From the NCBI RefSeq assembly GCF_015665295.1, contig NZ_JADFAJ010000004.1, forward strand, positions 1 to 64,000: 64,000 nt of DNA, read 5' to 3'. Below the pieces are notes generated by a model. That model saw nothing but the letters and a program-made list of their open reading frames with translations. It was not told the DNA's origin and made no database searches. Source of the DNA: Maricaulis sp. GTDB lineage: Bacteria > Pseudomonadota > Alphaproteobacteria > Caulobacterales > Maricaulaceae. The stretch's first letter is position 1. Every line of letters begins with the position of its first letter. Made by a program: the position numbers and the translations under genes. Positions 1-64,000 of the stretch are shown here, in pieces.

Positions 1-43
1 CTCGCGAATAGGGCGTAGTTCTGGCATTCCTGTGGGCGTTCAT
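1..43 (-). CDS. IS481-family transposase, N-terminal 14 codons only
   Basis: The ATG at 43-41 (minus strand) is preceded by GAGGAG and encodes MNAHRNARTTPYSR before the window edge. That opening matches the usual start of IS481-type DDE transposases, which begin MN-x-H-x-NAR-x-TP ahead of a helix-turn-helix. The rest of the protein (normally ~320 residues, HTH then an rve integrase core) is outside the window, so intactness is unknown. The adjoining IS-like terminus supports the call. Confidence 0.7.
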   Translation of the reverse strand, partial: MNAHRNARTTPYSR

Positions 44-127
44 CCGGGCTCTCCTCGATGGCTGATCGTTTCGCAACAACCAGTCTCAAGGCTTCAGCCC
101 GGGTGAACAACCTTATGAGAACTCACA
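1..127 (-). mobile_element. End of an IS481-family insertion sequence (rest lies left of the window)
   Basis: Read on the minus strand, the element starts at 127 with TGTGAG, the TGTGA type of terminus known for IS481 elements. An ~80-nt leader follows, then a GAGGAG ribosome site and a transposase start at 43. The end falls one base before a CTAG at 129-132, and IS481 is known to insert at CTAG-type targets (NCTAGN). Only one end is visible, so target duplication cannot be confirmed here. Confidence 0.72.
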
Positions 128-133
128 GCTAGG
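128..133. other. Putative IS481 target hexamer GCTAGG overlapping the yaaA stop codon
   Basis: The six bases directly outside the IS end read GCTAGG and fit the NCTAGN target preference known for IS481. The CTA at 129-131 is the minus-strand TAG stop of yaaA, so the insertion appears to have hit the stop codon itself and left it intact. The matching copy of the hexamer should lie beyond the other IS end, outside the window. Confidence 0.5.
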
Positions 134-920
134 CCGCCTTCGCCGCCGCAGGCTGCGGCCGGGTGAACAGCAGATCCCCCTCGCTCGACCCGTCGGCCTC
201 GAAGCGGTAGCCGCCGAGATCGAATTTCACCAGGTCGGCGGGGTCGGTCACCCGGTTCTCGATCACCCAGCGGGCCATCATGCCGCGGGCCTTCTTGGCG
301 AAGACCATCAGGGCGCGCAGCTGGCCGTCCTTTTCTTCCTTGAAGGTGGCGGTGATGACGCGGCCCTTGATGGCTTTCTTGTCCACGGCCTTGAAATACT
401 CGTTCGAGGCCAGGTTGAGGATGACCGGCTCGGCGGCATCGGCCTGCAGGCTGTTGAGTTCCTTGGCGATGCGGTCACCCCAGAAGTCATACAGGCTCTC
501 GCCGCGCCGCGTGTGCAGCTTGCGGCCCATCTCGAGGCGATAGGGATGGATGCCGTCGAGCGGTTTCAGCGCGCCATACAGGCCCGACAGGATACGCAGA
601 TGGTCCTGGGCCCAGTCGAGATCGGCGGCCGAGAGCGTGTGCGCCTCGAGCCCGCGATAGACCTCGCCATTGAAGGCGAAGGCGGCCTGTTTCTCACCGG
701 GCTGATCGGCGTCAAACGCCTGGAAACGCTCGCGATTGAGGCGGGCGAGATCATCATTGATCTTCATCATCGCCTTGATCTTGGGGGCGGTGAGCTGGCG
801 CGTCGTCTTCGACAGGATCCGCGTCTCGTCGATCAGGTCCGGCGTGGTCGCCGGCAGGTCGCGATCGACCGGATCGAAATTCATGTTCTTGGCGGGCGAG
901 AGCAGAATCAGCATGGGCAA
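129..920 (-). CDS. yaaA: Peroxide stress protein YaaA (DUF328)
   Basis: The 263-residue product opens with LILLSPAKNMNF, the family signature, and has the usual full length (~255-260). YaaA proteins are cytoplasmic and DNA-binding; in E. coli YaaA lowers free iron and limits Fenton damage during peroxide stress. The chain appears complete, including the YGALKPLDGIHPYRLEM block in the middle. It is transcribed away from the sensor kinase at 1105 across a ~185-bp divergent spacer. Its stop codon coincides with the insertion target of the IS481 element, so the coding region is intact but its native terminator and 3' region have been displaced. Confidence 0.93.
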   Translation of the reverse strand: MPMLILLSPAKNMNFDPVDRDLPATTPDLIDETRILSKTTRQLTAPKIKAMMKINDDLARLNRERFQAFDADQPGEKQAAFAFNGEVYRGLEAHTLSAADLDWAQDHLRILSGLYGALKPLDGIHPYRLEMGRKLHTRRGESLYDFWGDRIAKELNSLQADAAEPVILNLASNEYFKAVDKKAIKGRVITATFKEEKDGQLRALMVFAKKARGMMARWVIENRVTDPADLVKFDLGGYRFEADGSSEGDLLFTRPQPAAAKAA

Positions 921-1104
921 TCTCCTTGCCTCCTCAAACTAGGGTCCGCTCGGGCGCAGGGAAACCCTATGAAGCCTGCGCGAGCCATGAGTTTTCTCAA
1001 TGGTTCGTCTCGATTGCGCCTATGATCGGGGCGCGCCCGATATTTCATTAATGGTCAGGAAACAGACCGCGCGACAAACTTCCCGCGCTATCAGGGAGCC
1101 AGAC

Positions 1105-3015
1105 ATGTCCTCAGTGCACGCTCACCAGCCCGACGCTTTAGTGGCTGAATTCTTCGACATGTCGCTGGATCTTCTGGGCATCGCCAGTCTCGACGGTCGC
1201 TTGCTGACAATCAACAAGCGCTGGGAGCAAGTGCTGGGTTATCCCTTGGAAGAGCTGCAAGGGGCCGAATTCCTGCAATATGTGCACCCTGACGATGTCA
1301 CGCCCACCCTGTCCGAAATGAGCGTGTTGTCAGAGGGAAAGTCCGTCAACGGATTTGTCAACCGCTACCGGGCGAAGGATGGCGGATACCGGAATCTGGA
1401 GTGGCAGGCCCGCACGGATGAGGGCGGAAAGATTTACTTCGTGGCGCGTGATGTGACGGATCGCGTGCGCATGGAGGAAACATTGACCCGAAACAACCGC
1501 CTTCTGACGGAGGTTGGCCGCTTGTCCGGGGTCGGTCATTGGGAAGTCGATGTCGTCGGCCAGAAAATCTACTGGGACCCCGTGACCCGTCAGATCCATG
1601 AAGTCGACGATGATTATGTGCCCAATCTCGAAGACGGGATAAATTTCTACGCCCTGGAAGCGCGGGCTGAAGTGGAGCGCTGTGTCAATGAAGGTATCAA
1701 GGCCGGCAGACCCTGGGACTTCACCTTGCCACTCATTACCGCGAAGGGGCGCCGTATCTGGGTCCGCGCTGTTGGCCACGCTGTGTATGACAAGGACGAG
1801 GTCGTTCAACTGCAGGGCGGTTTCCAGGACGTCACCGATGAGCGGGCGCTGCGGGAAAGCTTGCGCGAAAAGAGTGACGCCGCTCTGGCTGCAAGCAAAG
1901 CCAAGTCAGAATTCCTGACCAATATGAGCCATGAGATCCGCACGCCTTTGCACGGTATTCTTGGCACCGCTCAATTGCTCGAGAAGTTCGAGCTATCGGA
2001 TGCGCAGAAGACTTATGTCGGCATCATTCAGAACTCCGGACACGCCCTGCTCAATTTGGTGGAAGATGTGTTGGACCTGGCGCGGATCGAGACCGGAAAA
2101 CTCGTGATCGATTCGCGGCCGTTTGCGATCACCAGTGCCGTTCGTGTCGCAGCCGACAGTGTGTCCTACCAGGCGCGGAGCAAGGGGTTAGATTTTCAAG
2201 TTGAACTCGATCCGGACTTGCCCGCGCGCGCGCAAGGTGATCCCAAACGGATCGGGCAGATCGTCACAAATTTTCTGAGCAATGCGGTCAAGTTTACACC
2301 GTCCGGCCAGGTTGTGCTGCGGGCCATCCGCGGCACGGGCGACACGTTGCGGCTCGAAGTCTCCGATACCGGTCCGGGTCTGTCTCAGGACGAGCAGGCG
2401 CGTATTTTCGAACGCTTCCAGCAGGCCCAAAGTACACGCGATCAACACGCCCAGGGCGCCGGCTTGGGGCTGAGCATCTCCAGGGAAATCGCCAGGGCAG
2501 CGGGTGGCGAGATCGGCGTCGAGAGCGAGGTCGGACATGGTTCGACCTTCTGGGTCGAGCTTCCGGTGACTTTCCTGTCAGACGTTGAAGTCAGCGAAAG
2601 CCCGTCAGAGGGCGATGGCGACGTTGTGGAGCGACATTATCGGATCCTGGTCGTTGATGATATCGCGACCAACCGACTCGTGGCGTCTGCTGCGCTTCGC
2701 AATGCCGGATGCACAACGCGCGAAGCCGCCGATGGGCAGGAAGCGATCACGGCACTGGAAGCCGAGCCGTTTGATGCCGTGCTGATGGACATTCAGATGC
2801 CGGGACTCAGTGGCGATGAGGCAATCCGGCGCATTCGGGCCAGTGATAGCGAGTTTTCAAGCATGCCGATTTTCGCCATGACCGCCGATGCAACCCATGG
2901 CGCGGCGGAACGCTATTCCCGCATTGGCGCTACTGGCTATCTGACCAAGCCACTCGATTTCTCGGATGTTCTGCACGCCCTTGACGGCGTACTTCGACCC
3001 CGCGTGGCGGTCTAA
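1105..3015 (+). CDS. Hybrid PAS-PAS sensor histidine kinase with C-terminal receiver
   Basis: The ATG at 1105 is chosen because AGGGAG lies seven bases upstream; the frame stays open further 5' without a ribosome site. The 636-residue product has two PAS/PAC units (about 15-130 and 140-250) with no membrane segment, so it is probably a cytosolic sensor. A HisKA dimerisation helix follows, with the phospho-acceptor His near residue 276 in MSHEIRTPLHG, then an HATPase domain with the N, G1 and G2 boxes. A receiver domain (about 515-630) carries the phospho-acceptor Asp near 562 in LMDIQMPG and a conserved Lys in YLTKPLD. No Hpt domain or output regulator is adjacent, so phosphate probably passes to an unlinked phosphotransferase. 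The ligand is unknown. Confidence 0.9.
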   Translation: MSSVHAHQPDALVAEFFDMSLDLLGIASLDGRLLTINKRWEQVLGYPLEELQGAEFLQYVHPDDVTPTLSEMSVLSEGKSVNGFVNRYRAKDGGYRNLEWQARTDEGGKIYFVARDVTDRVRMEETLTRNNRLLTEVGRLSGVGHWEVDVVGQKIYWDPVTRQIHEVDDDYVPNLEDGINFYALEARAEVERCVNEGIKAGRPWDFTLPLITAKGRRIWVRAVGHAVYDKDEVVQLQGGFQDVTDERALRESLREKSDAALAASKAKSEFLTNMSHEIRTPLHGILGTAQLLEKFELSDAQKTYVGIIQNSGHALLNLVEDVLDLARIETGKLVIDSRPFAITSAVRVAADSVSYQARSKGLDFQVELDPDLPARAQGDPKRIGQIVTNFLSNAVKFTPSGQVVLRAIRGTGDTLRLEVSDTGPGLSQDEQARIFERFQQAQSTRDQHAQGAGLGLSISREIARAAGGEIGVESEVGHGSTFWVELPVTFLSDVEVSESPSEGDGDVVERHYRILVVDDIATNRLVASAALRNAGCTTREAADGQEAITALEAEPFDAVLMDIQMPGLSGDEAIRRIRASDSEFSSMPIFAMTADATHGAAERYSRIGATGYLTKPLDFSDVLHALDGVLRPRVAV

Positions 3016-4454
3016 CCCAGCAAGACCCGCGGATTCATGATGCCCCTTGGGTCAAGCGCCTGCTTGATCGAGCGCATCACCGCCACATCGACCGGCTTGC
3101 GGCTGGCCAGTTCGGCGCGTTTGAGGATGCCGATGCCATGCTCGGCCGAGATCGAGCCGCCGAACGTGTCGACGAGATCGTAGACAAGGCGTGAGAGCGG
3201 CGCGGCCTGGGTGATGAAATCATCATCAGCGCCGGGTTCGCGGGCGGCGACGTTGAAATGGACATTGCCGTCCCCGACATGGCCGAAGGCGACGACCAGC
3301 GCACCGGGGAATGCGGTTTCCACGGCTTCGGTCGCCTGGCGCATGAAGGCGGGCATTTTCGAGACCGGGATGGCGATGTCGTGCTTGACCGCCTTGCCAT
3401 GCGCCCGCTCGGCCTCGGCAATGGTCTCGCGCAGGCGCCAGAAATCATGGATCTGGCTGTCATTCTCGGCGATGGCGGCATCGGCAATGAGACCGGCCTC
3501 AAAGCCCTGGCCCAGCGCGTCTTCCAGGGTTTCGCGGGCGCCGTCGGCGCGGCCGAAACTCAATTCACACACAACATACCAGGCGTGTTCGCCGGTCAGC
3601 GGATCGCGGGTCCCGGGCACATGTTCCAGCACCATCTCCAGCGCCATGCGGGGCATGAGTTCAAACGCCGTCACGGCACCGCCGGAGACCTGTTTGGCGA
3701 GGCCAAGGAATTTCACCGCATCGTCCGCACTGGCCAGGCCGCAGAAGGCGACTTCCATGCGGGCCGGGCGCGGGAAGAGTTTCAGGGTCGCGGCAGTGAT
3801 GACACCCAGCGTGCCCTCGGCGCCGATCAGCAATTGCTTGAGATCATAGCCGGTATTGTCTTTCCTGAGGCCGGTCAGGCCGGACCAGATCGTACCGTCG
3901 GGCAGGACGGCTTCGAGGCCCAGAACCAGCTCGCGGGTCATGCCATACCGCAGCACATGCACACCGCCGGCATTGGTCGAGATCAGCCCGCCGATCATCG
4001 CCGAGCCCTGCGAGCCCAGCGAGAGCGGAAACAGGCGGCCATTGTCGGCGGCGAGGTTTTGCAGGTTTTCCAGCACGCAGCCGGCCTCGACCGTCATCGA
4101 GTCATTGTCGACATCAATCTCCCGGATCGCGGTCATGCGCTTGAGCGTCAGCAGGACTTCGCCCATGGGCGTCGCCGCGCCGCACAGCGAGGTATTGCCG
4201 CCCTGGGGCGTGATCGCGACACCGGCCTCGTAACACAGGCGGACACAGGCCGAGACTTCCTCGGTACTGGCCGGCTTGAGCAGGATCGGCGTGGCACCCT
4301 GGTAGCGACCGCGCCAGTCCGCAACATGGGGGGCCAGCTCATGCGCGTCCTGCGACCAGCCCTTCGGTCCGAGCACCTGCTTGAGCTGGGCAAGCAGGCT
4401 GGCCGGCAGGGGTGGGATATTCAGGGTGGTGGCAGGCGTGTCGGTCACAGTCAT
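3012..4454 (-). CDS. FAD-linked dehydrogenase, D-2-hydroxyacid / D-lactate dehydrogenase type
   Basis: This 480-residue protein has an N-terminal PCMH-type FAD-binding domain (about 50-230), with PQGGNTSLCG and the GGLISTNAGGVHVLRYG loop. The C-terminal FAD-oxidase domain ends in GHVGDGNVHFN and the SAEHGIG motif that supplies metal and substrate ligands. The family includes D-2-hydroxyglutarate dehydrogenase and GlcD/Dld-type enzymes, which oxidise D-2-hydroxyacids and pass electrons to a flavoprotein or quinone. The exact substrate cannot be read from sequence. Its stop overlaps the stop of the convergent sensor kinase by four bases. It lies 26 bp after the tsaC-like gene on the same strand and is probably co-transcribed with it. 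Confidence 0.85.
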   Translation of the reverse strand: MTVTDTPATTLNIPPLPASLLAQLKQVLGPKGWSQDAHELAPHVADWRGRYQGATPILLKPASTEEVSACVRLCYEAGVAITPQGGNTSLCGAATPMGEVLLTLKRMTAIREIDVDNDSMTVEAGCVLENLQNLAADNGRLFPLSLGSQGSAMIGGLISTNAGGVHVLRYGMTRELVLGLEAVLPDGTIWSGLTGLRKDNTGYDLKQLLIGAEGTLGVITAATLKLFPRPARMEVAFCGLASADDAVKFLGLAKQVSGGAVTAFELMPRMALEMVLEHVPGTRDPLTGEHAWYVVCELSFGRADGARETLEDALGQGFEAGLIADAAIAENDSQIHDFWRLRETIAEAERAHGKAVKHDIAIPVSKMPAFMRQATEAVETAFPGALVVAFGHVGDGNVHFNVAAREPGADDDFITQAAPLSRLVYDLVDTFGGSISAEHGIGILKRAELASRKPVDVAVMRSIKQALDPRGIMNPRVLLG

Positions 4455-4480
4455 GGCAGGGTCCGGTGCGAATCGTCGGG

Positions 4481-5449
4481 TCAGAACAGGTCGTCCTTCG
4501 GCGCGGCCGCGCGCTGCAGTCGATCATTGATGGCCTCACCCAATCCTTCATTGGGGATGGGTGCAACTGCAATCCGTGTCGCGCCGCGCGCATCGAGCGC
4601 GCGCAGGGCCGCGAACAGGCCGGTTGCCGCTTCGGCGAGATCGCTGCTGGTGGAAAGATTGAGATCGCCCTCGACCGGACCGAAGCCGAGGAGGAGTTCG
4701 CCGGCCTCGGCCGCCATGGCGTTGAGGCGCATCATCGCATTCGGGGCGTAGTGGCTCTTCATCATGCCAGGCGCCAGCAGGGTCTCGCTGGACCCGGCTT
4801 CGGCAAGACGGCCGGTGATCGCCTCGATCTGGCGTCGGGCAAGCCCGCCGGGTCGCAGCAGGGTGGGAGCCCCGCCAAGAAGCGCAATCACGGTCGATTC
4901 AAGACCGACCGGGCAGGCGCCGCCATCAAGGATGAGATCGATCCGGTCGCCCAGCCCGTCGGCCACATGAGCCGCCGTGGTCGGGCTGATGGCGCCGGAC
5001 GGGTTGGCACTGGGTGCGACCAGGGCGCCGTCAAAGGCGCGGATCAGCGCCTGGGCTGCCGTGTGGCGCGGCGCGCGCAGGGCGATCGAGTCGAGCCCGG
5101 CATTGGCGATGTCGGCAATCGGCGCATCCGGCCGCTTGGGCAGGACAAGGGTCAGGGGGCCCGGCCAGAAGGTCTCGGCCAGCTGGTCGGCCAGATCCGG
5201 CCAGCCGGCCAGGCGCCAGGCCATGTTCGGTCCGGCGACATGGGCGATCAGCGGGTTGAAGCGCGGCCGGCCCTTGGCGGCGTAGAGCCGGGCCACCGCG
5301 TCGGCATTGCCGGCGTCGGCAGCCAGTCCGTAGACAGTCTCCGTCGGCATGGCCACAAGACCGCCGGCCTTCAGGATGGCAGCGGCTTCTTCGATCACGG
5401 CGGGATCATTCGCCGGTTTGATCGGGGCATATCGGGCGGGGGCGCTCAT
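4481..5449 (-). CDS. tsaC: L-threonylcarbamoyladenylate synthase, Sua5 type
   Basis: The 322-residue protein joins an N-terminal YrdC domain (PTETVYGL at 35-42, KGRP at 59-62, a SANPSG block) to a C-terminal Sua5 extension containing the LAPGMMKSHYAP linker. The enzyme makes threonylcarbamoyl-AMP from threonine, bicarbonate and ATP, the first step of t6A37 formation on ANN-decoding tRNAs. Its length fits Sua5 (~320) rather than the short TsaC/YrdC form (~190). It is first in a probable two-gene operon with the FAD-linked dehydrogenase. Confidence 0.93.
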   Translation of the reverse strand: MSAPARYAPIKPANDPAVIEEAAAILKAGGLVAMPTETVYGLAADAGNADAVARLYAAKGRPRFNPLIAHVAGPNMAWRLAGWPDLADQLAETFWPGPLTLVLPKRPDAPIADIANAGLDSIALRAPRHTAAQALIRAFDGALVAPSANPSGAISPTTAAHVADGLGDRIDLILDGGACPVGLESTVIALLGGAPTLLRPGGLARRQIEAITGRLAEAGSSETLLAPGMMKSHYAPNAMMRLNAMAAEAGELLLGFGPVEGDLNLSTSSDLAEAATGLFAALRALDARGATRIAVAPIPNEGLGEAINDRLQRAAAPKDDLF

Positions 5450-5499
5450 GGCGATGAGCTAGCCCCCAAGCCCCCTGTCATGCAAGCGCCAGCCGCAAG

Positions 5500-6048
5500 T
5501 TATTCTGCGGCATCGGCCTCGATGTGCAGGACCATCGCAACCTCGGCCGCTGCCGATCCCCAGCTGGAACCGCCGACACCGAAATCGGTGCGGGCGATGA
5601 CAAACCGGCTGTCGGCGATGGCCCGGCCTTCGCTGATGGCGAGCGAGAAGGGCATGACCAGTGGCTGATCCACACCGCGAATGGTCATCGTCCCGTGTGC
5701 CTCATAGCCGTCACCGGTGGCGCGGATATCGTCCGAGATAAAACTCGCCGCCTCGAAACCAGTCGGGTTGAGGCCGGAGTTTGACAGCATGCTCTCATCC
5801 ATCTGCCGATTGCCGGTCGAACCGCTGGCGGTGGTGACGCTGGCCGCGATCCGGGCATTGTCCAGATCATCAGGATCAAGCGTGATCTCGGCCGTCCAGC
5901 TGTCAAAGGCGCCGGTAACCGCGCCGCCGGATACGGTTGTCTCGAAGGCGACCGAGGAGGCGTCATGGTCGACCGACCAGTCCTGGGCAAGCGCGGCGGG
6001 CGCCGTCAGGGCCAGACCGGTCAGGGCGAGTACGCAGTTACGCAACAT
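5500..6048 (-). CDS. Secreted YceI-family protein
   Basis: This 182-residue protein has a clear Sec signal peptide (residues 1-21, cleaved after ALA) and one YceI domain. YceI proteins form a lipocalin-like barrel that binds polyisoprenoids or quinone-like lipids in the periplasm. It is last in a three-gene set, YceI lipoprotein - cytochrome b561 - YceI, with gaps of 1 and 5 bp, so the three are almost certainly one transcript. The linkage to a b-type cytochrome suggests a role in lipid-quinone redox chemistry; that role is inferred. Confidence 0.88.
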   Translation of the reverse strand: MLRNCVLALTGLALTAPAALAQDWSVDHDASSVAFETTVSGGAVTGAFDSWTAEITLDPDDLDNARIAASVTTASGSTGNRQMDESMLSNSGLNPTGFEAASFISDDIRATGDGYEAHGTMTIRGVDQPLVMPFSLAISEGRAIADSRFVIARTDFGVGGSSWGSAAAEVAMVLHIEADAAE

Positions 6049-6053
6049 CAGAC

Positions 6054-6632
6054 TTATCCTTTCAGGAAGGGGATCATGCGGCCGATCAATCCATCCTTGT
6101 TGATGAACTGGTGCTTGAGGGCGGCGGCGACATGCAGGCCGAGCAGGCCCAGAATGGCCCAGCCGCCGGCGCCGTGTACGCTGCCGGAAATGTCCTGGAA
6201 GCCTTCGGTCTGCGGCACGGGCAGCTTGGGCAGGACGAGATCGGGATTGTTGAAGAGGAGGGTGGGCGGCTCGGCGGACGAGGCGGCGATCAGCCCGCCC
6301 AGCGGCATGCCGATCATGATCGCGTAGAAGGCCCAGTGGGTGGCGGTCGCGGCCATTCGCTCCCAGGACGCCATGCCGTCGGGCAGGGCGGGAACCGGAT
6401 GGGTCAACCGCCAGGCGAGGCGGGCGAGCGACAGGACCAGGATCAACAGGCCGGTCGTCTTGTGCATGTTGTAGGCGAACTGGACTTCGCCAATCGTCAC
6501 ATCACCGCCGGCAAAGAGCGTCTCTTTCAGCTCTTCCATATTCCAGGCGTAGAAGACCATGCCGACCAGAAGCACGGCGAGGATCCAGTGCAGGGTGATG
6601 GCAACGCCTGTATAGGTTTTCGATTCCGACAT
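6054..6632 (-). CDS. Cytochrome b561 family protein
   Basis: This 192-residue integral membrane protein has four hydrophobic spans at about 9-29, 47-70, 87-110 and 140-165. Histidines near the start (TLHWILA), in the second span region (MHKTTG), in the third (THWAF) and in the last (GLHVAAALKHQ) match the bis-heme ligands of bacterial cytochrome b561 (CybB). These proteins move electrons between the quinone pool and partners such as superoxide or periplasmic carriers. Its place between two YceI genes repeats a well-known pairing. Confidence 0.9.
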   Translation of the reverse strand: MSESKTYTGVAITLHWILAVLLVGMVFYAWNMEELKETLFAGGDVTIGEVQFAYNMHKTTGLLILVLSLARLAWRLTHPVPALPDGMASWERMAATATHWAFYAIMIGMPLGGLIAASSAEPPTLLFNNPDLVLPKLPVPQTEGFQDISGSVHGAGGWAILGLLGLHVAAALKHQFINKDGLIGRMIPFLKG

Positions 6633-6633
6633 C

Positions 6634-7239
6634 TCAGTCTCCCTCCCTCAGGAATTCGGCCTCGATCAGGATACGCACAGTCGGCCCGACAATGCTGTGT
6701 GGCAAATTGCCGACATTGAAGGTGTCCCGGTCGAGGGATCCGGCGGCACTGAAGCCGATGGCCGGGCGGCCCTCGATCAGGCTCGTCAGCCCGCCATTGA
6801 AGGTGACATCCAGCGTCACCGGCGCTGTAACGCCGTTGAGCGTCAGGTCCCCGGTCACCCGGCCGGTCGTCTCGCCCGTGATCTCGATTGCCGAACTGTT
6901 GAAGACAATCTGCGGATGGCGGCCGGCGTGAAACCAGTCGGCAGCCAGCGCGGCGTCGAATGCGGGGTCGCCGGTCGAGATCGAGGCCGGATCAAGGATC
7001 GCGGTCAGCTGCGCCGCTTCGGGGCGGGCCGGGTCGAAATCGAGCCGGGCATCCAGCGTGTCGAAGCGGCCGGTATACCAGCTCAGCCCCATGTGCCGGA
7101 CCTGCCAGGTGAGGCTGGCATGGGCGGGATCGAGCGCCCACTCGCCGGCCGGCAGGCGCTGCGGGTCGGTGGTCGGTGTCAGGCAAGCGCCCAGCGCGAG
7201 GCAGGCGGAAACGACAAGAAAGGCTGGCTTCACTCTCAT
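6634..7239 (-). CDS. YceI-family lipoprotein
   Basis: The 201-residue product begins with a lipoprotein signal peptide whose lipobox LGAC puts the acylated Cys at residue 19. The YceI domain follows, with the early WALDPAHASLTWQVRHMG segment. It is therefore a membrane-anchored version of the soluble YceI encoded two genes downstream. It is the first gene of the operon, one base from the cytochrome b561 start, and faces the acyl-CoA dehydrogenase across ~150 bp. Confidence 0.87.
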   Translation of the reverse strand: MRVKPAFLVVSACLALGACLTPTTDPQRLPAGEWALDPAHASLTWQVRHMGLSWYTGRFDTLDARLDFDPARPEAAQLTAILDPASISTGDPAFDAALAADWFHAGRHPQIVFNSSAIEITGETTGRVTGDLTLNGVTAPVTLDVTFNGGLTSLIEGRPAIGFSAAGSLDRDTFNVGNLPHSIVGPTVRILIEAEFLREGD

Positions 7240-7391
7240 GCCCCTACATATGCGGCGAACGGCCGTCGCGATAAAGCCACACCTTGGGGCGGGATCGACA
7301 AAACACTGTTTCCGGATTCGCTTCGGGGCGCGTTGCAGCTATGTTGCGGCTCAAGAACGAACAAGCCAGCAAATCCCCCAGGAGACCGTCC

Positions 7392-9149
7392 ATGTCCTAT
7401 CGCGCGCCCCTTGATGAAATGCGTTTCACGCTGGAAGAAGTGGCTGCGGTCGAGGGGCTGAAGGCGACCGGGGCCTTTCCCGATTTTTCCGCCGATCTGA
7501 CTGTCGCCATCCTGGACGAGGCCGCCAAGCTGGCCGAGGGCGTGCTGGCGCCGCTCAACCGGGTTGGCGATGCCGAGCACTGCAAGCTGGCCAATGACAA
7601 GGTCACCACGCCGACCGGTTTCCCCCAGGCCTATGCGCAATTCGTCGAGGGTGGCTGGCAGGGTCTGCAATTCGAGGCCGAACATGGCGGCATGGGTCTG
7701 CCGCGGGCGCTTGGCGTCACCGTGCTGGAAATGATCCAGGGCGCCAATCTCGCCTTCGGGCTTGGCCCGATGCTGACCTATGGCGCGATCGAGGCGCTGA
7801 TCGCGCACGGCACGGATGCGCAGAAGGCGATGTATCTGCCCAAGCTGATCACCGGTGAATGGTCGGGCACGATGAATCTGACCGAGCCCTCGGCCGGCTC
7901 CGATGTCGGCGCGCTGCGCACCAAGGCCGAGCCCAATGCGGACGGCAGCTGGGCGATCTCCGGCCAGAAAATCTACATCACCTGGGGCGATCATGACTGC
8001 GCCGGGAATATCATCCATCTCGTGCTGGCGCGCACGCCGGGTTCGCCGGACGGTACCAAGGGCATCTCGCTCTTCATCGTGCCCAAGATCCTGGCCGACG
8101 GTACGCCCAATTCGCTCAAGCCGATCGGGCTGGAGCACAAGCTCGGCATCCATGGCTCGCCGACCTGCACGATGGACTATGCCGGCGCGACCGGCTGGCT
8201 GATCGGCGAGGAGAATGCCGGGATGCGCTGCATGTTCACAATGATGAACTCGGCCCGTCTCAATGTCGGGGTGCAGGGGGTCGGCATTGCCGAACGCGCC
8301 TACCAGCAAGCCCTGGCCTATGCGAGCGACCGCAAGCAGGGCCGCGCCATTGATGCTGAAGGCCCGGCACCGCACGCCATCATCCATCATCCCGACATCA
8401 AGCGCACCCTGGCCCTGATGAAGGCCAAGATCGCGGCCGCCCGCGCCATTTGCGTGTCCTGTGCCGTGGCCGCCGACATGGCCCATTATGGCGATGATGC
8501 CGACGAGAAGGCTGCCGCCAAACGGCGTGAGGAACTTCTCACCCCGATCGCCAAGGCCTGGTCGACCGATATCGGGGTCGAGGTCGCCTCGGCCAATATC
8601 CAGGTCCATGGCGGCATGGGTTATGTCGAGGAGACCGGTGCCGCCCAGCATTTGCGCGATGCCCGCATCACGCCGATCTATGAAGGCACCAATGCGATCC
8701 AGGCGATCGATCTGGTCGGCCGCAAGCTGTCCATGGCCGATGGCGCGGCGTTCGACGAGCTCTATGCCGATATCGACCAGACCATTGAGAGCTGCCTGAC
8801 CTCCTCGCATCCCGACCTGCCGCCGCTCGGCGAGCGCCTGCGCGACAGTCTGGAAGCCCTGCAGGAGGCGGCTGACTGGCTGACCGAGGCCGACATGAAG
8901 GACCGTCTGGCCGGCGCCACGCCCTTCCTGACCCTCGCCGGCGAGACCATTGGCGGCTGGCTGCTCTGCGTCGGTGCCGTCGCGGCCCGCCGTCGCCAGA
9001 AGGAAAATGTCGGCGACCCGGCCTTTGCTGCCCAGCGCATCGCCCTGGCCAATTTCTACGCCGAAGCCGTGATGACCCTGGCGCCGTCGCGTGTCGATGA
9101 CGTCACCATGGGTGCCGACATGATCGACGAGGTCGGATTCGGACTTTGA
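7392..9149 (+). CDS. Acyl-CoA dehydrogenase (long, ~585-residue type)
   Basis: The ATG at 7392 has AGGAGA six bases upstream; the in-frame TTG upstream lacks one. The 585-residue product has N-terminal, middle (MNLTEPSAGSDVGALRTKA) and C-terminal acyl-CoA dehydrogenase domains. QVHGGMGYVEETG and IYEGTNAIQAIDL carry the catalytic and FAD-binding region, and an extra C-terminal helical domain follows. The length marks the ~590-residue branch common in Alphaproteobacteria. It oxidises acyl-CoA to 2-enoyl-CoA in beta-oxidation and passes electrons to ETF. Chain-length preference is not visible. No other fatty-acid genes adjoin it. Confidence 0.92.
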   Translation: MSYRAPLDEMRFTLEEVAAVEGLKATGAFPDFSADLTVAILDEAAKLAEGVLAPLNRVGDAEHCKLANDKVTTPTGFPQAYAQFVEGGWQGLQFEAEHGGMGLPRALGVTVLEMIQGANLAFGLGPMLTYGAIEALIAHGTDAQKAMYLPKLITGEWSGTMNLTEPSAGSDVGALRTKAEPNADGSWAISGQKIYITWGDHDCAGNIIHLVLARTPGSPDGTKGISLFIVPKILADGTPNSLKPIGLEHKLGIHGSPTCTMDYAGATGWLIGEENAGMRCMFTMMNSARLNVGVQGVGIAERAYQQALAYASDRKQGRAIDAEGPAPHAIIHHPDIKRTLALMKAKIAAARAICVSCAVAADMAHYGDDADEKAAAKRREELLTPIAKAWSTDIGVEVASANIQVHGGMGYVEETGAAQHLRDARITPIYEGTNAIQAIDLVGRKLSMADGAAFDELYADIDQTIESCLTSSHPDLPPLGERLRDSLEALQEAADWLTEADMKDRLAGATPFLTLAGETIGGWLLCVGAVAARRRQKENVGDPAFAAQRIALANFYAEAVMTLAPSRVDDVTMGADMIDEVGFGL

Positions 9150-9166
9150 GGGCCGGGCGCAGATTT

Positions 9167-9211
9167 GGGGACAGGTACAATTAACGCGTGGCGTTAATTG
9201 TACCTGTCCCC
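9167..9211. repeat. Repeat family A, copy 1 (perfect hairpin)
   Basis: Two 21-bp arms (9167-9187 and 9191-9211) are perfect inverted copies around a 3-nt loop; the core reads GACAGGTACAATTAAC. It lies 17 bp after the acyl-CoA dehydrogenase stop. The same arms recur at 37998-38042, and a diverged copy is at 29215-29257. REP-like behaviour (mRNA 3'-end stabilisation, or mobilisation by a REP-associated transposase) is inferred. Confidence 0.88.
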
Positions 9212-9255
9212 ATTCGTCTCACGCTCTCCGACTTATCCCCGCCGCGCACCCCCTT

Positions 9256-9368
9256 CCTTCTCCCTGGGGAGAAGGTGCCCCGGAGGGGCGGATGAGGGGA
9301 GATTGCACTGCGGTTACAGGGATTTACCCCTCACCCGGCCTTCGGCCACCCTCTCCCGAGGGAGAGGG
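9256..9368. repeat. Repeat family B, copy 1 (composite palindrome)
   Basis: The element opens with the short dyad CCTTCTCCCTGGGGAGAAGG and closes with CCCTCTCCCGAGGGAGAGGG. Between them lie a GCCCCGGAGGGGC hairpin, GGATGAGGGG and its inverse CCCCTCACCC, and a GGCCTTCGGCC hairpin. The outer halves also pair with each other, so the whole can fold as one long arm. It is one of three copies and the most diverged in the centre. Dispersed non-coding elements of this general form are common in proteobacterial spacers. Confidence 0.85.
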
Positions 9369-9731
9369 AAAGTGCGGTGATCGAGAAAACTTATCCGCCC
9401 CCCTTCCCACCAGCGCATACTCCTTCCCGTCCCGCGTCACTCGAGGCCCGGATTGGTGATCCGGGGGCGTTGGGAGGACGGAGCTCGTCCGGTTGCCTGG
9501 AAACACCGCCAGACCAACCCGGCGTGGCCATCGGTGGGACGGCAGCACAAAGCTCGACTGCCTTCTCCCACCGGTTTCGAGACGAGGCCGGTAACGGCTT
9601 CGATTAAATCTCCGTGTGCGGGGTGCCCGAGGTGCCCATCCACACAAGACAATAGCCAAACCGGCATCGGCCGGGACCCCGCACCCCTCATACCGCCAGG
9701 CGAGTTCGTCGTGGCGATATCGGTGCTTGGT
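9369..9731. other. Gene-free spacer, unassigned
   Basis: No credible coding frame was found: open frames here run through the neighbouring repeat or antisense to the DUF4870 gene and lack ribosome sites. A hairpin is visible at 9447-9465 (CCCGGAT, five-base loop, ATCCGGG). The sequence between about 9440 and 9720 has no recognisable gene or RNA and may be a decayed mobile or repeat remnant. Confidence 0.4.
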
Positions 9732-10115
9732 TCACACCCACATCGCGTCGGCATCGCGGTGGCCACGCCCGTCGAGCAGGCGGACCAGGCCGACCACGCT
9801 GCGCACCAGCATCCACAGCCAGATCAGGGCGAGGCCGATGGCGCCGAAGGGCGAGAGGATGACGGTCATGATCATGAAGGTACACACCACAATGCCCAGA
9901 ACCGCCGTCCAGAAGGACTTGATCTGGAAAGTGTAGTGTGATCGCAGCCAGTGCGGCGCGGCCGCGCGCCGGGAATAGGCGATGATGACCGCCAGGATGC
10001 TGGAAATGCCGATTATGTTGCCAATCAGGAACAGCACATAGTTCAGCGCCGCGAACAGCTTGTCGTCGCGGTCAGCCGCCTGGCTTTTTCCCGGTTCGAT
10101 GATCGTGTCAGACAT
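9732..10115 (-). CDS. DUF4870-like small membrane protein
   Basis: The ATG at 10115 is preceded by AAGGAG at good spacing; a longer in-frame start exists but has no ribosome site. The 127-residue product has an acidic soluble N-terminus and three or four hydrophobic segments (about 25-50, 68-88, 90-115). A short basic loop between the first two reads SRRAAAPHWLRSHYTFQIK, the region typical of DUF4870/Tic20-like proteins. Function is unknown. It is a monocistronic gene facing repeat-filled spacer on its 3' side. Confidence 0.75.
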   Translation of the reverse strand: MSDTIIEPGKSQAADRDDKLFAALNYVLFLIGNIIGISSILAVIIAYSRRAAAPHWLRSHYTFQIKSFWTAVLGIVVCTFMIMTVILSPFGAIGLALIWLWMLVRSVVGLVRLLDGRGHRDADAMWV

Positions 10116-10326
10116 GTCGCATTCTCCTTGCTTGGCATCATGCCAGCGCCGGGCGCCCGGTCCAAGCGGGACGGTCGGGCGCCCTGTCCCCTGCGTCTTC
10201 GCGGCCACGAGGTCAGCTTAAAATGCTGTCAATGGCAGGCGGGCTTCTTGGTTGTGGGCGAAATTCGACGTATCGGTAGAGCCATACCGGTCCGTCCAGG
10301 GCCATTCAGCCAGCGTTAGGCAGCCC

Positions 10327-10548
10327 GTGTTAGGCAGAATTCTGGATATTGCGATACCGGTTCTCGTGCTTGGAGGGTTGGCCGCCTATCTCGGACTGAT
10401 GGCCGCCGGCCTGCTGGCGAACTGGCATTTGCCCTATCCCGCGAGCTATCTCTGGCTGGCGGCGACCGGGTGTCCGGCACTGGGCGTGGCAATGATGTAT
10501 TGGCGGGCCCGTTCGGACCGGCCTGTGCTGCAAGGGGATGAAAGATGA
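10327..10548 (+). CDS. Small two-helix membrane protein
   Basis: A GTG start at 10327 gives a ~73-residue protein with two predicted helices (about 9-30 and 41-60) and a charged C-terminus. The start is uncertain: a TTG at 10252 would add 25 residues and neither has a strong ribosome site. Its stop overlaps the start of the YbjQ-family gene by four bases (ATGA), so it is translationally coupled to that gene and to signal peptidase I behind it. No family is recognised. Confidence 0.6.
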   Translation: MLGRILDIAIPVLVLGGLAAYLGLMAAGLLANWHLPYPASYLWLAATGCPALGVAMMYWRARSDRPVLQGDER

Positions 10549-10865
10549 GCCTTATAGTCACCATGGGCGACTCGGTACCGGGACGCGAGATTGATCGGGT
10601 TGTCGGCATTGCCCGCGGAAATGTCGTTCGCGCGCGCTTTTTCGGGCGCGACTTCATCGCCGGCCTGCGCAACCTGGTTGGCGGCGAAGTGCCCGAATAT
10701 ACCAGCCTCCTCTCCGAATCACGCGAGCAGGCGCTCGACCGCATGGCCAGACATGCCGAGGAACTCGGCGCGGATGCCATCATCACCGTCCGGCTGACCA
10801 CATCATCCGTGATGGAGGGCGCCGCCGAAATCCTGGCCTACGGAACCGCGGTCAAATTGAAATGA
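10545..10865 (+). CDS. YbjQ / UPF0145 (DUF74) family protein
   Basis: This 106-residue protein fits the compact YbjQ fold. It has an early GR-EIDRVVGIARGNVVRA segment, a central SESREQALDRM helix and the ELGADAIITVRL strand typical of the family. YbjQ-like proteins form pentamers and have been called heavy-metal-binding, though function is unproven. ATGA overlaps at both ends place it in a tight operon with the membrane protein before it and signal peptidase I after it. Confidence 0.85.
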   Translation: MSLIVTMGDSVPGREIDRVVGIARGNVVRARFFGRDFIAGLRNLVGGEVPEYTSLLSESREQALDRMARHAEELGADAIITVRLTTSSVMEGAAEILAYGTAVKLK

Positions 10866-11626
10866 GCCCTTTGATAAAGCGTCTTGCGGGCCGTGCGGCC
10901 GATGAAATCCTGGAAACCGTGCGTTTTGTCGCCGGTGTCGCAGCCGTGTGGCTGGGTCTGGTGACCTTCGGCTTCGCCGCCTTCCATATTCCTTCAGAGA
11001 GCATGCAGCCCTCGCTCGAGGTCGGCGACCGCGTCCTGGTGTCCAAATGGGCCTATGGCTATTCCGTCCACTCGCTGCCGCTGGGGCTGGGCTATGTCCT
11101 GCCCGACAGCTGGAATGGCCGCCTTGCCTGGTCGCAACCGCGCCGCGGCGATGTCGTGGTCTTCCGCGACGAGAACCAGTCACCGGCGCGCAATCTGATC
11201 AAGCGCGTGGTCGGCGTCGCCGGCGATGTGATCGAGGTTCGCGAGGGCCGTCTCTACATCAATGGCGAGGCCGCGCCGCGCCTGCTGGAAGATATCCGCA
11301 CCTATCGGGAGGACCGCACGGGCATTGCCGTCACGGTCAGCCACTACAATGAAATCCTGCCCGGCGATCGCGAGCATGAGATCTACGAGCGCGCCGACAA
11401 TGATAATCTGGACAATTTCGGTCCGGTCACCGTGCGTCCGGGCACTGTTTTCGTGATGGGCGATAATCGCGACGCCTCGCGTGACAGCCGCGCCTCGGGC
11501 GGTCCGGGCTTCGTGCCGCTGGAAAATGTCGTCGGCCGGGCCGAGACCGTGCTGTTCACGCTGGAGCGCTGCCGCCAGGAACAGGGCCTCTACTGCCCGC
11601 GCGGCCGGGTCTGGAGCGGACTCTAG
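10862..11626 (+). CDS. lepB: Signal peptidase I
   Basis: The 254-residue product has one N-terminal membrane span (about 20-41). The catalytic Ser is near residue 47 in IPSESMQPS and the general-base Lys near 114 in NLIKRVVG. The MGDNRDASRDSR box lies in the C-terminal third. It cleaves Sec and Tat signal peptides on the periplasmic face. The insert between boxes is longer than in E. coli, as is usual in Alphaproteobacteria. It is last in the operon with YbjQ. A second lepB elsewhere is likely, because the housekeeping copy usually sits with rnc-era, which is absent here. Confidence 0.92.
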   Translation: MSPLIKRLAGRAADEILETVRFVAGVAAVWLGLVTFGFAAFHIPSESMQPSLEVGDRVLVSKWAYGYSVHSLPLGLGYVLPDSWNGRLAWSQPRRGDVVVFRDENQSPARNLIKRVVGVAGDVIEVREGRLYINGEAAPRLLEDIRTYREDRTGIAVTVSHYNEILPGDREHEIYERADNDNLDNFGPVTVRPGTVFVMGDNRDASRDSRASGGPGFVPLENVVGRAETVLFTLERCRQEQGLYCPRGRVWSGL

Positions 11627-11723
11627 GCCTTGCCGGCGCCTGATTTTGCCGCGCCCCGGGCTGGTGGTGCGGCAAGTCGCGCTCTAGTCTCCCTGCCAGT
11701 CAATGGATCGGGGAGAGAGCGCC

Positions 11724-12596
11724 ATGAGCCTCAAGGGTAAGACGATTTTCATCACCGGCGCATCGCGCGGCATTGGCCTTGCGATCGGTGAACGCTGTGC
11801 CCGCGATGGCGCCAATATCGTCATCGCCGCCAAGTCCGACACGGTCGATCCGCGTCTCGAAGGCACGATCCACACCGCAGCGGCGTCGATCGAGGCCGCC
11901 GGCGGACAGGCGCTGGCGGTCAAATGCGATATCCGTGACGAGGTCCAGGTCGAGGCGGCGGTGGCCGCGGCGGTCGAGCGTTTCGGCGGCATCGATGCCG
12001 TGATCAACAATGCCTCCGCCATCTATCCGCGCGGCACGGCGGACGTACCGATGAAACGCTATGACCTGATGCACCAGGTCAATGGTCGCGGTACTTTCCT
12101 GACCACGCAGAAATGCCTGCCCTATCTGATGAACGCGGAAAATCCGCACATCATCGCGCTGGCGCCGCCGCTCGACATGCGCGGCCTGTGGTTCGGGCCG
12201 CACGTCGCCTACACCTCGGCGAAATACCAGATGAGTCTGTGCATCCTGGGCTGGGGCGAGGAGTTCAAGGGCAAGATCGGCGCCAATGCGATCTGGCCCC
12301 GCACCGCCGTGGCGACCGCCGCGATCTCCAATGTGCTGGCCAATGACGAGGCGATGAAGAATTGCCGCAAGCCGGAAATCCTCGCGGATACGGCCTACAA
12401 GGTCCTCAACAAGCCGGCCGCCGACTTCACCGGCAATTTCATCATTGATGACAGCTTCCTCTGGGAGGAGGGCGAGCGCGATCTCGACCAGTATTCCTAT
12501 GATCCCTCGCTTGAACTCCTGCCGGATTTCTTCGTCCCGGAAGAGCCCGCCGCACCGCCCGGCGTGAAGATCATGGATGTCTCGCTGGGGCATTAG
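11724..12596 (+). CDS. Short-chain dehydrogenase/reductase, HSDL2-like
   Basis: The ATG at 11724 follows GGGGAGAG. This 290-residue Rossmann protein has TGASRGIG (NAD(P) binding) at about 12-19, NNAS in strand 4, and a YTSAK motif supplying the catalytic Tyr and Lys near 170. The C-terminal part resembles the hydroxysteroid-dehydrogenase-like 2 (HSDL2) group rather than FabG. The substrate is unknown. A hairpin follows ten bases after the stop, so it is probably a single-gene transcript. Confidence 0.85.
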   Translation: MSLKGKTIFITGASRGIGLAIGERCARDGANIVIAAKSDTVDPRLEGTIHTAAASIEAAGGQALAVKCDIRDEVQVEAAVAAAVERFGGIDAVINNASAIYPRGTADVPMKRYDLMHQVNGRGTFLTTQKCLPYLMNAENPHIIALAPPLDMRGLWFGPHVAYTSAKYQMSLCILGWGEEFKGKIGANAIWPRTAVATAAISNVLANDEAMKNCRKPEILADTAYKVLNKPAADFTGNFIIDDSFLWEEGERDLDQYSYDPSLELLPDFFVPEEPAAPPGVKIMDVSLGH

Positions 12597-12605
12597 GGTC
12601 GCCAA

Positions 12606-12637
12606 ATTCAGGGTGTGATGGTCGTCACACCCTGAAT
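12606..12637 (+). terminator. Hairpin terminator-like dyad after the SDR gene
   Basis: Perfect 13-bp arms (12606-12618 and 12625-12637) enclose a 6-nt loop, ten bases beyond the SDR stop. The tail is only mildly T-rich, so it may act as an RNA-stabilising 3' hairpin as well as, or instead of, an intrinsic terminator. Confidence 0.65.
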
Positions 12638-12728
12638 AAGTCCTTGTCAGTCCTCACAACTTTACCGTTGGATGAATCCGATTCACCGCTAGGCTTGAAC
12701 CGGTCTCGAACAGGCGAGGAGGGGCGGG

Positions 12729-12839
12729 ATGATGCGCACGCGATCAGGAAGTGGCTGGATTAGTGTCGTGGTCATTGCGGGGATTGCCGTGGGGTTTGCG
12801 CTGGCCTGGATACGCGCCGGCTCTCCCTATAATTTCTGA
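12729..12839 (+). CDS. 36-residue single-pass membrane protein
   Basis: An AGGAGG ribosome site at 12717-12722 stands six bases before the ATG at 12729. The frame encodes a basic N-terminus (MMRTRSGSGW), one hydrophobic helix of about 18 residues, and a short tail ending SPYNF before a TGA at 12837. The near-perfect ribosome site and positive-inside helix argue for a real microprotein. No homologue is recognised; role unknown. Confidence 0.58.
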   Translation: MMRTRSGSGWISVVVIAGIAVGFALAWIRAGSPYNF

Positions 12840-13010
12840 CCTGTCAGGCGGGGCGCAAGAATCGTCTCACGGCTCGCAAAATCCCGCTTGCGCTTTTTCA
12901 GAATTCGCCAATATGGAATCTGGAGCGTCGCACTCTGCGGCCGGCCCCGATACGGGGCTGCCGCTGGTCCATCGCCAGCCGTCGACGCGGCCGGCCGGAG
13001 TGACCCATCC

Positions 13011-13418
13011 ATGCTACTCGTGGACACCTATCTCGCCCCCAGCCCGCTGGAAGGGCTGGGCGTCTTTGCGTCCGAATTCATTCCCGCCGGCACCCTGATC
13101 TGGGTGCTCGACCCGGCGGTCGACCTGATCCTTACGGAATCGCAGCTGACCGAACGACCGCCCGTCTATCGCCAGTACATGCAGCGCTATGCCTATTTCG
13201 ATCGTGGCCTGAACGGCTATCTGCTCGATGGCGATCATGCCCGCTTCCTCAATCATAGCGATGAGCCCAATCTCGATTTCCGGGCCGACGGCAATGGCGA
13301 GGCGCGGAGAGATATTCATTCCGGCGAGGAAATCCTCTGTGACTACAGCCAGTTCATGGAAGATGTCGTGCTGCTGCCGACCGTGTTGCGCCATAATGGC
13401 GCGGCGCCGAGCGCCTGA
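13011..13418 (+). CDS. SET-domain protein (putative protein-lysine methyltransferase)
   Basis: The 135-residue product from the ATG at 13011 is essentially a bare SET domain. It has an N-terminal PLEGLGVFASEFIPAGTLIW strand pair, FLNHSDEPNL matching the NHS/SAM-binding motif, and GEEILCDYSQF matching the catalytic ELxYDY motif. The pre-SET region and post-SET zinc cluster are absent, as in other short bacterial SET proteins. The substrate is unknown. It lies 66 bp before, and on the same strand as, a histone-deacetylase-family gene, so two enzymes known for acting on lysine side chains are neighbours. Confidence 0.82.
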   Translation: MLLVDTYLAPSPLEGLGVFASEFIPAGTLIWVLDPAVDLILTESQLTERPPVYRQYMQRYAYFDRGLNGYLLDGDHARFLNHSDEPNLDFRADGNGEARRDIHSGEEILCDYSQFMEDVVLLPTVLRHNGAAPSA

Positions 13419-13484
13419 TTTCGCAATGTCTGCCGGTATGATCGGGACTGGAAAGCGCGCCGCGAAACGCCCACACTGCCGGAC

Positions 13485-14417
13485 ATGAAAACCACGATCT
13501 TCGACAATCCCGCCAGCCGCCTCCACGCGGTTCCGCCCGGTCATCCCGAACATGTCGGCCGCTATGAGGCGGCGCGAAATGCGCTACTTGCCCTGCCGGG
13601 CTGTGACTGGGTCGAGGCGGGACCGGCCGGCATGCCGGACCTCGCCCGCTTTCACACGGCTGCCCATGTCGACCGTGTCCTGAGTGCCTGTGCCCAAGCC
13701 GATGACGGCGAATGGGTCGCGCTGGATCCCGATACGCTGGTCTGTTCACACTCTGCCGCGGCGGCGCTCGGCGCAGTCGGCGGCGCCGTGGCGGCAGTTG
13801 ACCGGGTCATCGACGATAATGGCGGCGCGGCCTTCGTGCTGGCCCGCCCGCCCGGACACCATGCCGAGCCGGACCGGGCGATGGGGTTCTGCCTGTTCAA
13901 CGCGATCGCGGTAGCCGCTGTGCATGCGCTGGAGGTGCATGACCTTGCCACAGTCGCCATTGTCGATATCGATGTGCATCACGGCAACGGGACGCAGCGC
14001 CTGGCCGAGCGCAATCCGCATGTCTTCTTTGCCTCGCTGCATCAAACACCGCTCTATCCGGGTACCGGTGGCGAGGGTGAGACCGGGCTCGGCGGCAATG
14101 TCCTCAACTGCCCGATGCCCGATGGCGTGACCGGATCGCAATGGCGGGCGCGGTTTGAAAGCGAGGTGATACCCGCCCTCAAGCGCGCGCGCCCGGAACT
14201 GGTGTTCGTCTCGGCCGGATTTGATGGGCATGCGGATGATCCGGTCGGTGGTTGGGGCTTGCGCAGCAACGATTTTGCCTGGGCCGCGCGGCAACTGGCT
14301 GGCATTGCCCGCGATTTTAGCGGCTCGCGGCTTGTTTCCGTGCTGGAGGGTGGCTACGACTGTCCGGCCTTGGGGCGGTCGGCGGCGGCATTTGTCGGCG
14401 CGCTGTCCGAAGCGTGA
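13485..14417 (+). CDS. Histone deacetylase family protein (HDAC / acetylpolyamine amidohydrolase superfamily)
   Basis: The 310-residue chain spans the full fold. It has RPPGHHAEPDRAMGFC (the tandem catalytic histidines), DIDVHHGNGTQ (zinc-ligand Asp and His), the third zinc-ligand Asp in SAGFDGHADDPVGG, and VSVLEGGYD near the C-terminus. All zinc ligands appear present, so it should be an active Zn hydrolase that removes acetyl groups from lysine, polyamines or small molecules. Bacterial members often act on acetylpolyamines, so a protein substrate is not implied. Confidence 0.9.
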   Translation: MKTTIFDNPASRLHAVPPGHPEHVGRYEAARNALLALPGCDWVEAGPAGMPDLARFHTAAHVDRVLSACAQADDGEWVALDPDTLVCSHSAAAALGAVGGAVAAVDRVIDDNGGAAFVLARPPGHHAEPDRAMGFCLFNAIAVAAVHALEVHDLATVAIVDIDVHHGNGTQRLAERNPHVFFASLHQTPLYPGTGGEGETGLGGNVLNCPMPDGVTGSQWRARFESEVIPALKRARPELVFVSAGFDGHADDPVGGWGLRSNDFAWAARQLAGIARDFSGSRLVSVLEGGYDCPALGRSAAAFVGALSEA

Positions 14418-14490
14418 ACCAGGATTTCTGCCAGGCTGCGACGGGGCGCGCCGGCCGAGGCGCTTGCCCCCGCGCTGACCGTGGACTTTC

Positions 14491-15090
14491 ATGACCGAGA
14501 TCAAACCCGCCACGCCTTCGCGGCCCGGCTATATCACCATTGCCCGCCACGGCCGACCGCTCGCAAACCGCGAGGCGATGCTGGACTGGCGCGGCTATGA
14601 GGACTGGTGGGACAAGGAGTACCAGCCTGCGCCGCTGGTCGAGGGCCAGGTCGCGCCTGCGCCCTTGAAGCAACAGGCTTTCGACGCCCGGACGATATTT
14701 GCCTCCAGCCTGCGCCGTGCCGTCGAGACCGCCCAGGCCGTGGCGCCCGACCGCGAGCTGGTTATCGATCCTGACTTCGTCGAGGCTGAACTCCCTCCAC
14801 CACCCTGGCCGGGAAAATTCATGGCCAAGACCTGGGGCGTGTTTGCCCGCTGCACCTGGTGGCTGGGACAGTCTCGCGGCCGGGAAAGCCGCGTCGAGGC
14901 CGATATTCGCGCCGCCCGCGCTGTCGAGCGCCTGGTCCGTGCGGCCGAAACCGGCCCGGTCGTGTGCTGCGCCCATGGCTGGTTCAACCGCATGATGCGG
15001 CCCCATCTCAAGGCGGCCGGCTGGGTTTGTGTCCGCGATGGCGGCGACAGTTACTGGTCCTGGCGCCGCTATGAATACCGCGGCGAGTGA
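14491..15090 (+). CDS. Histidine phosphatase superfamily protein
   Basis: This 199-residue protein begins its domain with ITIARHGRPLAN, the RHG catalytic motif in which the His is phosphorylated. A SSLRRAVETA helix and VVCCAHGWFNRMMRP, carrying the second catalytic His, follow. A tryptophan-rich insert (WRGYEDWWDKEYQ) follows the first motif. The family covers phosphoglycerate mutases and broad-specificity phosphatases; the substrate is not predictable. No clear ribosome site precedes the ATG. Confidence 0.85.
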   Translation: MTEIKPATPSRPGYITIARHGRPLANREAMLDWRGYEDWWDKEYQPAPLVEGQVAPAPLKQQAFDARTIFASSLRRAVETAQAVAPDRELVIDPDFVEAELPPPPWPGKFMAKTWGVFARCTWWLGQSRGRESRVEADIRAARAVERLVRAAETGPVVCCAHGWFNRMMRPHLKAAGWVCVRDGGDSYWSWRRYEYRGE

Positions 15091-15181
15091 TGGACTGATT
15101 GCGGCGCCGCGACGGGCTTCCTATGGTGGCTCCAATTCCCGGCCGGAATGAATTCGGCCGTATCGAAAACGGAGAGTGCTG

Positions 15182-15430
15182 ATGGCAGCCGAGCCGCATG
15201 CCGACATTGCGACGCTGAGCTTCGAAAAGGCGCTGGCCGAGCTGGAGGGCATTGTCCGCCAGCTGGAGTCGGGCGAGGTCGAACTCGAACGCTCGATCGA
15301 GATCTATGAGCGTGGCGCGGCGCTGCGGGCGCATTGCGACAGCAAGCTCAAGAGCGCCGAGCTGAAGGTCGAGAAGATCGTGCGCGGCGAGGATGGTCAA
15401 CCGGCGACCGAACCGGCCGGGCTCGACTAG
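15182..15430 (+). CDS. xseB: Exodeoxyribonuclease VII small subunit
   Basis: This 82-residue helical protein has the [20 protein letters not shown] core that defines XseB, then a second helix ending in a short acidic tail. It binds XseA to form exonuclease VII, which degrades single-stranded DNA from both ends. The ATG at 15182 has GGAGAG upstream; a GTG two codons earlier is possible. It opens the run xseB - csaA-like - ispA - dxs on one strand. In many Proteobacteria xseB directly precedes ispA. Confidence 0.93.
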
Positions 15431-15431
15431 C

Positions 15432-15785
15432 ATGACAGGCGAGGGCCAGGGCACGGCGTCGATCGAGGATTTCCTCAGGCTTGATATCCGTATCGGTACC
15501 GTGGTGCAGGCCGAGCCCTTTCCCGAAGCGCGCAAGCCGGCGATCCGGCTCTGGATCGATTTCGGTGAAGAGCTCGGGACGAAGAAATCCTCGGCCCAGA
15601 TCACTGCACACTACACGCCGGACGCGCTCATCGGCAGACAGGTGCTCGCGGTGGTGAATTTTCCACCGCGCCAGATCGGTCCCATGCGCTCGGAAGTGCT
15701 GACTCTCGGCGTTTCTGATGGCACAGGTGAGATCGTGCTGATGGCGCCGGACCAGTGCGTGCCCAATGGTTCGCGACTGCACTAG
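15432..15785 (+). CDS. csaA: tRNA-binding-domain protein, CsaA-like
   Basis: The 117-residue protein is a single OB-fold tRNA-binding domain (EMAPII/CsaA type), with [31 protein letters not shown] and the [10 protein letters not shown] strand. CsaA proteins are dimeric, bind tRNA and have chaperone-like links to protein export; their true role is unsettled. It starts one base after the xseB stop, so the two are coupled. It separates xseB from ispA, which are usually adjacent. Confidence 0.88.
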
Positions 15786-15858
15786 CGGGCACGGTAACAA
15801 TCGAAACGGGGCAGGCGCCTTGGGGAGCCCGGTCGGGCAGGTCAGGACAGGCAGGTCG

Positions 15859-16746
15859 ATGGAGACTTTCGAACAGCGACTCAACGAGCATGCCGACCGG
15901 GTCACGGTCGCGCTCGATGCCCTGTTGCCGCGCGCTGAGGGGCCGGAGGCCCATCTCAATTCGGCCATGCGCTATGCCGCGCTGGGCCCGGGCAAGCGGT
16001 TGCGTCCCTTTTTGACCATAGAGGCCGGACGTCTCGTCCACGCCGAGGAACGCGGCATTCTGCGCGCGGCCTGTGCGCTGGAATGCATCCACGCCTATTC
16101 GCTGATCCATGACGATCTGCCCTGCATGGATGATGACGACATGCGGCGCGGCCGCCCGACCGTCCACAAGGCCTATGACGAGGCGACGGCGGTGCTCGCC
16201 GGTGATGGTCTGCAATCGGTCGCTTATGAAATCCTCGCCCATCCCGACACCCATCAGCGTGGCGGTGTCCGCGCCCGCCTTGTGGAGCGCCTGTCACGCG
16301 CCTCCGGCCCCTATGGCATGGTCGGCGGGCAGATGATCGATATCCGCGCCGAGACCGAACAGTTCGACATTTCCGTTGTCACCCGCATGCACCGCATGAA
16401 GACCGGGGCGCTGATCTCCTATGCCGTGGAGAGCGCGACCATCCTGAAAGATGTCGACGAAGCTGTACGCCGGGCGCTGGAGGGGTTTGCCCATGATCTC
16501 GGCTTGGCTTATCAGATAACGGACGACCTTCTGGATGCCACAGGCGATGCAGGCGAGGCGGGCAAGGCAGTCGGCAAGGATGCCGGTCAAGGAAAAGCCA
16601 CCTTCGTCACCATTCTGGGAGTTGAGGGCGCACGTGACCGTTCGCGGCACTTGGCCGCACAGGCCAAGGACCACCTTGAACCTTTCGGCGCACGCGCAGA
16701 TGTATTGAGAGAGGCCGTCGACTTCATCCTCGCGCGGCGCTCGTGA
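15859..16746 (+). CDS. ispA: Farnesyl diphosphate synthase (polyprenyl synthetase family)
   Basis: The 295-residue product has both Asp-rich motifs, [10 protein letters not shown] from residue 85 and DDLLD from 222, plus GKRLRPFL near the N-terminus. The first motif and length fit bacterial IspA, which condenses IPP with DMAPP and GPP to make FPP for quinones, undecaprenyl phosphate and hopanoids. The ATG at 15859 gives the family N-terminus. Its stop overlaps the dxs start by four bases (GTGA), coupling the first and last steps of isoprenoid precursor synthesis. Confidence 0.94.
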
Positions 16747-18698
16747 AAGGCCGCATGCCCATGTCCGCGAAAGTCCCGCCGAAAACCCCGATCCTCGACA
16801 CAATCAGCGCGCCGGCAGACCTCAAGAACCTGCCGATCGACCGGCTCAAGGCGCTGGCCGATGAGCTGCGCGCCGAGACGATCGATGCGGTGTCGGTGAC
16901 CGGCGGCCATCTCGGCGCCGGGCTGGGCGTGGTCGAGCTGACCACGGCCCTGCACCATGTCTTCGACACGCCGACCGACACGCTGATCTGGGATGTCGGC
17001 CACCAGTGCTATCCGCACAAGATCCTGACCGGTCGCCGTGACCGCATCCGCACCCTGCGCCAGGCCGGTGGCCTGTCCGGTTTCACCAAGCGGTCGGAAA
17101 GCGAATACGATCCGTTCGGCGCGGCCCATGCCTCGACCTCGATCTCGGCGGCGCTCGGTTTTGCCGTCGCCCGCGATCTCAAGGATGAGGATCGCAATGT
17201 CATCGCCGTGATCGGCGACGGCTCGATGTCGGCCGGCATGGCCTATGAGGCGATGAACAATGCCGGCCATATCGGCGGCCGCCTGATCGTCATTCTCAAT
17301 GACAATGACATGTCCATCGCCCCGCCGGTCGGTGCGATGAGCCATTATTTCGCCCGCCTCGTCTCCTCGCAGGGCTATCGCTCGATCCGCAAGCTCGGCA
17401 AGGGCGTTGCCAAGGCGCTGCGCGTCGAGGAAGCGGCGCGCCGGGCCGAGGAATACATGCGCGGCATGGCCATGGGCGGCACATTGTTCGAGGAAATGGG
17501 CTTTCGCTATGTCGGTCCGATTGACGGCCATGATCTCGACCAGCTGGTCCCGGTCCTGCGCAATGTGCGCGACGGCGACAATGGCCCTGTCCTGATCCAT
17601 GTCGTGACCCAGAAGGGCAAGGGTTATGCCCCGGCCGAGGCCTCGGACGACAAGTATCACGGCGTCGCCAAGTTCAATGTCATCACCGGCGAACAGCAAA
17701 AATCAAAAGCCGACGCGCCGTCCTATACCAAGGTCTTCGCCGGGCAGCTGATCCGTGAAGCCGAAGCCGACAGCCGCGTCGTTGGCGTCACCGCTGCCAT
17801 GCCGGGCGGTACCGGTCTCGACCTGTTCGGGGAACGCTTTCCGGACCGCATGTTCGATGTCGGCATTGCCGAACAGCACGCGGTCACCTTTGCCGCCGGC
17901 CTCGCCGCTGACGGGATGAAGCCCTTCGCCGCGATCTACTCGACCTTCCTGCAGCGCGGCTATGACCAGGTCGTCCACGATGTGGCGATCCAGAAACTGC
18001 CCGTGCGCTTTGCCATCGACCGGGCCGGCCTCGTGGGTGCCGACGGCGCCACCCATGCCGGCAGTTTCGATATCGGCTATCTCGGTGCCCTGCCGGGAAT
18101 GGTTGTGATGGCCGCTGCCGACGAGCTCGAGCTGTCGCGCATGGTCAGGACCGCCGCCCTGATCGACGATGCCCCGTCCGCCTTCCGCTATCCGCGCGGC
18201 AATGGCACCGGGATCGAGATGCCCGACGTGATCGAGGCGCTTGAGATCGGCAAGGGCCGTATCGTCCGCGAAGGCTCGCGCATCGCCATCCTCTCGCTCG
18301 GCACACGCCTGGAGGAAAGCCTCAAGGCCGCCGACGCGCTGGCCGCCCAGGGCTTTGCGACCACGGTCGCCGATGCCCGCTTCGCCAAACCGCTCGATGA
18401 AGACCTCATCCTGCGCCTGGCGCGCGAGCATGAAGTCCTGGTCACGGTGGAAGAGGGCGCAGTGGGGGGCTTTGGCGCCTTCGTCCTGCACCTGCTGGCC
18501 GAAAAGGGCGCCCTCGATCGCGGCCTGCGCGTGCGCACCATGACCCTGCCGGATGTCTTCCAGGACCAGGAAGCCCCTTTCGACATGTACGAAACCGCCG
18601 GCCTCAACGCCCGCCACATCGCCGCCAAGGCGCTGGAAGCCATGGGCAAGGACGAGGCCGCCGCGGAACGTGTCGCGGCGGCACTGATCGCGGGTTAG
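16743..18698 (+). CDS. dxs: 1-deoxy-D-xylulose-5-phosphate synthase
   Basis: This 651-residue transketolase-like enzyme has an N-terminal TPP-binding module with [18 protein letters not shown] from about residue 158 and a conserved His in GHQCYPHK. A central pyrimidine-binding domain ([23 protein letters not shown]) and a C-terminal transketolase domain follow. It makes DXP from pyruvate and glyceraldehyde 3-phosphate, the entry step of the MEP pathway. The GTG at 16743 overlaps ispA; ATGs four and six codons later are alternatives. tlyA commonly follows dxs in this group but here lies 2.6 kb away. Confidence 0.95.
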
Positions 18699-18710
18699 TG
18701 GCGGTTGTCT

Positions 18711-18866
18711 CCTTTTCTTCCCCACGACGTGGGCAAGTGGGCCGAGGCGAAGCCTCGGGTCGATGGGGCCGAGCGCAGCGAGGATGGGTCCATGCCGCCT
18801 GCGGCGTCACCCCTCCGTCTCGCCGCTGCGCGACGATCCACCTCCCCATGGGATGGGGAGGAAAGA
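18711..18866. repeat. Repeat family C, composite palindromic element
   Basis: The outer ends are inverted (CTTTTCTTCCCCA near 18711, TGGGGAGGAAAG near 18854). Inside are several short dyads: GCCGAGGCGAAGCCTCGG, a GAGCGCAGCGAGGATGGG segment, GCCGCCTGCGGCG and CGCTGCGCG. It is non-coding and directly precedes a copy of repeat B, so the dxs 3' spacer is a stack of repeats. Only one copy is seen here. Confidence 0.6.
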
Positions 18867-18931
18867 CGTTATGTTGGCGAGGGGAAGATACAGGGCGCTT
18901 AGCCGGTTTCCTGTGTCCTGCGCAGACCTGT

Positions 18932-19036
18932 CCTTCTCCCCTTGGGAGAAGGTGGCCCGAAGGGCCGGATGAGGGGGGACGCGCCGACTTTCACCGGGAT
19001 GTCCCCCTCACCCTGGCCCTCTCCCGAGGGAGAGGG
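18932..19036. repeat. Repeat family B, copy 2
   Basis: It opens with the CTTCTCCCCTTGGGAGAAG dyad, then GGTGGCCCGAAGGGCCGGATGA, a central GACTTTCACCGGGATG block, and closes with CCCTCTCCCGAGGGAGAGGG. It is in the same orientation as copy 3 at 21158 and nearly identical to it, including the centre. It ends eight bases before the stop of the S41 peptidase gene. Confidence 0.88.
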
Positions 19037-19044
19037 AAAGCGCT

Positions 19045-20433
19045 CTATTCTTCCGGAATCCGTGCCACCAGCGCCCGCACCGCGGCGGCATGGCCGGCGA
19101 CCGGATCGTCGGCCGGGAACACGTCCAGCCGGATCTCCGGTTCCAGGCCGCGCGCCTCGTAAATCTCGCCATTACCGTCGGCAAAGATCTCGTTGGCGAG
19201 TTCCAGATACCAGCCATTGGGCAGGGGCTTGGCGAGCGGGGTGGAGAAGGCGCCGCGTGTGGTGGTGCCAACCTGCGTCACATGGGGGCGTTGGCGCAGC
19301 ATCATCGTGGTGATCTCGCCGGCGGAGACCGTGACATCACTGGTCAGGACATGGGTCGGACCGGTATAGCGCGGGCCGTCATGCGGCTCGATCCGGTAGG
19401 CAATCAGGGGCGGCCCGTCCGGATCCGTGCGGACGCTGTAGCCGTCAAAGCCCGCGTCGGTGAAACGGCTGGCAATGGCGCGGGTCACGGCGTCATAGCC
19501 GCCGCGATTATTGGACAGGTCGAGGATGACCGCATCGAGATCGGCAAACTCGGTCAGGGCCTCGTCCAGCATTGCGTCGAGCGCAGCCAGTTCCGCCGCG
19601 GCCCATTCCGGCGTGCCGGGTGTTTCGGTGTCGATGAAACCGCCCATGGTGAAGATCTGGATATAGCCGATGCGCTGGTCGATCGTGCCGACAATGACCC
19701 GGTCATTGCCGATATGGCGGGCGCCGGGGTCGAGCAGATCCGTCATCGTCTGGTCGATCAGACCGATCAGCCAGGGCATTTCGCCCATCCCGTCGGCGAT
19801 CATGGGCAGGGTCTCGCCGAGACCGAACTGGGCGCGGTGACGCGCGCCATCGAAGTCCGCGATGAGCTTGGTATGGCTGTCGCCCAGCGGTTCGATCAGG
19901 TCCGAGAGGACCGCGAACAGGGCCGCATCATCCATGGCATCACTGACACGCGGCCGGGCGGCTGCGACCTCGGCCTCCCAATCGACGCCGCGTCGTTCGA
20001 AGGCGGCATAGTGGCGGGCGAATATCCCGGTGAAGGTCTCGAACACGGCGGTCGGCGAGGTGAGGTCCTCTGTTCCACATTCGTCCGGCAGGGCGGGCTG
20101 GCGCGCAAAGACGGCATGGCCGTCACCGGGCAGGTATTCGAAGCGGGCGCTCTGGTCGTTCATCGCCGTGAAATAGCGATACTCGACCTGGCTCATCAGG
20201 GTCGGGCCGTCCTGCGTCGTGCGATAACAGCCGGCCGGCGTGTCCTGCCAGCGGGTGATGCCATCGCCATCGATCTCGAGAATCCAGCCGCTCTCCTCCG
20301 ACAGCCAGACGCCGCGCGCGGCGGCCAGGGTCTCACCTGCATTCAGGACGACCTGCCGCTCGGGCAGCGGGTCCGGTGAGGCGCAGGCAGCCAGGCACAA
20401 GGCGGTGGCCAGAAGGGCCGGAAGACGTGACAT
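19045..20433 (-). CDS. S41-family peptidase lipoprotein
   Basis: This 462-residue protein has a lipoprotein signal peptide with lipobox LAAC (acylated Cys at about 17). An N-terminal all-beta region, a helical linker and a C-terminal tail-specific protease domain follow. AVILDLSNNRGGYD matches the substrate-binding strand, and the catalytic Ser is near residue 370 in SDVTVSAGE. No PDZ domain is obvious, which places it with the tricorn-core/IRBP-like S41 group rather than CtpA. It probably processes peptides at the outer membrane. A 24-bp dyad sits 16 bp upstream of its ATG, likely a binding site for the adjacent TetR regulator. Confidence 0.83.
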   Translation of the reverse strand: MSRLPALLATALCLAACASPDPLPERQVVLNAGETLAAARGVWLSEESGWILEIDGDGITRWQDTPAGCYRTTQDGPTLMSQVEYRYFTAMNDQSARFEYLPGDGHAVFARQPALPDECGTEDLTSPTAVFETFTGIFARHYAAFERRGVDWEAEVAAARPRVSDAMDDAALFAVLSDLIEPLGDSHTKLIADFDGARHRAQFGLGETLPMIADGMGEMPWLIGLIDQTMTDLLDPGARHIGNDRVIVGTIDQRIGYIQIFTMGGFIDTETPGTPEWAAAELAALDAMLDEALTEFADLDAVILDLSNNRGGYDAVTRAIASRFTDAGFDGYSVRTDPDGPPLIAYRIEPHDGPRYTGPTHVLTSDVTVSAGEITTMMLRQRPHVTQVGTTTRGAFSTPLAKPLPNGWYLELANEIFADGNGEIYEARGLEPEIRLDVFPADDPVAGHAAAVRALVARIPEE

Positions 20434-20448
20434 GGGATTGGGAACTCT

Positions 20449-20472
20449 AAAAAATGACCGTGGTCATTTTTT
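20449..20472. promoter_or_regulatory. Predicted TetR operator 1 (upstream of the S41 peptidase)
   Basis: Eleven-base inverted arms surround a two-base centre, with TGACCGTGGTCA flanked by six A on one side and six T on the other. The same core occurs upstream of the tetR gene at 21099. It overlaps the tetR stop codon and lies 16 bp before the peptidase ATG, a position where bound repressor would block transcription. Confidence 0.65.
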
Positions 20473-21076
20473 AGGGGCTCGTGGTCGGGCTGGCAAGGCG
20501 GCAAAGCTGCCGGACGGTGGCGAGGCGGGCATTGAGCAGGTCGCGGGCCTCGCCGGCGCGGTTGGAGACCATGACTTCACGCCAGGTCCCGGTCGCCAGG
20601 GCGAGCACAAGATCGGCGAGTTCCGCCGGTGCGATATCGCTGCGCCAGACCTTGGCGCGGATCGCCGCCTCGATCTCTTCGACGAGGCAGTCCTGCAGGG
20701 CCAGATCGACGGTGCGGTCGGCGGCCTGGATGGAAGCGGTCCGGGGCGCTTCGGCATTCTTGGCGCGCCACAGCTCGGGCGCTTCGGCCGCCTGTGCGCC
20801 GCCGCCATGGATTCGCTCCACAAGTCGCTCTGTGGGCGACAGGCCGGGCGCGAGCGGCGCCTTGAGACAGGCCATCATCGTGGTCTCATACCACTGCGCC
20901 AGGATGTCCGCCTTGGTGGGGAAATGATTGAAGAAAGTCCCCTTGGCGATCTTCAGCTCGCGCGTGATCATGGCGACACTGACGGCCTCATAGCCGTCGC
21001 GCTCGAACAGCTTGAGGGCGGCGTCATAAATCGCCTGGCGCAGGGCCTGTTTCTTGCGGTCACGCAATCCGGTCAT
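20471..21076 (-). CDS. TetR/AcrR-family transcriptional regulator
   Basis: This 201-residue protein has an N-terminal helix-turn-helix (about 10-55) with IYDAALKLFERDGYEAVSV and the recognition helix region IAKGTFFNHFPTKADIL, followed by an all-helical ligand domain. The ATG at 21076 was chosen because the longer frame runs through the palindrome and repeat upstream. Two copies of TGACCG-YGGTCA, one before this gene and one before the S41 peptidase, point to autoregulation and control of the peptidase. The ligand is unknown. Confidence 0.9.
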   Translation of the reverse strand: MTGLRDRKKQALRQAIYDAALKLFERDGYEAVSVAMITRELKIAKGTFFNHFPTKADILAQWYETTMMACLKAPLAPGLSPTERLVERIHGGGAQAAEAPELWRAKNAEAPRTASIQAADRTVDLALQDCLVEEIEAAIRAKVWRSDIAPAELADLVLALATGTWREVMVSNRAGEARDLLNARLATVRQLCRLASPTTSP

Positions 21077-21098
21077 AACACCAGTATGGGTGGTTTCA

Positions 21099-21110
21099 TG
21101 ACCGCGGTCA
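21099..21110. promoter_or_regulatory. Predicted TetR operator 2 (upstream of tetR)
   Basis: TGACCGCGGTCA is a perfect 12-bp palindrome 22 bp upstream of the tetR ATG. It differs by one central base from the core at 20455-20466. The pairing of sites before both genes of the unit is the usual pattern for an autoregulated TetR repressor. Confidence 0.65.
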
Positions 21111-21157
21111 CTTTGCGGTTTCAGTTGGGGTGGGGCGGGGAGCGCGCACCATCTCAT

Positions 21158-21261
21158 CCTTCTCCCCGGGGAGAAGGTGGCCCGAAGGGCCGGATGAGGG
21201 GGGATCCGCCGACTTTCACCGGGATATCCCCCTCACCCTGACCCTCTCCCAAGGGAGAGGG
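21158..21261. repeat. Repeat family B, copy 3
   Basis: It opens CCTTCTCCCCGGGGAGAAGG, continues with GGTGGCCCGAAGGGCCGGATGA and the same central GACTTTCACCGGGATA block as copy 2, and ends CCCTCTCCCAAGGGAGAGGG. It has the same orientation as copy 2. Together they bracket the S41 peptidase and tetR genes. Confidence 0.88.
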
Positions 21262-21358
21262 AACACAGCCGCCAGCCCCGATGCAAACCGGCATGGCTCC
21301 CGCGCCGCGCCTCGCGCTATCCTTGCAACCAGGACCCAAACCCAACCGGACCCCGCCC

Positions 21359-22093
21359 ATGCGCGCAGACCTCTATCTTGTCGAACACGGTCATTTCGAC
21401 ACCCGCGCGAGGGCCCAGGCGGCGATTGCCGCCGGGAAGGTGTCGGCCAACGGCGTCAAGGTCACCAAGCCGTCGCAGAAAATTGCCGAGGGGGCCGAGA
21501 TTGTCGCCGAGGCGGCGCATCCCTGGGTGTCCCGGGCGGCGCTCAAACTGGTCGCGGGGCTGGATGCTTTCGCAGTGGATCCGGCGGACCGGGTCTGTCT
21601 TGATGTCGGATCCTCGACCGGCGGGTTTACCGAGGTCCTGCTGTCGCGCGGGGCGCGGCATGTCTATGCGGTGGATGTCGGGCGGGACCAGCTCCACCCC
21701 TCGCTTCAGGCTGACCGCAGGGTCACGTCCTTGGAGTCGACCGATGCCAGGTCATTGGCGGCGGAGATGTTTTCCGAGCCGCCTTCGCTGCTGGTCTGCG
21801 ATGCCAGCTTCATATCCCTGCTCAAGGTCATCGTGCGGCCGCTGGAACTGAGCGCGGCGCGCAGCGATCTGATCGCGCTGATCAAACCCCAGTTCGAGGT
21901 CGGCAAGGCCTTGATCGGCAAGGGCGGTCTGGTGAAAAGCGAAAGGGCGCGTGACGACGCGGTTGCGGCCGTGCGGGCAGGCCTCGAGGGGCTGGAGGGC
22001 GTCTCGGTACGCGCGGTCATGGACAGTCCGATCGAAGGGGGTGACGGCAACAGGGAATACCTTATGGCCGCCACCCGCACACTTCAAACCTGA
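21359..22093 (+). CDS. tlyA: TlyA-family rRNA (cytidine-2'-O)-methyltransferase
   Basis: The 244-residue protein starts with an S4 RNA-binding domain (residues ~2-60: RADLYLVEHGHFDTRARAQA). An FtsJ-like methyltransferase domain follows, with the SAM motif CLDVGSSTGGFTEVLL, the acidic DVGRDQLHPSL loop and a central LIKPQFEVGK. TlyA 2'-O-methylates 16S and 23S rRNA; in mycobacteria this confers capreomycin sensitivity. The ATG at 21359 starts exactly at the S4 domain. In related genomes it often follows dxs. Confidence 0.9.
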   Translation: MRADLYLVEHGHFDTRARAQAAIAAGKVSANGVKVTKPSQKIAEGAEIVAEAAHPWVSRAALKLVAGLDAFAVDPADRVCLDVGSSTGGFTEVLLSRGARHVYAVDVGRDQLHPSLQADRRVTSLESTDARSLAAEMFSEPPSLLVCDASFISLLKVIVRPLELSAARSDLIALIKPQFEVGKALIGKGGLVKSERARDDAVAAVRAGLEGLEGVSVRAVMDSPIEGGDGNREYLMAATRTLQT

Positions 22094-22123
22094 ATCGCCG
22101 CAATCGCGGCCTCAAGGCGCGTA

Positions 22124-22873
22124 TTACTGGCCGTATGTGTCGGCTGGGCGCCAGATGCCATCCGTGCCCTGGCACATATAGACCTGGTCGGTGACGGTCT
22201 GGCCATAGGCGTCCATGCGGCGGGTCTGCGACCAGTGGCAGGCACCGGTGGCCGAGTTCGTGTCATAGGATGACGCGTTGTAGACGCGGGCCGGCTCGCG
22301 GCGCTCGGCGCCGCCGAGTAGTTCACCGGACGAGCCATAACCATATGTGTCGGCATAGCCGTCATCATAATAGGCGTCATCGCCGTATCCGGCCTGGTAC
22401 GGATCGTTTTGATAATAGGGGTCATTGCCATAGCCGGTGTCCTCATATCGGGCACCCGGCTTGTCGCCGTAATAGGGCTGGTTGACGCGGCCGCGATTGC
22501 CACAGTCCTCGCCACCGGCCACGCCGGCGCCGATCAGGGCGCCAACGCCGGCGCCGGCGATCGTGCCGACTTCCTCGGCGTTGCCGCGATCACGGTGCTG
22601 ATAGCGCGAGCCGCGATGTCCGCGGCCCCAGCTGCCATGTCCGCCACGTCCGCCGCGGCCCCAATGGCTGTCGCGCGAGTGGCGGTTGTTATTGCTGTCA
22701 TCAGCCAGTTCATTGCCGATCACGGCGCCGAGAATGCCGCCGATGATGGCGCCGGCGACCTGGCGGCCCTGGCGTTCGGATTCGCAGTCCTGATAGGCCT
22801 GGGCCTGGGCCATGGACGGCAGGGCGACACTCAGGGCCGTTGCGGCGAGAAGTGTTGGGGTCAGCAGTTTCAT
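22124..22873 (-). CDS. Secreted glycine-zipper protein, Tyr/Asp/Gly-rich
   Basis: The GGAGGTAGAG ribosome site sets the ATG at 22873. The 249-residue product has a Sec signal peptide (1-25, cleaved at AQA). Two glycine-zipper helices follow (GAIIGGILGAVIGNEL and GTIAGAGVGALIGAGV), separated by an Arg/His/Gly-rich linker. A Tyr/Asp/Gly-rich stretch and a C-terminal segment with a Cys pair come next. Glycine-zipper 2TM proteins sit in or near the outer membrane (Rickettsia 17-kDa antigen-like). The downstream neighbour is convergent tlyA, 30 bp away. Confidence 0.8.
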   Translation of the reverse strand: MKLLTPTLLAATALSVALPSMAQAQAYQDCESERQGRQVAGAIIGGILGAVIGNELADDSNNNRHSRDSHWGRGGRGGHGSWGRGHRGSRYQHRDRGNAEEVGTIAGAGVGALIGAGVAGGEDCGNRGRVNQPYYGDKPGARYEDTGYGNDPYYQNDPYQAGYGDDAYYDDGYADTYGYGSSGELLGGAERREPARVYNASSYDTNSATGACHWSQTRRMDAYGQTVTDQVYMCQGTDGIWRPADTYGQ

Positions 22874-23008
22874 CTCTACCTCCAGTTCAGGATCGGCCCG
22901 GATTCGGCCTTTGCGCGTCGGGTCCGGCGCAAGGGCGCCGGTATTGATCCCATGTTTAACGACCGGGCGATGAGCCGGGGATGAACGGTTCCATGAACAT
23001 CACGCAAG

Positions 23009-23036
23009 AAAAAGGCCGGTCCGCGATGGACCGGCC
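23009..23036 (-). terminator. Intrinsic terminator for the 23087-24406 gene
   Basis: Nine-base arms (23014-23022 and 23028-23036, GGCCGGTCC type) enclose a 5-nt loop. Read on the minus strand the stem is followed by five T from 23013 to 23009. It lies about 50 bp beyond the stop of the glycine-zipper gene. Confidence 0.85.
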
Positions 23037-23086
23037 CTTTCCCTCTGGAAATCCCACGCACACGGGATTTCGTGTCTGGTACCGGC

Positions 23087-24406
23087 CTACTGGTAGGCGG
23101 CAACCTGCCAGTCGCCATAGGGATCGCGGCACATCCGGACCCGGTCGTAATTATAGGTGCCGTCGGGCATGTAGACCTCGGCATCACCCCAGCGGCATTC
23201 GACGCCGGCATTGTAATAGGTCTCACGGATGACGATCGCACCGCGGACACCGGAATAGGGATTGCCCCAGTAATAGGGCTGGCCGTATTCGAAGGCATAA
23301 TTCATCGCATAGTGATACTGGGCGCGATCGCATTCATCGAGCCGGCCCAGGCTGTTGCCCAGTACGGCACCGAAACCGGCCCCGATCAGGATGCCTGCTC
23401 CGACATTGTCGTCACCGGCCGCAGCGCCACCGATGATCGCGCCGAGCAAGGCGCCGATCACAGCGCCATCGCCATTGCCGTTATAGCGGCAGATGCCGTC
23501 GTAATAGGCGAATTGGCGGCTTGTATAGCCATAATCATAATAGCGCGTGTGGTAGCGCCAGCGGCTCGACGGTCCCCAGCGCCCGTAATGGTTCGCGTTC
23601 GACCATCCATGGTTCATGTGCCGTACCCAGCGCCGGTGCGAGCTGTGGCGGTTCTGGTCGCGGTAGAAATTGTGACGCCGCTGCGCATACTCCCAGCGAC
23701 GGGGATTGTGTCCGGCAAAAGGACGTGACGGATGGCCGGGACGATGGGCTCCGGGCCGGTTTGGACCAGGCCGGTATGCATCGGGGTGACGGCCTCGGTC
23801 CGGCCGTGAACCCGGGCGGTGGCCACCCGGTCCACGGGCATCGGGACGCCGGCGATCACGGTCAAACCTGTCTCCGCCCGGACGGCCGGGTCGCGTATCG
23901 GGACGTCGCCCTGGATTGCCAACATCGGGACGCCGCCCGGGGCCGCGCGCGTCGGGACGCCCGCCACCGGGTCCACGCGTATCGGGACGCCGCCCGGGGC
24001 CGCGCGCGTCGGGACGCCCGCCACCGGGTCCACCTGTATCGGGGCGCCGACCGGGACCGCGCGCGTCGGGACGGTTACCGCCGGGCGCCCGGGTGTCGGG
24101 ACGCCCGCCACCGGGCCGCGCGTCAGGACTGGGGCGCGCGGGAGATGTCGGACGGGATGCGGGGCCTGCGTCACGGCGCGGTCGATCACCTCTGGACCCC
24201 TGACGTTCACGGTCTGGCTGGGCGGCGTCGCGGCGCTGGCGCTCGAATTGGCGGGCGCCCCGACCGGAGCCATTCCCACGTTCACTGCGGACTTCATCAC
24301 CGCCGTCGCGGCGTTGTGCTTCAGCCGGGGCCGCAGCGAAGAGGGCCGGGACCAGGATGAGTGACGCGAGCGAGGCGCCAAGCCATTTGCGCTTGAGCTG
24401 CTGCAT
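23087..24406 (-). CDS. Large secreted glycine-zipper protein with Pro/Arg/Gly repeat region
   Basis: The ATG at 24406 has GGAGGAAAC upstream and starts a signal peptide ending AEA. The 439-residue product has a very basic, low-complexity N-terminal half. About 190 residues are rich in Arg, Pro, Gly and Asp, including three near-identical 19-residue units (RPDARGPGRRPDT plus a Gly-rich tail). A His/Arg/Tyr-rich stretch comes next, then a glycine-zipper region (AVIGALLGAIIGGAAAG, AGILIGAGFGAVLGNSLG) and a C-terminal Cys-containing domain resembling the neighbouring gene. The two were probably duplicated. The role may be envelope-associated; this is inference. Confidence 0.78.
   Translation of the reverse strand: MQQLKRKWLGASLASLILVPALFAAAPAEAQRRDGGDEVRSERGNGSGRGARQFERQRRDAAQPDRERQGSRGDRPRRDAGPASRPTSPARPSPDARPGGGRPDTRAPGGNRPDARGPGRRPDTGGPGGGRPDARGPGRRPDTRGPGGGRPDARGPGRRPDVGNPGRRPDTRPGRPGGDRFDRDRRRPDARGPGGHRPGSRPDRGRHPDAYRPGPNRPGAHRPGHPSRPFAGHNPRRWEYAQRRHNFYRDQNRHSSHRRWVRHMNHGWSNANHYGRWGPSSRWRYHTRYYDYGYTSRQFAYYDGICRYNGNGDGAVIGALLGAIIGGAAAGDDNVGAGILIGAGFGAVLGNSLGRLDECDRAQYHYAMNYAFEYGQPYYWGNPYSGVRGAIVIRETYYNAGVECRWGDAEVYMPDGTYNYDRVRMCRDPYGDWQVAAYQ
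23924..24094. repeat. Three 57-bp in-frame tandem repeats
   Basis: ATCGGGACGCCGCCCGG and its surroundings recur at 23924 and 23981, with a more diverged third unit at 24038, at an exact 57-bp spacing. Each unit encodes 19 residues of the Arg/Pro/Gly region of the secreted glycine-zipper protein. Being a multiple of three, copy-number change would preserve the frame. Confidence 0.85.
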
Positions 24407-24546
24407 GCGGGTTTCCTCCAAGGGGTCTCGCCGGGCAATTCCGGCCAATATGCCCCAACGGTAGGATTTCGCGCATGAGCCGAACATGAACGCGGGGTTC
24501 ACCTTCATGATCAGACCACTGACTGAACGGGCAGGCCGCGATGCGG

Positions 24547-25638
24547 CTACCAGGCGGCCTGGCCGGCATGGCGGAGTTTCTGGTCCGCGAGAACCAGGGC
24601 AGCCATGGCTTCTCCCACCGGCACGGCGCGGATCCCGACGCAAGGGTCGTGGCGACCGCGGGTCTCGATCACCGTTTCCTCGAAGTCACGGTCCAGCGTG
24701 CGCCGTTCGACCATGATCGAGGAGGTCGGCTTGACGGCAAAGCGGATCACCACATCCTGCCCGGTCGAGATGCCGCCGAGGACGCCGCCATTATGATTGG
24801 ACAGGAAAACCGGCCCGTCCTCGCCCATGCGCATCTCGTCGGCCGCGTCCTCGCCGCGCATGGCGGCCGAGGCAAAACCGGCGCCGATCTCGACACCCTT
24901 GACCGCATTGATGGTCATCATCGCGGCGGCCAGTTCACTGTCGAGCTTGGCATAGACGGGGGCGCCCCAGCCGGCGGGGACGCCGGAGACCACGACTTCA
25001 ACGATGGCGCCGGTCGAGGAGCCGGCCCGGCGCAGCGCGTCCATGTCGGCTTCCCACAGGGCGGCGGTTGTCGCATCGGGGCAGAAGAAGGGGTTGTTGG
25101 CGACCTCGTCCCAGTCCCAGCGCGACCGGTCGATGGCGCGCTCGCCCACTTGCACCAGAGCGGCCCGGATCGAGATCGCGTCGCCGATCACCTTGCGGGC
25201 AATGCCGCCGGCCGCGACGCGCATCGCGGTTTCGCGGGCCGAGGAGCGGCCGCCGCCGCGATAATCACGGATGCCGTATTTCATGTCATAGGTGTAATCG
25301 GCATGGCCCGGGCGCCACTTGTCGCGGATGGCGCCATAATCCTTCGAGCGCTGGTCGACATTCTCGATCATCAGCGCGATCGGCGTGCCGGTGGTCACCG
25401 GCCCGTCGGTGCGGTCATCCTCGAACGTGCCGGACAGGATGCGGACCTGGTCGGGTTCCTGGCGCGGGGTGACATGGCGGGAGGTGCCGGGACGGCGCAG
25501 GTCGAGGAAGGGCTGCAGGTCCGCCTCGCTCAGCGGAATGCCGGCCGGACAGCCATCGACGACGGCGCCGATCGAAGGCCCATGACTTTCGCCCCAGGTG
25601 GTGACCCGGAAAAGATGTCCGAACGTGTTGTGAGACAT
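24547..25638 (-). CDS. aroC: Chorismate synthase
   Basis: This 363-residue protein begins [20 protein letters not shown], the AroC signature, and carries [14 protein letters not shown] and the [18 protein letters not shown] motif that binds FMN and EPSP. It makes chorismate from EPSP using reduced FMN, the last shikimate step before aromatic amino acids. Length and motifs are complete. It runs in the same direction as the J-domain gene upstream, with a ~50-bp gap. Confidence 0.96.
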
Positions 25639-25687
25639 GATGTATCCGCCTGCTGTCGGGGCAGATTAGACACAGGTTTCGGCTACG

Positions 25688-26197
25688 TCACGCAGCCGAC
25701 TGCGCTTTGCGGATCCAGCGCGCCAGGCGGGCATTGACCGAGGGGCGCGAGAATTCATGCATGAAGGCGTCGAGATCCGCGGCATCGGGGAAATCGGGTC
25801 GTTGTTCGACCGGCGCCTCACCGGCGGCGGCGACGCGAATGAGGATGCGCACCCGCTCTTCGCCGACGGCGGGCAGATCGGTGCCGTCGCGTGTTCCGGC
25901 GGGAATGCGTACCAGGACCGGCGTGTCGCCGTGTCGCAAGGTGCGGGTCAGCCCCCGGACGGCTTGTTCGGCCGTGATCTCGACTTCGAGGCAGACCGGC
26001 GCCTGGGTCCGGATGAACTCCATCGCCGCGACAATGCGGGCGAGTTCGGACAGGGTCGCTTGTGTTGGCGGTGTGACGTCGGGGTGCAGCGTCTTGACCC
26101 GCGCCCGGAAGGATGCGCGCGCGGCATCCATGCCGTCGGCCGGGGCGACGCCCAGCACGGCAAACGCAGCATCCATACTCTCAACACGCGATGTCAT
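25688..26197 (-). CDS. J-domain (DnaJ-like) protein
   Basis: The 169-residue protein has a short N-terminal J domain (about 8-65) with the HPD tripeptide at residues 38-40 in VKTLHPDVT. A compact beta-rich segment reads PVLVRIPAGTRDGTDLPAVG, similar to the substrate-binding strand of DnaJ/CbpA, and a helical tail follows. There is no zinc finger. It probably stimulates an Hsp70 ATPase. The start is uncertain: the Met at codon 8 (26176) is an alternative. It is encoded upstream of aroC on the same strand. Confidence 0.78.
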   Translation of the reverse strand: MTSRVESMDAAFAVLGVAPADGMDAARASFRARVKTLHPDVTPPTQATLSELARIVAAMEFIRTQAPVCLEVEITAEQAVRGLTRTLRHGDTPVLVRIPAGTRDGTDLPAVGEERVRILIRVAAAGEAPVEQRPDFPDAADLDAFMHEFSRPSVNARLARWIRKAQSAA

Positions 26198-26422
26198 GCT
26201 GCTGTTTTAACGCAAGAAGATTCCCGAAAGGTTGACGCGGGGGAGGGGGCCGTTGCCGGGCGGGAAGGCTGGACAGCCGCGATTTCGAGATAGCCTGCTA
26301 TTTCTGAAAAATCGGAAGCTGTGTCTGTCCCTTTCGATTGCGCCGGAAGGTCTCAGGTCATTTGTCAGATCGGCATCTTGCTCGTAGCCTTGCCCTTGGG
26401 TTCATGAGGTATTTCGGGAAAT

Positions 26423-27343
26423 ATGGTCAATCTCTTCATTTCCAACACAGATAACCGATGGTTCGATTTTCTGTATCGGAGCTCTCCACATTCCGAAGTG
26501 AACTTCTGGCAGCCAAGCGCTACAAATTTTCGAGCAATTACCCCCGGCGAATTCTTTGTTTTTCGATTGAAATCACCGCGAAATGTTATTGGGGGATTCG
26601 GTGTCCTATCGACGGCAACCATTTTGCCAATCCAGATTGCTTGGGACGCGTTCGGGCAGGCAAACGGCGTTGCAAGCCTGACCGACTTTGTAGCGTTCAT
26701 TCAAAACTATCGAAAAGATGAACGCGTCGGCCCGCAAAGCTTGATCGGATGCAGGGTTCTAACGCAACCGGTGTTCCTCGACCAACGGAACTGGTCAGAG
26801 CTTCCTTCATCTTGGTCGAAGAACATTGTTGGCGGCAAGACGTTCTCGACAGGGGAGCCAGAGGGCGCAGCCCTCTGGAACAAACTGGATCAGCTTTTGT
26901 CTTCTCATCAGGTTGCAAGCGGTATGGCTGAGGCAGCCGAACGTTTCGGCGGCCCCCATCTGGTCTTGCCGCGTCTGGGACAGGGATCGTTCCGGATCTC
27001 TGTCATAGAAGCCTACAAGCACCAGTGTGCGTTGACCGATGGCCGAGTTTTACCTGCTCTGGAGGCGGCGCATATCAAGCCCTATGCCGAAGGGGGGCAG
27101 CACACCCGATCGAACGGTATTCTATTGAGGCGAGATATTCACAGTGTGTTCGATGCCGGTTACGCGATGATTGATGACGACTTCCGCTTTGTGGTCAGCG
27201 ACAGGGTTCGAACGGTTTTCAACAACGGAAACGAATACCGCCGCCTTAATGGGCAGAGGCTGCGTTTGCCCGACAATCCCACTGATTTTCCAGACAAGGG
27301 TTTCCTGCGATGGCACGCAGAAAACCGTTTTGAGGCGAGCTGA
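26423..27343 (+). CDS. HNH endonuclease, predicted restriction nuclease (COG3440-like)
   Basis: This 306-residue protein has an N-terminal ~150-residue domain whose opening (NLFISNTDNRWFDFLY) and FRLK/IGGFGVLS strands suggest a PUA-like (EVE/ASCH-type) fold. The C-terminal HNH domain has RISVIEAYKHQCALTDG, EAAHIKPYAEGG (His near 217), NGILLRRDIH (Asn near 231, His near 240) and a FDAGY tail. COG3440 proteins are predicted restriction endonucleases, and an EVE-HNH architecture is known for some modification-dependent (type IV) enzymes. No methyltransferase adjoins it. The gene is visibly more AT-rich than its neighbours, with a shifted codon choice, suggesting transfer. Confidence 0.8.
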   Translation: MVNLFISNTDNRWFDFLYRSSPHSEVNFWQPSATNFRAITPGEFFVFRLKSPRNVIGGFGVLSTATILPIQIAWDAFGQANGVASLTDFVAFIQNYRKDERVGPQSLIGCRVLTQPVFLDQRNWSELPSSWSKNIVGGKTFSTGEPEGAALWNKLDQLLSSHQVASGMAEAAERFGGPHLVLPRLGQGSFRISVIEAYKHQCALTDGRVLPALEAAHIKPYAEGGQHTRSNGILLRRDIHSVFDAGYAMIDDDFRFVVSDRVRTVFNNGNEYRRLNGQRLRLPDNPTDFPDKGFLRWHAENRFEAS

Positions 27344-27729
27344 CATCACTTCAGGCTTCCCAAAAAGCGGGACCGGCACAATTAATCTCTCTCTGTACCC
27401 CTGCGCGCCCGGCGCAAACCCCACCCTAAACCGCTTGCCGAGAGGTCGCCGTATCCAGTTCTTCAGGTCAAGGGCCGCAACGCGGCCGCTTCGCGGTTTC
27501 ACCCTTGAGCTGAAGAACTGGATACGGCCTGCTGGCTGACAAGCGATCTATGGAGGGGTGGGCGCGGGGCGCCACTGTTCCAGCGGCCAATCGGGAACCA
27601 GTGCGCGTGCTTGACGTTGCCAGGAACTGCCCCGGCACTGCTCCGTCCGCGGGCGGTTGGCGCACCGGGACAGCTTGACGTGCCGGGTCAGGAGCTTACC
27701 TAGGCGCAGACGCCTGTGGAGTGCCGCCC
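27344..27729. other. Spacer with repeat fragments between the HNH gene and pdxH
   Basis: No gene is seen. GGGACCGGCACAATTAAT at 27369-27386 matches one arm of repeat family A at most positions and may be a decayed half-copy. The long inverted repeat at 27449-27527 fills the centre. From about 27540 the sequence regains high GC and leads to the pdxH promoter region. Confidence 0.5.
27449..27527. repeat. Long inverted repeat (23-bp arms)
   Basis: The arms 27449-27471 and 27505-27527 are inverted copies with one mismatch; the core is TATCCAGTTCTTCAG. The 33-base interior is itself palindromic in part (GGCCGCAACGCGGCCGC). Its size and shape fit a REP/BIME-like unit or a tiny non-autonomous element at the downstream border of the AT-rich HNH islet. 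Confidence 0.8.
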
Positions 27730-28398
27730 ATGTCCGACGACAAACTCATCCCGCCCAGCCCCGATGCCGAGGCCTATGCCAAGTCTGCGGACGCCAATGC
27801 GGTGGAAATCTTCGATCGCGAGGATCCCTTTGCGCTGTTTGCCGAATGGCTGACCGATGCGAAGAAGAAAGAGCCCAATGATGCCAATGCGATGGCGCTG
27901 GCGACGGCGGATGCGTCCGGCCTGCCGGATGTGCGCATGGTGCTTTTGAAGGATGTCGATGCCGACGGTTTCGTCTTCTACACCAATCTGGAAAGCGGCA
28001 AGGGCGGCCAGCTGGCCGAGAATCCGCAGGCGGCGCTGTGCTTTCACTGGAAGTCGCTGCGTCGTCAGGTGCGGGTGAGGGGGGCGGTCGAGCCGGTCAG
28101 CGCCGAGGAGGCGGACGCCTATTTCGCCTCGCGGGCCCGCGACAGCCGGATCGGGGCCTGGGCCTCGAAACAGTCGCGCCCGCTGGAAAGCCGCTTTGCG
28201 CTGGAGAAGGCCGTGGCCCGCGAGGCGGCCCGCTTTGGCCTGGGCGAAGTGCCCCGCCCGTCGCACTGGTCGGGCTTTCGCATCCGTCCGCTGAGCCTCG
28301 AGTTCTGGCGCGACCGGCCCTTCCGCCTGCATGATAGAATGTTTTTTGACAGGCCCGATTTGGGGTCGACTTGGACGGTCCGCCGGTTGTATCCCTGA
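27730..28398 (+). CDS. pdxH: Pyridoxamine/pyridoxine 5'-phosphate oxidase
   Basis: This 222-residue FMN-binding split-barrel enzyme has [32 protein letters not shown], the [14 protein letters not shown] strand and the C-terminal [17 protein letters not shown] signature, ending in RRLYP. It oxidises PNP and PMP to pyridoxal 5'-phosphate. The ATG at 27730 is preferred; an ATG three codons upstream is possible. It ends 25 bp before the DUF1499 gene. Confidence 0.95.
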
Positions 28399-28423
28399 GC
28401 CGAACGCCTGAGGGGGCCGAAAA

Positions 28424-29212
28424 GTGGAACGTCTGACTGACATGCTGCGCCTGGTCATCCAGCCGCTGGGCTGGATCACGGCACCACTCGCCATCCTGAC
28501 ACCGCTGTGGTTCCTGGTCGCTGCGCTCGGGACCAAGCTGGGCTTTTGGGGCTGGGCGTTCGGGCTGAACTGGATGACGCTCGATATCGGCCCGAAACTC
28601 ATCCTGGCCTGTGCCATCGCCGGCGGCATGATGGCGATCCTGGTCATCACCCATCGCCTGCTCGCGCATCGCTGGTTCGGCGTGATCAGCGTGCCGATCC
28701 TCGCACTTCTCGTAGCCATCGGCGGTTATGGCGGGCGTGTCGTGTTTGACGGGCTGGCCGACAGTCGGCCGCTTGTGCTCGATGTGACGACGGATTTCGA
28801 GGACCCGCCCCATTTCACGCCGGCCTATGCCGCGCGCCGCGGCAATGCCCAGCGCCCGCTCGACTTCGATCCGTCTGGCGCTGCGATGCAACAGTCCTAT
28901 TATCCCGAGATCACCAGCCTCATCGTCGAGCGCGACGCCCGCACGGTCTTCCGCGAGGCCCTTGTGGTGGCCCGTGACGAGGGCTGGCGGATCGGCACGG
29001 CGTCCGATGCGGCCGGCATGTTCGAGGCCGGGGCCGAGAGCCTGATGTTCGGATTCCGCGACGATATCGCGGTCCGGGTGACAGAGCTTGAGGACGGGCG
29101 TGCCCGTGTCGATATCCGCTCCCTGGCCCGTCAGCCGGTCCATGATCTGGGCCGCAATGCCAAGCGCGTCGAGCGCTTCCTGGCCGCGATGCGCGGTGAG
29201 GCCGTGGAATAA
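28424..29212 (+). CDS. DUF1499 membrane protein
   Basis: The GTG at 28424 starts a 262-residue protein with three hydrophobic helices in its first ~110 residues (about 18-38, 60-80, 85-105). A C-terminal DUF1499 domain (about 135-255) follows, with EITSLIVERDARTVFREALVVARDEGW and a VRVTELEDGRARVDIRS strand. DUF1499 is a conserved domain of unknown function common in Alphaproteobacteria and plastids. A copy of repeat A lies three bases beyond its stop. Confidence 0.82.
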   Translation: MERLTDMLRLVIQPLGWITAPLAILTPLWFLVAALGTKLGFWGWAFGLNWMTLDIGPKLILACAIAGGMMAILVITHRLLAHRWFGVISVPILALLVAIGGYGGRVVFDGLADSRPLVLDVTTDFEDPPHFTPAYAARRGNAQRPLDFDPSGAAMQQSYYPEITSLIVERDARTVFREALVVARDEGWRIGTASDAAGMFEAGAESLMFGFRDDIAVRVTELEDGRARVDIRSLARQPVHDLGRNAKRVERFLAAMRGEAVE

Positions 29213-29214
29213 AG

Positions 29215-29257
29215 GCGACAGGCAGAATTAACACGCGGCGTTAATTCTACCTGTCCG
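29215..29257. repeat. Repeat family A, copy 2 (diverged)
   Basis: Imperfect inverted arms (about 29215-29232 and 29240-29257) keep the GAATTAAC/GTTAATTC core and the outer GACAGG/CCTGTC. Compensating changes (ACAATT to AGAATT matched by AATTGT to AATTCT) preserve pairing near the centre. It lies between two convergent genes. Confidence 0.8.
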
Positions 29258-29271
29258 CATTTTGCGCAAGC

Positions 29272-30186
29272 TCAGGCCGGTTCCGCGAGCCTGAATGTCG
29301 CCGTCAGATCGACCTGGTCAACGGTTTCGCTGGCGACTTTGCCCAGCTCCACCAGATGGATGACATGGGCGAGGACGGAATGGGCGGCGGCCGGGTGGAG
29401 GCGTTTGTCGACATCGGCATACATCACAGCGACCATGTCACGGATATTGTCGTGCCCCTCGGCGAGGCAGGCGAGGATCTGGTCCTCGCGGGCCAGCCGG
29501 TGATCAATATAGGCCTGGATGAAGGGGCGGGGATCGTTGATCGACGGGCCATGGGTCGGCCAAAGCCTGGCGAATTCGCGGTCGCGCACCCGTGCCAGCT
29601 GGTGCAGGTAGTCGCCCATATGCCCGTCCGGCGGGCTGATGACGCTGGTCGACCACGCCATGACATGATCGCCCGAGAACAGCGTGTTTTCCTCGATCAG
29701 CGCATAGCAGACATGGTTTGAGGTATGACCGGGCGTATGCATCGCCTCGATGGTCCAGCCCTTGCCGTGGAACATGTCCGCGTCGGCGACCTGGATGTCC
29801 GGCTGGAAGCCGACATCATCGCCCGCTTCCATGCGCACTTCGCCGCCGGCCGGCTCGGTCTGCTGTGGGCCGAAACCGTAGACTTTTGCGCCATGGCGCT
29901 TGGCCAGGGGATGAGCCAGCGGCGAATGGTCGAGATGGTGATGGGTGACGAAGACGTGGCTGACGGTCTCGCCCTCGAGCGCCGCGTCCAGGGCCTCGAT
30001 ATGGGCCGGGTCAACCGGGCCGGGATCGATCACGGCAACCGAGCCATGGCCGATAATGTAGACGCCCGTGCCGGTATAGGTGAAGGGGCCGGGATTGGGA
30101 GCGACGACGCGCCGGATGAGGGGGGAGAGCGTGTCGCAACGCCCGTACTCGAAGTCGAAATCTCTTGCGAATGGTATTGAACTCAT
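29272..30186 (-). CDS. Metallo-beta-lactamase-fold hydrolase, LACTB2-like
   Basis: The 304-residue protein has the Zn-binding THHHLDH motif at residues 81-87. Downstream metal ligands are a His in MHTPGHTSNH and an Asp in LFSGDHVM. A helical C-terminal region with VYDxRL-like features follows. The arrangement matches LACTB2/RNase Z-related hydrolases, which act on RNA or thioesters; the substrate is not resolved. Its start overlaps the stop of the ATP-grasp-like gene by four bases, so the two are co-translated. Confidence 0.86.
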   Translation of the reverse strand: MSSIPFARDFDFEYGRCDTLSPLIRRVVAPNPGPFTYTGTGVYIIGHGSVAVIDPGPVDPAHIEALDAALEGETVSHVFVTHHHLDHSPLAHPLAKRHGAKVYGFGPQQTEPAGGEVRMEAGDDVGFQPDIQVADADMFHGKGWTIEAMHTPGHTSNHVCYALIEENTLFSGDHVMAWSTSVISPPDGHMGDYLHQLARVRDREFARLWPTHGPSINDPRPFIQAYIDHRLAREDQILACLAEGHDNIRDMVAVMYADVDKRLHPAAAHSVLAHVIHLVELGKVASETVDQVDLTATFRLAEPA

Positions 30187-31130
30187 GATGCCTGCTTGAC
30201 CGGTTCCGGTTTCGGGTGGCCGAGGAATTCCAGGAATGCCGCGGCCAGCCGTCGGGTGACTATGATCTTGTCATCCAACTGCATTGCGACCGGAGGACCC
30301 ATATCAGTTTTGTTCACATCCACGACATAAAGCCTGCCGTCTTCGCGATCGCGAAGCACGTCAAGCCCGCCCCAGTCCAGCCCCATGGCCCGGGTGAAGG
30401 CCGCGAGCTGGGCTTTTTCCTCCGCGGAGAAGACATCGTCGGTCTCGGCGCACTCGATTTCGTCGTTCGAGTTCGAGAAGCGCGTGGCGATCTGGCGGCG
30501 CTTGCGGATGACCAGCGGGATGTGGCCGTCCATCGTCGCGCAGCGCAGGTCCTCGACCATATTGCCGGGGACGGTGTTGTTGATCACGCGCTGATAGACC
30601 CGGCCCGGCCTGGCACTGTCGATCGGGCCCTGGATGACACGGCCATCATGGGCGCCGTTGAGTTCGGACTTCTCCACCATCGGCCCGCTCCACGTCGTGG
30701 GGTCAACCGAGAGCGAATAGCCGAATGCCTGTTCGAACACGGCGGCGACATGGCTCTTTTCGATGCTTTGGCAGTCCCGGTTGATGACGCGGGCATCCGG
30801 CGGTACATTGCAGGGCTGGCAAGTTGTGGAATCATCGAACACAAATACCGCATCCGCCTCGCCGGGATGGCGCGCGATGCGGGCACCGGCGGCGTGCAGC
30901 ACCGACCAGATCAGATACCAGGGACGCGGCCGGTCAGGCGCGAACCAGATTTTCGGACCCCGGCGGAATGCCGACTTGATCCGCCAGCCCTCGACGACGA
31001 AGTAGAAAGGGAACCAGGACAGGACTTCGCCAATCAGTCCCAGCTTGAGCGGAAGCCGGGCGCCCGTCTTCTTCACGGTCACAATGCCGTCCTGGAACTC
31101 GAAATCTCGCCACCACAGCGCACTGTGCAT
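30183..31130 (-). CDS. Uncharacterised ATP-grasp-like protein
   Basis: This ~315-residue protein starts at the ATG at 31130; the frame extends 40 codons further but without a ribosome site. The C-terminal half shows ATP-grasp features: a Lys-containing strand (VEKSELNGAHDGRVI), basic RKRRQIATRF, then GLDWGGLDVLRDRE and VVDVNKTDMGPP, where Asp and Asn would bind Mg-ATP. The N-terminal half (WFPFYFVVEGW, a CQPC pair) is unfamiliar. It may ligate an amine to a carboxylate, but no substrate is indicated. It is coupled to the metallo-hydrolase downstream. Confidence 0.65.
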   Translation of the reverse strand: MHSALWWRDFEFQDGIVTVKKTGARLPLKLGLIGEVLSWFPFYFVVEGWRIKSAFRRGPKIWFAPDRPRPWYLIWSVLHAAGARIARHPGEADAVFVFDDSTTCQPCNVPPDARVINRDCQSIEKSHVAAVFEQAFGYSLSVDPTTWSGPMVEKSELNGAHDGRVIQGPIDSARPGRVYQRVINNTVPGNMVEDLRCATMDGHIPLVIRKRRQIATRFSNSNDEIECAETDDVFSAEEKAQLAAFTRAMGLDWGGLDVLRDREDGRLYVVDVNKTDMGPPVAMQLDDKIIVTRRLAAAFLEFLGHPKPEPVKQAS

Positions 31131-31261
31131 GGATTGGCCTTTCTCGGTCGTCGACGCGCTGCATCCTAGGCATTCGCCGGACACTTGCAATTCACTCCGG
31201 GTCACGGACGGCGCGGTTTTTGCGTGATCGGTGTGTGTCGTCATGATCACGGGAGGGGAAT

Positions 31262-31441
31262 GTGAACGCCGGTCGATTTCTAGGCAAGCGCATCTTGCGG
31301 CTGGGCTGGCTTATCCTGGCGCTGATACTGGTCCAGTTTTTTGTCAGTGAGGCGACACCCATGCCCACGCTGTCCCGGACAGCCCCTCTACCCCCGCCAG
31401 CCGTGCAGGATGCTGCATTACAGCAACAGACGCTTCATTGA
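31262..31441 (+). CDS. 59-residue single-pass membrane protein
   Basis: A GGGAGGGG ribosome site ends a few bases before the GTG at 31262. The product has a basic N-terminus (MNAGRFLGKRILR), one hydrophobic helix (about 14-28) and a Pro/Gln-rich periplasmic tail ending QQQTLH. It lies 54 bp before oppB and diverges from the ATP-grasp-like gene. Co-transcription with oppB is plausible. No homologue is recognised. Confidence 0.6.
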   Translation: MNAGRFLGKRILRLGWLILALILVQFFVSEATPMPTLSRTAPLPPPAVQDAALQQQTLH

Positions 31442-31495
31442 CATCACGCGTGGCGCATTGAAACTGCGCGCAACTTGGACTGAGCCGAAGATTTC

Positions 31496-32431
31496 ATGCT
31501 TGGATTTGTACTGAGGCGCTTCAGCGTCGCCATCCCGACCATATTGGTGATCATCACGGTCGCCTTTTTCATGATGCGTGTCGCTCCGGGCGGACCGTTC
31601 GATCTCGAACGTCCGATGCCGGAAGAGACACGTCAGGTCATCATGGCCAGCTATGGTCTCGATAAGCCACTGATATTCCAGTATTTCGACTATATGGGAA
31701 ATCTCTTTCAGGGCGATCTCGGACCGTCGCTGAAACTGCGCGACAAGAATGTTGCCGAGATCATCGCGGAAGGTTTCCCCGTGTCTGCCACGATCGGCCT
31801 GTTCTCGATGTTGCTGGCCATCGCGCTCGGCACGCTGCTCGGCTCGATCGCGGCGCTCCGGCAGAACACCGGTACGGATTTCTCGGTCATGACCTTCGCA
31901 ATGGTGGGCATATCGATCCCGCCCTTTGTGATGGGTCCCATTCTGGCGCTGGTCTTCGGTCTCTATCTGGGACTCGTGCCGACCGGCGGGCTTGACCCGC
32001 GCTACGGCATGACACCCGACCGCCTCATCCTGCCGGTGATCACGCTGGCCCTGCCGCAGATCGCCATCATTGCCCGCCTGATGCGCGCCTCGATGATCGA
32101 GGTGGTGCGTTCCAACTATATCCGGACAGCCCGCGCCAAGGGCCTGTCGGCGCCGGCAGTGATCATCCGCCACGCGCTGCGCTCTGCCATCCTGCCTCTG
32201 GTCTCCTATCTCGGACCGGCTTCGGCGGCGGTGATCTCCGGTTCGCTGGTCATCGAGCGCGTTTTCCAGCTGCCGGGTATCGGCAAGCACTTCGTCGATG
32301 CCGCCCTGCAGCGCGACTACACGGTGGTGATGGGTGTGGTCATCGTCTATGCGACCCTGATCATCCTGCTCAACCTGCTCGCGGACCTGCTCTATGGCGT
32401 TCTCAATCCGAAGGTGAAGTACGAGTCATGA
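31496..32431 (+). CDS. oppB: Oligopeptide ABC transporter permease OppB
   Basis: This 311-residue permease has six predicted membrane spans. It has the N-terminal FVLRRFSVAIPTILVI helix of the OppB/DppB family, GDLGPSLKLRDKNVAEII in the first periplasmic loop, and the EAA-type loop YIRTARAKGLSAPAVIIRHALR that contacts the ATPases. It forms the membrane channel with OppC. Its stop overlaps the oppC start by four bases. No ATPase genes follow within the window. Confidence 0.93.
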   Translation: MLGFVLRRFSVAIPTILVIITVAFFMMRVAPGGPFDLERPMPEETRQVIMASYGLDKPLIFQYFDYMGNLFQGDLGPSLKLRDKNVAEIIAEGFPVSATIGLFSMLLAIALGTLLGSIAALRQNTGTDFSVMTFAMVGISIPPFVMGPILALVFGLYLGLVPTGGLDPRYGMTPDRLILPVITLALPQIAIIARLMRASMIEVVRSNYIRTARAKGLSAPAVIIRHALRSAILPLVSYLGPASAAVISGSLVIERVFQLPGIGKHFVDAALQRDYTVVMGVVIVYATLIILLNLLADLLYGVLNPKVKYES

Positions 32432-33333
32432 CGACGCTTTACACTCCCAAGGAAAAGGCCGAGCTGATCGAGAAGGCCGCTGTCCAGGGCCGGTCGCTCT
32501 GGGACGATGCGCGGGTTCGCCTGATGCGCAACAAGGCGGCCGTCACCTCGATGATCGTGCTCGCCATCCTGGTCTTCCTGGCCACGGTCGGCCAGCTGCT
32601 CTGGGTGCATGACTACGACACCATTTATCGCGACCGCGTCTGGATCGCGCCGACGCTGGATCACTGGCACATTCTCGGCACTGACGCCCAGGGGCGCGAC
32701 ATGGTCGCGCGGATCCTGGTCGGTCTCGGTGTTTCGCTGATGGTCGGCATCGTGGCGACCTTCGTGTCGCTGCTGATCGGTGTGACCTGGGGCGCCACCG
32801 CCGGGTTTATCGGCGGCAGGGTCGACCAGGTGATGATGCGTTTCGTCGACATCCTGTATTCGCTGCCCTTCATCTTCTTCGTCATCATCCTGATGGTGAC
32901 TTTCGGGCGGAACATCATCCTCATCTTCGTGGCCATCGGTGCCGTTGAATGGCTGACCATGGCCCGCATCGTGCGCGGCCAGACGATCGCCCTCAAGGGC
33001 ATGGAATTCGTTGAGGCGGCCCATGCCGCCGGCGTGTCGCGGCCCAAGATCATCCAGCGCCACATCATCCCCAACGTGCTGGGCCCGGTGGTGGTCTATG
33101 TCACGCTGATGATCCCGGTCGTGATCCTGGCCGAGAGCTTCCTCAGCTTCCTCGGCCTCGGCGTCCAGGAACCGCTGACCTCGCTCGGCCGCCTGATCTC
33201 GGCCGGTGCCCAGGACATGGAACCGGCGCCCTGGACCCTGATCGGCCCGGCGGTGACAATGATGGTGACCCTGTTCTGCCTCAACTTCATCGGCGACGGT
33301 CTGCGCGACGCGATCGATCCGAAGGACCGCTAG
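32428..33333 (+). CDS. oppC: Oligopeptide ABC transporter permease OppC
   Basis: The 301-residue OppC/DppC permease has an N-terminal cytoplasmic segment, a first span near 33-53, the HILGTDAQGRDMVARILVG loop typical of OppC, and an EAA loop reading EFVEAAHAAGVSRPKIIQRH. Six spans are expected. It pairs with OppB. A bidirectional terminator follows 49 bp after its stop, so oppB-oppC end here without oppD or oppF. Confidence 0.93.
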   Translation: MTTLYTPKEKAELIEKAAVQGRSLWDDARVRLMRNKAAVTSMIVLAILVFLATVGQLLWVHDYDTIYRDRVWIAPTLDHWHILGTDAQGRDMVARILVGLGVSLMVGIVATFVSLLIGVTWGATAGFIGGRVDQVMMRFVDILYSLPFIFFVIILMVTFGRNIILIFVAIGAVEWLTMARIVRGQTIALKGMEFVEAAHAAGVSRPKIIQRHIIPNVLGPVVVYVTLMIPVVILAESFLSFLGLGVQEPLTSLGRLISAGAQDMEPAPWTLIGPAVTMMVTLFCLNFIGDGLRDAIDPKDR

Positions 33334-33381
33334 CCCCCGCGCGCGCCGCATGCACCGACGGGCAGGGCGCGCAGGACGAAC

Positions 33382-33415
33382 AAAAAAGGCCGCCGGATCA
33401 TCCCGGCGGCCTTTT
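33382..33415. terminator. Bidirectional terminator between oppC and the convergent gene
   Basis: Arms GGCCGCCGG (33388-33396) and CCGGCGGCC (33403-33411) enclose a 6-nt loop. Six A precede the stem and four T follow it, so it can terminate oppC on the plus strand and, more strongly, the minus-strand gene ending at 33436. Confidence 0.9.
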
Positions 33416-33435
33416 CTCATGGAAGCCGGCTGTCG

Positions 33436-34260
33436 CTATTCTTCGCGGCGGACCCGGATCGCGCGGCCTTCGCCATTGATGCGCAGCAGGTAGCTGTCGA
33501 GCGCCGCACGGCGGATCTCCGCAACATGGCCGTCGCCGCGCGGGAGACGAACCCGTCCGGAATCGGCCTGGCGCCAGACCTGGCCATTGGCCATCTCGAA
33601 GATCACCGTATTGTAGCCGACCGTGCGCATGCGTTCGATCTCCATGGAGACGCGGAAGACGTCGCCGTCATCAGCCCGTTCCAGGATGGCAACGCCACCG
33701 GGTTCTTCGCTCGGCGCCACCGAGGCCGATGCCGGAGCAGGCTCGGCGCTCGCGACCCGGGCCGGAGGCGCCTGTACCGGGGCCTGTACCGGGGTCTGTA
33801 TCGGGGCCTGCAGAGGAGCCGGGGTCGGCCGGACGGCCGGTTCGTCCGGCGTTGACGGCGCGCGGGCCGGCGCAGCGGCCGGTGCAGCGGCCGGGGCCGG
33901 TGCCGGGGCTGCGGCGTCGCCCGGAATCGGGGCCAGGGCGTCATGTTGCGATCCGGCGCCGCCAAATGCGGCGAGCGAGGGCAGGCGCAGGCGGGGCAGG
34001 CTCGGCATGGCGAAGCCAAAACTGTCGCCCTCGACCGCCTCGACATCCTCACGGCTCACCGTCAGCAAATCGCCGGTGCTGCGCGCGGTCGCAAGCTCGG
34101 TTGCGGCGCTGTCGAAACAGGCCAGTCGGGCGGAGATGTCGGCAATACCGCGGCAGGCCAGGATATTATCGACGGCGTCGCCGTCCTGGCCGAGTGCCGT
34201 GGCTGGCAGGGCCGTGCTGATCATTAGCGCGGCGATCAGGCCGCAGGATGCGTTACGCAT
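33436..34260 (-). CDS. Secreted protein with VasI/TagO-like N-terminus and Pro/Ala linker
   Basis: The 274-residue product has a signal peptide (1-24, ALG) and a short conserved unit, ILACRGIADISARLACFDSA. Two Cys flanking I-x-D-x-x-ARL resembles the N-terminus of VasI/TagO-type proteins. About 80 residues of Pro/Ala-rich linker follow, then a C-terminal beta domain with IFEMANGQVWRQADSGRVRLP. It is a tandem paralogue of the next gene, which lacks the long linker. No type VI secretion genes are nearby, so the function is unknown. Confidence 0.72.
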   Translation of the reverse strand: MRNASCGLIAALMISTALPATALGQDGDAVDNILACRGIADISARLACFDSAATELATARSTGDLLTVSREDVEAVEGDSFGFAMPSLPRLRLPSLAAFGGAGSQHDALAPIPGDAAAPAPAPAAAPAAAPARAPSTPDEPAVRPTPAPLQAPIQTPVQAPVQAPPARVASAEPAPASASVAPSEEPGGVAILERADDGDVFRVSMEIERMRTVGYNTVIFEMANGQVWRQADSGRVRLPRGDGHVAEIRRAALDSYLLRINGEGRAIRVRREE

Positions 34261-34275
34261 GTAAACCTCGATTGC

Positions 34276-34878
34276 TTATTCGACGCGGACGGCCCGGAAA
34301 CGGCGACCGCCATTGTCCAGGCGCATGAAATGCGAGCCCAGCGCACCGTCCGAGATGGTCACCGTATAGTCGGTGTCGGCCCGGCTGCGAGTGAGTTGCA
34401 CATAGGTGCTGTCGGTTTGTCGCCAGACCTGGCCGTTGGCAAGCCGGATGATTTTTTCACCGCTGCGATTTTCGGAAATTTCCAGGACGCGCAGGCCCTC
34501 GATCCGGGAGATCTGGCCGCGGTCATTGCGGACGATCACGCGATCGGGAGAGGCCGCCGCGGACTCGATTTCCGCAAGCTCGGTATCGTCTTCGCTGCCG
34601 CGCAAAGACAATCCGGGAAGACGCAGCGTTGGAATGCTCAGCCCGTAAGTGGCTTCCTCGGCCGCCTCGATCTGCTCGCGTTCAACCGCGACAACCTCAC
34701 CCCGCTGGGTCTCGCCGCGCAAGGCATCGACCGCCGCATCCAGACAAACCAGTCGGGCGCTGTCATCCGCGATGTCGCGGCAGGTGAAAAGCGGGTCCAG
34801 CGGCGAATCGCTCGCCTGTCCGAGCGCCGGGGCGGTGATCAGGGTGGCAGGCAGAAGAATCAGTAATCGCGCGTTCAT
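34276..34878 (-). CDS. Secreted VasI/TagO-like protein, short paralogue
   Basis: From the ATG at 34878 this ~200-residue protein has a signal peptide (1-20, ALG), the paired-Cys unit TCRDIADDSARLVCLDAAVD, a YGLSIPTLRLPGLSL segment shared with its neighbour, and a C-terminal domain with IRLANGQVWRQTDSTYVQL. It lies 15 bp upstream of the longer paralogue and is clearly in the same transcript. The pair is transcribed opposite to the opp genes on both sides. The shared NGQVWRQ-D-S strand suggests the same ligand or partner. Confidence 0.72.
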   Translation of the reverse strand: MNARLLILLPATLITAPALGQASDSPLDPLFTCRDIADDSARLVCLDAAVDALRGETQRGEVVAVEREQIEAAEEATYGLSIPTLRLPGLSLRGSEDDTELAEIESAAASPDRVIVRNDRGQISRIEGLRVLEISENRSGEKIIRLANGQVWRQTDSTYVQLTRSRADTDYTVTISDGALGSHFMRLDNGGRRFRAVRVE

Positions 34879-35009
34879 GGTGACTCGTGTAAATCTATTT
34901 GCTTGTTCGACTATGCGCGACCGCTCGGCCAGTGTCGACCGGCCGGTGATGTTCAGATAGAACATCGCCAACTGACTCGTCGTGCTGCTTCGGAGGGGAG
35001 ACCGAAACC

Positions 35010-36644
35010 GTGATCCGCACAAAAATTTTCAAGACTGTCCTCATCACCACCTCAGCGCTGGCCCTGGCCAGCTGTGGCGGCAATGATGCCGCCGATTCCA
35101 CATCGGTGGTGCTGCACCGGGGAAACAATGCGGAGCCGCTTTCGCTTGATCCGCACAAGGCCTCCGGCACCTGGGAAAACAACATCATTGGCGACATGTT
35201 CCTCGGCCTGTTCACGGATGATCCGGACGGCGCGCCGATCCCGGGCATGGCCGAAAGCTGGGAAGTCTCCGAGGATGGCCTGACCTGGACCTTCACCCTG
35301 CGGGAAGCGGTCTGGTCGGACGGCGAACGGGTGACGGCTGGTGATTTCGTCTTTGCCTGGCAGCGCATCGCGACACCCACCACCGGTGCACAATATGTCT
35401 CTCTGCTGTACCCGATCGCCGGTATCGAGGAAGCCTCGACCGGGGCCGCGGAACCGTCGACCATCGGCGTGCGCGCGATTGATGACCGCACCCTGGAAGT
35501 CCAGCTGGTCAATCCGGCGCCCTACCTGCCGGGTCTCCTGACCCACTACACCACCTTCCCGCTCCCGCAGCACGTGGTCGAGGTCTATGGCGATGAATGG
35601 GTTCGCCCGGGCAATATGGTGTCGAACGGCGCCTATACGCTCGAGGACTGGCGGACCAATAATTATGTCCATCTGGTCCGCAACGAGAATTTCTACGACG
35701 ACGCCAATGTCTGTATCGACGACGTGTATTTCTACCCGACCGTCGACAATTCGGCGGCCGGTCGCCGGGTCCGCAATGGCGAGCTTGACCTGAACATGGA
35801 ATTCCCCGGCCAGCAGATGGAATTCCTGCGCCGTGAAATCCCGGACTATGTCCGCGTGAATCCCTTCATGGGCACGATCTACTTCTCGATCAACACGACC
35901 ATCGAACAGTTCGACGATGCCAATGTCCGCAATGCGCTGGGCATGGCGATCGATCGCGACTTCATCGCCAACGAGATCCTGAGGGCCGGCCAGCAGCCCG
36001 CCTATTCGATGATCCCGCCGGGCGTTGCCAATTATCCGGGCGGTGTCGAGGCCGAGTGGGCCGACATCCCGGTCGAACAGCGCCGCGGGATGGCGCGTGA
36101 GCTACTCGAGGCCGCCGGCTATGGTCCCGACAATCCGTTCGAATTCGAGTACACCTATCGTGCGACAGGCGATAATCCGCGCATCGCGCCGGTGGTGCAG
36201 AATGACTGGTCGGCGATTGCCGACTGGGTCCAGCCCGAGCTGATCGTCAACGACACGCAGATCCATTACGACAATCTGCGCGCGTCCGATTTCCAGGTCG
36301 CAGACGGCGGCTGGATCGCCGACTACAACGATCCCTACAATTTCCTCTTCCTTGGCGAGTATCGGTCGGTGCCGATGAATTATGCCCGCTACAACAATCC
36401 GGAATTCGACAGCCTGGTGACCGAGGCCAATCGCGAGCTCGACCTGGAACTGCGTGGCCGCATGATGGCCGAGGCCGAGCAGATGATGATCGACGACATG
36501 CCGATCATCCCGATTGTCTTCTACGTCAACAAGAACCTTGTGAACCCGCGTATCACCGGTTGGGAAGACAATCTCACCAACATCCACCGCTCGCGCTTTT
36601 TGTGCTTTGCGGACCTGGAAGAGACGGCCGCGACCGACGAGTAG
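35010..36644 (+). CDS. oppA: Oligopeptide-binding lipoprotein OppA
   Basis: The GTG at 35010 is preceded by GGAGGGGAG. The 544-residue product has a lipobox LASC (acylated Cys near 23) and the SBP-family-5 signature in its first third (AESWEVSEDGLTWTFTLREAVWSDG, then DFVFAWQRI). It has the full length of OppA/MppA peptide receptors. It delivers peptides to OppB-OppC, whose genes lie 1.7 kb upstream on the same strand but are split off by the two convergent secreted-protein genes and a terminator. It ends at its own terminator. Confidence 0.93.
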   Translation: MIRTKIFKTVLITTSALALASCGGNDAADSTSVVLHRGNNAEPLSLDPHKASGTWENNIIGDMFLGLFTDDPDGAPIPGMAESWEVSEDGLTWTFTLREAVWSDGERVTAGDFVFAWQRIATPTTGAQYVSLLYPIAGIEEASTGAAEPSTIGVRAIDDRTLEVQLVNPAPYLPGLLTHYTTFPLPQHVVEVYGDEWVRPGNMVSNGAYTLEDWRTNNYVHLVRNENFYDDANVCIDDVYFYPTVDNSAAGRRVRNGELDLNMEFPGQQMEFLRREIPDYVRVNPFMGTIYFSINTTIEQFDDANVRNALGMAIDRDFIANEILRAGQQPAYSMIPPGVANYPGGVEAEWADIPVEQRRGMARELLEAAGYGPDNPFEFEYTYRATGDNPRIAPVVQNDWSAIADWVQPELIVNDTQIHYDNLRASDFQVADGGWIADYNDPYNFLFLGEYRSVPMNYARYNNPEFDSLVTEANRELDLELRGRMMAEAEQMMIDDMPIIPIVFYVNKNLVNPRITGWEDNLTNIHRSRFLCFADLEETAATDE

Positions 36645-36668
36645 CCGTCGCAGCGCTTGTCAGAGGAG

Positions 36669-36718
36669 GCCCTGCCGACCTAGCTTGTGCGCGCACAATG
36701 CCAGGGGCAGGGCTTTTT
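36669..36718 (+). terminator. oppA terminator with nested hairpin
   Basis: Outer arms GCCCTGCC (36669-36676) and GGCAGGGC (36706-36713) are followed by five T. Inside is a perfect small palindrome, TTGTGCGCGCACAA (36685-36698), which gives a stacked stem. It begins 25 bp after the oppA stop and ends two bases before the next start codon. Confidence 0.75.
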
Positions 36719-36719
36719 C

Positions 36720-37970
36720 ATGACCGGAAGTGATCCCATCAGTGACGCCGTGGTCGCAGGTAGCGCCGCCGGCGAGCTTGGCGACTCGATCCAGGCTTCC
36801 AAGCGCAAGAAACGCGCGAGATACTCCGTGTTCGAGGCGCCGACCCCCGCCGGACATTGCTCGAACTGCTCGACCGAGCTGTCCGGCCCGGTCTGTCACA
36901 GTTGTGGCCAGACCGCCGACACCTATCACCGGCCGATCTGGGAGTTGCTGACCGACATCCTCGATGGCCTGTTCGGTCTCGAGGGGCGCCTGTGGCGCAC
37001 CCTTCCGCCGCTGATGTTCCAGCCCGGCAAGATCACCCAGAATTATCTCAGCGGCGTGCGCGCCCGCTATGTCATGCCCTTCCGTCTCTATCTGACGGCG
37101 AGTGTGCTGTTTTTCCTGTTTGTTTTCGCCCTTGATGGAATTGGCGGTGGCGGCGATGGCGCGGATCTCGATGCCGCGCGGGAGATCGCGAACGCCGCCG
37201 TGGCGGATGGCGAGGCCATCCAGACAAATCTGGCGGAGCTGGACACCCGGCTGGCCGAAGCTGGTATGAGCGCCGAGGAACGTGAGCGGATTGCCCGCCT
37301 TGCCGAAACCGGGATCGCCCAGGCGGACGCTGTGCCGGATCTGCCGCCGGAAGTGCAGGAAATGCAAGCGCGGGCCAGTCGCGATGACATCAAGCGACAA
37401 TTCCGTCAGGCCCTGTTGCCGGAACTCTATCCGTCTGACGCGGCAGACGCGGTCGAGACGCCGGATGGTCCGATCGAGGTTGGCGAGGGCATGACGGTCG
37501 ACCCCAACGGGCTCGAGGAATTGCCGCTGGAGGCCCGGCAGGCGCTGGTCGAGCGCTTTGATCGCATCATTGACAGCAGGGGCGCGACGCTGGTCGCGTC
37601 CATGCAACGCTGGGCGCCGACGATGATGTTCTTCATGCTGCCGCTCTATGCGTTGATGCTGGCGGGCATGCATTTCTACAAGAGGGGCTATTTCTTCTAC
37701 GATCACCTTGTGGTGTCGCTGCACTTCCACGCCTTCATGCTGTTCCTGATCACGGGGCTTTCGATCGCCGCCTATGTGATCCATGGCGGCATTGTCACCC
37801 TGGTCGGACTGATCTGGTCGAACTGGTATCTTTACCGCCTGCACCGGACCGTCTATGCGCACGGGCGTTTTACTTCGCTGCTGCGCGTGGTGATCCTCGA
37901 TTTTGCCTACGCCATCCTGCTGAGCGTCGGCCTGCTGGGCTTGCTGATCGTGGGCGTGCTGACGTCCTAG
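36720..37970 (+). CDS. DUF3667 membrane protein with zinc-ribbon-like N-terminus
   Basis: This ~416-residue protein has a double CxxC motif at the N-terminus (CSNCSTELSGPVCHSCGQ). A helix-rich juxtamembrane region (LWRTLPPLMFQPGKITQNYLSGVRARYVMPFRLYL) precedes one membrane span near 120-140, then a long charged loop rich in Glu/Ala and a C-terminal cluster of three or four spans. The CxxC pair and the PGKIT-YLSG-R-RY-P block are typical of DUF3667. The function is unknown. The ATG lies two bases after the oppA terminator, so it may depend on read-through or an internal promoter. Confidence 0.8.
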   Translation: MTGSDPISDAVVAGSAAGELGDSIQASKRKKRARYSVFEAPTPAGHCSNCSTELSGPVCHSCGQTADTYHRPIWELLTDILDGLFGLEGRLWRTLPPLMFQPGKITQNYLSGVRARYVMPFRLYLTASVLFFLFVFALDGIGGGGDGADLDAAREIANAAVADGEAIQTNLAELDTRLAEAGMSAEERERIARLAETGIAQADAVPDLPPEVQEMQARASRDDIKRQFRQALLPELYPSDAADAVETPDGPIEVGEGMTVDPNGLEELPLEARQALVERFDRIIDSRGATLVASMQRWAPTMMFFMLPLYALMLAGMHFYKRGYFFYDHLVVSLHFHAFMLFLITGLSIAAYVIHGGIVTLVGLIWSNWYLYRLHRTVYAHGRFTSLLRVVILDFAYAILLSVGLLGLLIVGVLTS

Positions 37971-37997
37971 CGATCAGCGATCAGCGATCTCGAGATT

Positions 37998-38042
37998 GGG
38001 GACAGGTACAATTAACGCCGCGCGTTAATTGTACCTGTCCCC
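37998..38042. repeat. Repeat family A, copy 3 (perfect hairpin)
   Basis: The two 21-bp arms (37998-38018 and 38022-38042) are identical to those at 9167-9211; only the 3-nt loop differs. It lies between the convergent DUF3667 and sppA genes. A short run of the 7-mer CGATCAG immediately precedes it. Confidence 0.9.
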
Positions 38043-38055
38043 TTTACTACGCGGC

Positions 38056-39843
38056 TTACTGCGGCAGGGCTGCATCCGAGCGCATCTGCACGCCGGTCCG
38101 TGTCGCGGCCTCGCGGGCTTCCAGGGCGGCGCGGACTTCCGGCAGTTCCATCAGCGCGTTGAGACGGGCGGCGGACTGGGCCGTGTCGGCTGACACGCCG
38201 AACATTTCCTGGAAGGCCTCGAGGGCTGAACGCTCGGCCGGGAAGCGGCGCAGGCGGATCGCCTGGTCGGGATCAATGCCGGCGAATTCGCGTGCTGCGC
38301 CGATGGCATCGCGCAGGCCGCCAATCTCGTCGACGAGGCCCAGATCAAGCGCCTGTGCGCCGGTCCAGACGCGCCCGCGGGCGATCTCCAGGACGCGTTC
38401 CAGAGGCAGGTCGCGGCCATCGGCCACGCGCTGGGTGAAGTCGTCATAGATATCCGACATCTGGTCGCGATAGGCCGCACGCTGCGTCTCGCTCCACGCC
38501 TCGGACGCGGAAAAGGCGGTGGCGTATTCGCCGCCGACCGACACCGTCTCGGCATTCAACCCGACGAGGTCGAACGTCCCGTCAAGCACGATCTTGCCGC
38601 CGAGAACGCCGATCGATCCGGTCAGGGTGGTCTCGTGGGCCAGCACATAATCAGCCGGTGCGGCGAGGTAGTAGCCGCCGGATGCGGCCAGCGAGGCCAT
38701 GGAAACCACGACGGGCTTGCCGGCTTCACGGGCCCGGGTGACGGCATGCCAGACCTGATCCGATGCGATGGCCGACCCGCCCGGCGAATCGACCCGGATC
38801 ACGATGGCGCGCACCGACGGATCGTCGGCCGCGTCGAGAATGGCTTCCGACATGAAGTCGCCGCCAATCATGTTCTCGCCACCGAACGGGCTGGCTGACG
38901 GCGAGCCGGTGACGATGGCGCCCTGGCCTTCGATCAGGGCGATGATCGGGCCATTGCTCCAGGCGGGGGTTGCCAGGCTGTTGTACTGGCTGATGTCGAC
39001 AAAGCGGCCGCCGGTACCGACGCGGGTGAGCGTGGCCTCGCGCGCTTCAATGACATGGCCGAGCTGATCGACCAGGCCCAGCGCCTCGGCTTCTTCGGCC
39101 GTGTGCGGTGCGGTTTCAAAAATGTCGCGCAGGGCGGTCTCGGTGAGGCCGCGATCTGCTGCGATATGGCTGACCGCCGTGTCGTAGATCGAGCCCATAT
39201 AGGACAGGGTCGCCTCACGGTGCGCCTCGGTGAAACCGGACTGGGTGTAGGTGTTGGCGGCGTTCTTGTACTCGTGGAACTGCTCGAACTGGGGAACCGC
39301 GTCGAAATGCTCGAACAGCCCGCCCAGGAAAGTCACTTCCGAGGCGATGCCGGCCGGGGTGAAATTGGCCGTATCCTGCAGCCAGATCTGGTCCGATCCG
39401 GAGACCGCGAAATAGCCTGTGACCGTGGTGCCCTCGAAGCCCTGGGCATGGGTGATGACAAATTTGCCGGCGGCGCGGAAATCGGCGATGGCGCCACGAA
39501 TCTCTTCCGCAGCACCCGGCGACATCCCGAATTCATTGGCGCGGATGAAGAGCCCGGCGACCCGGTCGTCGGATTCAGCCTGTTCCAGCGTCCTCACCAC
39601 ATCAACCACCGACAGCGGCTCGGCAAAGCCGAAGGGCGTGCGTGACGGACTGTCCAGACGTCCCTCGCGCAGGTCGAGCTCCAGGACCATGGCGGTTTGG
39701 GGCAGGGCCGTCTCGGTCCGCGCGCCCTCGACCAAGGTGCCGATGACGGCACCGATAAGGAAGACGCCGAGCACGACGGTCAGCAGGGATCCGACGACAA
39801 CGCCGACGATTGACCCGAAGAATGTAATCCAGAACTGTTTCAT
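38056..39843 (-). CDS. sppA: Signal peptide peptidase SppA, 67-kDa type
   Basis: The 595-residue product has one N-terminal membrane span (about 8-35) and two tandem S49 domains, as in E. coli SppA. The catalytic Lys is near residue 193 in HEYKNAANTY in the first domain, and the nucleophile Ser near 388 in SLAASGGYY in the second, with VDSPGGSA forming the oxyanion loop. It degrades cleaved signal peptides in the membrane. The ATG at 39843 was chosen because it begins the membrane anchor. Confidence 0.94.
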   Translation of the reverse strand: MKQFWITFFGSIVGVVVGSLLTVVLGVFLIGAVIGTLVEGARTETALPQTAMVLELDLREGRLDSPSRTPFGFAEPLSVVDVVRTLEQAESDDRVAGLFIRANEFGMSPGAAEEIRGAIADFRAAGKFVITHAQGFEGTTVTGYFAVSGSDQIWLQDTANFTPAGIASEVTFLGGLFEHFDAVPQFEQFHEYKNAANTYTQSGFTEAHREATLSYMGSIYDTAVSHIAADRGLTETALRDIFETAPHTAEEAEALGLVDQLGHVIEAREATLTRVGTGGRFVDISQYNSLATPAWSNGPIIALIEGQGAIVTGSPSASPFGGENMIGGDFMSEAILDAADDPSVRAIVIRVDSPGGSAIASDQVWHAVTRAREAGKPVVVSMASLAASGGYYLAAPADYVLAHETTLTGSIGVLGGKIVLDGTFDLVGLNAETVSVGGEYATAFSASEAWSETQRAAYRDQMSDIYDDFTQRVADGRDLPLERVLEIARGRVWTGAQALDLGLVDEIGGLRDAIGAAREFAGIDPDQAIRLRRFPAERSALEAFQEMFGVSADTAQSAARLNALMELPEVRAALEAREAATRTGVQMRSDAALPQ

Positions 39844-40051
39844 AAGAGCCCTTTCGCCCCGCGCTTTCATGATCTCGCCCAGGCACTGCAAGAAGCAGTC
39901 CTGTTCGCAGTATTATGTAGGTGCTGGATGCAATTGGGTCGAGGGATGCCGCAGCCTGCGATCCCGCACAGCGGAAACGGCGTGCGCCGCCAGTGTTCGC
40001 GGGCGGTTTGCCCGAACGGGGCGAGAGGTATGAAACGAGGCGGGAAATGAA

Positions 40052-40128
40052 TGGTCGGAGTAGCAAGATTCGAACTTGCGACCCCCGCCTCCCGAAGACG
40101 GTGCTCTACCAGGCTGAGCTATACTCCG
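40052..40128 (-). tRNA. tRNA-Pro (CGG)
   Basis: Read on the minus strand it folds as a cloverleaf. The acceptor CGGAGTA pairs with TACTCCG, the D arm contains AGCTCAGCCTGGTAGAGC, the anticodon loop is TTCGGGA (anticodon CGG) and the T arm contains GTTCGAATC. The 3' ACCA is encoded. It diverges from tRNA-Gln across 236 bp in which no other gene is seen. Confidence 0.95.
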
Positions 40129-40364
40129 AACCGAGGCGCGGCTTATAGCCAACTCTTCTGCCCCGTGCAACGCGGCAAAGACAGCGGTTGCGGGGCGCGT
40201 GCAGTCAGCCGTCTGAAGCCTCGGCAAACGCCGGTGCCAACAGGCCGGTCAGGGCGGGTGGCTGCAAATTCTGTCATTTGAACTGCCATCAACCGCACTG
40301 CGCCGTTGCATCCCTCCGGAGGGTTCTGTAATTACCGCCAACCGTCGTTACTGGCGGTCACGGT

Positions 40365-40439
40365 TGGGGCGTCGCCAAGTGGTAAGGCACCGGTTTTTGG
40401 TATCGGCATTCCCAGGTTCGAATCCTGGCGCCCCAGCCA
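40365..40439 (+). tRNA. tRNA-Gln (TTG)
   Basis: The acceptor TGGGGCG pairs with CGCCCCA, the anticodon loop TTTTGGT gives TTG, the T arm contains GGTTCGAATCC, and GCCA is encoded at the end. It lies 63 bp before the start of the NRPS gene on the same strand. Confidence 0.95.
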
Positions 40440-40456
40440 ACTCATCCGTAACCACT

Positions 40457-40481
40457 TGTCCTGAATCACGAATTCGGGACA
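40457..40481 (+). terminator. Hairpin between tRNA-Gln and the NRPS gene
   Basis: TGTCCTGAAT (40457-40466) and ATTCGGGACA (40472-40481) pair with one G-T position. There is no T-run, so it may be a processing or attenuation structure rather than a full terminator. Confidence 0.4.
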
Positions 40482-40502
40482 CTGCAAGTTCAGGACCTGC
40501 CT

Positions 40503-43500
40503 ATGCAGGGGGCCTGTCACGCGGGTCTGCAGGTGGATGGATTGACCACTCAAATCTCGACATCCCACAGCCAGGAAGCGCTGTGGCTTGACGGTGAGGG
40601 CGCGGTCGATCCGGCCCGGCACAACCTGCTTTGGTGTGTGCGGCTGGACGGGCCCGTCGACCTCGCGGCGCTGGAAGCAGCCCTGACCCGCATCATCGAG
40701 CGGCATGAGGCCTTGCGGACCGTTTTCCGGTTTGCCGAGACCGGCCTGACCGGGCTCCGCCTGGAAGCGGATCCGGTGCATCTCGACGTCATTGACCTGA
40801 CCTGTCTTGACAGTGCGGGCCGGGCCGCGCGCCTCGATGATTTCGGGCTCATGCCCTATGTCCTCGGGACCGGCCCCCTCTACCGCTTCGCGCTGTTCAC
40901 CGCCGACGGCGAATCCGGCCGACTGGCCTGCGGCTTTCACCACCTGGTCATGGATGGCGGGTCCTGGATCCGCTTCTACAACGAGCTGGCGCTGGAGCTG
41001 GCCGGTGAGGCCGTTGCCGCTGCGCCATGCAGCTATGCCGATTGGGCTGCAGCGGAGCGGCAACGTCTGGCGGCCCCCGAGGCTGGCGCAAGCGCGCGGG
41101 ACCACTGGCATGCGGTGACCGGCGGGCGTACGGCTGCCTGGCCGCTGCCCTGGCAGTCTGCGCCCCGGCCTGCCGCCGATGCGGGGCCGCGCGGCCGGGT
41201 ATCCTCGGCCGCCCTGCCGGCAACGCTTCATGACACGCTGCAGGATCTGTCAGCGCGCGTCGGCGTGTCACCCTTCCGGATACTGGCCGCAGCGCTGGCG
41301 GCCTGGATCGCGGCCCTGTCGGAACGCCGACGCCTCGCCCTCTCGACCGTCTTCACCGGCCGCGATCACGCGACTGCCGACATGATCGGCTATTTCGTCC
41401 AGCTCGGCCTCATCATGGTCGAGCCAGGCCCTGATGACAGCCTGGTCAGCCTGGTGCGGCAGGTCGATGCCAGCATCCGCGCGGCGCGGCAGCATGAAAC
41501 CTATCCGGCAGCGCTGGCCCTGCGCACGCTGCGTCGCGATCATGATCCGGCCCGGATGCCGTTCTCGCCGGTTTCGGTCGTGCGCATGCCCGACGGGCCG
41601 CCGCGCTGCGCCGGGGCGCTGACCCTGTCGCAACACCGTGTCTTCCTTCCGGTCGCCGACCGGGCGGTCTCGGTCTATGTCGAGCCGGGCCAGGCCGGGA
41701 CGCGGCTGAGCTGGGTTGTGCGCCGGGATTTGGTCGATGCAGCCGGCCTGGCGCGCATGGTCACCGGCTTCACGGATTTTCTGACCGCCGCATTGGCCGA
41801 ACCCGACCGTCAGCTGGACGCGCTGGCGCGCGTGTCGCCGGCCGCCGCGGTCGAGGTCGAGCGATTGGGGCGCGGGCCTGACGAGCCGCGCCTGCCGGGG
41901 CAACGCCTGCATCAGCCCCTTCTTGACCAGGTGGTCCGCACCCCTGATCGGATTGCGCTCGTCGAGGGCGAGCGCAGCTGGCGCTACCAGGAACTGGCTG
42001 CGCGGGCTGCGCGCCTGGCCGGTGAGCTGGTTGCGGCCGGCACGAAGCCGGGCGAGGCGATCGGACTGGTCATGCCGGTCAGCGCCGAACTGGTGATTGC
42101 CGAGCTGGCCTGCATGATGGCTGGCCTGGTTTTCACGCCGCTCGACCCGGACTGGCCGGTCGCCCGGATCCGGGCCGTGCTCGACCAGCTTGATGCGCCG
42201 GTCGCACTGAAGCGCTCCGCCGATGATGTCGCTGACGAGCTGACCGGCATTGACTGGCTTGCAGTTGATGCCGGCCAGGATCTGGCGGATGTGGCCGCCA
42301 CCCCCTTCCGGCCTGGTCGACTGGATGCCTTGCCCGACCCGGCGCCGCTCTATTGTTTCTTCACCTCCGGCTCGACGGGGCGCCCCAAAGGGGCGGTGAA
42401 CTCCCATGCCGGCGTGCTGAACCGGCTGCAGGCGATGAGCGAAATGTTCGGCGTGCCGTCCGGCGATGTCGTGTTGGCGGGTGCCGCGGGCACGACCGAC
42501 ACCTCTGTCTGGCTGTTCTTCTGGCCGTTGCTGCACGGCGGACGCACGGTTCTGGCATCGCGCGAGACCATGGCCGTGCCGGAGCAGATTACCGCATTGT
42601 GTCGCCGCGCCGGCGTGACGGTGACCGACATGGTGCCCGCCATGTTGCATGACTGGGTGGCGCATCTGTCTGCCCTGCCGCGCAATGGCAGCCCGTTGCC
42701 ACGTCTGCGCCTGTTGTCGGTGGGTGGCGAGACGATGCGCGCCGCCGATGTGAAAGCCGTGCATACCCTGCTGCCGCATGTCGGCGTCTATAACACTTAC
42801 GGCCCGACCGAAGCGTCGATCGGCACCGTGTTCCACCGGGTCGAGCGGGGCGCCACCGACCCGGTACCCATCGGCCGTCCCCTGGCCAATGTCCGCGTTG
42901 CCATTGTCGATGCGGCGGGACGGGCGGCGCCGGTCGGGATCCCCGGCGAGCTGTGCCTGGCCGGGACCTGTCTCGGACTTGGTTATCTGGGCAATGCCGA
43001 GGCGAGCCGGCGTGTTTTTGTCGATCTCAGCCCGTTCGGCGGCACGCCGCGTCGTTATTACCGAACGGGCGACCGGGCCTGGCTCGACGAGACCGGGGTC
43101 TTTCATTTCCTCGGGCGCATCGACCATCAGGTCCAGATCAATGGCAACCGGGTCGAGCCCGGCGAGGTCGAGGCCGCCCTGCACCGGCTTGCCGGGATAT
43201 CCCAGGCGGCGGTCATTCCGGAACGGGCCGATGCGGACGCTGCGGCCACCGGACTTGTCGCCTATGTCGAGGCGCAGACACCCGGTGCGGCGCCGGACCT
43301 GGCTCAGATCAGGCGTGCCCTGTTGTCAGTCCTGCCGCGCCACATGCTGCCGACCCGCCTGGTCGTGCTTGAGCATCTGCCGCTGACCGGGACCGGCAAG
43401 CCGGACCGGGTGGCGCTCAAGGCGGCCGATCGCGGCGCTGTCATGCAGGCACGGCGTGCCCGCGCGCCCGAAACCCCGCTGGAGACCGACATCGCGCGAG

Positions 43501-44324
43501 TCTGGTCGGACACGCTCGGACTGGCGGAAATCGGCACGGAGGACGACTTCTTCACCGATCTGGGCGGGGATTCGCTGCGTGGACTGCAGGCCATGCTGGG
43601 GCTGGAGAGCCTGATCGGGCTGCCGGCCGGATTGCGCACGCTCTATGAGGCCCCGACCGTGCGACAGCTGGCGGCCCGCTTTGGCGAGGCGCCCGGCCTG
43701 GGCGCGCGCAACCGGCTGACCGCAGTCACAGACCGCCTGCAGCGCTCGCTGGCCGGCTGGCCGGGCCGCCCGGTGCGTCCGGGCGGGTTGCTGCGGACGC
43801 TCGGACCGGAAGACACGCCGGCCCACATGTTCTGGTGCTGCCAGACAGGGCGCGAGATGGAGCAGCTGGCGGCGGCGCTGGGCGCCGGGACCGGTTTCAC
43901 GGCCATGCGGTCGGGGCATCTGGTGATGGATTACGAGCCGGACCTGGTGACGGCCCTGGCAGAACGCTATGCCGACGAGGTGGAGGCCTTGCGCCCGGAC
44001 GGGGCGATCCTTGTCGGTGGCAATTGCCAGGGCGCCCGCATTGCCATCGCCGTGGCGGGCGTGCTGACGGGCCGTGGTCGCAAGGTTTCACGCGCCATCC
44101 TGCTCGACCAGACCGAATTTGAGACCGTGCCGTGTCCGGTCACGCTGGTTCTGGGGGCCGTCAGTCATGTCGGCAGCGGCCGGCAGGACCAGGCGCTGCA
44201 GGCCCGCCTCGCGGCGCAATGCCCGTCCGGTCTGACAATGGCCGTGCTTCCCGGCGCGCACGGCGAGTATTTCCGGACCGGGAATGTCGAAGTGCTCGCC
44301 GATATCATCCGGCAGGCATTGTAA
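40503..44324 (+). CDS. Single-module non-ribosomal peptide synthetase (C-A-T-TE)
   Basis: The 1273-residue protein carries one complete module. Its condensation domain (about 15-430) has the HHxxxDG catalytic motif at 146-152. Its adenylation domain (about 470-960) has FTSGSTGRPKG from 620, TYGPTEASIG, YRTGDRA, the C-terminal NGNRVEPGE and GTGKPDR; an Asp in TTDTSVW is where alpha-amino acid-activating domains keep their amino-group contact. A carrier domain has its phosphopantetheine Ser near 1024 in DLGGDSLRG. The C-terminal alpha/beta-hydrolase thioesterase has a Cys near 1175 in GGNCQGA instead of the usual Ser, with a His near 1253. No tailoring, transport, MbtH or PPTase genes adjoin it. 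The product is unknown, perhaps an N-acyl amino acid or small lactone. The start could also be the GTG at 40533. Confidence 0.9.
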   Translation: MQGACHAGLQVDGLTTQISTSHSQEALWLDGEGAVDPARHNLLWCVRLDGPVDLAALEAALTRIIERHEALRTVFRFAETGLTGLRLEADPVHLDVIDLTCLDSAGRAARLDDFGLMPYVLGTGPLYRFALFTADGESGRLACGFHHLVMDGGSWIRFYNELALELAGEAVAAAPCSYADWAAAERQRLAAPEAGASARDHWHAVTGGRTAAWPLPWQSAPRPAADAGPRGRVSSAALPATLHDTLQDLSARVGVSPFRILAAALAAWIAALSERRRLALSTVFTGRDHATADMIGYFVQLGLIMVEPGPDDSLVSLVRQVDASIRAARQHETYPAALALRTLRRDHDPARMPFSPVSVVRMPDGPPRCAGALTLSQHRVFLPVADRAVSVYVEPGQAGTRLSWVVRRDLVDAAGLARMVTGFTDFLTAALAEPDRQLDALARVSPAAAVEVERLGRGPDEPRLPGQRLHQPLLDQVVRTPDRIALVEGERSWRYQELAARAARLAGELVAAGTKPGEAIGLVMPVSAELVIAELACMMAGLVFTPLDPDWPVARIRAVLDQLDAPVALKRSADDVADELTGIDWLAVDAGQDLADVAATPFRPGRLDALPDPAPLYCFFTSGSTGRPKGAVNSHAGVLNRLQAMSEMFGVPSGDVVLAGAAGTTDTSVWLFFWPLLHGGRTVLASRETMAVPEQITALCRRAGVTVTDMVPAMLHDWVAHLSALPRNGSPLPRLRLLSVGGETMRAADVKAVHTLLPHVGVYNTYGPTEASIGTVFHRVERGATDPVPIGRPLANVRVAIVDAAGRAAPVGIPGELCLAGTCLGLGYLGNAEASRRVFVDLSPFGGTPRRYYRTGDRAWLDETGVFHFLGRIDHQVQINGNRVEPGEVEAALHRLAGISQAAVIPERADADAAATGLVAYVEAQTPGAAPDLAQIRRALLSVLPRHMLPTRLVVLEHLPLTGTGKPDRVALKAADRGAVMQARRARAPETPLETDIARVWSDTLGLAEIGTEDDFFTDLGGDSLRGLQAMLGLESLIGLPAGLRTLYEAPTVRQLAARFGEAPGLGARNRLTAVTDRLQRSLAGWPGRPVRPGGLLRTLGPEDTPAHMFWCCQTGREMEQLAAALGAGTGFTAMRSGHLVMDYEPDLVTALAERYADEVEALRPDGAILVGGNCQGARIAIAVAGVLTGRGRKVSRAILLDQTEFETVPCPVTLVLGAVSHVGSGRQDQALQARLAAQCPSGLTMAVLPGAHGEYFRTGNVEVLADIIRQAL

Positions 44325-44793
44325 GACCGTCATCACCGAAATGTGAGTATGAGTTTTCTTGTCCGGGTCAGCGCAGACAACGTGTCTGGCAAGGCAACCG
44401 GATGGTGCTTACCGTACTATCTTTGGGCGAACTGCCGCGCGCGGATGATCCTGTCAGGCGAATCCTGCCTTATTCTGCGCAGTTCAGGCCGCATTGCAGC
44501 CACAAAGATGTATTGATCGTAGTGTAACGCTGGTGTTAGCGTTCAACGGATTTTCAAGCGGCGCGCCTGCGCCGACGAGATGGCGGGGAAACCGTCACGG
44601 ACCGGGTGGCCTGCAGTTGCGGTAACCACTCATGCAGACTTGGGACGCTAAGTCGCTGTATCGGCGGTTTGGCTAGGCCGCTTGAACCAAGGGTAGGGGC
44701 CAGGCCAGCAGGTTATGCTGGCTCAGCATCGAAGTTTTATTGGGGCGGGGAGTCTTCCGGGACGAACCCGCATTGACCATTGTGAGGCGAGAA
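44325..44793 (+). promoter_or_regulatory. Long leader/promoter region of the TonB-ExbB operon
   Basis: No convincing gene lies in these 469 bases. Two hairpins are visible: AACGCT...AGCGTT at 44526-44543 and GCCAGCA...TGCTGGC at 44704-44722. The second is 72 bases before the DUF3450 start, where it would lie in the mRNA leader. No clear Fur box was identified. A long leader before an iron/nutrient uptake energiser suggests regulation, but its form is not recognisable. Confidence 0.45.
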
Positions 44794-45576
44794 ATGGTGA
44801 ACTTGAAGAATTTGGTTCGCGCGTCGCTTATGGCGACTGTGGCGGCGGGCGCCTTTGGGGGGGCCGCCGTAGCGCAGCTGAACCAAACGCTCGAAGTCGC
44901 GCGTGGTGATACGCAGAACGGGGCTCAGACCCAGGCGCGTATCGAACAGCTGGATGACCAGCGGACTGACATCGAACTGGAATATCGTGCGCTGCTCGAG
45001 CAGATCGAGTCGCAGCGTCTGTTCGTCGAGCAGCAGCAGGTCTTCCTCCGCTCGCAGGAGAATGAGATCGCCTCGCTCGAGCAGCAGATCGGCCGCGTCG
45101 ACAATATCGAGCGTGACCTGGCTCCGATGATGCGCGAAATGGTCGTGCTTCTTGAAGAATTCGTGGCCCTCGACCTGCCGTTCCGCCTTGAGGGCGAAGC
45201 CGGTCGTCTGGCTCGTATCGAGCGCCTGTACGAATACATTGATGATCCGAACATCTCGCCGGCCGAGCGCTATCGCCTGATCCTGAACGCTTATGACATC
45301 GAAGCCTCTTACGGCCGCGGTGTGAACACCTATGACGAGGAAGTCCTTGAAGACGGTGTGCCGGTTCAGGTGAAAGTCCTGCAGATCGGTCGCGTCGCGA
45401 TGATCCGCCGTTACCCCGACAACAGCCTGACGATGCTGCACAACGGCTCGTCTGACTGGGAAGCCCTTCCGGGCAGCTATCTTGCCAACGTGACCCGCGC
45501 CATCCGCATCGCCGATGAAGTGACGACCCCGTCGATCTTCCTCGCGCCGCTGCCTGGCCCGACGGTCGCCCAGTAA
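44794..45576 (+). CDS. DUF3450 periplasmic coiled-coil protein
   Basis: This 260-residue protein has a signal peptide (1-26, AVA) and a long coiled coil from about 30 to 110 (ARIEQLDDQRTDIELEYRALL, then a Gln/Glu-rich helix). A C-terminal DUF3450 domain follows, with APMMREMVVLLEEFV, YEYIDDPNISPAERYRLILNAYDIE and RVAMIRRYPDNSL. It is always found ahead of TtpC-type ExbB genes in TonB2-like operons and is thought to act in the periplasm with that complex. It opens the seven-gene operon, 24 bp before the long ExbB. Confidence 0.88.
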   Translation: MVNLKNLVRASLMATVAAGAFGGAAVAQLNQTLEVARGDTQNGAQTQARIEQLDDQRTDIELEYRALLEQIESQRLFVEQQQVFLRSQENEIASLEQQIGRVDNIERDLAPMMREMVVLLEEFVALDLPFRLEGEAGRLARIERLYEYIDDPNISPAERYRLILNAYDIEASYGRGVNTYDEEVLEDGVPVQVKVLQIGRVAMIRRYPDNSLTMLHNGSSDWEALPGSYLANVTRAIRIADEVTTPSIFLAPLPGPTVAQ

Positions 45577-45600
45577 CGGCTTGGAACGGAGAGTTAAGTT

Positions 45601-46989
45601 ATGAAGACCACCATGAAGATGCTCGCCGCCGCCGTTTCGCTTGGCGTGGCTCTTACCGCCGGTGCTGTGGCCCAGACCCAGCCGGCCGGTTCCCTCAATG
45701 AACTCCTCAACCGCGTGCGTTCCGACGTCCGTGAAGCGAGCGCCGAAAACGCCGCCCGCCTGCGCGAGTTCCAGTCCTCAACCAACACCCAGCAGGCCCA
45801 GCTCAATACGGCCCGGGGTGAACTGTCTGCCCTCGAGCGTCAGGCGACCCAGCTGTCGGCTGACTTTGAAGCCAACCAGGTGCGTATTGACGAGCTCGAT
45901 GCCGAGCTTCGCCAGCGCCAGGGTGCCTTCGGTGAGCTGTTTGGCGCTGCGCGCCAGTCGGCCGGCGAATTCGCTGCCATCCTGAACCAGTCGGTGATTT
46001 CGGCCCAGTTCCCGGGTCGCGCCGATGCGCTGGAAACCCTGTCCGAAAGCCGGACCCTGCCGACCCGTGCGGAACTCGACTTCATTCCGCGTCGTGTCAT
46101 CGAAGAGATGATCCAGCAGCAGCAGGTCGTCACCTTCAATGGTCGTGTGACCGGTCTCGGCGACGGTGCCGCGGTTCCGATCACCCGCGTTGGTCCGTTC
46201 CTGGCTTTCACCAGCTACAACAACAACCAGCGTTTCGCCCTCTGGGGTGAGAGCGAGAACACCGGCGCCTACTCGCTGACCGACATGCCGGCCCAGCCGC
46301 CGGCGAACTTCCTCGGTGCGGCGTCGACCCTGTTCAACGCCGATCCGAACGAGATCGTCGAAGGTGTCGTCGATCCGTCGCGCGGCGCCCTGCTGAACAT
46401 CTACAAGGACGTTCCGGACCTCAATGAGCGTATCGCTCAGTCGGGCAATGTCGGCCTGGTCATCATCGGCCTGCTGGTCATCTCTGCCCTGTTCGGTATC
46501 TTCCGCATGATCACCCTGCTGATGACGCAGGCAGCTGTCTCGGGCCAGAAGCGCAAGTCTTCCGGTTCCAAGGGTAACCCGCTGGGCCGTGTCATGCTGG
46601 CTTATGAAGGTGCCAAGGACAAAGACGTCGAGACGATGGAACTCAAGCTCGACGAAGCCATCCTGCAGGAAACGCCGAAGCTCGAATTCGGTCTCAACTT
46701 CCTCAAGCTGGCTGCCGGTATCGCACCGCTGCTGGGTCTTCTGGGTACCGTCACCGGTATGATCAAGACCTTCACCCAGATCACCCTGTTCGGTACGGGT
46801 GACCCGAAAATCATGGCCGGTGGTATCTCCGAAGCCCTGATGACCACGGTTCTGGGTCTCATCGCGGCGATCCCGCTTCTGTTCATCCACAGCTTCGCGC
46901 AAAGCTTCGCGCGCGGCGTTCAGCAGGTGCTCGAAGAGCAGGCGGCTGGCATGATCGCCCGTCACGCTGAAGAACGCGCACAAGGCTAA
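45601..46989 (+). CDS. TtpC-like long ExbB/TolQ protein with periplasmic coiled coil
   Basis: This 462-residue protein has a signal peptide (1-24, AVA), a periplasmic coiled-coil region (about 30-130), a membrane span near 281-301 (VGLVIIGLLVISALFGIF), and a C-terminal MotA/TolQ/ExbB core with LAAGIAPLLGLLGTVTGMI and TTVLGLIAAIPLLFIHSF. The architecture matches TtpC of Vibrio TonB2 systems, which is needed besides normal ExbB/ExbD. It likely links the DUF3450 protein to the proton-driven motor. The next ExbB starts 14 bp downstream. Confidence 0.9.
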   Translation: MKTTMKMLAAAVSLGVALTAGAVAQTQPAGSLNELLNRVRSDVREASAENAARLREFQSSTNTQQAQLNTARGELSALERQATQLSADFEANQVRIDELDAELRQRQGAFGELFGAARQSAGEFAAILNQSVISAQFPGRADALETLSESRTLPTRAELDFIPRRVIEEMIQQQQVVTFNGRVTGLGDGAAVPITRVGPFLAFTSYNNNQRFALWGESENTGAYSLTDMPAQPPANFLGAASTLFNADPNEIVEGVVDPSRGALLNIYKDVPDLNERIAQSGNVGLVIIGLLVISALFGIFRMITLLMTQAAVSGQKRKSSGSKGNPLGRVMLAYEGAKDKDVETMELKLDEAILQETPKLEFGLNFLKLAAGIAPLLGLLGTVTGMIKTFTQITLFGTGDPKIMAGGISEALMTTVLGLIAAIPLLFIHSFAQSFARGVQQVLEEQAAGMIARHAEERAQG

Positions 46990-47003
46990 CCGGAGGAAGC
47001 GTT

Positions 47004-47540
47004 ATGGATTTCCAGGCCGTACAAACCGGCCTTCAGGAGTTCCTCGAGCGCGGGGGCCCCGTCCTGGTTGTCATCATGGCAACTACATTTGTGATGTGGG
47101 CCTTTATCCTCGAGCGCTTCGCCTATTTCTACATGGCCCATGAGGGCTTTGCGAAATCGGCGAAGAGGGAGTGGAATGCGCGGGCAGACCGGAATAGCTG
47201 GTATGCCCACGCCATCCGCGACCAACTCATCTCGGAGGTCAAATCGCGTTGCGATCAGAATGTCGAGCTGGTGAAAACCCTCGTCGCTGTCGCTCCGCTC
47301 TTCGGACTGTTGGGAACAGTGACCGGCATGGTCTCGGTTTTCGACGTCATGTCGATTTCGGGTTCCTCGGACGCCCAGGCCATGTCGGCCGGTGTCTCGC
47401 GGGCCACGATCCCGACCATGGCTGGCATGGTGGCGTCCCTTTCGGGTCTCATCTTCGCCAACCAGATCGAAATCCTCGCCAAGCGTCGCGTGTCGAAGCT
47501 TGCTGATGAGCTCGAGATCGGTGAGGGGGCTGTGGAATGA
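47004..47540 (+). CDS. exbB: ExbB (short form)
   Basis: The 178-residue product has three membrane helices. The first is near 18-36, and the last two form the conserved LVAVAPLFGLLGTVTGMVSVF and AGMVASLSGLIFANQIEI channel helices. ExbB pentamers with ExbD couple proton flow to TonB. It is shorter than classic ExbB (~240) and matches ExbB2 of TonB2 systems. Its stop overlaps the first exbD start by four bases. Confidence 0.93.
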   Translation: MDFQAVQTGLQEFLERGGPVLVVIMATTFVMWAFILERFAYFYMAHEGFAKSAKREWNARADRNSWYAHAIRDQLISEVKSRCDQNVELVKTLVAVAPLFGLLGTVTGMVSVFDVMSISGSSDAQAMSAGVSRATIPTMAGMVASLSGLIFANQIEILAKRRVSKLADELEIGEGAVE

Positions 47541-47944
47541 GGCGTCGTCAAAAACACAAGGACGATCAGGCCGAAGTGAACATGACGCCGATGCTCGACA
47601 TCGTGTTCATCCTGCTCATCTTCTTCATCGTCACCGCCACCTTCCTCTCGGAAGAAGGCATCGACATGCGTCCGCCTGCGGACAATCCGGACGATCCGCC
47701 GCCTGACGCGGCACCGCCGATCGTGATCCAGGTTGATGGCGATAACGAGATCTTCGTCAACCAGGTCCGGACCGACGTTGATCGCGTCCTGTCGGCCGTC
47801 AACCGCTTCCGGGCGGAGGAGCCGAGTTCCGCGGTGCTTCTTGAAGTCTATGACGAAGCCGATCATGGCATCATCGTTCAGATCTGGGATGAAATGGGCG
47901 TCAATGGCGTTCCGGTTTCGATCCAGCGTCAGACCGACGGATAG
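47537..47944 (+). CDS. exbD: ExbD, first copy
   Basis: This 135-residue protein has a short basic cytoplasmic N-terminus and a single membrane helix with the essential proton-carrying Asp at residue 21 (TPMLDIVFILLIFFIV). A periplasmic domain with a Pro-rich linker (PDDPPPDAAPP) and a PIVIQVDGDNEIFVN strand follows. It is one of two adjacent ExbDs that may form a heterodimer in the motor. Confidence 0.93.
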   Translation: MRRRQKHKDDQAEVNMTPMLDIVFILLIFFIVTATFLSEEGIDMRPPADNPDDPPPDAAPPIVIQVDGDNEIFVNQVRTDVDRVLSAVNRFRAEEPSSAVLLEVYDEADHGIIVQIWDEMGVNGVPVSIQRQTDG

Positions 47945-47955
47945 GGGAGGTTTAC

Positions 47956-48357
47956 ATGTCTAGACGTGCAAGCCGCGTGAGTACCGATGAGGAAGAGGTC
48001 GAACTGAACATGACGCCCATGCTGGACGTCGTCTTCATCCTCCTGATCTTCTTCATCGTCACCTCCGTCTTCATCAAGGAGCCCGGTGTGGACACTGTCC
48101 GCCCGGACGCCCTGACCGAAGAGGATGAGAACCCTTCCATGCTCGTTGCCGTGACCGCGGATAACGAGATCTGGGTCAATCGTCGGGTCTATGAAATGAA
48201 CGAGCTTCGGGGGGTCATCGAGCAGTTGCTGCAAGAGAACCCCAAGGGTCGTGCCATGATCCAGGGTGATGAAAGTGCGAATATCGGTCTGATCCTCGAC
48301 GTCCAGGAGCTCCTTTCGGAGATGGAAGTCGAAGTGAAGATTTCGACATTCCAGTAG
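47956..48357 (+). CDS. exbD: ExbD, second copy
   Basis: The 133-residue product has its membrane Asp at residue 24 (TPMLDVVFILLIFFIV) and a periplasmic domain with MLVAVTADNEIWVNRR. It differs from the first ExbD mostly in the periplasmic half. Both keep the Asp, so both should carry protons. It starts 11 bp after the first exbD and ends 14 bp before tonB. Confidence 0.93.
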   Translation: MSRRASRVSTDEEEVELNMTPMLDVVFILLIFFIVTSVFIKEPGVDTVRPDALTEEDENPSMLVAVTADNEIWVNRRVYEMNELRGVIEQLLQENPKGRAMIQGDESANIGLILDVQELLSEMEVEVKISTFQ

Positions 48358-48371
48358 CGGGAGGAGAGAAA

Positions 48372-48989
48372 ATGGGAAGTTTCATACGTCTCGTTATCGG
48401 TGTCCCGCTTGCGGCCATCATCACGGTGTTCCTGTTTTATGTGATGCAGGACCTGATCAAGACCGAAGAGGTCCAGCAGGACGAGGCGGCTGACGATCTG
48501 GTCTTCTCGATCAATGATGAAGTGGCCGAGGTGGAAGCCCGTCGCCGCGACACCACGATCGAGGATGTCCAGCAAGTCGATCCGCCACCCCCGCCGCCGC
48601 AGATCGAGCGGCAGCGTGCGGAACAGCCGTCGGAAGGTCTCGCCACCGTCATGGGTGCGATTCCGGACTTCGAGGCACCGCAGCTCAACTCGGACAGCGT
48701 CAACTTCTCGGTCTCTGACCGGGATGCCCAGCCGCTGGTCCGGATCGAGCCGCAATACCCGCTTCGTGCCGCCGAGCGCGGCATTGAGGGGAGTTGCTGG
48801 GTTCGCTTTGATGTGACGCCGGACGGTACGCCGACCAATGTCGACATCTACCGCTGTGACAGCTCCTTCTTCGAGAGCGCGTCGCGTCGGGCTGTCGAGC
48901 GTTGGCGGTACAATCCGAAAGTCGAAAACGGTATTCCGGTCGCCCGTCGTGGCGTGGAAACCCGCTTTGACTTCCGCTTGGCCGACTAG
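48372..48989 (+). CDS. tonB: TonB-family energy transducer, copy 1
   Basis: This 205-residue protein has one N-terminal membrane helix (about 7-25), a short Glu/Pro linker with VDPPPPPPQIERQ near 69-80, and a C-terminal TonB domain with VRIEPQYPLRAAERGIEGSCWVRF, DVTPDGTPTNV and VERWRYNPKVENG. The short Pro region is typical of TonB2, and the C-terminal YP motif contacts TonB boxes of outer-membrane receptors. It follows the second exbD and precedes the TPR gene. Confidence 0.92.
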   Translation: MGSFIRLVIGVPLAAIITVFLFYVMQDLIKTEEVQQDEAADDLVFSINDEVAEVEARRRDTTIEDVQQVDPPPPPPQIERQRAEQPSEGLATVMGAIPDFEAPQLNSDSVNFSVSDRDAQPLVRIEPQYPLRAAERGIEGSCWVRFDVTPDGTPTNVDIYRCDSSFFESASRRAVERWRYNPKVENGIPVARRGVETRFDFRLAD

Positions 48990-49129
48990 TGTTCGGGCGC
49001 GGCGGGCCTGACCGGTCCGCTGCGTCCCCGCTGGCCGCCCGGGATGAACCAAGGACCGGTGCGGTCCGCATCCCGCGAGATTTTGGAAAGCCGACCCGGG
49101 GAGTTGGGGTTGGTATGAAGGAGCCATCG

Positions 49130-50650
49130 ATGATCCGTTTCAACGGTTTCGATACATCAGGCCTGTTGCGCTCTGTCGCGACGCTTGCTCTCGCCGTTTC
49201 GCTGGCCGGAGTCATGATTTCCGATGCCGATGCGCAGCGTCGACGGAACAATAACGACGAAGACGCCGAGCAGAACCAGGCTGAACGGGTCTTCTCGGCG
49301 GCCATTGGCCAGATCGTTCTGGAAGCCCAGGAATTCCAGTCGAATGACCAGTTCCAGGAGTCGATTACGGCCCTCAACCGGGCCCTCGGCAACTCCGGGA
49401 TCAACCCGTACGAGCGCATGATCTCGCTGCAGATGCGAGGCCGGGGCTATTACGAGCTGGAGCAGGTTTCGCGGGCCATCCAGGACTGGGAAGCGGCGAT
49501 CGCCACCGGCGCCATGCTGCCCCAGGAAGTCTCTGACCTGCGCATCAATATCGGCCAGCTGTACATTTCCGAGGGTGACTACACCCGCGGTATCCAGGCG
49601 CTGGAAGCAGCCGTTGCCCAGCTGGGCGTCGATGCCCTCAACCCGCGCGTCATGCGCATGCTGGCCCAGGCCTATGCCCAGGCCGAGCGTTATCGTGACG
49701 GTGTTGTCTGGGCCGAGCGTTTCTGGAACGCCCAGCCGGCGGGCGAACGGGTTCGTGGTGACTATTCGCTGATGCTGTTTTTCTACCAGCAGCTCGAGCG
49801 CATCCCGGACCAGTTCCGTATCATCGAGGAGATGGTCCAGCGCTGGCCGACCGAGAAGAGCAATTGGCGGTCCTACGCCTCTCTGCTGGCCCAGACGGGT
49901 CGCGAGCAGGATGCGTTTGAAGCCAACAAGATCATGTACATCAACGGCATGCTCACCGAGAGCCGTGAAGTCGTGGCCCTGGCCCAGTACTATTCCTTCT
50001 ATGAATACCCCTATCGTGGCGCTGTGGTTCTCGAGCGCGAGCTCAATGCCGGCGTCGTCGAGCGGACCCGCAACAATCTCAGCCTTCTTGCCAATATGTG
50101 GCGTCAGGCGCGTGAGTGGGAGCGGGCCATCCCGGTTCTGCGCCAGCTGGCTCAGCTGACCGGTGACGGTGACGATTATCTCAAGCTGGCCGAGGCCCTC
50201 TGGCAGCGTCGTGAACTCGACGAGGCTGAAGACGCCTTCACCGAAGCGCTCAACCGCGGCGGCCTTGACCGTCCGGGTGATGCGTGGACGCTGCTGGGCA
50301 ATGTGCGGGCCGAGCTTGGCCGCGAGGAATCGGCCCTGGCCGCCTTCCGCGAGGGCGCGCGCTACCCGTATTCGCGCCGCACGGCCAATGGCTGGGCCAC
50401 CTTCATCACCAACCGCCAGCGTGCCGCGCGGGAACGTGTCGAGATCCGTGAACGCGTCCGCCAGGACGAGTGCCGCTTCTCGATCAGCGATCTTCTCGAA
50501 ACGGCCACCCTGCTGGGTGATATCGACGAGGATGGCCGCATCGTGGTCGATGTGCCGGAGCGCTGTACCGACCTGTACAATGTCCATGGCGAGCGTCTTG
50601 ACGCCGTTGCGACAGCCCAGGAAAACGGCACGGGTGGCGACGCCGGCTAG
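49130..50650 (+). CDS. TPR protein of the TonB system, copy 1
   Basis: The ATG at 49130 has AAGGAG seven bases upstream. The ~506-residue product has a signal peptide (about 1-34, ADA) and a solenoid of tetratricopeptide repeats through most of its length (for example YERMISLQMRGRGYYELEQ and DDYLKLAEALWQRRELDEAED). A C-terminal region with two Cys (DECRFSISDLL, ERCTDLYNV) follows. TPR lipoproteins or periplasmic TPR proteins end TonB2-type operons and assist substrate uptake. A strong terminator follows. A paralogue is encoded next. Confidence 0.88.
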   Translation: MIRFNGFDTSGLLRSVATLALAVSLAGVMISDADAQRRRNNNDEDAEQNQAERVFSAAIGQIVLEAQEFQSNDQFQESITALNRALGNSGINPYERMISLQMRGRGYYELEQVSRAIQDWEAAIATGAMLPQEVSDLRINIGQLYISEGDYTRGIQALEAAVAQLGVDALNPRVMRMLAQAYAQAERYRDGVVWAERFWNAQPAGERVRGDYSLMLFFYQQLERIPDQFRIIEEMVQRWPTEKSNWRSYASLLAQTGREQDAFEANKIMYINGMLTESREVVALAQYYSFYEYPYRGAVVLERELNAGVVERTRNNLSLLANMWRQAREWERAIPVLRQLAQLTGDGDDYLKLAEALWQRRELDEAEDAFTEALNRGGLDRPGDAWTLLGNVRAELGREESALAAFREGARYPYSRRTANGWATFITNRQRAARERVEIRERVRQDECRFSISDLLETATLLGDIDEDGRIVVDVPERCTDLYNVHGERLDAVATAQENGTGGDAG

Positions 50651-50676
50651 ACCGGATTGCCACTGAGAATGACCAA

Positions 50677-50706
50677 CGCCCCGGCTGCCTGCAGCCGGGG
50701 CGTTTT
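50677..50706 (+). terminator. Strong intrinsic terminator of the ExbB-TonB-TPR operon
   Basis: Twelve-base arms (50677-50688 and 50691-50702) enclose a minimal CT centre and are followed by four T. It lies 27 bp beyond the TPR stop, cleanly separating the seven-gene operon from the second TPR gene. Confidence 0.92.
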
Positions 50707-50721
50707 CATGTTCGCATCAGG

Positions 50722-50785
50722 CTGTCCCGATCCCGGCCTGTCCCGATCCCGGCCTGTCCCGATCCCGGCCTGTCCCGATCCCGGC
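50722..50785. repeat. Four perfect 16-bp tandem repeats
   Basis: CTGTCCCGATCCCGGC occurs four times head to tail with no change, followed by a partial CTG. It lies 16 bp after the operon terminator and before the second TPR gene. It is non-coding and probably arose by slippage; copy number may vary between strains. Confidence 0.95.
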
Positions 50786-50923
50786 CTGATCGCCCCAGGC
50801 GGGCGCCTCGCCCAAAAGACAACCCCAAATCGCCGCATTCCCGCCATCTTGGGCGGCAAGACTTTCATTACATGACGGTAATGCCGGGCTGGGGAGTTCG
50901 CGTCATGGCTTGGGGAGAAGGAC

Positions 50924-52384
50924 ATGGACACACCGGTTTGTCCGGCGCGCAATGCCGGCTGGCCCCGCCTTGCGGTGGCGGCCTTGGCAATATCACTCAT
51001 GGTTTTCGGCCACCCATTCGCTGCCGCGTTCGCCGATGACCGGCCCGGCGGCACCCTGTCGCCGCCGGTGGCAGCCCGATTGCTGGAATTGATCGAGCTG
51101 GAGGGCCTGGAGGCCTGGGACGAGGCGGAGGCCGGCTATGCCGCAATGATCGAGGGCTGGTCGCTGAGCCCCTATGAGCGGGCCATCCTGCTGCGCCAGC
51201 GCGGCCGTGCCCGCTATGAACTCGACAGCATGGACGGCGCCATCAGCGACTGGCGCACCGTGATTGCGCTGGCAAATCTTCCCGATGACGATTTGAACGC
51301 GCTGCGGATCAATACCGGACAGCTTCTGATGGTCGATGGCCAGTATCGCGCCGGCATCAATCTGACCGAGGCGGCGATCGGACATGGCGTTGCGGTGAAC
51401 GCCGACCTCGCGATGCGACTGGCCCAGGCCTATGCCCAGGACGATGATCATCAGGGCGGCCTGGCCTATGCCCGCGATGCGTTCACGCTTGCCGAGGCAG
51501 ACGGTGCGGAGGGGCGGCAACACATTTCCGTCCTGCTCTATTACTACCAGCAGCTCGAACGCCTGCCCGACCAGATGGCGCTGATGGAGCTGATGGTGGC
51601 GCGCTGGCCCGATGAGAAGGCCAACTGGACCAGCTATGCCGCATTGCTGGCACAAAATGGCCGGGAGGCTGATGCCTTCGAGGTCAATCGCATCATGTAT
51701 CTGAACGGCATGCTCACCTCGAGCGAGGAGCTGGTACGGCTGGCGCAATACTATTCCTATTACGACTACCCTTATGGCGGCGCGGTCATGCTCGAGCGCG
51801 AGCTCAATGCCGGGCGGGTTGAAGCGTCTGTGAGCAATTTGCAGCTGCTGGCCAATCTCTGGCGGCATGCCCGTGAGTGGGAGCGCGCCCTGCCGGTTCT
51901 GGAACGCGTCGCCACCACGTCGGGCCATGGCCGTGACTACGAGGCCTATGGCGAGGCACTGTACCGGGCCGCGCAGTTCAGCGAGGCCGAGGCGGTATTC
52001 CTGCAGGCCATCAATCGCGGCGGCCTGTCTCGGCCCGGGGATACCTGGACCTATGTCGGCAATGCCCGCATGGAACTCGGCCGGCTGAACGCCGCCGAAC
52101 AGGCCTTCCTGCGGGCGCTTGACTGGGATTACTCACGTGCCGGGGCGCAGGGCTGGCTCGATTTCATCGCGTCCAAGCGCGCTGTCCTGCGCGCGGCTCG
52201 CGAGCTGGAAATCCTGACCACGATCGAGTCCTGCGAAATCGACATCGAACGGCTTCGTCGCCAGGTCGTGGTGTCCGAGGACGAGTATGACAGCGAGGGC
52301 CGGCGCGTACTGGCACTGCCAGCCCCGTGCGAGCCCTGGTTTGACAGCTATGGCCATCGCCTGCCGGATCCGGAGCGGACTTGA
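50924..52384 (+). CDS. TPR protein, copy 2 (paralogue of 49130-50650)
   Basis: This 486-residue protein has a signal peptide (about 1-38) and the same TPR solenoid. Matching segments with copy 1 include SPYERAILLRQRGRARYELD, YYQQLERLPDQMALMELMV, and LQLLANLWRHAREWERALPVL. The C-terminal two-Cys region is kept (ESCEIDIERL, APCEPWF). GGAGAAGG lies just before the ATG. It is placed between the first operon's terminator and the second tonB gene, so the TPR-TonB order is reversed relative to the first set. Confidence 0.87.
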   Translation: MDTPVCPARNAGWPRLAVAALAISLMVFGHPFAAAFADDRPGGTLSPPVAARLLELIELEGLEAWDEAEAGYAAMIEGWSLSPYERAILLRQRGRARYELDSMDGAISDWRTVIALANLPDDDLNALRINTGQLLMVDGQYRAGINLTEAAIGHGVAVNADLAMRLAQAYAQDDDHQGGLAYARDAFTLAEADGAEGRQHISVLLYYYQQLERLPDQMALMELMVARWPDEKANWTSYAALLAQNGREADAFEVNRIMYLNGMLTSSEELVRLAQYYSYYDYPYGGAVMLERELNAGRVEASVSNLQLLANLWRHAREWERALPVLERVATTSGHGRDYEAYGEALYRAAQFSEAEAVFLQAINRGGLSRPGDTWTYVGNARMELGRLNAAEQAFLRALDWDYSRAGAQGWLDFIASKRAVLRAARELEILTTIESCEIDIERLRRQVVVSEDEYDSEGRRVLALPAPCEPWFDSYGHRLPDPERT

Positions 52385-52608
52385 GGCCGGCCCGGACAAG
52401 ACCCCGCAATCGCCCCATTTGACCGTGATTGCGCCCCGCTTTTGCCCCGCCGCGTGGCGAGGCTGATCCTGCGGCCGGGCCTCGTGTTGTGAGGACGGGC
52501 CGCACCGGCCAACCCGGCGCCGGTTCACGGCGCCGGGCACTTGGCCGGCTTGCTAGGGGCATACCTCTGTGAGGCCATGCAGAACACGCCCGTGGGGAGG
52601 CCTGTTCA

Positions 52609-53226
52609 ATGACAGCCATGATCCAAAATCTTCGCACACCAATCGTGTTGCCGGTTGCGGCCGCCATCACCGTTGGTCTTTTTCTCCTGATGCGCGACCT
52701 GATCGCCGTTCCGATGGTGGAGCGGGTTCAGGAGGTCGAGACGCCGCGCTTTTCGATCAATGAGGTGCCGGAAGACGACCTGCCGGACGTTCGTGTCCAA
52801 ATCGTCGATATTCCGGCAGTGGAACCACCGCCACCGCTGGAGCGCCTGCCGGTTGACCGGGCCGTGCCGACTGACCCCGGTGCCGGGATCTCCCACGCGC
52901 TGCCTCCGGTCGAGCCGCCGGTCCTGAACAATCGGGATGGCCTGACACGTGTGGACGGGAACCCGGTCCCCATCGTGCGCATCGAACCGGTCTATCCGGC
53001 GCGGGAAGCCGAACGCGGCAATTCGGGCAGTTGCACGGTGATCTTCGACATCACGCCTGATGGCTCGACGACCAATATCCGGGCGCTGTCCTGCGACAGC
53101 GGTGCGTTTGAACGGGCGACCGTCACCGCCGTCAGTCGCTGGCGCTACAACCCGCAGGTCGAGAATGGCCAGCCCGTCCTGTTCCAGGGCGCCACGACAC
53201 GGCTGGACTACCGTCTCGACGGCTAG
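52609..53226 (+). CDS. tonB: TonB-family energy transducer, copy 2
   Basis: The 205-residue product is the same length as the first TonB. It has a membrane helix near 12-28, a Pro/Glu linker (PAVEPPPPLERLP) and a C-terminal domain with VRIEPVYPAREAERGNSGSCTVIF and SRWRYNPQVENGQ. It is clearly a paralogue of 48372-48989 and shares its unusual Cys pair in the C-domain. The 225-bp spacer upstream is GC-rich with a CCGGCGCC...GGCGCCGG dyad. The second TonB may serve a different receptor set using the same ExbB/D motor. Confidence 0.9.
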   Translation: MTAMIQNLRTPIVLPVAAAITVGLFLLMRDLIAVPMVERVQEVETPRFSINEVPEDDLPDVRVQIVDIPAVEPPPPLERLPVDRAVPTDPGAGISHALPPVEPPVLNNRDGLTRVDGNPVPIVRIEPVYPAREAERGNSGSCTVIFDITPDGSTTNIRALSCDSGAFERATVTAVSRWRYNPQVENGQPVLFQGATTRLDYRLDG

Positions 53227-53232
53227 GAAAAG

Positions 53233-53265
53233 AAAAAGGCCCGGATCATCGATCCGGGCCTTGCT
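53233..53265. terminator. Bidirectional terminator between tonB copy 2 and the S9 peptidase
   Basis: Ten-base arms GGCCCGGATC (53238-53247) and GATCCGGGCC (53251-53260) enclose a 3-nt loop. The plus-strand tail is weak (TTGCT), but the minus-strand tail is a strong run of five T, so it mainly terminates the S9 peptidase gene ending at 53286. Confidence 0.88.
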
Positions 53266-53285
53266 CGTTTGCGCTGCAAGCCGCG

Positions 53286-55559
53286 CTATTCAGCGGCGAT
53301 CGCTTCGACTTCCTCGTCGGCCAGGCCGACCGCCATCAGGGCGAAGGCCCAGTTGAGGGCGGTTTCGCGCAGGCTGTCGAAGCGGCCGGAGGCGCCGCCA
53401 TGGCCGGCCCCCATATTCATCTTCAACAGGGTCAGACCGTCATCGGTCCGGCGCTCGCGCAGGCGCGCGACGTATTTGGTCGGCTCCCAATAGGTGACGC
53501 GCGGATCGGTCAGGCCGCCCGTGGCCAGGACATGGGGATAGGCCATTTCCTGGATCTGGTCGTAGGGCGAGTATTCGATCATCGTCTGGTAGTCTGCCGC
53601 GTTCTCGATCGGATTGCCCCATTCCGGCCATTCCGGCGGGGTCAGCGGCAGTTCCGGATCCGACATGGTGTTGATCACGTCGACGAAGGGAACAGCCGCG
53701 ATGGCACCGGCAAACAGGTCGGGCTGGAGATTGATCGCAGCGCCGACAAGCAGGCCACCGGCCGAGCCGCCATAGGCGACGATCTGGCCGCGCGACGTGT
53801 ATCCGAGTTCCGCCAACGCCTCGCCGGACGATACAAAGTCGCGGAAGGTGTTGATCTTGTTTTCCAGCTTGCCGTCCAGATACCACTGATAGCCATTCGC
53901 CATGCCGCCGCGGATATGGGCGGTGGCATAGACCATGCCGCGATCGACCAGCGAGAGCGGGGTGACGCGGAAGGCGGCCGGAATGGTGATGCCGTAGGAG
54001 CCATAGCCGTAGAGCAGCAGCGGCGCCGTGCCATCGATCGGCGTGTCACGGTGATAGAGGATGGTGACCGGGATCTGAGCCCCGTCATGCGCCTCGGCCA
54101 TGATGCGGCGCACGACATAGTCTTCCGGATCATGCCCGGACGGCACTTCCTGGCGCTTCAGCAGGGTGCGGTCGCGCGTGCGCAGATTGTAGTCATAGGT
54201 CTCCTCCGGCGTGGACGGGCTCTCATAGGAGAAGCGCAGCACGTCGGTGGCGAACTCGTATCCCGCCGAGGCGCCGAGTGAATAGGCCTCCTCGTCGAAG
54301 TCGATATTGTATTCCTCGCCGGTCGCGTATTCATGCACGACGATGCGCGGCAGGGCATTCTCCCGCTCGACGCGGACCTGCCAATCGGCAAAACCGATGA
54401 CTCCATTGATCAGCGTGCCGGGGCGATGGGGGATGAAATCCTCCCAGTTTTCCCGGCCCGGATTGTCGAGCGGCGCCGACATGATCTTGAAGTCGACCGC
54501 GCCATCCAGATTGGTCCGGAAGTAGTAACGGTCCGAAGCCTCGGTCAGGTAGTACTCCACGTCATCCTCGCGTGCCGCGATCAGGACCGGTTCGGCGGCC
54601 GGGTCATTGGCGTCGATCAGGCGCAGCTCGTTCGAGGTGTGGCCGCCGGCATTGATCACGATGTGATTGTGGTTGTCGCTCAGGCCGACCGAGACGAAGT
54701 AGCCGTCATCCGGCTCTTCATAGATCAGCTCTGACGGCCCGCCATTGGCCGACTGGCGATAGACGCGCTTGGAGCGGCCATTATCGTCGCGCCAGACCCA
54801 GTAAAGGGTGGCGCTGTCATTGGCCCAGGTGAAATCGCCCGAACTTTCATCGGTCAGGGTCGCGACGATGGCGCCGGTGGCGACGTCCTTGACGCGGATC
54901 TCGTAATACTCCGAACCGCGCACATCGACGCCGAAGGCGACATAGCGGTGGTCCGGCGAATGCTCCATGTCGGAGAAGTCGAGATAGTCGAAATCGGCCG
55001 CTTCCGCGTCACCATCGACCAGCACTTCTTCCTCGCCCATCGGCTCGCCGGTTTCCGGATCGACCGGACGGCGGGCGAAGACCGGATACTGGCCGCCTTC
55101 GCGATAACGCGTGTAGTAGGCATAGTCGCCATCTCGCTCGGGCACCGAGCTGTCATCTTCCTTGATGCGGCCGCGGATCTCCTGGAAAATCCGCTCCTGC
55201 AGGGCTTCGGTCGGCGCCATGACAGCGTCGAGATAGGCATTCTCCGCCTCGAGGAGCTCGCGGACATCTGTGTCCAGCACCTCCGGCTCGCGCATGACCT
55301 GCTGCCAGTTCTCGTCCTTGATCCACTGGTATTCGTCGACGCGTGTGAAACCGACCTGTTCAATGGTGACCGGTCGCTGTTCGGCGCGTGGTGGCTCGAG
55401 GCCCTGGGCACGGGTGATCAGGGCGCCGTGCGTGGTCACGGTGGTGGTCGCGGTGGCGGCCGGATTGTCGGACGTCATGTCAGTCTCCTGGCTGCAGGCG
55501 ACGAGTGCGAGACCGGCAAGTCCCACGCCCATTCGCCTGGCAAGCGGCAAATAACGCAT
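53286..55559 (-). CDS. S9-family peptidase, oligopeptidase B-like lipoprotein
   Basis: The 757-residue protein has a lipobox LVAC (acylated Cys near 22), an N-terminal seven-bladed propeller (about 80-480), and a C-terminal alpha/beta-hydrolase domain with the nucleophile Ser at about 599 in AYGGSAGG. An acidic WGNP-like strand and a C-terminal catalytic His in GAGHGG follow. GGSAGG and overall length fit oligopeptidase B, which cuts small peptides after Arg or Lys. A lipoprotein version acting in the periplasm is unusual compared with cytosolic PtrB. It is monocistronic and ends at a shared terminator. Confidence 0.88.
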   Translation of the reverse strand: MRYLPLARRMGVGLAGLALVACSQETDMTSDNPAATATTTVTTHGALITRAQGLEPPRAEQRPVTIEQVGFTRVDEYQWIKDENWQQVMREPEVLDTDVRELLEAENAYLDAVMAPTEALQERIFQEIRGRIKEDDSSVPERDGDYAYYTRYREGGQYPVFARRPVDPETGEPMGEEEVLVDGDAEAADFDYLDFSDMEHSPDHRYVAFGVDVRGSEYYEIRVKDVATGAIVATLTDESSGDFTWANDSATLYWVWRDDNGRSKRVYRQSANGGPSELIYEEPDDGYFVSVGLSDNHNHIVINAGGHTSNELRLIDANDPAAEPVLIAAREDDVEYYLTEASDRYYFRTNLDGAVDFKIMSAPLDNPGRENWEDFIPHRPGTLINGVIGFADWQVRVERENALPRIVVHEYATGEEYNIDFDEEAYSLGASAGYEFATDVLRFSYESPSTPEETYDYNLRTRDRTLLKRQEVPSGHDPEDYVVRRIMAEAHDGAQIPVTILYHRDTPIDGTAPLLLYGYGSYGITIPAAFRVTPLSLVDRGMVYATAHIRGGMANGYQWYLDGKLENKINTFRDFVSSGEALAELGYTSRGQIVAYGGSAGGLLVGAAINLQPDLFAGAIAAVPFVDVINTMSDPELPLTPPEWPEWGNPIENAADYQTMIEYSPYDQIQEMAYPHVLATGGLTDPRVTYWEPTKYVARLRERRTDDGLTLLKMNMGAGHGGASGRFDSLRETALNWAFALMAVGLADEEVEAIAAE

Positions 55560-55582
55560 GTGTTTCCCCTCAAGTGTTTGGC

Positions 55583-55990
55583 CTACGTCTCGCCGTCACC
55601 GGGCTTGAAGTCCAGCACGCCGCCATTGGTACAATAGCGTTGGCCGGTTGGCTGCGGTCCGTCCGCAAAGACGTGGCCGAGATGGGCGCCGCAATTGGCG
55701 CAATGGATTTCGGTGCGCGGCAGGCGCAGCTTGTAATCGGTCTTGGTCTCGACATTGTCGCCGCCGAGCGGTTCCCAGAAGGAGGGCCAGCCCGAACCGC
55801 TGTCATACTTGGCGCTCGACGCAAAAAGCGGGATGTCGCAGACCTTGCAGTGATAGGCGCCGGCCCGCTTCTCCGTGTTGAACGGGTGGGTGAAGGCGCG
55901 CTCGGTCCCTTCCTCGAAGGCGATCGCATAGGTGTGCGGATCAAGCCTGGCCTTCAGGGCTGCGATTTCGGTCTCACTCAGTTTCGGCAT
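55583..55990 (-). CDS. msrB: Peptide-methionine (R)-S-oxide reductase
   Basis: This 135-residue protein has MsrB motifs: HCKVCD with Cys 48 and 51 and HCANCG with Cys 97 and 100 as zinc ligands, SGSGWPSFWEPL, GHVFADGP, and RYCTNGGVL with the catalytic Cys at 120. It reduces methionine-R-sulfoxide in proteins. Its start overlaps the end of the MFS gene by 17 bases, so it is coupled to it. The ATG at 55990 fits the family N-terminus. Confidence 0.95.
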   Translation of the reverse strand: MPKLSETEIAALKARLDPHTYAIAFEEGTERAFTHPFNTEKRAGAYHCKVCDIPLFASSAKYDSGSGWPSFWEPLGGDNVETKTDYKLRLPRTEIHCANCGAHLGHVFADGPQPTGQRYCTNGGVLDFKPGDGET

Positions 55991-57377
55991 TCGGGTGCTC
56001 CGCGGCAGCTGTATCGTCCGGGCCGGCCAGCGCATGGGTCTGGCCCCGTCTGACAGACAATATGGGTGTTGTCAGGCAGATGACCACCAGCACGATGCCC
56101 AGTCCGAACATCGGGATCAGCGCCGAGACATTGGGTCCGAGCTGGCCGACCACGATGCCCATCAGCACGGCGCCGGCCGGCATGCCGCCAAACAGGCCCA
56201 GCTGATAGACCGACATGACACGCGCCAGCTTGTCCGGCGGCGCCTGTTCCTGCACCACCGAGCGCGACAGTGAAATCGCGACGCCGGCGCCCAGCCCCCA
56301 GCCGAAAACCAGCAGGTAGAGCGACCAGAAGGGCAGGTGGAAATAGAAGGCGCCCGTGGCCATGACGGTCACGGCCTGGGCCAGGATGAGAGCGCGGCCG
56401 GGCTTTTCGATCTGGCCGAATTTCACCAGCGCCACATTGGCCACCAGGGCTCCCACCCAGAAGGCGACCATCAGGCTGGCGATTTCCGGGAATCCGCCGC
56501 CATAGCTCTCGCGGATGATCAGCGGAATCAGGACGAGGAAGGCGCCGCCGACCACGAGAATGCCGAGCGCGATCATGATCAGCGTCATCGGCATCAGCAC
56601 GGGCGAGGTGAAGACCGCCTTCACCCCGTCGGCAAGGTCGGCCATCGGATGGGCGGTCGACTTGTTGCGCTTGGAGCCGAGGCGCGGCAGGAAGGCGGCC
56701 GAGACGCCGCCGATGCACAGGCCAGCCGCCTGCAGCAGGAAGAGGGTGCCGGGCCCGGTATAGGCGGCGAAATAGCCGACCGCCATGCCCGCGATCTGGG
56801 CGCCGAACTGGACCGCCGAGGCCATCACCACGGCACGCTGCAGCTCGATCCCGCCATGGCGCGTGCGCGCCGAGATGCGCACCACCGGATTGATGGCGCT
56901 GTCGCGGGCCGGCATGACGAAACCGCCAGCGACCCCGATCAGCAAGGCAAAGCACACCATCACCCAATAGGTCAGATGGTCGGTTAGCAGCATCAGGCCC
57001 AGCGCGCCTGCCGACAGGCCGGCGAAGATGTAGAAATAGAAGACGATGCCGCGTCGGTCCTTGCGCTCGGCGAGGACACCGGCGAAGGGCAGGAGCAGCA
57101 TCATCGGGGCGGTCAGGGCCGCCTGGGCCAGACCGAGCCGCTCCGGGCTTTCTTCCAGGGTGAAGGTGATGACGCCGGGAAACAGCGTCGTTTGCAGGCC
57201 GAAGCCGAAGAACCAGCCGGCCACCAGGACCAGGTAGGCGCCGAAGGGCGGCATGCGCAATTTGCGATTGCCGGCGAGGGGACGAAAGACGGGCAAGGGC
57301 GGGTGGGTCTTCTGCGGGCTGGAGGATGCGGTCGTTGAAAACCGGCGTAATTTGTATTGCGCCTTGTCTAGCAACAT
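55974..57377 (-). CDS. Major facilitator superfamily transporter
   Basis: The ~467-residue product has about twelve membrane spans beginning near residue 43 (GAYLVLVAGWFFGFGLQ), preceded by a basic cytoplasmic tail. AGVLAERKDRRG between spans 2 and 3 is the MFS motif A. The topology resembles the enterobactin/macrolide exporter-like MFS_3 group. The substrate is unknown. The ATG at 57377 has AGGG nearby; a TTG five codons earlier and an ATG at 57254 are alternatives. It diverges from the DoxX-like gene with only ~40 bp between starts, so their promoters must overlap the coding 5' ends. Confidence 0.85.
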   Translation of the reverse strand: MLLDKAQYKLRRFSTTASSSPQKTHPPLPVFRPLAGNRKLRMPPFGAYLVLVAGWFFGFGLQTTLFPGVITFTLEESPERLGLAQAALTAPMMLLLPFAGVLAERKDRRGIVFYFYIFAGLSAGALGLMLLTDHLTYWVMVCFALLIGVAGGFVMPARDSAINPVVRISARTRHGGIELQRAVVMASAVQFGAQIAGMAVGYFAAYTGPGTLFLLQAAGLCIGGVSAAFLPRLGSKRNKSTAHPMADLADGVKAVFTSPVLMPMTLIMIALGILVVGGAFLVLIPLIIRESYGGGFPEIASLMVAFWVGALVANVALVKFGQIEKPGRALILAQAVTVMATGAFYFHLPFWSLYLLVFGWGLGAGVAISLSRSVVQEQAPPDKLARVMSVYQLGLFGGMPAGAVLMGIVVGQLGPNVSALIPMFGLGIVLVVICLTTPILSVRRGQTHALAGPDDTAAAEHPNAETE

Positions 57378-57418
57378 GTTGCCCTGTTGCAAATCATGCC
57401 TGTCGAGAAAGGACCCCC

Positions 57419-57853
57419 ATGATGAAATTCGCCAAACCCGGTCTTTGCCTGCTTCTGGCTGCCTTCATGCTGTTCATGGGGTCGCAGAAGTTCGGCGATG
57501 CCAATCCTGTCTTCGCCTTCATCGCGGACCGCTCCGGCCTGGCCTTCTTCGAGCCACAGCTTCGGATGCTGACCGGGGCGCTGGAGGTTCTGGCGGCCCT
57601 GTTGCTGGTCGTGGGCGTCTTCACCAGGCGGCTGGAGGGCTTTGGCAGCCTGCTCTCGCTCGCCGTGATCGGCGGGGCGATCATCTTCCATCTCTCACCC
57701 TGGCTGGGGATCAATGCGCCGGTCGCGCTCGCTGAGGATGGCAGTTACATCCATTCGCCGATGCTGTTCGGCATGGCGGTGGTGTTCGGAGCCCTGGCGG
57801 CGGTCCTGACCTGGCTGGACAGGGACAGGCTGCCGATCATCGGCAAGGGCTGA
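57419..57853 (+). CDS. DoxX-like integral membrane protein
   Basis: This 144-residue protein has four hydrophobic helices (about 8-25, 50-70, 78-98, 115-133). It keeps the GSQKFGDANPVF segment after the first helix and RMLTGALEVLAALLLVVGVF, typical of DoxX/DUF417-like small membrane proteins. DoxX members are linked to quinone, thiol or sulphur redox functions, but many are unassigned. AAAGGA precedes the ATG. Confidence 0.72.
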   Translation: MMKFAKPGLCLLLAAFMLFMGSQKFGDANPVFAFIADRSGLAFFEPQLRMLTGALEVLAALLLVVGVFTRRLEGFGSLLSLAVIGGAIIFHLSPWLGINAPVALAEDGSYIHSPMLFGMAVVFGALAAVLTWLDRDRLPIIGKG

Positions 57854-57931
57854 TCGTTCGGGCCTGGCCCTACCTTTCATTAACGCGCAGGCGTCATCCT
57901 GTCGGTCAGACCGGATCTGACAGGCCCCACA

Positions 57932-59023
57932 ATGGCGAATGCCGAACCCTTTGAGCTCAACGAGCCCGTTGCGTCGCGCACGCGGTCCATCCTGGCAAAG
58001 CGGCTGGCCGATATTGTCGGCCTGCCGTCCAGCCGGATCACGCCGCGCGAGCGCTGGATCGTGGGGGACCTCCTGTATGATGTGATCCGGGCCAGCGATA
58101 TCGACCTGCGCATGCGGTGCGCCAAGCGCCTGTCAGGGCTCAGCGATGCACCGCACCGGCTCTTGCGCACGCTGGCCTGCGATGAGTACGAGGTCGCCGA
58201 ACCGATCCTGGAAGACTGTCTCGCCCTGTCCGATTTCGACATGATGGAGATCGCCCGGGTCGGCAAGCTGCAGCATCGCCTGGCCCTGGCCAAGCGCGAG
58301 AACCTGTCGGCAACCGTGTCGGCCGCCCTGGCCGCCGGTGGCGAGACGCCGGTGATCGAGCGCCTCCTGCGCAACAAGACATCGACCCTGGCCATGCCGA
58401 CGGTCGATCACCTGGTCGGCATGGCGGCCGAGGAATCCAATCTCGCCCACCTCCTGATCAAGCGCGAGGAATTGCGTCCGACCCAGGCCTTCCGCCTGTT
58501 CTGGACCTGCGAGCATGTTGACCGCTACCAGATCCTGGAGCGTTTTGCCGTCGATCGCACGATCCTTATCGACGCCTCGGAGGACATCTTCCCGATGGCG
58601 GCGGACGAGGGCTGGTCCGACCCGATGGTCACCCGCATCCTGCGCTATATTGATCGTCGCCAGCGCAATCGCGACGCCGCCGAGCTGAGTCCCTACGGCT
58701 CGCTGGAAGGCACGATGGAAGCGATGGCGATGGACGGTGCGATGCCTGATATCATCTCCGAGATATCCACCCTCGCCAATGTCGACCGCCGGCTTGTCCT
58801 GCAGATGGTCGACGACATGGCCGGTGAGCCGGCCGCCATCCTGTGCAAGGCGACGGGTCTGAAATGGCCGTATTTCGAGCATTTCTGGCGCGGACTCGGT
58901 CGCTCCATCACCAGCGAACCCGTCGTCCAGGCCCGCAAGGTCTATGACAGCCTTTCGGTGGAAAAGGCCCAGACCGTGCTGCGCTACTGGAACCTGTCGA
59001 TGGAAGACAAGGGCGAGAAATAG
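57932..59023 (+). CDS. DUF2336-domain protein
   Basis: The 363-residue, fully soluble, helix-rich protein has the DUF2336 pattern: LTPRERWIVGDLLYDVIRASDIDLRMRCAKRLS-type helices, repeated short helical units around VAEPILEDCLALSDFDMMEIA, and a C-terminal helical bundle (GEPAAILCKATGLKW). DUF2336 proteins are common in Caulobacterales and Rhodospirillales; their function is unknown, with weak HEAT-like character. It stands alone between the DoxX-like gene and the truncated kinase. Confidence 0.83.
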   Translation: MANAEPFELNEPVASRTRSILAKRLADIVGLPSSRITPRERWIVGDLLYDVIRASDIDLRMRCAKRLSGLSDAPHRLLRTLACDEYEVAEPILEDCLALSDFDMMEIARVGKLQHRLALAKRENLSATVSAALAAGGETPVIERLLRNKTSTLAMPTVDHLVGMAAEESNLAHLLIKREELRPTQAFRLFWTCEHVDRYQILERFAVDRTILIDASEDIFPMAADEGWSDPMVTRILRYIDRRQRNRDAAELSPYGSLEGTMEAMAMDGAMPDIISEISTLANVDRRLVLQMVDDMAGEPAAILCKATGLKWPYFEHFWRGLGRSITSEPVVQARKVYDSLSVEKAQTVLRYWNLSMEDKGEK

Positions 59024-59107
59024 CGGGCTTGGGTCCTTCCCCTTGATGGGGCCCCTTGATGGAGACGGCAGTCCGGCTCGCCCATCAGGGGCAAGGTCCG
59101 GCAAATC

Positions 59108-59482
59108 CTACCGCCCCCGCGCCAGCTCCCATACCTGTCCGGCGCTGAACCGGCCCGCCCCGTCGAGAATCGCCATCGCGTCGCGGTCGCCATAAAGGGC
59201 GCGCGGCAGACGGTTCGCGGTACCCAGGGGCAGCGGGATCAGCGGCAGTGTGCAATTGGCCCGGACAGCCGCCTCGGTCACCGCCCTGATCGTGCCATTG
59301 CCGCCGGCAATGGCGATTGCGTCGGGCTTGCGGGCGATAATCGCTGACACGGCCTGCGCGGTATCGCCATCCAGCTGCTCGATCGCGTGAATGCTGCCAT
59401 GGGCGGACAGGGCATCCAGAAGGGCCTCGTCCTCGCGGGCCAAGCGTCCGCTGCGTGGATTGGCTAGCATGGCAATACGCAT
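59108..59482 (-). CDS. Truncated diacylglycerol kinase catalytic-domain protein (possible pseudogene)
   Basis: From the ATG at 59482 only 124 residues are encoded. They match just the first domain of DAGK_cat/YegS-like lipid kinases: MRIAMLANPRSG at the start and a nucleotide loop AGGNGTIRAV near residue 61. Full enzymes are ~290-300 residues, with a second beta-sandwich domain that is absent here. The key Asp of GGDGT is replaced by Asn, which should impair ATP-Mg binding. The reading frame stops at GR, just where the second domain would begin; the next 80 bases form an inverted-repeat spacer. It is probably an inactive remnant. Confidence 0.62.
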   Translation of the reverse strand: MRIAMLANPRSGRLAREDEALLDALSAHGSIHAIEQLDGDTAQAVSAIIARKPDAIAIAGGNGTIRAVTEAAVRANCTLPLIPLPLGTANRLPRALYGDRDAMAILDGAGRFSAGQVWELARGR

Positions 59483-59605
59483 CTTCCGTCCACGTTTGGC
59501 CGAACGACGCAAAGCATGGGGATTGTCAGTCACCGCGTCCACCTTGCCGAGCGGACCGGGTCCGCTAATTCGAAGGCCGGACCCATTTGAGAAGGAGCGT
59601 TGTCC

Positions 59606-59869
59606 ATGAAATGCCCGGTTGACGGTGAAACCCTGGTAATGGCGGATCGCAGTGGCGTTGAGATCGATTATTGCCCGTCCTGTCGCGGTGTCTGGCTGGA
59701 CCGGGGTGAACTCGACAAGATCATCGAACGGTCTGTGCCTGCCGCAACTGTTGCGCCGCGCGGCGAGGACCTTCATCGCGACACGTCCCGCTCCGATGGC
59801 TATCGCCGGGACGGGCGGCATCACCACAAGAAGCGCGAGAGCTTCCTGTCGGAACTGTTCGACTTCTGA
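59606..59869 (+). CDS. Zinc-ribbon (TFIIB-type) small protein
   Basis: The ATG at 59606 follows AAGGAG by eight bases. The 87-residue product has a CPVDG...CPSCRGVWLDRGELDKI signature of zf-TFIIB proteins, with two Cys pairs forming the zinc site. A His/Arg-rich linker and an acidic FLSELFDF end follow. The function is unknown. Such proteins are often near stress or RNA genes, but nothing here tells. It is divergent from the truncated kinase. Confidence 0.86.
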   Translation: MKCPVDGETLVMADRSGVEIDYCPSCRGVWLDRGELDKIIERSVPAATVAPRGEDLHRDTSRSDGYRRDGRHHHKKRESFLSELFDF

Positions 59870-60005
59870 TCCCTGTCCGGCCGGTGGGTTGAGGCCCGGG
59901 CCGCCACAAACGGTCCGTCTGCATCTTCCTCGCCGCTTCGTCTGGTCAAGCTTCGCCTGAGGGGCTAATTACCGGGTAAGCAGCGTTATCGCGCGGGGAG
60001 TTTCC

Positions 60006-60527
60006 ATGTTCTATGGCATCAGCCTGACCGCCATTCTGGTGGCGCTTTGGCTCACCTTGTCCGGCCCGTTCACCCTGTCAGGTGACTATCCCATCGTGAT
60101 GGGTCTGGGCGTCATCAGCATTGTCGCGACGGTGGCTTTGACCTATCGCATGCGCATCGTCGACCGCGAGACCGTCCCGGTCGGCCCGGCGCTGGCCTTG
60201 TTCACCTATTGGGGCTGGCTGGGCGGCGAGATCGTCAAGGCCAACCTCGCCGTCCTGCGACTGGTCATGAAGCCGGAAATCGAGGTTGAGCCGCGCCTGG
60301 TCCGGGTGCCGGCTGATCAGCGGTCCGGCCTGGGACTGTGCGTGTTTGCCAACTCGATCACCCTGACGCCGGGCACCGTGACGGTGGATGTCGAGGATGA
60401 CGGTTTCCTGGTGCACGCGCTGGACAATTCCTTCACCGATCCGGCCGGTTTCGCCGAAATGGGCGCGCGCTCCGATATTGCCTCCGATGGCAAGAAGGCG
60501 AGCCCGACAGGCCGAGGAGACAGCTGA
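60006..60527 (+). CDS. mrpE: Na+/H+ antiporter subunit MrpE
   Basis: The 173-residue product has two membrane helices near the N-terminus (about 3-20 and 27-45) and a third near 57-72. A soluble domain with KANLAVLRLVMKPEIEVEPRLVRVP and FANSITLTPGTVTVDVEDDGFLVHALD is the MrpE/MnhE core. It is the first gene of the mrp operon here. Its stop shares a base with the mrpF start (TGATG), so the two are coupled. MrpE is needed for complex stability and activity. Confidence 0.93.
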   Translation: MFYGISLTAILVALWLTLSGPFTLSGDYPIVMGLGVISIVATVALTYRMRIVDRETVPVGPALALFTYWGWLGGEIVKANLAVLRLVMKPEIEVEPRLVRVPADQRSGLGLCVFANSITLTPGTVTVDVEDDGFLVHALDNSFTDPAGFAEMGARSDIASDGKKASPTGRGDS

Positions 60528-60844
60528 TGACATTCCTCACTTTCCTGGTCGCCATCGGCATGGCCGTGGCGATGGCGATCATGCTGGCGCGCCTGTTTGC
60601 CGGACCGACCCTGTATGACCGCGTGCTGGCCGCCAATTCCTTCGGCACCAAGACTGTGCTCTTCCTGCTCGTCTTTTCGGCCCTGGTCGGACGTCAGGAC
60701 GCGATCGACATTGCCCTGCTCTATGCGTTGATCAATTTCGTCGCGACCATCGCGATCCTGAAATTCTTCCGCTACCGCTCGCTGGAAATCGCGCTCGCCC
60801 AGATGTCGCTGCGTCGTGCGCTGGACGGGGAGTACGAGAAATGA
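60527..60844 (+). CDS. mrpF: Na+/H+ antiporter subunit MrpF
   Basis: This 105-residue protein has three membrane helices (about 2-22, 38-56, 63-82), with LFAGPTLYDRVLAANSFGTK between the first two and IALLYALINFVATIAILKFFR in the third. It matches MrpF/MnhF and shows the conserved Asp in YDR. Its end overlaps the mrpG start by four bases. Confidence 0.93.
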   Translation: MTFLTFLVAIGMAVAMAIMLARLFAGPTLYDRVLAANSFGTKTVLFLLVFSALVGRQDAIDIALLYALINFVATIAILKFFRYRSLEIALAQMSLRRALDGEYEK

Positions 60845-61212
60845 GTGCCGCCGAGATTTTCCAGCATGCCCGTGATGCGATTTCGATCGGCGCCATGGCT
60901 GTCGGCCTGGTCTTCGTGATTGCCGGTGCGATCGGCGTCATGCGCCTGCCGGATTTCTATACCCGCATGCATGCCGCCGGTGTGACCGATACGCTGGGCG
61001 CCGAGCTGATCATTGTCGGCCTGATCGCGCAGGCCGGTGACTGGCAGACCGCGGTCAAGCTGGCGCTGGTGGGCCTCTTGCTCTTCCTGACCAGTCCGAC
61101 CGCGACCCACGCCATTGCCAATGCCGCGCACCGCGCCGGGCAGAAGCCGGACCTGTCGCACTTCAAACCGAAACATCCGGCCGATGCCGGCTCGTCGGAG
61201 GGGCAAAAATGA
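60841..61212 (+). CDS. mrpG: Na+/H+ antiporter subunit MrpG
   Basis: The 123-residue product has three membrane helices. The MRLPDFYTRMHAAGVTDTLGAELIIVGL segment is typical of MrpG/MnhG, followed by LLLFLTSPTATHAIANAAHR. The C-terminal tail is short and charged. It overlaps the next gene by four bases. Confidence 0.93.
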   Translation: MSAAEIFQHARDAISIGAMAVGLVFVIAGAIGVMRLPDFYTRMHAAGVTDTLGAELIIVGLIAQAGDWQTAVKLALVGLLLFLTSPTATHAIANAAHRAGQKPDLSHFKPKHPADAGSSEGQK

Positions 61213-61778
61213 ACCATGCCGATCTGACCCAGTATCTGGACTATCTGCTGATCGCGATGCTGCTCGCGGTCGGTTTTGCCATCGTTCGACTGCGCAACCT
61301 GTTCGCCGTGGTCATGCTGACCGGGGTCTATTCCCTGCTGTGCGCCGCCTGGTTCGTTTCGCTCGATGCGGTCGACGTGGCCTTCACCGAGGCCGCCGTC
61401 GGGGCCGGTATCTCCACCGTGCTGATGCTGGGCGCGATGCTGCTCACCGCCCGCGAGAGCGAGCCGGCCGGCGCCGGGCGCCACTGGGCCGCCTTTGCCG
61501 TGGTGGCCGCCGCCGGGGCGGCGCTCTTCTTTGCCATTCCGGACATGCCGGTCTATGGCGACCCGGAGAGCCCCGCCAATGCCTATGTCGGTCGCGACTA
61601 TCTCGAACAGGTGCCGCACGATATCTCGATCCCGAATGTGGTCACCGCCGTCCTGTCCAGCTATCGCGGCTTCGACACCTTGGGTGAGGTCGTGGTCGTC
61701 TTCTCGGCCGCGCTCGGCGTGATGTTGCTGCTGGGCTTCGGGACCGGCGCGCGGCGTCGTGAAGAGGAGGAGGACTGA
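61209..61778 (+). CDS. Mrp/Mbh-type DUF4040 subunit (detached MrpA C-terminal-like domain)
   Basis: The 189-residue membrane protein contains YLLIAMLLAVGFAIVRLRNLFAVVMLTGVYSLLCAAWFV and VAFTEAAVGAGISTVLMLGAMLL. This is the DUF4040 region found in MrpA C-termini and, as a separate subunit, in Mbh-type and some Mrp systems. It is followed by an additional helix and tail (about 150-189). Its presence as a stand-alone gene shows a split MrpA architecture. It ends two bases before mrpB. Confidence 0.85.
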   Translation: MNHADLTQYLDYLLIAMLLAVGFAIVRLRNLFAVVMLTGVYSLLCAAWFVSLDAVDVAFTEAAVGAGISTVLMLGAMLLTARESEPAGAGRHWAAFAVVAAAGAALFFAIPDMPVYGDPESPANAYVGRDYLEQVPHDISIPNVVTAVLSSYRGFDTLGEVVVVFSAALGVMLLLGFGTGARRREEEED

Positions 61779-61780
61779 TC

Positions 61781-62239
61781 ATGTCTCCGCACCTGATTCT
61801 CCGGGTTGTCGCCAAGCTCCTGATCCCGCTCATCGTGGTCTTCGGCTTCTATGTGCAATTCCATGGCGAGTACGGACCGGGCGGCGGCTTCCAGGCCGGT
61901 GTCATCATCGCTGTCGCCGTGATCCTCTATGCGCTGATTTTCGGCATTGATGCCGCCCGGCGCACCGTGCCGCCGGTCGCTGTGCGCTTCGGCGCGGCAC
62001 TGGGCGTTCTGATCTTCGCAGGCGTCGGCATCGCCACCTTGTTCATGAATGGCGCCGGCGAGCCGCTCAATTATCTCGATTATGACGCCCTGCACCCGGA
62101 CCAGGGTCACCATACCGGCCAGCACTACGGCATCATCCTGATCGAGATCGGCGTGTTGACGACGGTCTCGTCGGTGATGCTGGCCATCTTCTATGCCTTT
62201 GCCGGTCGCGTGCCGGATATTCCGGACGAGGAGTGGTAG
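61781..62239 (+). CDS. mrpB: Na+/H+ antiporter subunit MrpB
   Basis: This 152-residue protein has four membrane helices and the MnhB signature FYVQFHGEYGPGGGFQAGVIIAVAVILYALI, then a His-rich loop (DQGHHTGQHYG) and a last helix IEIGVLTTVSSVMLAIFYAF. It is essential for cation transport in characterised Mrp systems. It ends two bases before mrpC. Confidence 0.93.
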   Translation: MSPHLILRVVAKLLIPLIVVFGFYVQFHGEYGPGGGFQAGVIIAVAVILYALIFGIDAARRTVPPVAVRFGAALGVLIFAGVGIATLFMNGAGEPLNYLDYDALHPDQGHHTGQHYGIILIEIGVLTTVSSVMLAIFYAFAGRVPDIPDEEW

Positions 62240-62241
62240 CG

Positions 62242-62757
62242 ATGCTGGAAATCCTCGCAGAACGTTTCAACTACATCCCGATCATCATCCTGATGATGAT
62301 CGGCCTGTATGTCGTCATCGCGACCGGCAATCTGGTCAAGCGACTGGTCGGCCTGTCGATCTTCCAGACCTCGGTCTTCCTGCTCTACATCACCATCGGC
62401 AAGGTGTTCGGCGGCGCGCCGCCCATCCTTGAGAATTACAAGGCCGATGATGGCTATGGCCATGGCGGTGACGGTGCGGGTTATGGCGCATCCGAGGCCG
62501 GGCATGCGGCCGATGCCGTTGCCGATCATGCCGCCGATCATGCCGATACGGCAGTCGATGCGGCTCATCAGACCGCCGAGATGCTCTACTCCAATCCCTT
62601 GCCGCACGTGCTTATCCTGACCGCCATCGTGGTCGGGGTCGCGACACTGGCGGTCGGGCTGGCCCTGGTCGTCCGTATCCGCGAGTCCTACGGGACGATC
62701 GAGGATGACGCCCTGAATGCCGCCGATTACTCGCTTGAATCCGGGAGCGCCGAATAA
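62242..62757 (+). CDS. mrpC: Na+/H+ antiporter subunit MrpC with an extended His/Asp-rich loop
   Basis: The 171-residue product is NuoK-like, with three helices: about 12-30 (IIILMMIGLYVVIATGNLVK), 35-55 and 118-140 (PHVLILTAIVVGVATLAVGLALVV). MrpC is normally ~110-115 residues; here about 45 extra residues rich in His, Asp, Ala and Gly sit between helices 2 and 3 (residues about 66-113). It ends in the first base of the mrpD start (TAATG). Confidence 0.9.
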   Translation: MLEILAERFNYIPIIILMMIGLYVVIATGNLVKRLVGLSIFQTSVFLLYITIGKVFGGAPPILENYKADDGYGHGGDGAGYGASEAGHAADAVADHAADHADTAVDAAHQTAEMLYSNPLPHVLILTAIVVGVATLAVGLALVVRIRESYGTIEDDALNAADYSLESGSAE

Positions 62758-64000
62758 TGCAGTTTCTGGCTGACTTCCTGCCGGCCGGCGTCGCCATGCA
62801 CGCCCCGGCCCTGATTGTTGTCATTCCGCTGATCGCGGCGGCGCTGGCGGCCCTGATGCCGAATGGGCGGGTCGCCTGGATCGTGGCACTGCTCACCTCT
62901 GCGGCCGTGGCCCTCCTGTCGCTGAACCTGCTCGGGCAGGTGATCAGCGAGGGCGTCGTCTCCTATCACATGGGTGGCTGGGCGCCGCCGCTGGGCATCG
63001 AGTATCGCGTCGACATGCTCAATGTCGCCTTGCTCCTCCTGGTCGGCTTTGTTGGTCTGTTGTGCGTGATCTACGCCCTGCCGAGTGTCGGCGACGAGAT
63101 TGCCGAGAACAAGCAGGCGCTCTTCTATTCCGCCTTCCTGGTCTGCTTTGCCGGCCTCTTGGGCGTGACCATCACGGGCGATGCCTTCAACGTTTTCGTC
63201 TTCCTCGAGATTTCCTCGATCTCGACCTATGTCCTCATCGCGATGGGCGCGGGCAAGGACCGGCGGGCGCTGACGGCCAGCTATAATTATCTCATCCTCG
63301 GCACGATCGGCGCGACCTTCTTCGTGATCGGCGTCGGCTTCCTCTACATGGCGACCGGCACGCTCAACATGGCCGACATGGCGGCCATCCTCGAGGCCAA
63401 TGGCCATAACCGGGTGACCCAGGCGGCCTTCGCCTTCATCGTGGTCGGCCTGGGCCTGAAGGCGGCGATGTTCCCGCTGCATGTCTGGCTGCCCAATGCC
63501 TACGCCTTCGCGCCGAATTTCGTCACCGCCTTCCTCGCCTCGACGGCGACCAAGGTGGCGTTTTACGCGTTGATCCGCTTCCTCTTCTCGGTCTTCCACC
63601 CGGATGTCAGCTTTGTCGAAATGTCCTTCGTCTGGCTGTTCGCGGTGGTCGGGACGATCGCCATGGTGGTGGCCTCCCTGCAGGCGGTCTTCCAGACCGA
63701 TGCGCGGCGCCTGCTGGCCTATTCCTCGGTCGCCCAGGTCGGTTACATGATGCTGGGGCTGGGCATGGGTACGGCGTCCGGCCTGTCCGCCGGCCTGCTG
63801 CACCTGATGAACCATGCCCTGATGAAGGGCGCGCTCTTCATGGCGCTGGGCGCGTTTGCGCTGAATTTCGGCGTGCGCCGGGTCAAGGATCTCGCCGGTA
63901 TGGGCAAGACCATGCCGGCCTCGGCCATGGCCTTCACCATTGCCGGCCTGTCGCTTGTCGGCGTGCCGCTGACCGTCGGCTTCACCTCGAAATGGTATCT
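62757..64000 (+). CDS. mrpD: Na+/H+ antiporter subunit MrpD, C-terminus beyond window
   Basis: The 415 codons present start at the ATG at 62757. They encode a NuoL/M/N-like protein with many membrane spans: ITGDAFNVFVFLEISSISTYVLIAMG and GLGLKAAMFPLHVWLPNAYAFAP carry conserved Glu and Lys of the proton channel, and LLAYSSVAQVGYMMLG follows. These match MrpD (usually ~500 residues). The frame is still open at 64000, so the last ~80-90 codons and any mrpA-like gene lie to the right. Confidence 0.92.
   Translation, partial: MQFLADFLPAGVAMHAPALIVVIPLIAAALAALMPNGRVAWIVALLTSAAVALLSLNLLGQVISEGVVSYHMGGWAPPLGIEYRVDMLNVALLLLVGFVGLLCVIYALPSVGDEIAENKQALFYSAFLVCFAGLLGVTITGDAFNVFVFLEISSISTYVLIAMGAGKDRRALTASYNYLILGTIGATFFVIGVGFLYMATGTLNMADMAAILEANGHNRVTQAAFAFIVVGLGLKAAMFPLHVWLPNAYAFAPNFVTAFLASTATKVAFYALIRFLFSVFHPDVSFVEMSFVWLFAVVGTIAMVVASLQAVFQTDARRLLAYSSVAQVGYMMLGLGMGTASGLSAGLLHLMNHALMKGALFMALGAFALNFGVRRVKDLAGMGKTMPASAMAFTIAGLSLVGVPLTVGFTSKWY

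Follow-up and report, generated by a model that had tools for sequence, protein, structure and literature searches.

The window, that is, the whole 64-kb stretch of DNA analysed here, carries at 40503-44324 one complete nonribosomal peptide synthetase (NRPS) module of condensation, adenylation, carrier and thioesterase domains (C-A-T-TE) with all motifs intact. Its thioesterase is predicted to have no lid and, by sequence comparison, is a member of a rare family of "lidless" cysteine thioesterases. We tentatively propose, at less than even confidence, that the module passes its acyl-aminoacyl product on to an acceptor that is bulky and probably of glycan type. The features discussed below are the following:

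40365-40439, plus strand: tRNA-Gln (anticodon ttg), left neighbour of a variable site, outside the NRPS gene
40503-44324, plus strand: single-module C-A-T-TE NRPS gene, 1273 aa as an ATG open reading frame (from the reading frame and Pfam)
40554-41822, plus strand: condensation (C) domain, residues about 18-440, HHLVMDG intact
41925-43442, plus strand: adenylation (A) domain, residues about 475-980, ten-residue code DTWDSGTIGK
43491-43679, plus strand: carrier (T/PCP) domain, LGGDSL, Ser1024
43722-44321, plus strand: cysteine thioesterase (TE) domain, predicted lidless, Cys1175, Asp1202, His1253
44250-44307, plus strand: stretch close to the gene's 3' terminus, of which a scar survives in the nearest genome of the same genus (L100, G063)

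In the proposed mechanism, the A domain would activate one amino acid, the T domain, once primed, would hold it, and the C domain would acylate its amine with a donor from another protein or metabolite. The TE would then take the acyl-aminoacyl chain onto Cys1175 and release it. Release would involve a bulky partner, either as the receiver of the chain or as something that the TE handles, and the group concerned would be an amino or hydroxyl of a sugar, a glycan or some other molecule of the envelope. We infer activity, donor, amino acid and acceptor alike. Release to a bulky acceptor appears the most likely outcome because the TE family has lost the lid closing the active site, and free hydrolysis or closure of a strained ring is judged less likely; however, the lack of a lid might just as well speed up hydrolysis.

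A complete module with a cysteine thioesterase

The first-pass annotation had described one full module, and both the Pfam domains and the unbroken motifs bear this out. In the whole protein, Condensation is matched at residues 18-353 (2.9e-39; 135.5 bits, cut-off 30.6), AMP-binding at 475-829 (7.3e-74; 249.3 bits, cut-off 29.9) together with AMP-binding_C, and PP-binding at 997-1059 (38.8 bits, cut-off 20.8). The A domain also matches TIGR01733 (346.7 bits, cut-off 317.4). The Thioesterase family (PF00975; cut-off 26.4) is matched at 1150-1204: the full-length protein misses the cut-off with 23.3 bits, and the isolated C-terminal 203 aa pass it with 28.6 bits. An alternative start may lie at TTG 40542, where the Rhodobacter homologue starts.

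The C domain carries the HHxxxDG motif as HHLVMDG (146-152), and its nearest solved counterparts are those of Txo2 (91.3 bits) and Txo1 (82.7 bits); as previously noted, such an N-terminal domain means that the donor must come from elsewhere. Core A-domain motifs, whose lack would have spoken against a working module, are present, with TSGSTGRPKG unbroken. LGGDSL of the T domain holds the carrier Ser1024, and the TE motifs GGNCQG (Cys1175), LLDQ (Asp1202) and GAHGEYF (His1253) are all intact. The specificity code, which had been proposed for extraction, reads DTWDSGTIGK and is largely retained in the two nearest full-length relatives, Rhodobacter sp. CZR27 (DTWDIGTIAK) and L051 (DSWDLGTIGK); codes were read via motif anchors against the GrsA positions, that of L051 by eye. 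The strings DTWD, DSWD, TWDI, DVGSI and WDIG have no match in the main text of PMC12283262.

Thioesterase fold and the predicted absence of a lid

The substitution of Cys for Ser at the nucleophile elbow, also reported in the first-pass annotation, is confirmed by alignment to the surfactin and NocB TEs, which places Cys1175 at the nucleophile position and not beside it. In the predicted structure (pLDDT 92.0, pTM 0.90) this residue is TE residue 102, immediately behind the predicted strand 96-101. Profile score, fold matches and sequence positions together indicate the alpha/beta hydrolase fold, nucleophile elbow, acid and His of PF00975. Strands beta6 and beta7 of the model lie at 122-128 and 140-145, leaving a gap of 11 residues, whereas the lid loop between them spans 54-101 residues in characterised NRPS TEs according to PMC11298585. 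Asp1202 corresponds to model residue 129, right behind beta6 rather than after beta7.

The best fold match is the Pks13 TE (5V3Y; Z 19.3, 2.8 A, 170 residues), followed by the fengycin (18.6) and DEBS (18.3) TEs. Pks13 belongs to a polyketide system, has about 80 extra residues across the aligned span and uses a Ser nucleophile. It moves mycolate onto trehalose, a sugar acceptor. AB3403 (4ZXH), a four-domain Acinetobacter NRPS, also matches (Z 17.6); 193 model residues span 343 numbered C-terminal residues of this longer protein, probably with the carrier domain included. SulM (17.0) and ObiF1 (15.6) are likewise among the matches listed.

These comparisons bear on the earlier suggestion of a beta-lactone product by analogy with ObiF. 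Formation of a strained ring, either a beta-lactone or a beta-lactam, would be in line with a Cys nucleophile set in a GXCXG elbow like that of ObiF (PMC6668435), and with the presence of SulM and ObiF1 among the fold matches, although Z is higher to Pks13, fengycin and DEBS. However, PMC6668435 and PMC11298585 tie ring formation in ObiF and SulM to an acid located after beta7 combined with a sizeable lid or a constrained pocket. The obafluorin synthetase ObiF1 (6N8E), an NRPS module with a Cys TE like ours, differs in its integrated MbtH-like domain, its three-helix lid and its acid after beta7 (beta6 by that paper's numbering). Similarly, the Cys TE of SulM (sulfazecin monobactam, 8W2C), superimposable over 171 residues, has a lid loop at Gly2844-Val2918 and its Asp after beta7 (PMC11298585). 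AB3403, by contrast, resembles the window protein as a single module with a Cys nucleophile and an acid after beta6; PMC11298585 presents it as uncharacterised, so a strained ring does not follow from the Cys alone. The beta-lactone drawn from the ObiF analogy was rejected on the predicted lack of a lid and the acid position, and we regard strained-ring formation in general as very improbable. A Cys elbow alone should not be taken as a sign of beta-lactone synthesis.

Relatives of the thioesterase and their gene neighbourhoods

The window TE scores 234.5 bits against the family profile, of which it is itself one row, far above other TEs. With up to eight candidates scored per genome, 11 of 385 class genomes match this profile at E<=1e-12; among these, one other match is full (226.8 bits) and the other nine are partial (67.3 bits or less). 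A genome scan demanding GGNCQG gave 54 pattern matches, from which 31 loci were taken, and the incomplete L072, L076 and L078 were left out of the alignment and hence of the 34 family sequences. In viral contigs, two pattern matches yielded no relative. Cys occupies the elbow in 34/34, a count in which 28 are forced by the scan pattern; where that constraint did not apply, it is found in 5/5 plasmid hits and in G320, and two ordinary TEs half-matching the profile carry GGFSGG. The acid-to-beta7 column distance is 9-11 residues in all 34 aligned members, while His is missing in two and the acid in three. On the TE tree the window sequence sits on a long branch (1.54) with unsupported placement.

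Ahead of A-T-TE, the relatives have either a condensation domain or, in 14 cases, a MurC-like ligase, an enzyme type whose name stems from work on UDP-N-acetylmuramate. These MurC-A-T-TE proteins, from Rhodobacterales and others (e.g. WP_020952399.1 of Paracoccus aminophilus pAMI4), share the lidless Cys TE behind A-T (32-41% identity to the window TE among scan members), but differ in the ligase replacing the C domain and in an A-code of DVGSIAAVEK or near; YdcF lies upstream and often GH3 downstream. One Mur-type protein, L052, lies apart from the supported Mur clade, which may reflect either repeated origins of the fusion or an uncertain tree at that point. A closer counterpart is the plasmid-borne NRPS of Rhodobacter sp. 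CZR27 (WP_096788080.1), a full-length C-A-T-TE protein with 38% identity over 1295 columns, the same lidless Cys TE and a near-identical A-code. Its TE acid is Glu instead of Asp, and, unlike the window, its plasmid bears genes for glycosyltransferases and for a polysaccharide pyruvyl transferase, with an exosortase gene located 12 kb upstream of the NRPS.

Glycan genes recur near relatives of this kind. Ten seed enzymes were matched at 9/17 non-Mur loci versus 0/16 Mur loci, a contrast inflated because 6 of the 9 positive loci supplied seeds; the remaining 8/17 non-Mur loci were negative. For example, a glycosyltransferase lies immediately downstream of the CZR27 gene, RgpF upstream in Holophagaceae L050, and in Methylomagnum a sulfotransferase is fused and glycosyltransferases follow downstream. 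Planktothricoides L053 and Idiomarina L074 and L065 also have glycan genes at the locus, and CZR27 and Bradyrhizobium SRS-191 have three cassette genes in common (59, 51 and 70% identity). None of the ten seeds was matched within the 64-kb window at E 1e-3 or in 11.2 kb of L051 at 1e-6. Standalone-TE relatives neighbour acyl-AMP-ligase, P450 or carbamoyltransferase genes, not glycan genes; this company is consistent with small products, and one acyl-AMP-ligase plus standalone-TE cluster occurs in a same-genus genome.

One possible explanation is therefore ordinary hydrolysis, in which the lidless Cys TE would cleave the thioester to yield a small free N-acyl amino acid, for instance a lipo-amino acid or a signal. 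Such a product needs no more than C, A, T and TE domains, all triad residues of the TE are there, and both the lack of seed matches in the window and the standalone-TE clusters fit. However, the lid missing from all 34 members is present in the NRPS TEs compared in PMC11298585, and the glycan genes at about half of the examined non-Mur loci and the 14 MurC fusions also count against it, leaving hydrolysis a real but doubtful possibility.

For transfer to a bulky acceptor we count the intact motifs, the lidless model, the glycan genes near several non-Mur relatives, the MurC fusions and the kept A-code; against it stand the absence of glycan seeds in the window and L051, the company of the standalone TEs and the His and acid losses in some members. 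By analogy with these relatives, lidless-TE enzymes may couple amino acids to bulky molecules built on sugars instead of making small free products. A wider reading, which we consider rather unlikely, is that the TE represents a new class of release domain: an open Cys acyltransferase that couples amino acids with glycans or nucleotide sugars, with C domains and MurC-type ligases as interchangeable partners, so that the window protein and MurC-A-T-TE would be two forms of one glycan-aminoacylating machine. Targeted searches of open-access literature gave no entry naming a lidless TE, a glycan-acceptor NRPS TE or a Mur-ligase/NRPS fusion. If the open TE does transfer aminoacyl groups to glycans, NRPS chemistry would gain a dedicated path to the bacterial envelope, with the MurC fusions as a direct link between NRPS assembly lines and the enzymes of peptidoglycan precursors. 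Should it only hydrolyse, the window TE would still offer a rare natural test of the role of the TE lid.

The host genome and the site beside tRNA-Gln

The module appears to stand alone in its genome. Its C domain is the only one found (2/2 candidates scored), and a whole-protein search gave no second match at E<=1e-40 among 4 of 15 candidates scored, a soft absence, as few candidates were scored per genome (4; 2 elsewhere). MbtH, described earlier as missing beside the gene, was not found genome-wide (63/63 candidates), and the sole ACPS-family PPTase found resembles AcpS.

The reading frame begins 63 bp past tRNA-Gln, which the first-pass annotation had called a classic acquisition point. 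That the site is variable holds: 16 other same-genus genomes have the DUF3450 gene, and the NRPS gene is absent at 15/15 loci compared (G068, on a short contig, was left out). The nearest species keeps the scar (best exact part 44267-44291), so the gene was probably present in the ancestor of both species. This scar, GC3 like that of the neighbours, the lack of an integrase-family match among four flanking proteins scanned and the lack of a tRNA repeat do not fit the word "classic". A recent phage- or integron-type insertion was rejected, as no tRNA-Gln 12-mer recurs in 40441-46000. For a recent foreign origin the composition points both ways: total GC (0.696) exceeds that of the neighbours (0.606-0.658), but GC3 (0.806) lies inside their range (0.743-0.807).

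The gene might also be silent or departing, a moved orphan that lacks partner genes, is badly primed and has already disappeared from its sister species. The AcpS-like PPTase, the missing MbtH, the 15 empty sites and the scar would agree with this, as would the lack of promoter-like sites on the plus strand of 40000-44900 in a sigma-70 consensus scan, a method that overlooks many alphaproteobacterial promoters. We consider this reading unlikely, since the 3.8-kb reading frame retains every catalytic motif with GC3 in the range of its neighbours, and the tRNA-Gln promoter could possibly drive its transcription.

The NRPS module and its genomic site

The NRPS under study is encoded directly beside a tRNA-Gln gene (40365–40439), with 63 bp between the tRNA and the start of the open reading frame.

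40503–44324, + strand: NRPS open reading frame, 1273 aa

Pfam places Condensation, AMP-binding, AMP-binding_C, PP-binding and Thioesterase in this order, the last scoring below the cut-off of 26.4 in the whole protein (23.3) but above it as an isolated domain (28.6). The condensation (C), adenylation (A) and carrier (T) domains carry the motifs HHLVMDG, TSGSTGRPKG and LGGDSL (Ser1024), and the catalytic residues of the thioesterase (TE) are Cys1175 (within GGNCQG), Asp1202 and His1253. The module is genuine and looks functional. Since the alignment of a Rhodobacter homologue begins at residue 14, the TTG at 40542 is a possible alternative true start. An open reading frame on the opposite strand (40332–41231, −), whose C-terminus (GRQDSNLGMPIPKTGALPLG) runs through the tRNA-Gln gene, is probably not a gene.

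The host genome assembly spans 3.16 Mb in 44 contigs and is 98.6% complete. It contains one condensation domain, one match to the whole NRPS at E ≤ 1e-40 (4/15 candidates scored) and one match to the profile of the lidless TE family (28/28 scored). No MbtH was found in this genome, and just one ACPS-family PPTase, which looks AcpS-like and adjoins open reading frames assigned by eye to pdxJ, RNase III and Era.

The DUF3450 gene to the right of the NRPS is present in 16 other genomes of the genus, from which 15 loci were fetched; all 15 conserve the order SppA, tRNA-Gln, DUF3450 without an intervening NRPS. In the nearest genome by DUF3450 (G063, 97% identity), the short gap carries a stretch similar to the 3' end of the NRPS gene (GRYFRTGNVE versus GEYFRTGNVE in the window). 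Its local score of 30 compares with a maximum of 20 over 200 shuffles and with 14–18 in the six other siblings scored. The simplest reading of these sequences is that the gene was present in the common ancestor of both species and would then have been lost in G063. A search with tRNA-Gln 12-mers found no repeat downstream of the tRNA (40441–46000). Right of the variable site, 44740–52384 starts with DUF3450 (Pfam), followed by open reading frames read by eye as ExbB, ExbB, ExbD, ExbD, TonB and TPR proteins; by eye, this is a TonB-type energy operon.

A predicted lidless cysteine thioesterase

An AlphaFold2 model of the TE, built from 29 family sequences (pLDDT 92.0, pTM 0.90), places beta6 at 122–128 and beta7 at 140–145, leaving therefore 11 connecting residues. 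According to the SulM paper (PMC11298585), the lid loop of NRPS TE structures spans 54 to 101 residues; the catalytic acid comes after beta7 in ObiF and in SulM, whereas almost every other NRPS TE of known structure has it after beta6. The window TE is thus predicted to have no lid and, unlike ObiF and SulM, to carry its acid directly after beta6. The large lid has been suggested, in the ObiF paper (PMC6668435), to exclude water from the active site. Because the modelled TE is lidless, a strained-ring product is unlikely. The top fold match was the Pks13 TE (Z 19.3, 2.8 Å, 170 residues), tied within about 1 in Z with the fengycin (Z 18.6) and DEBS (Z 18.3) TEs; SulM (Z 17.0) and ObiF1 (Z 15.6) ranked lower.

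Scanning genomes of 84,980 species with a pattern centred on GGNCQG gave 54 matches, 31 of them relatives, and a plasmid tblastn with the TE, free of this pattern, added five records. Across 34 aligned family sequences, the elbow Cys is invariant (the search pattern required it in 28 of them). The acid position holds Glu in 29, Asp in 2 (including the window) and Asn in 3; His is present in 32, and the acid-to-beta7 spacing is always 9–11. Full profile matches among 385 genomes of the class are restricted to the window and one other. The 137 genomes of its taxonomic family yielded one further full match, a standalone TE in G075 (same genus) adjoined by an acyl-AMP ligase and a carbamoyltransferase, and a partial match in G121.

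Partner domains, neighbourhoods and the possible acceptor

C-type proteins comprise those of the window, Rhodobacter sp. CZR27 (38% identity), OFTM385 (L051, 36%), Holophagaceae (L050) and Methylomagnum, as well as the multi-module L065. In 13/31 scan loci and on Paracoccus aminophilus pAMI4, a MurC-like ligase replaces the C domain (Mur-type; L055 was assigned by motif only). NCBIfam murC scored 278–370 bits on five of these proteins (cut-off 335), with only L052 passing. YdcF (DUF218) lies directly upstream in 13/14 Mur-type loci, the contig of the 14th (L055) beginning within the gene, and GH3 lies downstream in 9/14. The 13 loci with YdcF directly before the fused MurC-like ligase, nine with GH3 next, form one operon-like set. 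YdcF followed by MurC-like ligase-A-T-lidless TE occurs in L046 (11034–16924), L052, L054, L056, L058–L064, L069 and L070, mostly in Rhodobacterales; we found no publication naming this set in the open-access literature searched.

The A-domain codes are DTWDSGTIGK in the window NRPS, DTWDIGTIAK in CZR27, DSWDLGTIGK in L051 (read by eye), DVGSIAAVEK or near in Mur-type proteins, and DVQFIAHVVK, a proline-like code, in Methylomagnum. The Methylomagnum NRPS (L047, 11752–17808) combines C-A-T-TE, a sulfotransferase and TPR repeats in one fusion protein, and its TE has Tyr in place of His.

Glycan genes are present at several non-Mur loci. With ten seed enzymes, 9/17 non-Mur versus 0/16 Mur loci were positive, six of the nine being seed sources and L049, L071 and L073 not. 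L065 was seed-negative, yet encodes glycosyltransferase domains by Pfam. CZR27 and Bradyrhizobium SRS-191 have three cassette genes in common (59, 51 and 70% identity). No seed enzyme matched in the window at E 1e-3 or in L051 at 1e-6.

A bulky substrate or acceptor is plausible, because the TE is predicted to be lidless, the MurC-like partner is named for sugar-nucleotide work and, among the non-Mur relatives, about half are surrounded by glycan genes. In the case of the window NRPS, a substrate or acceptor of this kind is suggested by its relatives only, and plain hydrolysis by the TE, releasing an N-acyl amino acid, is almost as likely.

Standalone lidless TEs occur in a second cluster type, represented by L048 (14971–22006), L080, L075 and L129 (4264–9993; G075, same genus). 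L048 and L080 contain an acyl-AMP ligase, P450 and carbamoyltransferase, with an ACP annotated in L048; L075 has the P450 and carbamoyltransferase and no ligase match, and L129 the ligase and carbamoyltransferase, with a P450-like open reading frame by eye only. Further standalone TEs, all with Asn as the acid, lie close to acyl-AMP ligase and GT2-type genes in L067 (9911–11020), L071 and L073, from Bradyrhizobium and Rhodobacter capsulatus; in L067 a weak Ig-like match (PF16158, scoring under its cut-off) comes after the TE.
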